In this document: positions 1-37,290 of the stretch, in pieces
Numbering within the stretch: position 1 is the stretch's first letter
How the letters are laid out: each line of letters starts with the position of its first letter
Source of the DNA: a bacterium
GTDB taxonomy: Bacteria; Patescibacteriota; Minisyncoccia; UBA6257; UBA9933
Reading direction: 5' to 3'
NCBI GenBank assembly: GCA_021786355.1
Contig: JAJYNK010000017.1
Coordinates: 1-37,290 of the forward strand
DNA: 37,290 nucleotides
Notes under the pieces: generated by a model
What the model saw: the letters and a program-made list of their open reading frames with translations, nothing else
Databases searched by the model: none
Told to the model about the DNA's origin: nothing
Position numbers and translations under genes: made by a program

Positions 1-2
1 CT

Positions 3-86
3 GTTCTAAAAAAAGTATATTTGCCGACTATAAAAGGAAAGAGGGTGGAGGTAGAGACAATTACCAAACTGAACGGAACTACATAA
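3..86 (+). CDS. 3' end of a CDS truncated by the window edge (…VLKKVYLPTIKGKRVEVETITKLNGTT*)
   Basis: Open frame 3 from the window start to TAA at 84-86; protein-like composition; no start visible. Confidence 0.45.
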   Translation, partial: VLKKVYLPTIKGKRVEVETITKLNGTT

Positions 87-248
87 AGAAGAAATTTTGA
101 TATGCTAAAAAAATAATTTTTCATTTTATTCAATACAGAATAATACGGATAATTAAATACACACTGATTTATACGGATTTTATACAATTTTAATAATATG
201 AATAAATCGTTTAATAGTCAACGCGCGCATACCATTATCCGTATGAAT

Positions 249-275
249 CCCACACATAAATTATTATGTGTGGGG
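249..275. repeat. Short inverted-repeat element, ORF-less (CCCACACATAA-atta-TTATGTGTGGG)
   Basis: Perfect 11-bp arms 249-259/264-274; the arm CCCACACATAAT is also the arm core of the GIY-YIG element at 16014-16315. Confidence 0.8.
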
Positions 276-306
276 TAAATCCGCTTTAGTCCGTATTAAT
301 CCGTGA

Positions 307-336
307 ACTAAAATCCCCCTTTCGGGGGATTTTAGT
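307..336 (-). terminator. Strong hairpin terminator after the 1654-aa surface protein
   Basis: ACTAAAATCCCCC/GGGGGATTTTAGT, perfect 13-bp stem just after the stop at 348. Confidence 0.85.
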
Positions 337-347
337 TGCCACGATTT

Positions 348-3300
348 TTATTGCGCCGCTTTCTTTAACTCCTGAAGCTGAGCCAAAAGTTTCGCTATTT
401 TCGATTCAATATCTTGAATTAAAGCTTTCAACTGTTGGATCAACTGCGCTTTGGAAGACGCCTGCTCCGGCAGTTGCGGAGCGCTCGCGTTTGAACCAGC
501 TAAAAGCTGGTTTATCTTTGCCCGAGTCGCTGGGCCGACATCGCCGTATCCAAGATCGCCGGATTTCGCAACACCGTATTTTTCCTGAAATCTCTGAACA
601 GCTCTTTTTGTGGCAGTACCGAAATATCCGCTTATTGTTCCTTCAGGATAAATATCCTTATCTTGAGCTAAAAATTCCTGTAGAGATTTCACCTCAACGT
701 CGGTCACCCCCTGCATTAATCTAGATGTAATCTTTTTAATTAACCCTGTCGGCAATGAAGTTTGCGCTACTACTCCGGCCGGCTGCGAAATCGTACCAGT
801 AGCAGACGTTACCGATGAGGTAGTGGCAGCAAGAGAAGGAGCGAACCCCCCGCCACCACCGCCGCCCCCGGACAAAACCGATATCGGAAGACCGCTCTGC
901 GCAACTGCGCCGCTTGCCGGAGTGGCGGAGACCGCGTCTGTTGCCGCTGATTCGTTGTCATTACTATCCAAAGCCGAAACTTTATAGGAATAAGCCGTGC
1001 CATTCGTTAATCCGGTATCCGTGTAGCTCGTTGCCGTTGTTTGTCCAAGATACGGATAATCCGAACCGCTTAGACGATACACGTCGTACTTGGTAGCGCC
1101 AACAGAAGCGGTCCAGGATAAAGTAATTTGGCCGTTACCGGCTGTCGCCGATAAGCTCGCGGGAGTCGCTGGCGCCGTTGAAGAAGTGGCAAACATCGGA
1201 GCAAAAGTAGAAAAATGGCTTGTTGTCCCCTTCAAAGTTAAAGACGTAAGAGTATCCCAAGTCGCGCCGGTTGGTGAAGGTATCGGCGTTGTTGAAATTT
1301 CAGTCCAGTTATCCGCGGTATTGTCCCAATAGCCGATTTTAATTTTATTTGCGGCTGCTAAGCTGGTAACACCTCCGTTTATAAGCTCGGCTTTGGTAAG
1401 CACAATTTCCATATTGACGTTTTGAGAAAGATTGGAAATTTGTTTTCCTTGATTAGCCCCGCTGGAATACGCCGCTTCGATTTTTTTGCCTTTAGTTGAG
1501 AAAACCTTAACGTTATTTTTCTTCGGAACATCCATAGTGTTTTGCACCGTTACCTGTGTTTGAGTTGTATCCGACCCCAAAGCGCCTTGGGGAATATCCA
1601 ACTTAACGTCGTCAGTTTGAACAACGCCTCCTTGAGTCGGAGTGAACGACTGCGACGTCCGTTTAGTGTCAAAACTTACGGCCTGCAGATTTATTGTTAA
1701 GCCCGCAGACGGGGCAGTTACGCTGATCGGGTTAGCCGTGTTATACCCGTCAGCCACGGCTTGAACCTTCCACAAACCGCTTCCCACGCTTAAAGAGAAG
1801 CTGCCGTCTCCTTCTGACATTGCCCCTGCCCAACCGGCGCTTCCGGTTTGCTCAGCCCAAACCCGCGCACTTGCTATTGCTGTACCATTATACCTAACAT
1901 AACCGGTAATGGTTTGAGAATTTTGAGTTAAAGCCAAAGACAACCCGGTAGTCGTTGTGCTTATTGATTGGCTGGTTAATCGCGTCCCCGCAAATCCTGG
2001 TTTTCCGACTCCAATATCATAATTTCCTCCTCTTAATTTCATTGAGAAAGTCCCGTCGCTAGCCACTCTAGCGCCGCCGCCGCCGTTGGGACTCGCCGCC
2101 CAGACAAAAGCGTCGGTTGAACTTCCGGAAACTGTTCCTGACACCGCGTAAAATTCAACACTGCTCAAATCTATAACTATAGAAGTGCTAGCTGTGATTG
2201 CCGTTGTGGTCGGCGTAATCGGCCCGAATCCGGGAATTCCGCCTTCAATGGTGTAGGTGGTTGAACCAGAAAAAGGAACTTGGATGCTATAGGCATCGTA
2301 ATCCGCTCCTACGCTTGAAGTGGAATTGGTAAATCCGCCGCCAAGCGAACTGTGCGCGCCAATAAATACATTGGTAAACGTATTTTTCGGCTTTAGGCGA
2401 ATTTCTAGTGTTGCTGTATTGACGGAAACATTAATACCTGTTTGATCGGCGCTTACCGCATTACCACTGTTTAATTGCGCTTTATAAAGCTCTCCCTGGC
2501 CCATTTGCGCGGCGTGAAGATAAAGATTAGTAAGGCCCGTTCTTATTTTGAACGTAAACGCGCCGGTATTGTCGGTTTTAGCCCAACCCATTCCCGGTCC
2601 AAATTCTCCTTGAGTAACCCAAGTATCAACCTGCGAAACACCGGATCCGTTTTTGGAAACCGTTCCAGAAATCGTCACAAAATTGGCGCTGCTTAAAGTA
2701 AAGTTAACGGTCGGGCTGGTGGAATTAGTCACCACAATATTTGCTTGTTCCGACATTTGTCCGTAATCCTTGCTGAATCCGCCGACATGGTAATTGGAAC
2801 AAGGCGAAACATACATTTTGTAATAACCTTGGGAATCAGTAAACGCGTGTCCGCCACCGGGTCCGCCGGAACACCAAGCGTTTACGTCAACATTGGCAAT
2901 CGCGCTTCCAGTGCCGTCTTTTACATAACCCGAGATATTACTTGTTGGCGGTTCCAATCGTATCGTTATCACCGGCGCGCTGGCATTAAGCGCGAACGCG
3001 CTTGAAGCATCGACTACTACGTCTCTTTCAACTGACGAGGGCATACCGGGTCCGCCAACGCCTACTCGATAAGTACCTTGACTCACATAAAGAGTGAAGT
3101 ATCCGGTGCTATTGGGCATAGTCGCGGTACCTTTTCCGTTTGCTATCGGCTGATAAGCCGAGATCCACATCTCGTTATACTTAGCCGCCGAAAGCGCGCT
3201 GCCGCTCCCGTCGACAACTCTGCCGTAAATTTTCCTATCAGCCGCGGTAAAATCAAGATTGGCGGTAATCGTTGTGGTGGAATTGCTTATTTCAAACATC

Positions 3301-5312
3301 TGTCCGTTAGGTTCAAGAAGCGGTGAGGTGCTTGTTGTTGAAGGAGACGGAGGAAAATGCGCCTCAACTCTATAAAATCCATTACTCGGCAAAGCAACGC
3401 TGTAAGCCACCTGACAAGTGCTGGTTGTGCTGAAAAAAGCGGGCATCGCGCCTCCCGGTCCCATAGTGGTGTTTACGCCTTGAGGCGACGCCATAACGGC
3501 AATTGCCTTATTTTGGCCGTCAGCGCCGCAACTCGCCTGCGTAGTTATCGTGCCGGAAACTTTTCTGGTTGTCGCGCCTTGCAAAGTCAAAACTAACGGG
3601 CTGGAAGTTGAAGTTCCGGATTGGATATTCGCGCCGGGAGCCGGTAAACGAGCGCCAGTTGGATCAAACGCCCAAACCATCCCCATACCCGCAATATTGG
3701 TTATCGTGTAAACTCCTGTGCTTGTGCTGAAAGTTACCCCCGCGCTCGCGGCAGTATAAACTTGGGGTCCATTCATCCCCGCTATAACCAAACTCACATT
3801 GCTACTGGATGTAACCGTGGAAGTGCTCGCGCCGGATAAAAGATCAACCCGGACATTGAGAGGGCCTGAAATATCAAAAAACGTGTTCTGATTCATATCC
3901 GAAGTCATACCATCGGAAGTCACAACTGTAATCGGACCTCCTTGAGCTCCTGTCGGAACAATAGCGGTAATTGAAGTGCTACTCCAAGCAGTCGTGGAAG
4001 CCACGATTGGCTGAAGCGGTCCTGTGTTTGGGTTAAACCCGCCCGAGAACAAAACCGTGCCGGCGCTAGCCCCGAAATTAGTTCCGGCAATCGTTACAGC
4101 GCTTCCTACCGCTCCCGAAGTCGGAGAAACCGTAGTAATTGTCGGCATCGAAGCCGTAGAAACAGTAATACTGCTATTAGAGTAAGAAAGAGGAAGGTTA
4201 TTTGTATCGGTAACTCCCGAAATTGCCAAGCTTATGGTTGCTCCGCCGGTTAAGCTTAAGTTTTTAATAGTCACGCGGTTGCCCATAACCTCTATAAATG
4301 CCGTTCCATAACCGCCGCAACTTAACGCCGCGCCGTTAAGCGTATAGTTCGCGCAATTCATCGCTAAATCTCCTCTTAAATTTTTACTGACATTAATCAC
4401 TATTTTATTAGTGAATGCCGCAACCGAAGTAATTGTCGGCGGAGTTGAAGACGTGTTAGGCGTAAACTGGACAAAAGTGCTTGTGGCATTGCCGGCCGCG
4501 TCGGTTACTGCCAGCCACAAGGAAGAATAAAAAGTAGCGCCGATATTTATATTGGTTTGACCAGCGGAGTTAAGAGCGCCCGAAGCGAGCGACGCCGAAC
4601 TAGTAGTAGAAGTTGTGTAAATTGATAAAATTCCTTGCTCGCCGATCCCTCCCGAACCACCAATATCGCTTAAAGAATAATTTCCGCCACTGTACGTAAG
4701 TATGGCCTTAGTCGGATCAGGAGTTTGGGAATGAACATCAGCGACAACTGGAGCTGTCGTGGTGGCGTTGGTAGTAGGAGAATTCGCCGATGTTTTAACG
4801 CCACTCGCGGAAATATTTACCGTAACGCCCTGACGAATTGTTCCGGCAGCTTCAGGATAACCGTTATCAGTCCATAAATTTGAAGTTCTTAAAACAACGA
4901 AAAATAGTCCGGTTGCCGGAGTTGTTGTCGCGGCCGCGATGTTTATCGTAGTTGTCGTGGCGATATTAACACTTGAGGTTGCAAGTAATGTATCGGTTGG
5001 GTCAAAAGAAAAATTAGAATTTGCGTCTTTATATACGCCTACCCAGTCAAAACTGGACGAAGCAATTGCGGTGCTTGTCGCGCTTGTTGATGTGGAAACC
5101 AAAACCGTTGTACTTGATAGAGTTTCACCAGCGTTAGCGGATAAGCCAAGCGTTAAAACAGGAATTAACGACCCCGCCCTTACGGTACTGGTCGTGCTGA
5201 CCATCGCCGTTGAAGTGCCGCTTACCGCAGCCTGCGCGTTATTTAATAAACCGATCGCAAAAAAACTGGCGATTACAAAAATCGCCCCGACAAAAAAGAA
5301 CTTTCTAAACAT
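348..5312 (-). CDS. Giant secreted surface protein: signal peptide, IPT/TIG-like and carboxypeptidase-regulatory-like repeats, FnIII-like domain, C-terminal peptidoglycan-binding domain plus coiled coil
   Basis: 1654-aa ORF; N-terminal hydrophobic segment; C-terminal VKSLQEFLAQDKDIYPEGTISGYFGTATKRAVQRFQEKYG is a PG_binding_1-type motif. Confidence 0.9.
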   Translation of the reverse strand: MFRKFFFVGAIFVIASFFAIGLLNNAQAAVSGTSTAMVSTTSTVRAGSLIPVLTLGLSANAGETLSSTTVLVSTSTSATSTAIASSSFDWVGVYKDANSNFSFDPTDTLLATSSVNIATTTTINIAAATTTPATGLFFVVLRTSNLWTDNGYPEAAGTIRQGVTVNISASGVKTSANSPTTNATTTAPVVADVHSQTPDPTKAILTYSGGNYSLSDIGGSGGIGEQGILSIYTTSTTSSASLASGALNSAGQTNINIGATFYSSLWLAVTDAAGNATSTFVQFTPNTSSTPPTITSVAAFTNKIVINVSKNLRGDLAMNCANYTLNGAALSCGGYGTAFIEVMGNRVTIKNLSLTGGATISLAISGVTDTNNLPLSYSNSSITVSTASMPTITTVSPTSGAVGSAVTIAGTNFGASAGTVLFSGGFNPNTGPLQPIVASTTAWSSTSITAIVPTGAQGGPITVVTSDGMTSDMNQNTFFDISGPLNVRVDLLSGASTSTVTSSSNVSLVIAGMNGPQVYTAASAGVTFSTSTGVYTITNIAGMGMVWAFDPTGARLPAPGANIQSGTSTSSPLVLTLQGATTRKVSGTITTQASCGADGQNKAIAVMASPQGVNTTMGPGGAMPAFFSTTSTCQVAYSVALPSNGFYRVEAHFPPSPSTTSTSPLLEPNGQMFEISNSTTTITANLDFTAADRKIYGRVVDGSGSALSAAKYNEMWISAYQPIANGKGTATMPNSTGYFTLYVSQGTYRVGVGGPGMPSSVERDVVVDASSAFALNASAPVITIRLEPPTSNISGYVKDGTGSAIANVDVNAWCSGGPGGGHAFTDSQGYYKMYVSPCSNYHVGGFSKDYGQMSEQANIVVTNSTSPTVNFTLSSANFVTISGTVSKNGSGVSQVDTWVTQGEFGPGMGWAKTDNTGAFTFKIRTGLTNLYLHAAQMGQGELYKAQLNSGNAVSADQTGINVSVNTATLEIRLKPKNTFTNVFIGAHSSLGGGFTNSTSSVGADYDAYSIQVPFSGSTTYTIEGGIPGFGPITPTTTAITASTSIVIDLSSVEFYAVSGTVSGSSTDAFVWAASPNGGGGARVASDGTFSMKLRGGNYDIGVGKPGFAGTRLTSQSISTTTTGLSLALTQNSQTITGYVRYNGTAIASARVWAEQTGSAGWAGAMSEGDGSFSLSVGSGLWKVQAVADGYNTANPISVTAPSAGLTINLQAVSFDTKRTSQSFTPTQGGVVQTDDVKLDIPQGALGSDTTQTQVTVQNTMDVPKKNNVKVFSTKGKKIEAAYSSGANQGKQISNLSQNVNMEIVLTKAELINGGVTSLAAANKIKIGYWDNTADNWTEISTTPIPSPTGATWDTLTSLTLKGTTSHFSTFAPMFATSSTAPATPASLSATAGNGQITLSWTASVGATKYDVYRLSGSDYPYLGQTTATSYTDTGLTNGTAYSYKVSALDSNDNESAATDAVSATPASGAVAQSGLPISVLSGGGGGGGGFAPSLAATTSSVTSATGTISQPAGVVAQTSLPTGLIKKITSRLMQGVTDVEVKSLQEFLAQDKDIYPEGTISGYFGTATKRAVQRFQEKYGVAKSGDLGYGDVGPATRAKINQLLAGSNASAPQLPEQASSKAQLIQQLKALIQDIESKIAKLLAQLQELKKAAQ

Positions 5313-5416
5313 TTTTTTAAAAACCGCGAACTGAAAATTATTTGCTTATAATTTTACAGATCTGCGACTTTTTATTATTAAAAACAAGACCTTTTTCACC
5401 GCGCTTTATTGATAGA

Positions 5417-5447
5417 GTTGATTTATATTTAATGAATATAAATCAAC
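5417..5447. promoter_or_regulatory. Inverted repeat upstream of the 1654-aa gene
   Basis: GTTGATTTATATT taatg AATATAAATCAAC, perfect 13-bp arms in the intergenic region. Confidence 0.6.
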
Positions 5448-5542
5448 AGTAATTCCCGCTTATTTCAAGTATACAATAATAATTTTTTTAATAATGTGGA
5501 TAACTATTTGGATACGTTAAATACAAAATTCTTTAGTCCGTG

Positions 5543-5576
5543 AATTCAAAAACCCCCTTTGGGGGGCTTTTGAATT
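5543..5576 (-). terminator. Hairpin terminator after the 1087-aa surface protein
   Basis: AATTCAAAAACCCCC / GGGGGGCTTTTGAATT just beyond the stop at 5616. Confidence 0.8.
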
Positions 5577-5615
5577 GCCGATTATTAGCTATCGGGAAAC
5601 TCCAATCAGAAGTTA

Positions 5616-8600
5616 CTAGAAGCTGAATGTATTCGTCTGGCCATTGATTGGTAACGTGATTGACGGATCCAATGAAGAAATAGTCGTCAACACTCCATCG
5701 TTCCAGGTAGCGGCTTGTACCGCAATCTGGTAGGTCCTTGTTGAAGGACTGGTTGTTACCAAGTTAGACGCAGAGGTCAAATCAGCTTTTACAATCAAGT
5801 AGTAGTTTTGTCCAGCAGGAATAGTCCAACCAGTAGAACCATTCAAGGTAAATGTCATCGTATTAGTAGACGTTACCGTTGAAGTAGCTAGTACCGTTGA
5901 AGGCTTGTCGCTTCCGTACACTGTCAAAAGAACAGATGACGAAGTTTGTAACAAGTTACCCGCCTGGCTCAAGTTTACAGTCTTTATGACTGCGTCATAT
6001 CCACCAGCGGCAAAAGTGAACTGGCCGACAGTCGCGCCGTTGGAAAGACCAGCCGGTGCGGTGTATGACGGACCAGAGCTTACGCCCAAAGTGGCTCTGT
6101 AAACGGTCTGGTTATTCGTATTGTACGTAAGCGTAGTCGTGGTAGCGACTATTGATGTAGTTGTTGCTCCAGACGCGTTGTTATAAGTGTAGTTATACAA
6201 TCTGAGTGCGTGTACCGCGCCAGACGAAGCTGACGGATAAGCCACTGTGTCAGCAACCACACTCAACGTCTTGTATGAGCTTACCGGAACAGTTACTCCT
6301 GCCAACGGGAAAGCGATAACGCTAGTGGAATCCTCTGATCCCGTAGCCAATTGAGTTGTTCCATCCATCAATCTGTAGTTGGTAAATGACCTGTCAGATG
6401 AAGTTGTTACTCCCGCGCTGGTTGTAATGTCGTACACCTGAAGATTGGTCAAGACAGAGCTACCATTATTGTCCGTGGTAAATCTGAATTTACCAAGCGA
6501 AATGCCATTAACTCCCATTCCGACAAAAGCGGCATTCGGAGTAGCGGCATCAACAGTTCCGGTCAAAGTACCGCCAGTTGTTATACTGACAGTCTGACCG
6601 GTTACGCCTGTGATGGAAACCGAGTTTCCAACATTGTTTGTAGCATTAACCGATGTCAAAGTAATCAACGCTGAACTGGTTGCGGTCGCGCTATTGGAAA
6701 GATTCGCGTAAACATCAACAACCGCAGTCGCGCCCGGATTAATCGCCACTGTTGAAGCAGCGTTAAAGGTATACGGTTGGTTAGCTGTAACAGTCGGCTG
6801 GGCATTGCCTGCCTGAACGCCATTAACTTTAACAGTCAAGGCTGTAATCCAAGCAGCTTGCCCTGCGCTATTAACAGTCGTCACAGTAACACCAGTCATA
6901 TTAACACTGTTAATCTGACCAGCTGTTAAGTTAAACGACGCGATTTTTGCTTGGCTAGCTCCGGCTACAACAATCGGGGTTCCCAAAGCGTAGTTCAAAG
7001 ACGACGCTAGCTGGGTACCTGACGCCAATACCGCCAATGTGTAACCAGCAACTGAAGAAACAGTAACTGACGCGTAACTAGTGTAGCTCTGCGCAGTTCC
7101 ACTTGAAAGAGTTATCAAATAAGAACCTGTAGCAGACGAACTAATATCAGCGTAAACAGTCAAAGTTCTGGTCTGATTAGCCGAGATAATGTAGTTTAAC
7201 GATCCAGAACCAACGCTAAATGTCGCGGCTCCGGTAGTCAAAGTGGTTCCCAGCTGAACTCCCTGATCATCCACAACCCTAACGTTTGTAAGGTTAGCCG
7301 CTGTGCCGGTGATAGCGAAGTTTAATTGCTGGATTTTAACGCTGTCTCCAGAAGCTAACAAATCAAGTTTAGCTAACGGCTGGTTGGTATTTCCAGCAAC
7401 AACATTAGTTGCCGGAGAATTAACGTTTCTTGACAAAACCAATCCACCGTTTGCGATTGTCGCGCTGTAGAAGTAAACCGGGAATGAACCCAATGCCGTA
7501 GCAAGGGTCGCTCCGATTCCTACGCTGTAAGTCGCGTCTGTCGCGTTTACATCAGCAGCTTGCTGAAGAGAAAACTGGAAGGTTCTGTTAACTCCGCCAG
7601 TGATGTCAGCATAAACCTGTAAAACAACGGTTTGTCCTGACGACAAAGATAACGGAGCGGCTGACATATCAAATGTCAAAACATTGTCAGAACCAAGCTG
7701 GGCGATTGTAGCGCCGACTTGAGTTCCGCCGTTCATTAACTTGATATTTTGCAAGAAGCTCGGAGTAACGCTTCCGACATTAAGCAATCGGATGCTGTTG
7801 ATTTTAACCGGCTGGTTTCCAGCTTGCGCCGAAACCTGACCAACTAAATAATTCGTCTGTCCCGCGTTTACGGTGACAGTTGAGCTGGCTGCGCCGGAAA
7901 GAGTCAATGTGGCAAGGTTAGAAACGCTTACCAAGGCATACTGACTGCCGCTTACCGGGAAATTACCCGAAACTGTGCCGGTTCCAGAAACTGTTACATC
8001 GGTCGCGGCCGCAACGCCAAACGACAGCACGTGGCTGGCGCTTGAAGTAGCAGTGGTCGCATCCAAAGTAACGGTAATGGCTTTTGTTGTTCCGGCTTTT
8101 ACGGTAAAGAGACCGTTGGCATTGCTAAAGTTAACTTTAGCAAGCGAAACTCCCAAATTGGTAGCCAATCTGGTAACGCCGTCGTAAAGATACATATTGT
8201 TAATATCTGCATCTTGCGACAAGCCGCTTCTCGTTACTTTTACGCCTGTAACAACAGCATCGGCTGATCCGGCAGTGAAGTTAAGCTTCAAAACCGGAGT
8301 ATTCACAGCGCCGATAGCCAAATTGGCTGACGCTGGGTTATCAGAAGCTAAAGAAACAGAAACTGCTCCAGAAACTGGAGTGGTGCTTGTGCCCGTTCCA
8401 GTGCCGGTTCCGGTTCCCGTTCCTGTTCCAGTGCCGGTTCCGGTTCCTGTTGAAGCCAAGGAATTAACAAAACTCCTTGTTATCGGACCAAAATAACCGA
8501 CTGCTGGAGAAATTTTATTAGCTGCCTGATACTTTGCCAAAGCGGCTTTGGTCTTGGCGCCGAAATAAGTGCTTTCATTGCCAACTGAACCAGCTCCGCT

Positions 8601-8879
8601 GGCAGAAACTGTGAATCCTTGAGCATTCAAGAATTGCTGAAGGGACTTAACATCCGCTCCGCTTGATCCCACAGTGAGGTTGCGGGTAAACGAATAAGAA
8701 GATGATGTTCCCTGTACTTGCGTTAATTGCGATTTGGCCGCGTTAAGCTGAGCCATAAGCGCTGCGATTTGGGCTTCCAAATCCGTAGTGCTTGTCTGAG
8801 CAAAAGCAACCGGCGCCATCATATAGACAACGGTTGTTACGGAAACCGCAATGGACGCAAATTTTCGTCCTATATTCAT
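5616..8879 (-). CDS. S-layer-like secreted protein with N-terminal peptidoglycan-binding domain, Gly-Thr linker and repetitive beta-rich domains
   Basis: 1087-aa ORF; signal peptide; GSSGADVKSLQQFLNAQGF...YFGAKTKAALAKYQAANKI PG_binding motif; (GT)n linker. Confidence 0.9.
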   Translation of the reverse strand: MNIGRKFASIAVSVTTVVYMMAPVAFAQTSTTDLEAQIAALMAQLNAAKSQLTQVQGTSSSYSFTRNLTVGSSGADVKSLQQFLNAQGFTVSASGAGSVGNESTYFGAKTKAALAKYQAANKISPAVGYFGPITRSFVNSLASTGTGTGTGTGTGTGTGTGTGTSTTPVSGAVSVSLASDNPASANLAIGAVNTPVLKLNFTAGSADAVVTGVKVTRSGLSQDADINNMYLYDGVTRLATNLGVSLAKVNFSNANGLFTVKAGTTKAITVTLDATTATSSASHVLSFGVAAATDVTVSGTGTVSGNFPVSGSQYALVSVSNLATLTLSGAASSTVTVNAGQTNYLVGQVSAQAGNQPVKINSIRLLNVGSVTPSFLQNIKLMNGGTQVGATIAQLGSDNVLTFDMSAAPLSLSSGQTVVLQVYADITGGVNRTFQFSLQQAADVNATDATYSVGIGATLATALGSFPVYFYSATIANGGLVLSRNVNSPATNVVAGNTNQPLAKLDLLASGDSVKIQQLNFAITGTAANLTNVRVVDDQGVQLGTTLTTGAATFSVGSGSLNYIISANQTRTLTVYADISSSATGSYLITLSSGTAQSYTSYASVTVSSVAGYTLAVLASGTQLASSLNYALGTPIVVAGASQAKIASFNLTAGQINSVNMTGVTVTTVNSAGQAAWITALTVKVNGVQAGNAQPTVTANQPYTFNAASTVAINPGATAVVDVYANLSNSATATSSALITLTSVNATNNVGNSVSITGVTGQTVSITTGGTLTGTVDAATPNAAFVGMGVNGISLGKFRFTTDNNGSSVLTNLQVYDITTSAGVTTSSDRSFTNYRLMDGTTQLATGSEDSTSVIAFPLAGVTVPVSSYKTLSVVADTVAYPSASSGAVHALRLYNYTYNNASGATTTSIVATTTTLTYNTNNQTVYRATLGVSSGPSYTAPAGLSNGATVGQFTFAAGGYDAVIKTVNLSQAGNLLQTSSSVLLTVYGSDKPSTVLATSTVTSTNTMTFTLNGSTGWTIPAGQNYYLIVKADLTSASNLVTTSPSTRTYQIAVQAATWNDGVLTTISSLDPSITLPINGQTNTFSF
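8391..8452 (-). repeat. Coding 6-nt periodic repeat encoding the Gly-Thr linker
   Basis: Tandem gttcca/gtgccg/gttccg units; protein GTGTGTGTGTGTGTGTGTGTS. Confidence 0.85.
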
Positions 8880-9171
8880 TTTTATGTTTTCGTTTTAATG
8901 CCCTTTTTAAAAATAAATTATTTCTAAAATGAGCTTTTATTTTTGACTTAAATTATTTTTCAGAAAAGCTATTGCCTTCCAATCGACCCACTGCCTGACC
9001 GTGTGAGGTTAGGCGGCAGCCTGATAAAACAATAACTCTGGTAGCTTGGTAAATAACTAACAACCAACAACTTATTCTATCCATATCAATCTGTGTGTAT
9101 TTTCCGTACGTTCTTAACTTAATCTGTATAATCCGCGTGTATTTTATTATCTGTATAAATCCGTATTTTAT

Positions 9172-9197
9172 AATAAAAAATCCTCGCATGAGCGAGG
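9172..9197 (-). terminator. Rho-independent terminator-like hairpin, minus strand
   Basis: Minus strand reads CCTCGC-TCAT-GCGAGG followed by ATTTTTTATT. Confidence 0.65.
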
Positions 9198-9360
9198 CGA
9201 ATCCCATTATAATATCACGAGGCAATTATGCCGAGTAAGTATCGGCGAAGTCAAATATCTACTTATCACGCGATATTTACAGCTTCGCTGTGATAATAAT
9301 AGATAAAAGCTCAACTAAAAAGTTTCGCGATATTATTGTTTGGTTTAGCCTCACTCTAAA

Positions 9361-9493
9361 CCCCGCACCAAAAGAAGATATTTCATTCCTTTGGAGCATC
9401 AATGTTTACCCTCCTAAACACCATAGCAACAAAGTGAAGTTGATTGCTAAAACTTTTGAATATCTTGCTCCACAATCTTCTATTGGTGCGGGG
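9361..9493. repeat. 133-bp inverted-repeat element with 19-bp arms and internal sub-hairpins
   Basis: CCCCGCACCAAAAGAAGAT (9361-9379) pairs with ATCTTCTATTGGTGCGGGG (9475-9493), 18/19 complementary. Confidence 0.8.
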
Positions 9494-9632
9494 TAAACCC
9501 CTATTTTCTAATTATAAAATACTGCGATAAGCCGTGTCAACAATCCACCCTTAACGGTATTAATATAGACAACGAAACTTAATCGCTGACGTTACAACCT
9601 TGCCTATAGTAATTCGCTGGCTGGCGGACAAA

Positions 9633-10412
9633 CTACTTTGCCACGTAATAACTGCCCGGACCAGTACTACCGATTCTAGAAACCAAACCCTGATCGCAAA
9701 GTCGTAAAAGATAAAATCTAACGGTTCGTTCGCTTATATCAGGAAAAGAGGCTAATAATTCCTTAGTAGTTGTTTTGCCTAATTCTTGCACCTTTTTGAA
9801 TAAACGATTTTGCCGATCTTCGTCGTCCTGAGGTTGCCGAAGGATTGCCGAACTATTTTCCATTACCGAACTATTCTCGTTTTGCCGAACTACTTGTGGT
9901 GAGTCGTTCGACCCTGAGCTCACGACCGAAGGGCCTTGCCGAACCATTGCCGAACTCTTTGCCGAACTCTTTGCCGAACTATCCTGTCCTAAGTTTATTG
10001 AAGGATTATTTATATCAAATAAAGGCGTTGGAACTTTTGCAAAAATTGTGTCTATTGCCGAACCATCTTCTTTTTCTTGCCGAATTGCCGAATTCCATTG
10101 CCGAATTGCTTCTTTTAAATTATCTATCTCCCTAAAAAGCACAAAAGCGTTAGTTTTACCGATCTCTTCCACTACCTCTGCCAAACGAATAAGTTGTTCT
10201 AATTTTTCCAGGTTATCCACAATTCCAAGATTGGCGACAACATCTACGGAGGCGTTTTCCAACTCGGTTTTAAGCTTTAGCTGTTTTACAATATTAGCGC
10301 ATCTAAAAACCGCCCAAGCAATTTCAAAGGATCGATTTTTTATAAATTCCCCTTGATTTGAAGCTATCTCGGATTGCATAAAATTTGAGTTCGGCAATGT
10401 GGAGATTGCCAC
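9633..10412 (-). CDS. Four-helix-bundle-like N-terminus plus C-terminal winged-helix HTH DNA-binding protein
   Basis: 259-aa ORF; C-terminal LGKTTTKELLASFPDISERTVRFYLLRLCDQGLVSRIGSTGPGSYYV is wHTH-like; linker of SSA(I/K/M)xRQ micro-repeats. Confidence 0.75.
   Translation of the reverse strand: MAISTLPNSNFMQSEIASNQGEFIKNRSFEIAWAVFRCANIVKQLKLKTELENASVDVVANLGIVDNLEKLEQLIRLAEVVEEIGKTNAFVLFREIDNLKEAIRQWNSAIRQEKEDGSAIDTIFAKVPTPLFDINNPSINLGQDSSAKSSAKSSAMVRQGPSVVSSGSNDSPQVVRQNENSSVMENSSAILRQPQDDEDRQNRLFKKVQELGKTTTKELLASFPDISERTVRFYLLRLCDQGLVSRIGSTGPGSYYVAK
9834..10107. repeat. Dispersed TTGCCGAA micro-repeat array inside the HTH gene
   Basis: About 11 exact TTGCCGAA octamers by eye between 9834 and 10107, some tandem at 12-nt spacing (9948/9960/9972). 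Confidence 0.85.
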
Positions 10413-10422
10413 ATTGCCGAAC
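10389..10422. promoter_or_regulatory. Perfect inverted repeat overlapping the start of the HTH gene
   Basis: GTTCGGCAATGTGG agattg CCACATTGCCGAAC, 14-bp arms. Confidence 0.8.
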
Positions 10423-10504
10423 TATTATTCACTTTTTAGCAGGTATCCAAAAACATGTCAATCCCTAAAATAAAAATAGAGTAAATAATACAAATAATAC
10501 TTAA

Positions 10505-10540
10505 TATAGACATTTCCCACGATCGTGGGAAATGTCTATA
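10505..10540. promoter_or_regulatory. 36-bp perfect palindrome
   Basis: TATAGACATTTCCCACGATCGTGGGAAATGTCTATA equals its own reverse complement. Confidence 0.9.
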
Positions 10541-10581
10541 AAATATCCCATCAACCGATCGAAAAAAATCTTTAAACTTAA

Positions 10582-11124
10582 TCAAACCACATCTTCTTCT
10601 GTTGCTTTAAAAAATCTCAAATAAGAAATAATTTTAATTTTATTCAAGCTGTCCAAAAAATCTTTTGGTAATGGCATTGGCCCTATCCAAACACTTTTTT
10701 GAAGTTGTGAAAACCCTAAAACTCCCAACGCTTCCCTTAACCAATCCCTTTTACGCCTCTCGACCTCCGGTATATCAAAAATAATAATCATATTTTTCTT
10801 TTGAGAAGACTTTTCTTCTGCGCGTATTGATTTTAATTTTGGAAGTTTTTCGGATAACTGATTTTTCAAATATTCTTTTCCTTTTTGGGTAATGCTCCAA
10901 ACTTTATTATTATTTTCAACCAATCCTTTTTTCTTTAAACGATACAAAGTAGTTCTTAAAGTTTGGTCATTTAAATTTTCGTATGTGAATTTTTGTTTAA
11001 AAGAAGCCGGCCCAGTATAACCACGCATTCTTCTACGCATCAATTTATATCCACCGTGATAGTTTGATAAAATAAACAATAAATCTTCTGTAAAGCTCAT
11101 ATCAAAATTATAGACAATTTCCAC
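10582..11124 (-). CDS. PaaX-like regulator (wHTH plus Cas2-like/PaaX C-terminal domain); start more likely ATG at 11100
   Basis: wHTH segment FKQKFTYENLNDQTLRTTLYRLKKKGLVE; MIIIFDIPEVERRKRDWLREALGVLGFSQLQKSVWIGP is PaaX/Cas2-like. Confidence 0.75.
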   Translation of the reverse strand: MEIVYNFDMSFTEDLLFILSNYHGGYKLMRRRMRGYTGPASFKQKFTYENLNDQTLRTTLYRLKKKGLVENNNKVWSITQKGKEYLKNQLSEKLPKLKSIRAEEKSSQKKNMIIIFDIPEVERRKRDWLREALGVLGFSQLQKSVWIGPMPLPKDFLDSLNKIKIISYLRFFKATEEDVV

Positions 11125-11144
11125 GATCGTAGCAAATGTATATA
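11109..11144. promoter_or_regulatory. Diverged copy of the 36-bp palindrome, immediately upstream of the PaaX-like ATG
   Basis: TATAGACAATTTCCACGATCGTAGCAAATGTATATA; 31/36 identical to 10505-10540. Confidence 0.8.
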
Positions 11145-11199
11145 AATATTGAAAATTATTTTTTTTAGGTTAAAATTGATTTTGTTCACTGACTAATAG

Positions 11200-11286
11200 G
11201 CCCGGGTGGCGGAATTGGCAGACGCGCAGGACTCAAAATCCTGTAATCGCAAGGTTGTGTGGGTTCAACTCCCACCCCGGGCACCA
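11200..11286 (+). tRNA. tRNA-Leu (CAA), CCA encoded
   Basis: Acceptor GCCCGGG/CCCGGGC, anticodon stem-loop CAGGA-CTCAAAA-TCCTG, long variable arm, T-arm GTGGGTTCAACTCCCAC, terminal ACCA. Confidence 0.95.
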
Positions 11287-11312
11287 GAAGTATACTTTGG
11301 AGTTGAAGGGTA

Positions 11313-11344
11313 TCTAAAAAAGTAAGCTGCTTTACTTTTTTAGA
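11313..11344 (+). terminator. Hairpin after tRNA-Leu
   Basis: TCTAAAAAAGTAA gctgct TTACTTTTTTAGA, perfect 13-bp stem. Confidence 0.6.
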
Positions 11345-11413
11345 ACCCGGGCTCTGGAGGAGGAGCGAAGCTTGTGCGAAGTTTTCGAAGCACGCGGAGC
11401 GACGGGTGAAGAG

Positions 11414-11431
11414 AACTCCCACCCCGGGCAC
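11414..11431 (+). repeat. Direct duplication of the 3' end of tRNA-Leu
   Basis: AACTCCCACCCCGGGCAC identical to 11267-11284 inside the tRNA. Confidence 0.85.
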
Positions 11432-11457
11432 AAAAAAGGGAAGGCTTTCGCCTCCCC
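11432..11457 (-). terminator. Rho-independent terminator of the small Cys-rich gene
   Basis: Minus strand GGGGAGGCGAAAGCCTTCCC followed by TTTTTTG. Confidence 0.75.
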
Positions 11458-11490
11458 GTTGACTCGGCAGTGTTTTCCCACGCCACGCTC

Positions 11491-11715
11491 CTACGCTGTT
11501 GCTTCCGCGCGAATAACTCGGAAATTCTTTGTTACCGCCCCCCGAGAAACGCACGCTACACAACCATCAACCTCGAGAATCTCCATTTCACCTTTCACTT
11601 CCTCGGTTTTTTTCCACTCCGAAGTGCCCGGCTCGCACAAAACGCCAAGCGTTCCGTCATCGCGAATTTTTCGGCTGCGACACTTTTTGCATTCAATTAA
11701 CCAGGGCTTCGCCAT
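11491..11715 (-). CDS. Small Cys-rich (zinc-ribbon-like) hypothetical protein
   Basis: 74 aa, ECKKCRSRK start; strong SD GGGGAGGTGAGTT-ATG; own terminator downstream. Confidence 0.65.
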   Translation of the reverse strand: MAKPWLIECKKCRSRKIRDDGTLGVLCEPGTSEWKKTEEVKGEMEILEVDGCVACVSRGAVTKNFRVIRAEATA

Positions 11716-11917
11716 AACTCACCTCCCCCTGCGCCAAAGCGCGAAGAAAAAAATATTATTTTACTCCCGCCTCAATCTTAACTCATTCTTTATGAAGTTT
11801 TATAAGAACAAAAAAACGGGCTCAAAACCCGCCTTCTTCTGGTCTAGAATATGTTTTCTTTCCGAAAACACCAGTTTTTCTCAATCCATCCTTAAATCCC
11901 CTCAAATCGTCTTCCAT

Positions 11918-12373
11918 TTAATCGAACTTAACTTTTATTTTTTTTGTTTTTGACTTGTTTAATTTTGGCAAAATCACTTTCAATATTCCGTTTTTTATGG
12001 AAGCATTGGCCTTATCCGAATCAACTTCCTGAGGCAAAATAACTGTTCGGGCAAACTTACCCCAATAACATTCTTGATAAAGATAGTCGTCTTTTTTGAT
12101 TTTTTCGTTCTTTTCCCTCGTTCCTTTTATTGTAACCGATTCCGGCGAAATTTCAATGTCCAATTCGTCGGCTTCAACGCCGGCAATAGCCGATTCCACG
12201 ACTATGGAAGTGGGAGTTTGATAAACATCTATGGCCAATTGTCCTTCGGACTCTTCAAAAATATCCGCAGGCGAATTTTCTTCATCGTCGGCAACAATCA
12301 ATTTTATTTCTTCTCCCTCGTCGGTATTGCCTTGAGTCAGTTTTTCAAAAATTTTTTTAGTGTTTTCATTCAT
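11918..12373 (-). CDS. Hsp20/alpha-crystallin small heat shock protein
   Basis: ELDIEISPESVTIKGTREK...YLYQECYWGKFARTVILPQEVDSDKANASIKNGILKVILPK; start taken at MNENTKK rather than the provided 12415. Confidence 0.9.
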   Translation of the reverse strand: MNENTKKIFEKLTQGNTDEGEEIKLIVADDEENSPADIFEESEGQLAIDVYQTPTSIVVESAIAGVEADELDIEISPESVTIKGTREKNEKIKKDDYLYQECYWGKFARTVILPQEVDSDKANASIKNGILKVILPKLNKSKTKKIKVKFD

Positions 12374-12375
12374 AC

Positions 12376-12472
12376 ACTTACGCTTAATATAATACGAACG
12401 CCACGAATAGATCATAAATATTTTTTATTTTAGTTCGCGGTGTTCGTATACATTCGCATTGTTGGTATTATA
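12376..12472. repeat. Stop-to-start intergenic repeat, copy A
   Basis: cgcttaatataatacgaacgccacgaa...ttcgcggtgttcgtatacattcgcattgttggtatta; lies between the PrsW-like stop and the Hsp20 start. Confidence 0.85.
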
Positions 12473-13135
12473 CTACGTTCTTTTCAATTTTTCAAAGTCA
12501 TAAAATATAAAAAAGGACACGAATACCAAAACAATAATCGAGTATACGAGCCCGTTGGCTTTTAATAAAATAATTAAATAATTAAACACAAAGTGCAATA
12601 AAACAGCCGCCGCTAAACCTATTAAAATATAAAAAAAGGCGTTCTTTTTAATAATTCCTCTTGCCCAATAATAGCCGACTATAGCCGAACTAAAAGCGTG
12701 AAGCAAAGTTGCCCCCAAAAACCTGAAAATCATCAGGTCGAAACTCGCTGCAGTTCCGGCTCTTAAGGCTAGGGCGACGTTTTCTACTGTCGCCAAACCC
12801 AAAGCGCCAGTTACCATATAAACCATCGCGTCAACCGGCTCGTCAAAATACTTACTCCTAAAAATAGTGAGGTAAACAAAAATAAATTTAAAAAATTCTT
12901 CAATAGTCACAAAGGTTACAACATAAATCGGGTTTTGCCCAAAAATTCCGTTTTCTAAAAAATAACCCTTTAAATAATTTTGCAAAATAACGGCTACCAA
13001 AGCCGCCAAAAATCCGGTAAAAAAAACAAAAAAAATACTTCTCTTCGGTTCCGGATGCTCGTCTTCTTTAAGAAAAAAAATCAGCCAGGCCAAACCGGGA
13101 ACCAATCCCAAAAAAACAGAAAGTAAAATCGTCAT
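12473..13135 (-). CDS. PrsW-like intramembrane protease
   Basis: 220-aa multi-TM; EEFFKF and HAFSSAIVGYYWARG motifs. Confidence 0.8.
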   Translation of the reverse strand: MTILLSVFLGLVPGLAWLIFFLKEDEHPEPKRSIFFVFFTGFLAALVAVILQNYLKGYFLENGIFGQNPIYVVTFVTIEEFFKFIFVYLTIFRSKYFDEPVDAMVYMVTGALGLATVENVALALRAGTAASFDLMIFRFLGATLLHAFSSAIVGYYWARGIIKKNAFFYILIGLAAAVLLHFVFNYLIILLKANGLVYSIIVLVFVSFFIFYDFEKLKRT

Positions 13136-14382
13136 ATTTCAAACCAGCCTTTTATAATATTCTCCTTCATTATTTCTTCCATTTTCCCCAAACCGAAATA
13201 TTCGGAAAATATCTTATTCCACATTGACTCCTGATGATGGTAAAGATACTTGGTTAATTCTTTCTGCTGAACCAACGACATTGAAGAATCTATCAGATTA
13301 AAACTGACCAACACGTCTATCCCCGCGTCGCTTTTAAAATAATCGCCGACCCAGTTTAAGTCCTGCCAAAAATAAAGGTCTGATTCCAAATGGTCGATAT
13401 TTCTTCCGGCGCGTATAAGCAATCGCTCCGCTTTATCCCAATGAAGAGCTTCCGGATTAATATGAGGCGCGAATAAACGCCAATCATTTTCATCATCCTT
13501 AGCCAAATATCTTTGTATAACCAGCCACAAAGATTTTTCCGATTCCGCCATTTGTTTATCAATAACGTCGCCTCTTAAAAGCGAAGTAATATTTTTGGAA
13601 AAATCGGCGCCCGCGCTGAACCTCTTAAAAAGATCGCTATAAAACGAGACCTCGTTAAAATAGTGGAGCAAAAGCCCGAAATTTCTCAAGACCTCTCCGG
13701 ATATTTCCAGCGCTATAGGAATCACGTAAATTACACCCAATTCCTTCAAATGGCTTACATTATGATATTTTTTCTTTATAAAACTTTCTGCCAAACGCGC
13801 CCATTTTTCCGGCAGAGCTTTGGTCATAATTTCCCTCTCCTCGAAATCCTCCGCTTTCAAACCCTCGTATTGCTTAAAAAAAACTTCGTTAAGCCACTCT
13901 CCGCCTTCCACAAATCTTAAGCTTGGAAATATTTCAAAAACATCTTCTTTATTTATAAGTTCATTGACGTCTCTGTAGCCCAATAAATTAATAAGCTTTT
14001 GGGGCGGCTCTTTAAGTAAAAATTCGATGGCTTTTTCTTTTTTTAAAAAAAAACCCTTTGGCCTGCCGGCTGATTCTTTGGCCACCTCCAACACTCTTTC
14101 CCAGTCTTTGGAAACCGTAGCTTTAGGGTCTCCAAGCGCTTTAGTCAAACTGTCATTGTCGCGCTCTATTTTTTTTATGAGCGCGCTATAAATATCTTTG
14201 GCAAATTTAACATTCTCCAACCCCAACGTTTCCAAACGATTCCTGATGGCAGTACCGTTTTCTTCTACAATCTTTTCCATAATATTTTTCTTTCCGGTCG
14301 AAACGGAAAGTTTTTCTTCAAGAGCTTTAATGACGTCTTTATCGGTCCTTAAAATTTTTGCTATTTTTTCGTGGGGATACAT
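13132..14382 (-). CDS. Conserved-looking hypothetical protein, 416 aa
   Basis: Long ORF, overlaps the downstream PrsW-like start by 4 nt (ATGA-type coupling). Confidence 0.75.
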   Translation of the reverse strand: MYPHEKIAKILRTDKDVIKALEEKLSVSTGKKNIMEKIVEENGTAIRNRLETLGLENVKFAKDIYSALIKKIERDNDSLTKALGDPKATVSKDWERVLEVAKESAGRPKGFFLKKEKAIEFLLKEPPQKLINLLGYRDVNELINKEDVFEIFPSLRFVEGGEWLNEVFFKQYEGLKAEDFEEREIMTKALPEKWARLAESFIKKKYHNVSHLKELGVIYVIPIALEISGEVLRNFGLLLHYFNEVSFYSDLFKRFSAGADFSKNITSLLRGDVIDKQMAESEKSLWLVIQRYLAKDDENDWRLFAPHINPEALHWDKAERLLIRAGRNIDHLESDLYFWQDLNWVGDYFKSDAGIDVLVSFNLIDSSMSLVQQKELTKYLYHHQESMWNKIFSEYFGLGKMEEIMKENIIKGWFEI

Positions 14383-14384
14383 GT

Positions 14385-14501
14385 ACTTACGCTTAATATA
14401 ATACGAACGCTACGAACTTTATGCGAACACCACAAACAAATTTCCTGTTACAAAATTAGTTAGTTTGCGGTGTTCGTATACGTTCGCGTTGTTGGTATTA
14501 T
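14385..14501. repeat. Stop-to-start intergenic repeat, copy B
   Basis: cttacgcttaatataatacgaacgctacgaactttatgcgaacaccac...tttgcggtgttcgtatacgttcgcgttgttggtatta. Confidence 0.85.
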
Positions 14502-14503
14502 TT

Positions 14504-15364
14504 TCATTCGTGCTCGCTTTTAATTTTGCCTTCCAATGTTCTTAATTCCGAAAGCGCCTCGCGCGCTTGATCCTTGTTCGGCGAAGCGCCGTGCCACAGA
14601 TAATTTTTTTCCATAAAACTGACTCCCTTGCCGGCGATTGTATGGGCGATAATAACGGTTGGCTTTTCATAAATCGCTTTAGCTTCGTAGAGCGCGGCCA
14701 CCACCTCGGAAATATTATGACCGTCAATTTCCAAAACATGCCAATTGAACGCCTCGTATTTGTCCCTGAGCGAATCAAGCGACATAACTTCTTCTGTAAA
14801 TCCGTCTATTTGAATGTTATTGCGGTCAATTATAGCCGTTAAATTGCTAAGCCGATTTTTTCCGGCAAACATTATCGCTTCCCAAGTATTTCCTTCATTA
14901 TGCTCTCCGTCGGACATCAAACAAAAAATCCGGTTTTTCTTTTTATCCAGCTTAGAGGCCAAAGCCATGCCAATCGCCTGCGAAAGCCCCGAACCCAGCG
15001 GCCCGGATGTCGTTTCAATTCCGGCTATGGAACCGCGATGCGGATGCCCCTGCAATCTGCTGCCAAACTTTCTCAATGTTTTTAGTTCTTCTAATTTAAA
15101 ATATCCGGCATGAGCCAGAGTAGCGTATAAAACCGGACAAATATGACCGTTAGACAAAATCACTCGGTCTCTCTCGGGCCAATTCGGTTTTTTGGGATTA
15201 TGGTTTAAAACATGAAAATAGAGGGCGACAAAAACATCGGCCATGCCCAAAGAACCTGCGCTATGCCCGCTTTTTGCTTCAAGAAGCATCTTAACAATGT
15301 CTTGTCTTATCTCGTTTGCTTTTTCCTCAAGATATTTTAGTTTTTTCTCATGCAAAATCTCCAT
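14504..15364 (-). CDS. Transketolase, N-terminal (TPP-binding) subunit
   Basis: GHSAGSLGMADVFVALYF, DRVILSNGH, GPLGSGLSQAIGMA, CLMSDGEHNEGNTWEA. Confidence 0.9.
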   Translation of the reverse strand: MEILHEKKLKYLEEKANEIRQDIVKMLLEAKSGHSAGSLGMADVFVALYFHVLNHNPKKPNWPERDRVILSNGHICPVLYATLAHAGYFKLEELKTLRKFGSRLQGHPHRGSIAGIETTSGPLGSGLSQAIGMALASKLDKKKNRIFCLMSDGEHNEGNTWEAIMFAGKNRLSNLTAIIDRNNIQIDGFTEEVMSLDSLRDKYEAFNWHVLEIDGHNISEVVAALYEAKAIYEKPTVIIAHTIAGKGVSFMEKNYLWHGASPNKDQAREALSELRTLEGKIKSEHE

Positions 15365-15367
15365 ATT

Positions 15368-16018
15368 TTAACGGTTTATGGACGGAATAGAAGGATCTCT
15401 TAATAAAATCTTTTCTTTGACTCTTCCGGGGATAATCAAATCCGGAACCAAAAAAATCACCATAGCGCCTATTATTGACAGAAACCCGACCATGAGAAAC
15501 ACGAAAGGAAAGCCGAAAAAATTCGCCAAAATACCGCTTAACATCGACGCCACAAATGCGGCCAGTCCGACAACCGTGCTGTCCAAAGACCAGTCAAAAG
15601 AAAATCTACTTTTATCCAAATGGCGGGAAAAAATCCCATACCATGACGGCACATACAAAGCCATTGCTACGGCATAAATCGCCTGAACCAAAAAAACATG
15701 CCATAATTTCGTTGAAATCGAAAAAGTGAAGGCCGCCGCCCCTCCCAAAAGAAGCGCCAAAACCAAGGCATAAAAATCATCTTTTTCTCCGTCGTTTTTA
15801 TCAAGATAGTTGGCGACGGGAATTTGAATTATAGATTTAATCAACCAATAAGTCGCGGCGATCAGTCCTACGCTTATAAGCGTTGCCCCGGCGATTTTTT
15901 CTATCACAAAAATCGAAAAAATTGGGCTGATTAAACTCCAACCTCCGATAAAAAACAAATCGGACAAAACCAAAAATTTAACAACTCGGTTAATCGATAT
16001 GTTGAAAGTTATTTTCAT
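15368..16018 (-). CDS. MFS-type transporter, half-size (about 6 TM); start probably ATG at 16018
   Basis: Hydrophobic segments and MFS-like organisation; the called N-terminal MCG lies in the flanking inverted repeat. Confidence 0.7.
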   Translation of the reverse strand: MKITFNISINRVVKFLVLSDLFFIGGWSLISPIFSIFVIEKIAGATLISVGLIAATYWLIKSIIQIPVANYLDKNDGEKDDFYALVLALLLGGAAAFTFSISTKLWHVFLVQAIYAVAMALYVPSWYGIFSRHLDKSRFSFDWSLDSTVVGLAAFVASMLSGILANFFGFPFVFLMVGFLSIIGAMVIFLVPDLIIPGRVKEKILLRDPSIPSINR

Positions 16019-16315
16019 CCCACACATAATTTACGCCAAAAAAGTATTGCGGAGACGTTCTTTTAGTCGCCGCAAACCTTGAGCGTGCAGTTTTAATGAT
16101 TTTTCTCGGTTAAAAGCATCGACTTTAGATATATAGCCTTCAAAATATATCAACCTCCAAGGTGTTTTATTTTTTGTAGACAAAGAACCCTTCTTGTTAT
16201 GCACTTCTATTCTTTGCTTGAGATTGTTAGTGCAACCAATATACAAATTTTTATCTTTCATTGATTGTAACACGTAAACAAAGTGCATAACAGCGTAAAT
16301 TATGTGTGGGATGAA
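16014..16315. mobile_element. Inverted-repeat element enclosing a GIY-YIG ORF
   Basis: Perfect 23-bp arms TTCATCCCACACATAATTTACGC (16014-16036) / GCGTAAATTATGTGTGGGATGAA (16293-16315). Confidence 0.75.
16031..16288 (-). CDS. GIY-YIG nuclease-domain protein
   Basis: MHFVYVLQSMKDKNLYIGCTNNLKQRIEVHN...REKSLK. Confidence 0.9.
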   Translation of the reverse strand: MHFVYVLQSMKDKNLYIGCTNNLKQRIEVHNKKGSLSTKNKTPWRLIYFEGYISKVDAFNREKSLKLHAQGLRRLKERLRNTFLA

Positions 16316-16334
16316 TAATAACTGCCTTAAACCA

Positions 16335-17036
16335 TTATAAAATATTATCGGCTTTTCTCAAACTTTTTAAATCAACCGAAAACAGATAAAAAATTCGATT
16401 TATTTCTTCATCTTGGACAAACGCCAAAGCCAGAAACAAATCAAATGGCTCGACTTGAGTCCGCTTATTATCAAAGGCTTGCAAAAATGCCTTTTTTGCC
16501 AAAAATTCGATTTTATCAATTAAATATTTTGGGTTTAGGGCGTCATCCGCTTCGCCCCGTACTGCAACTTTGTTATAGTACGGGGCTTCGTCGATTTTCA
16601 AAGACAGTTCCTGGCGGGAAATTCCCATTTTATCTAAAACCAGCTTTGTTTTATTTTCTTGAATCAGAATATCCAATAAACTCAAATAGAAATTTCCTCC
16701 AATAATTTTTGTTTTATAAAAAGCCCTCTCCAGCAATTCCAGTGATTTTGGCGAGAAAAAATCGCAAACATTAATGCCTTTTGCGATATCTTCGTCTTTT
16801 ATTGTTCTGATTGATTTTCTCGATCTAAACCGACGAACGGCTTTGTAAAATAAAAATGGGGTTATAAAAATCCCCATCCATCTTAATTGCTTTACATCGG
16901 AAAATAAAAACAATACCGTGGCGATTGTCAAAAAAATATAAAAGGCGTAATTGATTATTCTTAAAATGCTCCGCGAAAAGGCGGGCAAATTGAAAAGTGT
17001 TTCTGAAAAAAATAAATTACTTTCGGAAATTTTCAT
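16335..17036 (-). CDS. Membrane protein with Clp-N-like repeats, no AAA+ domain
   Basis: Two TM segments then FFSPKSLELLERAFYKTKIIGGNFYLSLLDIL and LIDKIEFLAKKAFLQAFDNKRTQVEPFDLFLAL. Confidence 0.6.
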   Translation of the reverse strand: MKISESNLFFSETLFNLPAFSRSILRIINYAFYIFLTIATVLFLFSDVKQLRWMGIFITPFLFYKAVRRFRSRKSIRTIKDEDIAKGINVCDFFSPKSLELLERAFYKTKIIGGNFYLSLLDILIQENKTKLVLDKMGISRQELSLKIDEAPYYNKVAVRGEADDALNPKYLIDKIEFLAKKAFLQAFDNKRTQVEPFDLFLALAFVQDEEINRIFYLFSVDLKSLRKADNIL

Positions 17037-17096
17037 TTGGATAATTTAGGTTATAATTCAATTATAACAGTCTAAATCAGCCCATCAAAACAATTT

Positions 17097-17717
17097 ATGA
17101 AATCTAAAACCTATTTAATCGGCATTGATGAAGTTGGCCGGGGACCGCTGGCCGGCCCGGTCACTGTCGCAGCGGTATTATTATCCGCCAAATTGAAAAC
17201 TGAAAAATTTAAAAATTTAAAAATTCCTTTAAGGGATTCTAAAAAACTAGGCCCTGAACAACGGGAAATTTGGTTTGATTTCGTTAAAAAACAAAAAATT
17301 CCCTATTCGGTAGCGAGTGTCTCTCCGAAAATAATCGATAAAATAAATATTTCTAAAGCCGCCAACTTAGCGGCAACAAAAGCATTGTACAAACTAATCA
17401 CAAAACATAGACCACTGATCCGAAAATGTAGAGTTTTTTTAGATGGAGGATTAAAAATATTACCAAATTTTTCTGAATCTCTATTGGCTAGTGGCTATAC
17501 CCTAACCACCATTATAAGAGGCGATGAAAAAATTCCCGCCATATCGCTTGCGTCAATTATTGCCAAAGTTCGGCGAGACAAATATATGGAAAAAATGCAT
17601 AAAAAATTTCCACAGTATAATTTCAAAAAACACAAAGGTTACGGCACCGAAATCCATTACAAACTTTTAAAAAAGAACGGCGCTTCAAAAATCCACCGCA
17701 AAAGTTTTTTATCTTAA
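17097..17717 (+). CDS. rnhB: Ribonuclease HII
   Basis: YLIGIDEVGRGPLAGPVTVAAV; SIIAKVRRDKYM; YNFKKHKGYGT. Confidence 0.95.
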   Translation: MKSKTYLIGIDEVGRGPLAGPVTVAAVLLSAKLKTEKFKNLKIPLRDSKKLGPEQREIWFDFVKKQKIPYSVASVSPKIIDKINISKAANLAATKALYKLITKHRPLIRKCRVFLDGGLKILPNFSESLLASGYTLTTIIRGDEKIPAISLASIIAKVRRDKYMEKMHKKFPQYNFKKHKGYGTEIHYKLLKKNGASKIHRKSFLS

Positions 17718-17734
17718 AACAAATAAAACAAATA

Positions 17735-17834
17735 AAAAAGGGGCGCAGCCTTGTGAGCGCGCCCCCGAGAGCCGATCCATCCTTGTGGGAGAATCGGACA
17801 TCTTCCGAAATCAAAAACGATGTACGATCTGAAA
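17735..17834 (-). ncRNA. Candidate small RNA antisense to the rnhB-miaA gap
   Basis: Minus-strand promoter TTGACA (17859-17864) N16 TATTAT (17837-17842); terminator GGGGCGC/GCGCCCC (17740-17765) then TTTTTT. Confidence 0.45.
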
Positions 17835-17866
17835 TAATAATAACACACGGATAACAGTTGTCAATT

Positions 17867-18799
17867 ATGGAAAAGCAAAAAATTATAGTTATTTTAGGGC
17901 CGACTTCCGGCGGCAAGTCAGATTTGGCCGTTAAAATCGCCCGTAAATTCAACGGCGAAATTATTTCCGCCGATTCCCGTCAAGTTTATAAAAATATGGA
18001 TATCGGATCGGGAAAAATCACTAAAAAAGAAATGCTGGACGTCCCCCACTATCTTCTTGGTGTCGCCAGCCCCAAAAGAACTTTCACGGTTAGCCAATAT
18101 CAAAAACTCGCCAAAAAAGCGCTTGCAAAAATCGCAAAAAAAGGCAGGCCCCCAATAATCTGCGGCGGTACCGGACTTTATATCGACTCCGTAATTTATG
18201 ATTATAAATTTCCAAAAGCGCCGCCCAATCAAAAACTCCGCCAAAAACTTGAAAAATTAAAAACCGAAAAGCTTTTCCAAAAACTCCAAAAACTTGATTC
18301 CCTTCGCGCCAAAAATATCGACTGCCATAACCGCCGTCGGCTTATTCGGGCCCTTGAAATTGTTCTAACAACCAAAAAGCCAGTTCCGCCATTAATCAGC
18401 GTAAATCAGCGTAATAATCCGCATGAATCAGCAACCGCAGCGGTGTTAAAAATAGGAATCAAAAAATCTCCCGACGAATTAAAAAAGAAGATTGAAAAAA
18501 GATTATACAAACGCCTCGAACAAAAAATGACAGAAGAAATTAAAAATCTTCATAAAAGCGGTTTGAGTTGGAAAAAATTGGATTCTTTCGGACTGGAATA
18601 CCGATTTATTTCGCGTTATTTACGCGGGCTTATTTCGCGCCAAGAAATGATTGAGCTGATCCTCAAAGAATCTTATAAATACGCCAAGCGCCAGATGACC
18701 TGGTTTAAAAGGGACAAAAATATTTATTGGCTTGATCCCGATAATAAAAAAGATTTAAAAAAAATATTCGCGCTTTGCCGAAACTTTCTCGGTTTATAA
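17867..18799 (+). CDS. miaA: tRNA dimethylallyltransferase
   Basis: IIVILGPTSGGKSDLAVKIA, ISADSRQVYKNMDIGSGK, GGTGLYIDSVIYDY; ATG at 17867 preferred over the TTG at 17858. Confidence 0.95.
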   Translation: MEKQKIIVILGPTSGGKSDLAVKIARKFNGEIISADSRQVYKNMDIGSGKITKKEMLDVPHYLLGVASPKRTFTVSQYQKLAKKALAKIAKKGRPPIICGGTGLYIDSVIYDYKFPKAPPNQKLRQKLEKLKTEKLFQKLQKLDSLRAKNIDCHNRRRLIRALEIVLTTKKPVPPLISVNQRNNPHESATAAVLKIGIKKSPDELKKKIEKRLYKRLEQKMTEEIKNLHKSGLSWKKLDSFGLEYRFISRYLRGLISRQEMIELILKESYKYAKRQMTWFKRDKNIYWLDPDNKKDLKKIFALCRNFLGL

Positions 18800-18801
18800 T
18801 T

Positions 18802-20250
18802 TTATAGCTTATTTTTGAATAACTCTTTTAAAATCTGCGGATTGCCCCTGCCTTTTAATTTTTTCATCGCCCGACCTATTAAAAACTGCAGAGTCGCCTC
18901 GCCCTTCTTTTTATAATCCTCTGTCGCTTTCGGATTCTCGCTTATTACTTCTTCAATTGTCTTTGTCAATTCGCTTTCATCGGAAATCTGGCTCATCTCT
19001 TTGTCTTTTATGATTTGACGCGGATCAAGGCCGCTTATATACATTTCTTTTAACAAATCCTTGGCTATGCGGCTAGAAATTTCTCCGGATGAAATCATTA
19101 CGACAAAATCGGCGAAATTTTCCGGAGTTATTTTTAAACTTCCGATATCTCCATGTTCGGCTTTTAAAAGCCCCTGCAAATCGCTGGAAAAATAATTAAA
19201 AACCAATTGGATCTTTTCTTCTCTTTTTTCCTGTCCTTTATCCGCTAAAAGCTCTGAAACGGTTCTCTCAAAAAATTCAGAGAGTTTTTTGTCTCCGATT
19301 AAAAAATCAATTTGTTCCGCTTTTAAAGCGTAATCTTTAACAAGACGCTCTCTTTTCTGTTGCGGTAATTCGCTAAGCGACCGCCTGATAAAATCCAAAT
19401 CTATAAAATTGGAATCTGAAAAATCCAGAGGCGGCAAATCGGGCTCAGGAAAATAACGGTAATCATGCGCCTCTTCTTTGGATCTTTGAGAAAATGTTTC
19501 TTTTTTAAATTCGTTCCAGCCGCGCGTTTCCTGCGAAACTTTTTTCCCGCTTTCCAAAACCTCTTCTTGTCTCTTTATTTCAAAATCAACTGCCTCCTCG
19601 ACCGCCCTGAAAGAATTCAAATTTTTAATTTCTACTTTTGTTCCCAATTCTTTGTCCTTGCTGATTGAAATATTCGCTTCCACTCTCATCTGCCCTTTTT
19701 CCATGTCAGCGTCGGAGATGTCCAAATATCTCAAAATAATTTGCAATTCTTTGGCAAAATCAGTCGCATCTTTTCCGTTTTCAATATCCGGTTCGGTTAC
19801 GAGCTCCATTAACGGCACTCCGGCGCGGTTAAAATCGACTAACGACGATTCGTTTTTGTCGGAATGAACCAATCGAGCCGTATCTTCTTCCAAATGAATT
19901 CTTGTCAAATTTACTTTTTTGCCATCAATCGCTAAAGACCCGCCAACACAAAGCGGTTCATCATATTGGGAAATCTGATAACCCTTGGGCAAATCCGGAT
20001 AGAAATAATTTTTTCTGTCGAATTTTGATTTTAAAGGAATTTCGGAATTTAACGCCATTCCCAATTGCAAAACTTTTTTGACCGCTTCTTTATTTATGAC
20101 GGGAAGCGTCCCGGGATGGCCGGTGCAAATCGGGCAAATATTTACGTTTGGCTTTTTTTCTAAAGGGTCGTTAACGCACCCGCAAAACATCTTGCTTTTG
20201 GTTTTGAGCTCTACATGAATCTCGAGGCCAATTGTCGGTTTATAACTCAT
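18802..20250 (-). CDS. gatB: Asp-tRNA(Asn)/Glu-tRNA(Gln) amidotransferase subunit B
   Basis: YKPTIGLEIHVELKTKSKMFCGC, CPICTGHPGTLPVIN, RYFPEPDLPPL. Confidence 0.97.
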   Translation of the reverse strand: MSYKPTIGLEIHVELKTKSKMFCGCVNDPLEKKPNVNICPICTGHPGTLPVINKEAVKKVLQLGMALNSEIPLKSKFDRKNYFYPDLPKGYQISQYDEPLCVGGSLAIDGKKVNLTRIHLEEDTARLVHSDKNESSLVDFNRAGVPLMELVTEPDIENGKDATDFAKELQIILRYLDISDADMEKGQMRVEANISISKDKELGTKVEIKNLNSFRAVEEAVDFEIKRQEEVLESGKKVSQETRGWNEFKKETFSQRSKEEAHDYRYFPEPDLPPLDFSDSNFIDLDFIRRSLSELPQQKRERLVKDYALKAEQIDFLIGDKKLSEFFERTVSELLADKGQEKREEKIQLVFNYFSSDLQGLLKAEHGDIGSLKITPENFADFVVMISSGEISSRIAKDLLKEMYISGLDPRQIIKDKEMSQISDESELTKTIEEVISENPKATEDYKKKGEATLQFLIGRAMKKLKGRGNPQILKELFKNKL

Positions 20251-20286
20251 TGCTTTGTATTCTCAAAATATCACAATTTATCGCTC

Positions 20287-20314
20287 AAAAAAAGCGGCTT
20301 TTGTCCGCTTTTTT
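20287..20314. terminator. Bidirectional terminator
   Basis: AAAAAAAGCGGCTTTTGTCCGCTTTTTT between rplK and gatB. Confidence 0.8.
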
Positions 20315-20347
20315 CATAAAGATTTATTTCTCCACCTCTATCCCTAA

Positions 20348-20365
20348 AACGCGCCGAGGCGCGTT
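20348..20365 (-). terminator. Second tandem hairpin after rplK
   Basis: AACGCGCCGAGGCGCGTT, followed by TTAG on the minus strand. Confidence 0.55.
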
Positions 20366-20374
20366 CGGGCGACA

Positions 20375-20800
20375 TCATTCTATAATGTCTAGCCCCATAC
20401 TTCTGGCGGTTCCTTCCACTATCTTCATCGCCGCTTCAATGTCGTTGGCGTTTAAATCCACCATCTTCTTTTCAGCAATTTCTTTTATTTGCTCCTTGGA
20501 AACACTTCCTACTTTTTTCTTTAGCGGATCGCCGGAACCTTTTTCAACGCCCGCTGCTTTTCGAAGCAAATCCGAAGCCGGAGGAGTCTTCAATTTAAAC
20601 TCAAAAGTCCTGTCTTCGTAAATAGTGATTTCCGCGGGCACAATGCTCCCTGCCATTTCTTTGGTCGCTTCGTTAAATTGCTGGCAGAATTGGGCGATAT
20701 TAACGCCGTGCGGCCCAAGCGCGGTTCCCACCGGCGGCGCCGGGTTTGCCGCTCCGGCCGGAAGTTGTAATTTTAAAATTGTTTTTATCGGTTTAGCCAT
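20375..20800 (-). CDS. rplK: 50S ribosomal protein L11
   Basis: [38 protein letters not shown]. Confidence 0.98.
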
Positions 20801-20805
20801 ATGTT

Positions 20806-21411
20806 TTATATCTTTTGAACTTGCAATGAATCCAATTCGACCGCCGTTTCTCTTCCGAATATCGGCACCATAACTTTTAATTTCCCTTGTTCTTCATCGA
20901 TGGAACTTATTTTGCCTTCATAATCCTTAAACGGGCCGTCGACAATCCTAACCAATTCACCCGTCTGATATTCGATTTTGAATTTTTTCTTTTCTTCGCC
21001 TCTCATTCTGTCCAAAAGAAAATCAACTTCGGACTTAGAAAGCGGAACCGGCTTTGTGGAATCTGCGCCGACAAATCCTGTTACTCTCGGCGTGTTTCTG
21101 ACAACATACCAAGAATCTTCACTCATCACCATATCCACTAAAACATATCCCGGATAAATTTTTTCCTCCGTTTCTCTTCTTTTGCCGTTTTTTATTTTTA
21201 TTTTTTTTTCTTTGGGAACGATAATGCTAAAAATTTTATCCTGCATATCGAGCGATTCCACTCTTTGCTTTAAATAACGCGCCACCGCGTCTTCGTATCC
21301 GGAATAGGTGTGAATGGCGTACCAATGCCTTTCCCCCTTAAATTCGCTTTTTTTATCTTTTTCCATAATTGTTGAAATTTTAGAGCTCATCTGTAGCGAA
21401 TAAAATTTCAC
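20806..21411 (-). CDS. nusG: Transcription antitermination factor NusG (true start probably MEKDKK...)
   Basis: [43 protein letters not shown]. Confidence 0.96.
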
Positions 21412-21423
21412 TACAATTATGAG
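21386..21423 (-). promoter_or_regulatory. Hairpin overlapping a nusG start-codon candidate
   Basis: Minus strand CTCATAATTGTAGTGAA-ATTTTA-TTCGCTACAGATGAG; 9-bp stem plus CTCAT/ATGAG. Confidence 0.55.
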
Positions 21424-21425
21424 AA

Positions 21426-21534
21426 CCCCGCACCTTTTGTAGCATAGATTTATTAATATGTCGATTTTGAGCCGTAGGCGACTTCGTCTTCATGGTTTTG
21501 TATTTGCATAATCTTTGCACCAAAAGGTGCGGGG
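21426..21534. repeat. Inverted-repeat element between secE and nusG
   Basis: CCCCGCACCTTTTG (21426-21439) / CAAAAGGTGCGGGG (21521-21534), 14-bp perfect arms. Confidence 0.8.
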
Positions 21535-21535
21535 T

Positions 21536-21597
21536 AAGGTTTTGTATCTAAATTTTGTCCAGTCAGCTGGCGGATCCAAAATTTAGACAAAGCCCTT
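21536..21597. repeat. Flanking hairpin module abutting the secE stop codon
   Basis: AAGGTTTTGT…CTAAATTTTG…CAAAATTTAG-ACAAAGCCCTT; counterpart at 29984-30028. Confidence 0.7.
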
Positions 21598-21787
21598 ATA
21601 TTTTTAAAACAAAAACTTTAATTAAATATCCGAATATGCCGTCTAAAACTCCCAAAAAAACCATAATAATTATGGAAAATATGATAACCGCAAGCGTCAA
21701 ATTAATCGACTCCTTGCGAGTGGGCCAATTAACCCGCTTGAGCTCTATCCAAGATTCCTGAATATAATTTTTTAAACGGCTGAACAT
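21596..21787 (-). CDS. secE: Preprotein translocase subunit SecE
   Basis: FIQ-like ESWIELKRVNWPTRKESINLTLAVIIFSIIIMVFLGVLD; located upstream of nusG. Confidence 0.93.
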   Translation of the reverse strand: MFSRLKNYIQESWIELKRVNWPTRKESINLTLAVIIFSIIIMVFLGVLDGIFGYLIKVFVLKI

Positions 21788-21788
21788 T

Positions 21789-22102
21789 CCCTGTAGTGAA
21801 ATTTCAATTTAAATTTTTACTTTTAGAATAGAAATATTCTTTTAGACGACGTTTTAATAAGCGGTTGCCTTGTGTTGTTTTAAAATATTTTTCTCTGCGT
21901 TTAGCGTCATTTTCATTTAAACACGCCTCGTAGTATATACATTTCCACGACTTGTATGGTTTAGTGGAAAAATTTAATCCCTGATTATGTTCTTTTAACC
22001 TTTTAATCAAATCTTTTGTATATCCAACATATACATTACTATTCTTCAAGCCTTCAATTACGTACACATAGAACATAATCAGATTGAAATTCTACTACGG
22101 GG
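21789..22102. mobile_element. Inverted-repeat element enclosing a second GIY-YIG ORF
   Basis: CCCTGTAGTGAAATTTCAAT (21789-21808) / ATTGAAATTCTACTACGGGG (22083-22102), 17/20 complementary. Confidence 0.75.
21804..22076 (-). CDS. GIY-YIG nuclease-domain protein
   Basis: MFYVYVIEGLKNSNVYVGYTKDLIKRLKEHN...REKYFKTTQG. Confidence 0.92.
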   Translation of the reverse strand: MFYVYVIEGLKNSNVYVGYTKDLIKRLKEHNQGLNFSTKPYKSWKCIYYEACLNENDAKRREKYFKTTQGNRLLKRRLKEYFYSKSKNLN

Positions 22103-22132
22103 CATTGTGTATTATAAATATGACAAAACGAA

Positions 22133-24094
22133 TTATATGTCAAGGTTTTTAACGGTACTTGCCATCCTTTGAATGAATTGTTTTCTGGGCTCGACAGAAT
22201 CACTCATTAAAACGGAAAATAATCTATCCGCTTCTTCCGCGTCATCAATGCTTATAACTTTCAATGTCCTTCTTTCGGGATCCATGGTTGTTTCCCAAAG
22301 TTGTTCAGGATTCATTTCTCCCAACCCTTTATATCTTTGTATGTTAATATTGACTTGCTCTTTTTTACTAAGCGATGTCATTTCTTTAACAATTTTATCT
22401 TTCTGCGCGTCATTGTAGGCGTAACGAACTTCTTTTCCCAGTTGCATCCTATACAAAGGCGGTTGCGCAATAAAAAGATGTCCGTTCTCGGCAACCGGCA
22501 AAAAATGCCTGTAAAACAGCGTCAACAAAAGAGTTCTAATATGATTACCGTCGCTATCCGCATCGGTCATTATGACTATTTTATGATAGCGCAATCGGCT
22601 TAAATCAAAGTTATCGGCGATAGCCGTGCCCAAAGCGATTACCAAAGATTTTATCTCGTTGTTAACCAGCATCTTGTCGATTCTTGATTTTTCAACGTTT
22701 AAAATTTTTCCCCTTAACGGCAAAATTGCTTGAAATCTTCTGTTTCTTGCTTGCTTAGCGCTTCCGCCCGCGCTGTCTCCCTCAACAATAAACAATTCCG
22801 ATTCTGTGGCATCGCGCGAAGAACAGTCGGCAAGCTTTCCGGGCAAACTCATTCCCTCTAACGCGCCTTTTCGAAGAACCGTGTCTTTGGCGGCTTTGGC
22901 AGCTTTTCTTGCTTTTTGAGCCAGCAAACATTTTTCGACAATCACTCTGGCGTCGCTGGAATATTTTTCCAAATATTCTTTTAAAGCTTCGCTGATAACC
23001 GATTCTACGGCTGTTCTCGCTTCGGGATTTCCAAGCCGCGCCTTTGTCTGGCCTTCAAATTGCGGCTCTTTTAATTTTATGGAAACTATTGCCGTAAGCC
23101 CCTCTCTTACATCGTCGCCGGTTAAATTTTCTTCCGAATCTTTCAGATAATTATTGCCTCTTGAGTAATCATTTAAAACGCGCGTTAGGGCGGATCTAAA
23201 TCCAGTCAAGTGCATTCCGCCGTCAGGCGTATAAATATTGTTTGCAAAACTAAGTTCTCTTACGTCGGATTCTTCATTATAAACAAAAGCTGTTTCCACT
23301 TCGATATTGTCGCTGTCTTTCTTGATATAAAATATTTTCTGCTGATTTGTTTCTTTGCCTCTATTCAAATAATCGATAAAATCCAGAAGGCCGCCGTCAA
23401 ACTGAAAAGAATAATAAAAAGGAGTTTCTTCCCGCTCATCGATTATTTCTATTTTCACGCCTTTGGTCAAAAACGCCTGCTGACGCAAATGATCAACCAT
23501 CGTTTTGCGGTTAAAAGAAATTTTTTGAAAAATTTCCGCGTCTGCTTCAAAAATTATTTTTGTTCCGTTCGAAACGCATTTGCTTCCTTTCTTAACCGCG
23601 AATTTCGGCTTACCTCTTTCGTATTCCTGATAATAAAGATTGCCATTGCGGCAAACTTCCGCTCTCATCCATATCGAAAGAGCGTTAACCACCGAAACGC
23701 CGACCCCGTGAAGTCCGCCGGAAACTTTATAAGATTCGCCCCCGAATTTTCCGCCGGCGTGCAAAGTGCACATTACGGTTTCTAAGGCTGATTTTTTTGT
23801 TTGCGGGTGGATATCAACGGGAATTCCGCGGCCGTCGTCGGTAACCGCAACTTTGTCGTTTTTCAAAAGCTCCACTCTGACTGTTTTAGCATGGCCAGCC
23901 ATAGCCTCGTCAATAGAATTATCCACCACCTCCCAGATCAAATGGTGAAGCCCGTCAACTCCGGTTGAACCGATATACATTCCCGGCCTTTTTCTGACCG
24001 GCTCAAGACCTTCCAAAACATAAATATCTTTAGCTTCGTAAGAAGCGTTATTGCCGTTGTTTTGAATATTTTTTTTGATTTCTTTTTTTGTCAT
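22133..24094 (-). CDS. gyrB: DNA gyrase subunit B
   Basis: LEPVRKRPGMYIGSTG, GGLHGVGVSVVNALS, EGDSAGGSAKQARNRRFQAILPLRGKILNVEK, QRYKGLGEMNPEQLWETTMDPERR. Confidence 0.98.
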   Translation of the reverse strand: MTKKEIKKNIQNNGNNASYEAKDIYVLEGLEPVRKRPGMYIGSTGVDGLHHLIWEVVDNSIDEAMAGHAKTVRVELLKNDKVAVTDDGRGIPVDIHPQTKKSALETVMCTLHAGGKFGGESYKVSGGLHGVGVSVVNALSIWMRAEVCRNGNLYYQEYERGKPKFAVKKGSKCVSNGTKIIFEADAEIFQKISFNRKTMVDHLRQQAFLTKGVKIEIIDEREETPFYYSFQFDGGLLDFIDYLNRGKETNQQKIFYIKKDSDNIEVETAFVYNEESDVRELSFANNIYTPDGGMHLTGFRSALTRVLNDYSRGNNYLKDSEENLTGDDVREGLTAIVSIKLKEPQFEGQTKARLGNPEARTAVESVISEALKEYLEKYSSDARVIVEKCLLAQKARKAAKAAKDTVLRKGALEGMSLPGKLADCSSRDATESELFIVEGDSAGGSAKQARNRRFQAILPLRGKILNVEKSRIDKMLVNNEIKSLVIALGTAIADNFDLSRLRYHKIVIMTDADSDGNHIRTLLLTLFYRHFLPVAENGHLFIAQPPLYRMQLGKEVRYAYNDAQKDKIVKEMTSLSKKEQVNINIQRYKGLGEMNPEQLWETTMDPERRTLKVISIDDAEEADRLFSVLMSDSVEPRKQFIQRMASTVKNLDI

Positions 24095-24363
24095 TTTAAT
24101 TGTTTTCTAACAAAAACAAGGCCCGAAATACCCTTATTTGCTAAGGCCTCACATAGTTAATAATAGCAGGTTTTTCTTATTTAAACAACGGCTTACCCTT
24201 GATAAATCGCTCCAGTTTTTTAGCATTGCCATGCTTCAGCAGGCCCAAATAAGAATTTGATGTTTTAGAAATTGGACTCTTTTTAATCCTTTAAATATTC
24301 ACGAAGAGTTGCGAAATGAAGTTATCCATATTAAGTTAGCGCATTTAAGAAAATTAAAAAAAA

Positions 24364-24389
24364 GCCCTTGGCGAAACTCCGCCAAGGGC
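24364..24389 (-). terminator. Rho-independent terminator after the 24447-25058 gene
   Basis: GCCCTTGGCG/CGCCAAGGGC then TTTTTTTT on the minus strand. Confidence 0.85.
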
Positions 24390-24446
24390 CGGTCTAAGGG
24401 ACCAAGGATTCAAAAAACCTAAATATCCAAGATCCCAAGTTCAATA

Positions 24447-25058
24447 CTACTTGCGGACCGCGGCGAAACGGCAGTAGACGCTCCAGCCAGACCCGAGCCA
24501 GAACAGTCGCAGGTAGCGCTCCGAGCCGCTCCAGAAGAGGTACGGACAGAAGCGGCTGCCGTACGAGTCCTGCCACACGGAAGCCAGACCGATAATCGGA
24601 AACTCTCGCTGGAGTTCCGGGTGGTTGGCGCCAAAGGCAAGAAGCTCGTGAAGCTCAGCCGGGCGGAGACCGCGCTTGTCCAACTCGGCCAACGCCTCTT
24701 TGGTGGAGACGACCCGGTTGAAATGCACCAACTCGATCTCAACCTCCGCCTTGCCCGACCGGTTGGTCGGGAAGTTCTTCTGAGTGATGTCATTATTCAC
24801 CCAGTCGTACTTTCCGGCTGCGATCGCGTCGGTGATCGGCTGGTCGTAGTTGACGATGAGGCGGTAGATGTTGGGGTTGACAGAAACAACACGGCTGCGC
24901 CCGTCAAGAACATCCAGTACTTGGCCAAGAACCGTTCCTTCTGAAAGCTTTTTGATCATAGCGTTGGTCCACTGCGACCCGTCGCTCCCGCGAGTCCGAC
25001 GAAACGCCGCTTTCAATTCTCCCGCCTGATCAACATCGAGCATCAAGTTCTCGCTCAT
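24447..25058 (-). CDS. GC-rich hypothetical protein (family resembles a conserved CPR hypothetical)
   Basis: MSENLMLDVDQAGELKAAFRR...; SD AAGGAGAG before ATG; own terminator; start taken at MSEN rather than the provided 25079. Confidence 0.7.
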   Translation of the reverse strand: MSENLMLDVDQAGELKAAFRRTRGSDGSQWTNAMIKKLSEGTVLGQVLDVLDGRSRVVSVNPNIYRLIVNYDQPITDAIAAGKYDWVNNDITQKNFPTNRSGKAEVEIELVHFNRVVSTKEALAELDKRGLRPAELHELLAFGANHPELQREFPIIGLASVWQDSYGSRFCPYLFWSGSERYLRLFWLGSGWSVYCRFAAVRK

Positions 25059-25117
25059 CGTTGTCTCTCCTTTTTGCAACAGTGTTCTTGCGAACGCGTT
25101 GCGGTTTAAGGATTCAC

Positions 25118-25168
25118 TCCATTACAGCTTTTAAAGGACGCTCGTTGCCCGCTAAAAGCTGTAATGGA
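25118..25168 (-). promoter_or_regulatory. 5'-leader hairpin of the GC-rich gene
   Basis: TCCATTACAGCTTTTA / TAAAAGCTGTAATGGA, 16-bp perfect stem. Confidence 0.7.
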
Positions 25169-25236
25169 ATTTCCCGCAATTATTTGTTTTTAAAGAACTA
25201 TTTTATGACTTAATTATAACATACCGTCATTTTTTG

Positions 25237-25860
25237 TCAACTCTTTATCTCTCGCTTTAAATGTCTATTTAACCACCAAACCAAAGCGCTGATTATCAGA
25301 ATCAAAATTAAATAGTCAAACTTTCGAAAATACATCATCGCCACTCCCCAATTCTCGCCCAAACTATACCCCATGTAGGCCAAAAAACCCGACCAAATAA
25401 GCGACCCCGAAAAAGTCGCGATTAAAAACCTTTTTAAATTCATTTTTGCCAACCCGGCCGGAAGCGAAATAAAAGTGCTGACTATCGGAACCATTCTCCC
25501 CAAAAAAACCGAAAAATCTCCCCGCTTCTCAAACCATTTTTTAGCCAAATCCAAATTAATATCGCTGATCAAAAATTTCAAGATTGTTGATTTATTTCTG
25601 GCCGGTCCGGATAAAAATCCAGCCAATTTATAGGACAAAAAAGCTCCAACTAAGTTACCGAGCGCGCCCGTTAAAATAACGGTCCAAAAATTAAACCTTC
25701 CGTTAAAAACCAAAAAACCGGAAAATGTCATTGTCGCTTCCGACGGAAGCGGAATATTGAAACTCTGAAGCGCCATAAGCAAAAAAACACCGACATAACC
25801 GGTGGCGCTGATGACGCTTAAAATAAAACCCGATATTAAAGCAATAACATCAACGATCAT
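25237..25860 (-). CDS. DedA/SNARE-associated (VTT) family membrane protein
   Basis: FNIPLPSEATMTFSGFLV; GRMVPIVSTFISLPAGLAKMNLKRFLIAT. Confidence 0.9.
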   Translation of the reverse strand: MIVDVIALISGFILSVISATGYVGVFLLMALQSFNIPLPSEATMTFSGFLVFNGRFNFWTVILTGALGNLVGAFLSYKLAGFLSGPARNKSTILKFLISDINLDLAKKWFEKRGDFSVFLGRMVPIVSTFISLPAGLAKMNLKRFLIATFSGSLIWSGFLAYMGYSLGENWGVAMMYFRKFDYLILILIISALVWWLNRHLKREIKS

Positions 25861-26893
25861 CTATTCTTAAAATGGTTGCCGCTTCATTGGGATCAACTGC
25901 TGTTATTTCTATCCCCGTGCCAAGTTCAAAACCAGCTGAAATGCTGATTTGAGGCACAATTTCTATATGCCAATGGTAGTGACCATGCTTTTGTTTATCA
26001 ACATGCGGAGCCGTATGAATGAAAAAATTATAATCAGGATCTTTAAGCTTAATTTCAATTCCTTTAAGGACTTTTTGCAAAACATCGACAACCGCTTCCG
26101 TATCTTCTTTTTCCGTTTCTTCAAAAAACGGCAAGTGTTTTTTGGGAAAAATCCTTACTTCAAACGGCTCTCTTGAAACAAAGGGTGTAAAAGCGATTGC
26201 GCCGGCGTTTTCATAAACAACTCGCGCCTTGTCTTTCTTCTCCCATTCAATCATAACGCAGTGAACGCATTTTTTATTCACGAAAAAATACGAGTCCGAA
26301 CCCTTCAAAGATCTTCCGATATCCGGGGGAATAATCGGAAGCGATATTATTTGGTAATGCGGGTGATAAACCGAGGCGCCCGCTCTCGGCCCCCAATTAT
26401 GAAAAATGGACGTATAAGACGTACAATTGTCTTTACTGATGATTGAGTACCGATCTTTAAAAGCCGTAAAAACCAAGTTAGCCGTATCCTTATCCAAATT
26501 CGCGAAATTTTTATCATGATCGCGGGTAATAACAAGGTCGTGATAACCAACGCCCTCAACGACCGCATAGGGGCCTTTTTTGAATTCTTTGGCGCAACTA
26601 GTTTTGCGCTTTAATGCCGGGTACTTATTTTCCAAAATCTGAACCTGCCAATTTTTCAAATCGCCTTGATAACCTGGAAATTCTTTATCTATAAAAATAT
26701 GCTTTTTACCGTTTGCATAAATAAGAGCCGGCGGGCTATTCCCGCTTTTTTGAGGGTCCTCAAAAGGACAGTTTTCAATCGGCGCTTTTACTCGTTCTTC
26801 TTTTTTTAAAAATTGCTCCGGCTTTTTAGCTCGAGCAGGAGCAATTGCCACCCAATCTCCGGAAACAATATCTTGACGAAGTTCAGAATCCAT
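25850..26893 (-). CDS. galT: Galactose-1-phosphate uridylyltransferase-like (HIT superfamily)
   Basis: LRQDIVSGDWVAIAPARAKKPEQF; NWGPRAGASVYHPHYQIISLP; HYHWHIEIVPQ. Confidence 0.85.
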   Translation of the reverse strand: MDSELRQDIVSGDWVAIAPARAKKPEQFLKKEERVKAPIENCPFEDPQKSGNSPPALIYANGKKHIFIDKEFPGYQGDLKNWQVQILENKYPALKRKTSCAKEFKKGPYAVVEGVGYHDLVITRDHDKNFANLDKDTANLVFTAFKDRYSIISKDNCTSYTSIFHNWGPRAGASVYHPHYQIISLPIIPPDIGRSLKGSDSYFFVNKKCVHCVMIEWEKKDKARVVYENAGAIAFTPFVSREPFEVRIFPKKHLPFFEETEKEDTEAVVDVLQKVLKGIEIKLKDPDYNFFIHTAPHVDKQKHGHYHWHIEIVPQISISAGFELGTGIEITAVDPNEAATILRIDDR

Positions 26894-26980
26894 AATAAAA
26901 ATTTAAAACTTAAAAATAAAAATGAAAAATATAAAATTTTTAAATTGAATTGTTTTTTATACAATTATCATATCGCCATT

Positions 26981-28870
26981 TTAATTTTTGATATTTTCAT
27001 TTTTCATTCTGTTTGTATAATACCATCTTAAGACATCCTTTGCTATCGGAATCGTGTTTAAACTCCCCTCTCGGGCATCTTCCACCAAAATCAAAATCGC
27101 TATTTTAGAAGTATCGAACGACTGATCGGCTGGTGCAAAACCCACAAAAAAAGCATTGACTTTGGTGTTTTGTTCAATTTGAGCGCTTCCTGTTTTGGCA
27201 GCCACTTTTACGGGCAAATCAGAAAGCAGATTGGAGGTTCCATAACTTTTCTCCACTCCGTCAATCATGCCTTTTTTAACTTCTTTTATTGAATTTATAA
27301 GGTCTGTGTTATCAGCGATTATTTTCGGACTGTTTTCTTTTATTAAGTTCCCTTTTTCATCGGTTATTTTTTTCACGACAAACGGTTGAAAAATTTTACC
27401 GCCATTAGCGATGGAACTTATGTAATTAATAAGTTCCAGAGGAGTTATCATTAGGTCTCCTTGGCCGATACTTACGTTATAAGTATCTCCAAGACGCCAA
27501 ATGGTTCCTGTTCTTTTTTCTTTTTCAGCCGGGTCGGGCAAAAATCCATTTTTTTCTCCGGGCAAATCAATTCCGGTTTTTTGGTCTAACATAAATTTTT
27601 GCCAATATTTTTTTAAGCGCTGTACGCCCAAACCGCCTATATCTTCGAATCCTCCGCCAACTTCGTAAAAATAAACATTGCTTGAACGGGCAATTGCCGA
27701 ATATAAATTCACCCAACCATGCGGTTTCCAATCCACAAAACGCGACGGCTTGTCCGGAAAATACGGATTGGGAATTTCAATGTAGCCTTTTGAAAAAACG
27801 CTTTTCAGAGGAGAAACTACGTTTTCGTTCAAAGCCGCTACACCAACTAGCGGTTTTATGGTTGATCCCGGGTTATAAACGCCCGAAACAATCCGATTAA
27901 AAAGAGGTTGGTCCGAATCGCTAAACATTCCACTGCTTAAATGATTATTATCAAAAGTAGGGATACTGACCAAAGCCAAAACTTCTCCGGTTTGGGGGTT
28001 TATTGCCACCCCAGCGCCTCGCGTCCTGCCGATATTATAAAGCCCTTGTTTTAATCGATTAAAAAAATAATTTTGGAAATCGCTGTCGATTGTCAAATAA
28101 AAATTATCGCCGCTTATCGAATCGACCGCGAACTTTTCTTCTATAATTTGATTTTTAGAATTTTTGTATTTGACGGTTTTCCCCGCTTGCCCTCTTAAAT
28201 AATTGTCGTAATAAAATTCCAGGCCATCCTTGCCTACGGTATCGTTAATTAAAAAATTTTCGTTATTTTTTAAATCCTTTTTATCCACCGCGCCGACATA
28301 ACCGAGAATATGGGAAAAAATTCCTCCATCCGGATATTGCCTTTTAAAATCGTTCTCTACTCTAAAAACATTTGAATCTAAAACTTTTATCTTTGTCACC
28401 TCTTCAATAGTCAAATCGCGGGCAATTATAAGCGATTTTTGTTTTTCCAAATCAGTTTCCAAAAGCGATTTTTCCATCTCATCACTATTAATTCCTAAAA
28501 TGGCGGATATTTTCTCTATCTCGGCTTTTTGTTCGTCTTTGTTTTTTAAAAATAACGCCGAAATGTCCAAAACAACCCTAAAAGACGGGATATTTGTTAC
28601 GAGGGTTTTATTATTGCGGTCAAAAAATATTCCTCTTGAAGCAGTAAGAGCCGTTATGTCGCTGACATTGTCTTGAGCCCGATTTTTATAAAAATCCCCT
28701 TTTGCTATTCCTAAAGAAAAAATTTTTGCCGCGCTTATCAAAACCATAAGTCCGGCAAAAAAAATAATCAGATTAAAAGCTTTTTTAGAAAGAGGCATTT
28801 CTAATTCTCCAAAATCCTTTTTTAAATCGTCTAAAATCGCGTCTTCTAAAAATATGTCCGGTTTCTTCAT
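26981..28870 (-). CDS. mrdA: Penicillin-binding protein 2
   Basis: GILFDRNN-like, GVAINPQTGEVLALVSIPTFDNN, GVYNPGSTIKPLVGVAAL, AKTGSAQ. Confidence 0.92.
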   Translation of the reverse strand: MKKPDIFLEDAILDDLKKDFGELEMPLSKKAFNLIIFFAGLMVLISAAKIFSLGIAKGDFYKNRAQDNVSDITALTASRGIFFDRNNKTLVTNIPSFRVVLDISALFLKNKDEQKAEIEKISAILGINSDEMEKSLLETDLEKQKSLIIARDLTIEEVTKIKVLDSNVFRVENDFKRQYPDGGIFSHILGYVGAVDKKDLKNNENFLINDTVGKDGLEFYYDNYLRGQAGKTVKYKNSKNQIIEEKFAVDSISGDNFYLTIDSDFQNYFFNRLKQGLYNIGRTRGAGVAINPQTGEVLALVSIPTFDNNHLSSGMFSDSDQPLFNRIVSGVYNPGSTIKPLVGVAALNENVVSPLKSVFSKGYIEIPNPYFPDKPSRFVDWKPHGWVNLYSAIARSSNVYFYEVGGGFEDIGGLGVQRLKKYWQKFMLDQKTGIDLPGEKNGFLPDPAEKEKRTGTIWRLGDTYNVSIGQGDLMITPLELINYISSIANGGKIFQPFVVKKITDEKGNLIKENSPKIIADNTDLINSIKEVKKGMIDGVEKSYGTSNLLSDLPVKVAAKTGSAQIEQNTKVNAFFVGFAPADQSFDTSKIAILILVEDAREGSLNTIPIAKDVLRWYYTNRMKNENIKN

Positions 28871-28871
28871 G

Positions 28872-28982
28872 GCTTCGCTTTAATATAATACAAACGCCGC
28901 GAACTTTATGCGAACACCACGAATTTTTTCCTTTTTTACTCCTTTGTTCGCGGTGTTCGTATACGTTCGCATTGTTGGCATT
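28872..28982. repeat. Stop-to-start intergenic repeat, copy C
   Basis: cgctttaatataatacaaacgccgcgaactttatgcgaacaccacgaa...ttcgcggtgttcgtatacgttcgcattgttggcatta. Confidence 0.85.
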
Positions 28983-29868
28983 ATAATTTTTGGCAATACG
29001 GGCAAAAATGGGCTGACCTGCCCGCCATTTTAACCCGTTTTATCAATGTTTGGCAACGCGGGCACGGTTCTCCTTCTTTTCGATAAACAAGCCGAACTTT
29101 GTTGTATGTTCCTGCCCTGCCTGAAGCATCTCGAAAGTCGCTTATTGAAGTCCCTCTAAGCTTTAAAGCTCTCTTTAATACCCGTCTCATAGCCAAATAT
29201 AAATTTTTTGTTTCTTTTTTTGTTAATTTATTCGCTGGCTTAAACGGATGTATTTTTGCCAAAAAAAGCGCTTCGTCGGAATAAATATTTCCTATGCCGG
29301 AAATTATTTCCTGATTCATCAACGCTTGCTTTATCTTCCCGCTAACGCGCCCGATAATATTTTCGAATTTTTCAAAAAACAATTTTTTGTCTAGCGCGTC
29401 CGGACCTAGTTTTTTTAACTCCGGCAGATTTTCTATTTTCTCTTTGTCTCCCAATAAAACTTTTGCGAATTTCCTCAAATCGGATAAAGCCATCTGCCGT
29501 CCGTTGTCAAAATAAAAAATAAGATGGATATAGCCGTTAACTTTTTCCCGAAGCAATCCCTTTTCCAAACTAATTATCTCGTATTTAAATTTTGAAATTT
29601 TTTGCGTCCGCCATTTTCCCACTAAAAGATGTCCGGTCATTTTTTGATGAACCAATAACAAATAACCGTGGCTTAAATAAATTAAGATGTTTTTCCCCGC
29701 TCTTTTTATTTTTTTTACTTCAAGTCCCTTTATTTCTTTTTCAAATACTTTTGGCTTTGGGTTTTTTATTGTTTTAGGCCAATCAAACCAAACGGCCGTT
29801 ATTTTACGGCCTATAATTTTCCTATTTAAATCGTCGACGATTGTTTGGACTTCCGGAAGCTCGGGCAT
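28981..29868 (-). CDS. mutM: Formamidopyrimidine-DNA glycosylase
   Basis: MPELPEVQTIVDDL; GIGNIYSDEALFLAKIHP; zinc finger CPRCQTLIKRVKMAGRSAHFCPYCQ. Confidence 0.95.
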   Translation of the reverse strand: MPELPEVQTIVDDLNRKIIGRKITAVWFDWPKTIKNPKPKVFEKEIKGLEVKKIKRAGKNILIYLSHGYLLLVHQKMTGHLLVGKWRTQKISKFKYEIISLEKGLLREKVNGYIHLIFYFDNGRQMALSDLRKFAKVLLGDKEKIENLPELKKLGPDALDKKLFFEKFENIIGRVSGKIKQALMNQEIISGIGNIYSDEALFLAKIHPFKPANKLTKKETKNLYLAMRRVLKRALKLRGTSISDFRDASGRAGTYNKVRLVYRKEGEPCPRCQTLIKRVKMAGRSAHFCPYCQKL

Positions 29869-29927
29869 GCCAATGTTGTTTAAATTTACAAGCTCAATGC
29901 GCAGTAAATTTTACCACAACATTGAGC

Positions 29928-29983
29928 ACCCAGCACCATTTTTGAAAAATAGAAAATTCTATAGTACAAAAATGGTGCTGGGT
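29928..29983. repeat. Inverted-repeat element with 17-bp perfect arms
   Basis: ACCCAGCACCATTTTTG (29928-29944) / CAAAAATGGTGCTGGGT (29967-29983). Confidence 0.85.
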
Positions 29984-30028
29984 AAAGGTTTTGTAATTCC
30001 GACCAAAGCGTCGGAAACAAAGCCCTTT
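29984..30028. repeat. Flanking hairpin module abutting the histidine kinase stop codon
   Basis: AAAGGTTTTGTAATTCCGAC…GTCGGAAACAAAGCCCTTT. Confidence 0.7.
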
Positions 30029-31361
30029 AATATTCCTCCATTATCTGCGCGGTCTTGGAAGGAATCAAACTCCTGTCAGTTGGTAAAGTTATATAAAAAG
30101 TGCTGCCTCGGTTTACTTCCGATTCAACCCAAATTTCTCCGCCATGCGCTTTTACAATATTTTTAGTAATATAAAGGCCTAGTCCAATTCCTTCAGTTAC
30201 CGATTTAACCGCGTTTTCCGCTCGGAAAAACTTAGTAAACAATCTTTGGGCGTCTTTTGCTGGAATTCCTATCCCCGTATCTTTAATGATTATTTGCGCA
30301 AACGGCTGGTTGTTAAGTTTAGTTAATGCAACCGTCACTTGCCCGTTTTCAACATTATATTTTATGGCATTAGTTATCAAATTAGAAAGCACTATCGAAA
30401 GCTTATGCTTATCAGCCGCTACTTTTATTTCTTTTTCTTTAGGTTTTTGAAAAAATAATTTAATGTTTGTTTGTCTTGCTAAATCAATAAATCCTTCGAA
30501 AACTTCGCTTATAAAAGAAATCAAATCAATTTCCTCGAATTGATAATCAAATTTCCCTTCCTCTATTTTAGCGACATCTAATAAATCACTAACATTTTCA
30601 ATTGCTATTTTAGTTGCCGCAAGACCGGATTTTGCAATTTCCATTTGCTCTTTCGACAAATCTTCTTTGCTAAGAGTTTCCCATCCCCAAAGCATGCCGG
30701 TTAACGGAGTCCTTAGTTGATGCGCCGCGATTTCTATAAATTCGCTTTTTGATCTTAAAATCCCCAATTCCCTGGTTCTATCTCTTATCACTTTTACAAA
30801 ACCCAACAAATTCCCTTCAGAATCGATAATTTTACTGGTTGCAACTCTCAAATCATATCTGGGATCTTCAAATGAAAAGTCGGAAACTTGCAATCCAGTA
30901 ACGTCTTCAGATCTCCGCACAACCAAAGGCGCGAGAGACGGAAACAAAATTTGGCATAAAAAAGAAAATCTCCGATCTTTGGCTTTTTCCGGAGTAAAAT
31001 ACTCACCGATTATATCTGCCGCTGAAACGTTAAAAATTTTTTCCGCTGCCTTGTTAAAAATTAGTACCTTAAAATTAGGATCGTAAGCTATAACCGCGTC
31101 ATAAAGATCGGTAATTATATTGCTAAGCTGGGTTTTTTCCACTTTCACCGCTAAATTAACTCGGGCAGATCGAAAGCTGTAAACTAAAATTATAATGACG
31201 CCCAGTATTAAAAGAATTGCCAGATCAAAAAATACCCAACTTTCCGAAAGATAAAAAAACCCCGCGACCAGTGAAAATAACACGAACACAAAAAACAGCC
31301 AGAAAAATCTCATTTCCGGCAAAAATAAAAAACTAGATTTCCTTTTTTTAATTTCCGCCAT
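30027..31361 (-). CDS. Membrane PAS-domain sensor histidine kinase
   Basis: EFIEIAAHQLRTPLTGMLWGWETL (HisKA), NLITNAIKYN, DTGIGIPAKD, GIGLGLYITKNIVKAHGGEIWVES. Confidence 0.95.
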   Translation of the reverse strand: MAEIKKRKSSFLFLPEMRFFWLFFVFVLFSLVAGFFYLSESWVFFDLAILLILGVIIILVYSFRSARVNLAVKVEKTQLSNIITDLYDAVIAYDPNFKVLIFNKAAEKIFNVSAADIIGEYFTPEKAKDRRFSFLCQILFPSLAPLVVRRSEDVTGLQVSDFSFEDPRYDLRVATSKIIDSEGNLLGFVKVIRDRTRELGILRSKSEFIEIAAHQLRTPLTGMLWGWETLSKEDLSKEQMEIAKSGLAATKIAIENVSDLLDVAKIEEGKFDYQFEEIDLISFISEVFEGFIDLARQTNIKLFFQKPKEKEIKVAADKHKLSIVLSNLITNAIKYNVENGQVTVALTKLNNQPFAQIIIKDTGIGIPAKDAQRLFTKFFRAENAVKSVTEGIGLGLYITKNIVKAHGGEIWVESEVNRGSTFYITLPTDRSLIPSKTAQIMEEY

Positions 31362-31362
31362 A

Positions 31363-31513
31363 CCCGGTAGTAGAACAACGATTTATAAATTAAATAATTT
31401 AATTTATTTCGTTTATTTAAATTGGATTTGTTTATTTATAAATATCTTTACATTTTACCCGGTAACAATATTGGTGCCTACTGACGAAATTAATCGTTGT
31501 TTCACTAACCGGG
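31363..31513 (-). promoter_or_regulatory. Long inverted repeat in the histidine kinase 5' leader
   Basis: CCCGGTTAGTGAAACAACGATT vs CCCGGTAGTAGAACAACGATT in opposite orientation; proximal arm ends 1 nt before the ATG. Confidence 0.7.
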
Positions 31514-31542
31514 CATATTTTTTAAACACTCAAGCACTCAAG

Positions 31543-32661
31543 CTACAGCGCCAGCGAATAAAAGCGGTTATCATATCTATTTATAAAAAGAAATTTATTT
31601 CCATAAAACGAAATAGAATCTGCATCAATTGATTGGCTATCACCAAGAGCAATGGTTTCCAATTTATTGCCGTTAAGATCGAGTTGAATAAAATTATCAT
31701 TTGAAAACACGGCTCTCTTAAAATAATCATCAACAAATTTAACTCTGTCGAAAACGGATTGATCGTTAGGCACCGCGCAAAAAATATTTGACCGGCCGGC
31801 TATAAAACATTTTTGAGGAAAGGTATAAAATCCGAAATCCGCCAATTTTTTTCCGTTTCCATCGATTAAAGAAAGTTTTGGCGTATTTAAATTTGCGCTG
31901 AATTTAATTCCCAGATCGCCAAATTTGGAAAAAGACAAAATTAAACCGCTCCCGGATAAAAACTTAGTAATGTTTTTTGTTTTTAAATCAATCGACCAAA
32001 TTTCCGTTTCAGCTTCCGTAAACATTTTTGAAACCAATAATACTTTATTAGAATTTATCCACTTAATATCGAAGTCCTCCTGATTTAACGACAAAATTTT
32101 TATTTGTTTTTTAGAAAATTCGCCGCCTCCTTTTTTAAAATTAGCAATATCGTTTGTAAACAAATCAGAATAGCCTTTTAAATTATTTTGAAGATAAGCA
32201 ATTTTCCCGCCGTCGCTTGAAAAAGAAGCCGCCGTTATCGTACTTGGCAAAATAAGCCATTTTTTATTTTCCAAATCGAAAATATTCCACTTAGAAACCC
32301 CTAAATTGGAAAACTCTACTAAAACAAGTTTCCCGTCAGCTGAAAATTCTCCTTTTTTTACATCACCCATCGCTTGATCGCTAATCGCCTCTTCGCTATT
32401 TTGATTGGTTTTAAATATTTTCCCGTCCGAACTTAAATAAAAAATATTTTCCAAGGAACTATCGGCCCAATAAGCAACCACGAACTCATTACTTAATGCT
32501 TTCAGTTTTAAAACAGCTTGCGAAGGCAAATTCGAACTAACTTCTCCGGGAGAAATAGACGGCGTTAAAATTTCTTTTGATTTTTTCCACCCAAAATAAA
32601 CGCCGACCCCAACGGCAGCTATTGCGATTATGATTATTATTATGATAAGTGTTTTTTTCAT
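31543..32661 (-). CDS. Membrane-anchored beta-propeller-like (WD40/TolB-type) hypothetical
   Basis: N-terminal TM MKKTLIIIIIIIAIAAVGVGVYF; repeated SSDGGKIAYL/SADGKLVLV motifs; start taken at MKKTL. Confidence 0.65.
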   Translation of the reverse strand: MKKTLIIIIIIIAIAAVGVGVYFGWKKSKEILTPSISPGEVSSNLPSQAVLKLKALSNEFVVAYWADSSLENIFYLSSDGKIFKTNQNSEEAISDQAMGDVKKGEFSADGKLVLVEFSNLGVSKWNIFDLENKKWLILPSTITAASFSSDGGKIAYLQNNLKGYSDLFTNDIANFKKGGGEFSKKQIKILSLNQEDFDIKWINSNKVLLVSKMFTEAETEIWSIDLKTKNITKFLSGSGLILSFSKFGDLGIKFSANLNTPKLSLIDGNGKKLADFGFYTFPQKCFIAGRSNIFCAVPNDQSVFDRVKFVDDYFKRAVFSNDNFIQLDLNGNKLETIALGDSQSIDADSISFYGNKFLFINRYDNRFYSLAL

Positions 32662-32672
32662 GAATATAGATA

Positions 32673-33554
32673 TCATCCGCTCATTGGCCTTACCAAAACA
32701 TCCCAATGGTCGCCTCCTTTGGCGTCTTTTTCTCTGGCATAAATAGCGCCCGTTGAATTTTCTTTATATTGAGGCGCGCCGTCGCTTCTTGCTCCCACAT
32801 AAGTAAAGTTATTGCTTTTAGTTATGTAATTATTCAAAACGGTATTTGGCCTTACGTCAAACTTATAACCGCTGCCATGATCGTATCCCCCGACAGTATG
32901 CCCTCCTTCCGTGCCCCCTGTCACAAACACATTATCGCCCCCAACAGCTTTTCCTAAAGACAAAATTTCCGCCATTGTTTCAACCTGTATTCCGTTTAAA
33001 CCAACACACCCGGTCGTCTGCCCTTGGCTGCACGCTGTTTTAGCTCCTATCCCGTAAGTTGAAAGTTGTCTTCTACTCGCGTCCTCGCTATATGTTTCAC
33101 CGACTAAGTCCGCGAAAGAAGCATAAGTAGTTGAGGTTGGGCTTTTTAAAACCGGCAAATCTCCCAATTCTTTTCCTATTGCGCCAACGTCGTTTAAGCG
33201 CGGATTAATTGTATTAAAAATCACGGCCGCGCCAGCCAAAAGAACAATACCCCAAAGAGTGTCTTTTATCCTTTCGTCGGCCTCTTTCACCAAACTAGGA
33301 TTTCCAACCGCGCCCCAAGTTCTTAAAATACCCGCGTAAACCAAGGACCCGAAAGCTACAAGCCCTACCACTGCCATGGCGACATTATATAAAAATCCAA
33401 CCGACAATCCCAAATTATTTCCGGAAGCGACATCGTTATATCCAGGAACGTTTTTAAAATACATTAAAACACTTGACGAAGCGCCGAGAGCGGATTTAGC
33501 AAAAATAAAAATAATCAAAAACAAAAAAAAGATAAACGCGGTTTTTTTAATCAT
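32673..33554 (-). CDS. Secreted/membrane protein: T4SS pilin-like TM region fused to an M15-like peptidase domain
   Basis: Two TMs as in VirB2-like CPR proteins; C-terminal TEGGHTVGGYDHGSGYKFDVR...GGDHWDV resembles M15/VanY His/Asp/His spacing. Confidence 0.6.
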   Translation of the reverse strand: MIKKTAFIFFLFLIIFIFAKSALGASSSVLMYFKNVPGYNDVASGNNLGLSVGFLYNVAMAVVGLVAFGSLVYAGILRTWGAVGNPSLVKEADERIKDTLWGIVLLAGAAVIFNTINPRLNDVGAIGKELGDLPVLKSPTSTTYASFADLVGETYSEDASRRQLSTYGIGAKTACSQGQTTGCVGLNGIQVETMAEILSLGKAVGGDNVFVTGGTEGGHTVGGYDHGSGYKFDVRPNTVLNNYITKSNNFTYVGARSDGAPQYKENSTGAIYAREKDAKGGDHWDVLVRPMSG

Positions 33555-33568
33555 ATTTTTCAGAAAAA

Positions 33569-34261
33569 TTATTTCAGTTTAAATTGAACTTCCTTATTTG
33601 CAAATTCCATTTCGTTTAATAAATTTTTAGCAGTCACCTTCAGATTGATTTCCGAATTCAAGCCTACCTTCGGATCAACGTTGAAATTTAATAAATTTAA
33701 ACCTTTGTAAATTCCGGCTGTTTGCCCGTTTGCGGTCCATTGAAAAGAAAGGTTATTTAAGGTTTTTACGTTGAAGAAAAACGGATTTGCCTTAAATATC
33801 GCCGTTTTTGAAACGTTATTTAATGAAAGCGCCGGCGACTCAATATTGACTTCCGGATTAACCACGGGTATTTGAATTATTTTATTAAAAGATTGGCCTT
33901 TATAATCCGGTAAAGCGATTCTTAACTCTATGTTATTGCCCGGATAATCAGTAACCGTAAAAAAATATTTTTTAATGCCTAAACCGTCATTTTCGTTTTT
34001 TACCAAATTATCATTTACATACCAACGCACAACAACATTCGATAAATCGGAAATTTTTCCGTTTTTTAATAATTCGAAACTTACGCTCACGCGGCTGCCC
34101 CGACTCGGTAAAATTTTACCCTCATACCAAGCAGGGACAAAACCATCAGCCTTCCAAGTAGTTAAAAATTCATACCCGCTCTGCGCGTAAGCAATATTAA
34201 AACTAGAAAATAAAAACAGGGCGTAAAGTATGAAAAAAATTTTTAAAATTCTATTTATCAT
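33569..34261 (-). CDS. Secreted hypothetical protein with beta-sandwich-like repeats
   Basis: Signal peptide and extracellular-type composition within the T4SS-like locus. Confidence 0.65.
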   Translation of the reverse strand: MINRILKIFFILYALFLFSSFNIAYAQSGYEFLTTWKADGFVPAWYEGKILPSRGSRVSVSFELLKNGKISDLSNVVVRWYVNDNLVKNENDGLGIKKYFFTVTDYPGNNIELRIALPDYKGQSFNKIIQIPVVNPEVNIESPALSLNNVSKTAIFKANPFFFNVKTLNNLSFQWTANGQTAGIYKGLNLLNFNVDPKVGLNSEINLKVTAKNLLNEMEFANKEVQFKLK

Positions 34262-34262
34262 T

Positions 34263-34607
34263 TTATTCCGTCTCCTTTAATGACGTTTCTTCGAATTCAT
34301 TTGAATCTTCGCCCTCATTCGCCGTTTCTCTGTTGATCTTTATAATAGAAGCTATAACTCCTCCGGTTTTCCCCGGTAAAAAACTGCCTGACAAAAAATC
34401 TATTCCAGATCCTATTCCAAATCCGCTCAACCCGCTAATTCCACTTTTTGTAAACAACCAAAATCCGATTAAAAACGAAACTGCAATATTTATCATCTCT
34501 CCAATAATTATACCAAAGCCAGTCAAATCAACCAAAGCCTCTATTCCATCGCTAAAAGCCGTTATCAATATCATAATTATTCCTTCAGGAAGTGAAATTT
34601 TACTCAT
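34263..34607 (-). CDS. Small membrane hypothetical protein
   Basis: Hydrophobic N-terminal two thirds, acidic tail; adjacent to the VirB4 gene. Confidence 0.6.
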   Translation of the reverse strand: MSKISLPEGIIMILITAFSDGIEALVDLTGFGIIIGEMINIAVSFLIGFWLFTKSGISGLSGFGIGSGIDFLSGSFLPGKTGGVIASIIKINRETANEGEDSNEFEETSLKETE

Positions 34608-34665
34608 AATTTAATCTGCGACTCATAACTTGCGCTGATATAAATTTTTTGTTACTGGTTGTTAA

Positions 34666-36414
34666 TTATTTTTCTTTCTCCATTTCCAACAACTCTTCCG
34701 GATTAGTTGTGATTAATTTGTCCTCGAAATACGACGGGATAATTCTTATCGCTACATGCTTTAACCCGACAAAAAATATTCCTTCGCCTACTCCGGCCTG
34801 TAAAACCAAATTTTTTTCCGCTTCGGTCAAATAAAATGTTTTTGCTACTACCTCAATGGCCGACGGAGATTGTTTCAACAAAAGTTGAAGCGAGGAATTG
34901 GTAATAACGGGCTTGCCTAATGGCGAATCCAAAAATTCCTCTACGTTTTGGGTAATTGTCGTAAGACCAAGATAATATTTCCGGCATCTTTTAGCCAAAG
35001 AATACAAAAATGCCGCGCTGTCTGGATATTTCATCATCCACCACGCCTCGTCGATTATTAAAATTCTTTTTTTCATTTCCGAGCGAATTAAATTCCAAAT
35101 AAAATTCAAAACGATATACATTGCTATTGGTCTTAGTTCTTCTTCTAAATCGCGGATGGAAAATATCACCAACCTGTTTTTTACATCAACGCTTGTCGGT
35201 TTATTGATAAATCCGGCGTAAGTTCCTTTGGTAAAAGTATAAAGCCGCGTTGCCAGATTTTTTCCGCCATCCATATTTTCCAAAACCGTTTGCAAGTCTT
35301 CCAAAAGCGGGGCTTTGAATTTTGAAAAATCTTTGACTTCGGCGGTAATGCCTCTGGAAGCGTACGTTTCCGTTATCGCTTTATCTAAAACCGCTTCCTC
35401 TTCCGGCGTAACGTTTTTAAGCATTAATTTCAAAAGTCCGGTCAAGTTCAAAATGTGCGACTTGAAAACGTCTCCGGGGTCTTCGTCTTTGGGGATAGTC
35501 GGAATGTCCAGCGGATTTATCGAATCGTTTGAATTTAAAGAGATTTTTAAAACCGTTCCGCCAACCGCGTCGGACAATCTTCTGTATTCATCTTCCGGAT
35601 CAATAACCAAAACGTCTATGCCAAGCATGAGCGACCTGATAATTTCCAACTTTGTCGAATATGATTTCCCCGCTCCGGCTTTGGCAAAAACAACTTGGTT
35701 GGCATTTTCCAAAGAAAATCTATCGAAAATAACCAGCGAATTATTGTGCTGATTAACGCCGTAAAGGACTCCTTTGTCGGAAGTTAAGTCCAAAGAAACA
35801 AACGGAAAAAAAGAAGACGCGGGTCCTGTATTTAACGGGGTATTGGAAAGCAATTTATCCTGGCAAAGAGGCAAAGTTGAAATAAGGCCGTCAACATGCT
35901 GAAAAGTCGCCGGTTTTACGTAAACAAGCTGGCTCTCAAAAAGAGAGTTTATTTTATCCTCAATTCTCGCTAATTCTTCGGCAGTCGGCGCGTATATGGT
36001 TATATAAACGCCTACGCTTAAAAGTTTTTCTTGCGCCTGCTGTAAATTATTTCTTAAATTTTCAATGTCCTGGTACGCGGTTTCAAGCATCGGATCTCTT
36101 ATTAATCCTTTTTCTTCCCGTTCGGAAAGCTCCGCTTCCAAAGAAGTGACTTTTTTTCTTAATTTCCGAAGCGCTGAAGCCGTATCGATTGGGTGAACAA
36201 ATATCGAGATGTCTAGCAAATTAGGCATATTAATAATGGAATTAAACCACCCCGCCGACAAATATCTTGGGTAATTCAGAATAAAAAGGGTTTTCACGAA
36301 AAAATCTCCGATTCTTAAATAGCCGGGATTAACTTCCAGCGCAGCCGGCGCAATAACGTTTTTGACGTCTTTTTCCGAAGGCTCATAAGGTTTTGTTATT
36401 TTAATGTTATCCAT
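34666..36414 (-). CDS. VirB4/TraC-family conjugation-type ATPase
   Basis: VVFAKAGAGKSYSTKLEIIRSLMLGIDVLVIDPEDEYRRL; ILIIDEAWWMMKYPDSAAFLYSLAKRCRKYYLGLTTITQNVEEFL; start taken at MDNIKI. Confidence 0.93.
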   Translation of the reverse strand: MDNIKITKPYEPSEKDVKNVIAPAALEVNPGYLRIGDFFVKTLFILNYPRYLSAGWFNSIINMPNLLDISIFVHPIDTASALRKLRKKVTSLEAELSEREEKGLIRDPMLETAYQDIENLRNNLQQAQEKLLSVGVYITIYAPTAEELARIEDKINSLFESQLVYVKPATFQHVDGLISTLPLCQDKLLSNTPLNTGPASSFFPFVSLDLTSDKGVLYGVNQHNNSLVIFDRFSLENANQVVFAKAGAGKSYSTKLEIIRSLMLGIDVLVIDPEDEYRRLSDAVGGTVLKISLNSNDSINPLDIPTIPKDEDPGDVFKSHILNLTGLLKLMLKNVTPEEEAVLDKAITETYASRGITAEVKDFSKFKAPLLEDLQTVLENMDGGKNLATRLYTFTKGTYAGFINKPTSVDVKNRLVIFSIRDLEEELRPIAMYIVLNFIWNLIRSEMKKRILIIDEAWWMMKYPDSAAFLYSLAKRCRKYYLGLTTITQNVEEFLDSPLGKPVITNSSLQLLLKQSPSAIEVVAKTFYLTEAEKNLVLQAGVGEGIFFVGLKHVAIRIIPSYFEDKLITTNPEELLEMEKEK

Positions 36415-36450
36415 GATAAAAATTAAAAAGTTAAATATAAAAATGTAAAA

Positions 36451-36554
36451 TGACACGCTGCGTCATCCTGAGTTCGCCAATTGGCGGACGAAGGATCTCT
36501 TTCTTTGAAATTCTTCACTTCGCCGCGTCTAACGCGGCTGCGCTCAGAATGACA
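36451..36554. repeat. GTCATCCTGAG...CTCAGAATGACA inverted-repeat element
   Basis: gcgtcatcctgagttcgcc..ggcggacgaaggatct … cgctcagaatgaca; matches a commonly seen bacterial intergenic repeat. Confidence 0.75.
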
Positions 36555-36602
36555 AAATAAATTTTTATTTTAGGAATATCATTTTGCTTTTTCCATTTTG
36601 AA

Positions 36603-37274
36603 TTATTGTGTTTCTTTAGCTATCTTCAGATCGCGTTTCTCTATTGCTTGGGGATTGTATAAATTGTAAAAAAGCTCGATTAGCTCCTCGTCATTTAACG
36701 GCACTGCTCTTAATCCTATTTGTTCGAGTCCGACTACAACCTGGTCGGTTCTTTGATTTAATTGAGTAATACGCTCCCCCAAATCCTCTTCTTGTTTTGC
36801 TTCGTCTTTTTCTTTTTTCCCGAAAAAAGCAAAAAACGGAAGTTTTGAAAAAAAACTTTTTTGGGCTGTTTGAGAAATATCCATTCCGTCATAAGGCACC
36901 ACTGCAAAAAAAGTTTTTGTCATTATCTCGTTTTGTTTTACAAACGAACGGATAAATTCTATATATTCGGCGATTTGATTTTTTAAAAGCTCGTTCTGCT
37001 CTTCGGCCTGCCTTTGAGAGAGCATTTCCAAATACCCTCCTATATTCAACCGGCGGGAATGGATTATTATTTGCACTGAAAAATCCAGCGTGTTTAAAAA
37101 ATTCTGATAAGAGCCGATTATTATGTTTTGTTCTTCCTCTGATTTCAATTCAAAATTCGTTCCGCTGACCATCACAACTCGTCGAAGCCCTCCGCTTCTT
37201 AAAATAATCACTCCATCCTTTATATCTTCAATATCTACGAATTGTTGGGTTGAAATTGTTTCTTTTTCCGCCAT
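36603..37274 (-). CDS. TraC N-terminal-like conjugation-associated protein
   Basis: FVDIEDIKDGVIILRSGGLRRVVMVSGTNFELKSEEEQNIIIGSYQNFLNTLDFSVQIIIHSRRLN; sits directly upstream of the VirB4 gene. Confidence 0.8.
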   Translation of the reverse strand: MAEKETISTQQFVDIEDIKDGVIILRSGGLRRVVMVSGTNFELKSEEEQNIIIGSYQNFLNTLDFSVQIIIHSRRLNIGGYLEMLSQRQAEEQNELLKNQIAEYIEFIRSFVKQNEIMTKTFFAVVPYDGMDISQTAQKSFFSKLPFFAFFGKKEKDEAKQEEDLGERITQLNQRTDQVVVGLEQIGLRAVPLNDEELIELFYNLYNPQAIEKRDLKIAKETQ

Positions 37275-37290
37275 TTTTTTTATTATAACC

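Follow-up and report, generated by a model that had tools for sequence, protein, structure and literature searches.

The rRNA genes of CPR bacteria carry insertions that encode GIY-YIG proteins, belong to neither group I nor group II introns and were left uncharacterised; the same genes harbour many ORF-less insertions of <200 bp (PMC11270868). Compared by description, these insertions resemble the locus presented here in their host radiation, their GIY-YIG ORF and their many short ORF-less forms, but they are reported from rRNA genes only, and arms, duplications, start-codon sites and coevolution of nuclease and arms are not described in the part of that source available to us. The closest solved folds and sequences of the nuclease belong to UPF0213 and SLX1 proteins, whose catalytic Tyr, Arg, His and Glu positions are kept here; SLX1 acts with SLX4 in branched-DNA repair, whereas the mobile copies are single-domain proteins encoded between complementary arms. 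IS200/IS605 elements and the RAYT/REP system are likewise minimal, with hairpin ends, a short target motif and non-autonomous palindromic intergenic copies, but they use a Y1 HUH enzyme and leave no duplication, whereas the present elements combine a GIY-YIG protein with complementary ends and 4-bp repeats. DDE insertion sequences and MITEs share terminal inverted repeats, target-site duplication and ORF-less derivatives; in contrast to them, the elements described here are much shorter than a typical IS, encode no DDE protein, GIY-YIG being their sole ORF, and vary widely in arm sequence between subfamilies while keeping the pairing. A search for two transposase families, Y1 (PF01797) and DDE_Tnp_1 (PF01609), found neither in the genome under study nor in that of a sister species. 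HEARO/IscB elements and 23S rRNA intervening sequences are also structured insertions of small size that contain a nuclease gene or have ends able to form a stem; here there is no HNH/RuvC nuclease besides the GIY-YIG protein, no match to a conserved RNA of Rfam, and the sites are mainly mRNA starts. Rfam searches of loci L001-L011 at E<=1 returned no element match and no intron, only a neighbouring tmRNA, and the insertions lie between genes, unlike group I or homing introns. A survey of the open-access literature found no GIY-YIG transposon with arms and duplications (TIR/TSD).

The window, that is the whole stretch of 37,290 nucleotides analysed, contains a GIY-YIG ORF at the start of an MFS transporter gene. 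The features of this locus are the following.

16018..16311 (294 bp), minus strand: element 1, TCCCACACAT...ATGTGTGGGA, with an empty site in sister species G001; ends placed by the rule drawn from 75 relatives.
16293..16311, minus strand: 5' terminal arm of element 1, perfect inverted repeat.
16018..16036, minus strand: 3' terminal arm of element 1, containing the stop codon of the ORF and the first base of the MFS ATG.
16312..16315, minus strand: left target tetranucleotide, TTCA on the minus strand, the reverse complement of the native TGAA (compared with the empty site GTTATTA-TGAA-AATAA).
16014..16017, minus strand: right, native target tetranucleotide TGAA, bases 2-5 of the MFS ORF (compared with the empty site).
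16031..16288, minus strand: GIY-YIG nuclease ORF, 85 aa (Pfam PF01541, alignment A1, fold match to UPF0213 and SLX1).
16281..16292, minus strand: 5' side of the inner stem, TGTTATGCACTT, including the ORF start codon (family-wide covariation).
16195..16206, minus strand: 3' side of the inner stem, AAGTGCATAACA, codons around E-V-H-N-K (family-wide covariation).
15368..16018, minus strand: host MFS transporter gene with its native ATG at 16018 (Pfam MFS_1; orthologues start MKI...).

The sequence-only reading of the window had described a GIY-YIG ORF wrapped by a 23-nt perfect inverted repeat, and its geometry is borne out. The arms 16014-16036 and 16293-16315 are 100% complementary; the ORF runs from 16288 to 16031 on the minus strand, with its ATG 4 nt inward of the upstream arm and its stop TAA (16033-16031) inside the downstream arm, which also holds the MFS ATG (MKITF...) at 16018. 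Several orthologues begin MKI..., which makes this the native MFS start. The imperfect pairing said to continue outward from the arms is present as well (AGTTATTATTCAT vs AGTTATTTTCAT). At up to three mismatches the 23-nt arm occurs at these two sites only in the window (0.00 expected from dinucleotide shuffles), and an 18-nt part of it has, beyond its two sites, no better than 3-mismatch matches in the own and sister genomes. Two features had been overlooked: the bases round the ORF ATG (16281-16292) pair perfectly with 16195-16206, the codons surrounding the conserved His30, and a second GIY-YIG element lies at 21789-22102.

That the locus is an inserted element is observed directly by comparison with G001, a species of the same genus whose orthologous MFS protein is 91% identical. 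Its MFS start reads GCAGTTATT-ATGAAAATAAA, where the window has GCAGTTATT-ATTCAT-CCCACACA...TGTGTGGG-ATGAAAATAACT, and the flanks align well on both sides, leaving a clean empty site at the same start codon. Three further GIY-YIG copies of the own genome, the secE copy at 21789-22102, L002 near infA, and L005, are absent from G001, so that the empty alleles there are at odds with plain vertical inheritance of ORF and arms. In genome G012 the MFS orthologue has an ORF-less copy of a large class at its start; this start codon has therefore been struck at least twice.

The empty site also settles how far the arms mirror the host gene. The proposal had been that the second arm repeats the host start region in mirrored form; this holds for the outermost 4-5 bp, TTCA(T) against the native (A)TGAA, and fails for the rest, since the bases CCCACACATAATTTACGC belong to the element and have no counterpart at the empty site, by which a mirror of the whole arm is ruled out. 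What remains of the mirror is a single inverted repeat of 4 bp together with the T/A pair at the termini, all other bases matching the scheme GTTATTA-[4 bp]-TCCC...GGGA-[4 bp]-AATAAC. Because related copies carry a direct 4-bp repeat at the equivalent place (TGAA...TGAA, TGGA...TGGA), the inverted TTCA most likely goes back to a change after insertion, or to an atypical outcome, at one of the two duplicates of the target site. Arms of inverted repeats are reported to be homogenised by template switching between them (PMC8794818, PMC8604942). Such homogenisation after insertion could have converted TGAA into TTCA, which would best account for the mirror at this copy.

Four further elements are found in the window, one with an ORF and three without.

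21789..22102 (314 bp), minus strand: element 2, CCCCGTAG...CTACAGGG, at the secE start codon, with GIY-YIG ORF 21804-22076 (GIY-YIG Pfam) and an empty site in G001.
22103..22106, minus strand: upstream AATG target-site duplicate; the empty allele has one AATG, the filled allele two.
21785..21788, minus strand: downstream AATG target-site duplicate, containing the secE ATG (21787).
21367..21597, minus strand: element 3, ORF-less, large class, taking up the interval from the secE stop to the nusG ATG; also in G001.
29869..30026, minus strand: element 4, ORF-less, large class, between the stop codon of a histidine kinase gene and the mutM ATG.
9361..9493, strand not assigned: element 5, ORF-less 133-bp copy, CCCCGCACCAA..TTGGTGCGGGG.

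The secE site displays the target-site duplication directly, one AATG in the empty allele of G001 having become AATG on both sides of the element. Element 5 has TTTA (minus strand) directly repeated on either side, at 9357-9360 and 9494-9497, element 3 contains an inner pair ACCCCGCACCTTTT..AAAAGGTGCGGGGT at 21425-21535, and element 4 has an ORF-bearing relative at the mutM start of genome G094 (L094/L213). When one mismatch is allowed, the 14-nt arm ACCCCGCACCTTTT has 43 matches in the own genome and 25 in G001, with one control match each; these matches are mostly paired, the pairs spanning 56-143 bp. The inner arm parts of ORF-less copies co-vary (TTTTATGGAT/ATCCATAAAA, TTTTACGGAT/ATCCGTAAAA, TTTTGTGGAT/ATCCACAAAA). 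Members of the larger class possess conserved outer hairpins (AAAGGGCTTTGTCTAAATTT...GGC); 20 of 22 matches have an ORF starting at, or a few bases from, their right end, and about 16 of the 22 begin on the stop codon of the preceding gene. Elsewhere in the window, two long ORFs overlap in different frames on the minus strand at 24419-25079.

The element belongs to a dispersed family. A scan of a collection of genome contigs with the window protein as query detected no relative; the relatives come from whole-genome searches. A profile built from 12 members detected the family in 87 of the order's 121 genomes and, at a stricter threshold, in 55 of 192 genomes of the phylum, where a GIY-YIG ORF is repeatedly the one ORF enclosed by arms. 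Two copies of the own genome, L004 and L005, are 90% identical across 310 bp, exactly from ACCCCGCACC to GGTGCGGGGT, and have unrelated flanks; genome G066 carries three near-identical copies behind tRNA genes. An inverted repeat hugging the ORF (local score >=24) was called at 101 of 137 distinct loci (74%), as opposed to 2.5% in mismatched upstream/downstream pairs. Arm sequences vary between copies while complementarity is kept, the ends taking the form (Y)CCC...GGG(R). With the ends placed at the outer CCC...GGG in 75 elements, an exact 4-bp direct repeat sits at the boundary in 24 (2.2 expected from shuffled partners). The repeats TTGA, TGAA, TATG, TCAA, TGGA, TACA, CCGA, CATA and TTTA fit the motif YNNR, the AATG of secE does not, and in the focal copy the repeat is inverted instead of direct. 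In the remaining 51 elements the exact repeat is absent, which could be due to decay, to other subfamilies or to wrong end calls. Copies in unrelated flanks with exact ends, empty sites and target-site duplication, the marks of a transposable element, are thus all present. At L107 and L108, another inverted copy of the same arm follows 2-3 nt past the element end (GTGTGGGGG-ccg-ACCCCCACAC), which indicates that ends can be stacked head to head.

As the sequence-only reading had suspected for the focal copy, the family sits on translation starts: 32 of the 75 elements (43%) end 0-7 nt before the ATG of a same-strand ORF of at least 60 aa, against a background of 3.2%, and the focal copy is the one case in which the opposite element end precedes such an ATG. 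The stop of the nuclease ORF falls at -4 to +15 of the downstream ATG in 30 of the 32 elements; nine overlap it as ATGA and three touch it, which is the layout of translational coupling. The preference may stem partly from the target sequence, with ATG lying within the repeat, and partly from survival: the exact spacing of 0 nt and the single orientation argue for the former, and the little other harmless DNA left in these genomes for the latter. The pattern could also partly reflect the purging of insertions elsewhere.

Genes for structural RNAs form a second group of neighbours, a tRNA gene lying within 40 nt of 16 of 111 loci. Three loci from three genomes lie at the 5' end of the RNase P RNA, L204 above the gathering score and L089 and L097 below it; at all three the 3' arm of the element continues directly into the RNA (GGGG|AGGAAAGTCCGG) and may replace part of helix P1. 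Armless GIY-YIG copies are found directly before tRNA genes (L138, L139, L135, L121, L026, L037, L023, L137), some of them overlapping the predicted tRNA 5' end, and may use another end type. L006, in the own genome at C24:13786, is an armless GIY-YIG gene ending just upstream of the tmRNA gene.

Repeated occupation of the same genes raises the question of homing. In four pairs of homologous host genes both members, each from a different host genome, carry a copy, and the mutM start is occupied both in this window and in G094, that is in two genera. Since GIY-YIG enzymes are known as homing endonucleases, the ORF could be a free-standing homing gene that spreads by cutting empty alleles, followed by host recombination, the flanking repeat being only a regulatory or termination hairpin. 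We regard this as improbable: the arms are the exact boundary of homology between L004 and L005, they occur without the gene in many ORF-less copies, they are flanked by direct repeats, and copies occupy many unrelated sites; homing by itself opens no new sites.

The nuclease is maintained and is tied to its arms. The window protein matches the Pfam GIY-YIG family (PF01541) above cut-off (E=1.9e-15) and, as expected of the superfamily, its domain has the catalytic Tyr, Tyr, Arg and Glu; the invariant residues of alignment A1 are Y5, Y16, G18, R26, H30 and E62. Its structural model (mean pLDDT 76) finds its best fold matches in UPF0213 BH0048 and SLX1, with weak E-values of 0.001-0.02 and a probability of 1.0, in agreement with the sequence search. 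dN/dS values of 0.04-0.21 between close copies indicate purifying selection on the ORF. On a short tree of 75 nucleases (87 columns, many forks unresolved), arm class requires 15 changes against a shuffled mean of 45, with 0 of 200 shuffles as low, and host family requires 50 against about 55; judged from these comparisons, arm type follows the nuclease tree and not the host tree.

This coevolution bears on another possibility: the arms could be a miniature element that depends on an unrelated transposase for its movement, the GIY-YIG gene being cargo or a gene for host control. ORF-less copies are indeed common, and inverted ends with a 4-bp duplication resemble DDE elements. We nevertheless hold it to be very improbable: the two transposase families sought are absent from the own and sister genomes, arm class would not be expected to track the tree of a cargo gene, and the GIY-YIG gene is found again and again across the phylum alone between arms.

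Other GIY-YIG genes of the same genome deserve mention. At L008 (C8:5901), the domain is fused to the N-terminal end of a frame of 396 codons, which further contains GYAWGENIGWI-like repeats and ends in a peptidoglycan-binding-like stretch; a surface protein gene has possibly captured the nuclease ORF here. L010 (C47:24510) and L011 (C30:2425) are GIY-YIG genes of more remote relationship. The palindromic repeats on their flanks, GTCATTGCGAGCG.../GTCATCCCGAGCG..., resemble the widespread REP-type repeats of other bacteria and possibly represent a parallel partnership of nuclease and repeat.

The inner stem is a feature of the family as well. The start-codon and His-codon regions complement each other better inside one element than across elements (z=11.3), and 33 of 95 non-redundant elements have runs of at least 9 pairs, as opposed to 7.5 (maximum 14) after permutation; about two thirds of elements have no inner stem in this register. 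Amino-acid changes accompany the stem, MHF going with EVHN in the window, H-S replacing H-N in L118 and MR going with AHQ in L014. That the stem is a mere by-product of the conserved MFF and EEHN motifs is ruled out as a full explanation by the permutation among elements.

Such structure could also act at the RNA level. The insertion would then be a structured RNA or intervening sequence (IVS-like or HEARO-like), its stem cut by RNase III or serving as RNA partner of the nuclease, with arms kept for RNA folding and DNA mobility as a by-product. The sense strand of the element folds very stably (-96 kcal/mol), the covarying inner stem covers the start codon, the large class has extra hairpins, and insertions in RNase P RNA and beside tRNA genes would be tolerable if the RNA is processed. 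This explanation is unlikely, though the least so of the alternatives considered. Mismatches on the sense strand show no excess of G-U, with 6 G/T, 6 A/C and 7 other in the arms and 2 G-U and 3 A-C in the inner stem (small counts); G-U not exceeding A-C, no preference for RNA over DNA folding is apparent. Likewise, no Rfam family matches the elements, and direct repeats and ORF-less copies are signs of a DNA-level process.

The reading we favour, with a probability of about 0.72, is that of a minimal transposon, not yet described, whose sole protein is an SLX1/UPF0213-like GIY-YIG nuclease and which belongs to a family of about 265-375 bp in Patescibacteria-like genomes. It is supported by the insertion and its ends, the duplications, the copies in unrelated flanks, the shorter ORF-less copies that share these ends, the purifying selection on the nuclease, the coevolution and the site preference. 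The nuclease itself would mobilise the element. It would recognise the folded ends, arm stem and start-codon stem together forming a branched structure of the kind cut by SLX1-type nucleases, and would break targets that have YNNR at their core, in many cases the ATG(A) of a gene start, and the element would insert between the resulting 4-bp repeats. The host gene would retain its start codon, which is among the duplicated bases, and could be translated by coupling, since the stop of the ORF overlaps that codon or comes very close to it; insertions of this kind would therefore be tolerated. ORF-less copies would be mobilised in trans, and the nuclease is probably translated less from read-through transcripts owing to the stem that covers its start codon. 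Cutting by the nuclease, its reading of branched DNA formed by the arms, the strand-joining route and rescue of the host gene by coupling are inferred. To our knowledge, characterised GIY-YIG enzymes produce nicks or 3' overhangs, and neither alone gives 4-bp duplications; this counts against the reading, as do the armless copies near tRNA genes, the inverted repeat at the focal copy and the 51 elements that lack an exact repeat.

Minimal transposable elements with non-autonomous copies are a known kind; there is a fair chance that the present one constitutes a new superfamily. The odds seem slightly in favour of a superfamily of ~300 bp DNA transposons whose sole protein is an 85-aa GIY-YIG mobiliser, whose ends are read by structure and vary in sequence, which duplicate YNNR, target translation starts, stop-start junctions, tRNA and RNase P RNA genes, and sustain a large non-autonomous population. 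If this is true, they would be among the smallest autonomous transposons, and a fold known from repair, restriction and homing would also drive the whole life cycle of a transposon, with gene content cut to the minimum. They would account for the many small GIY-YIG genes of Patescibacteria and possibly for the rRNA-gene insertions reported there. They would also illustrate how an element can invade start codons and operon junctions and yet leave the gene working, and the leaders and translation coupling of these reduced genomes would be partly transposon-made.
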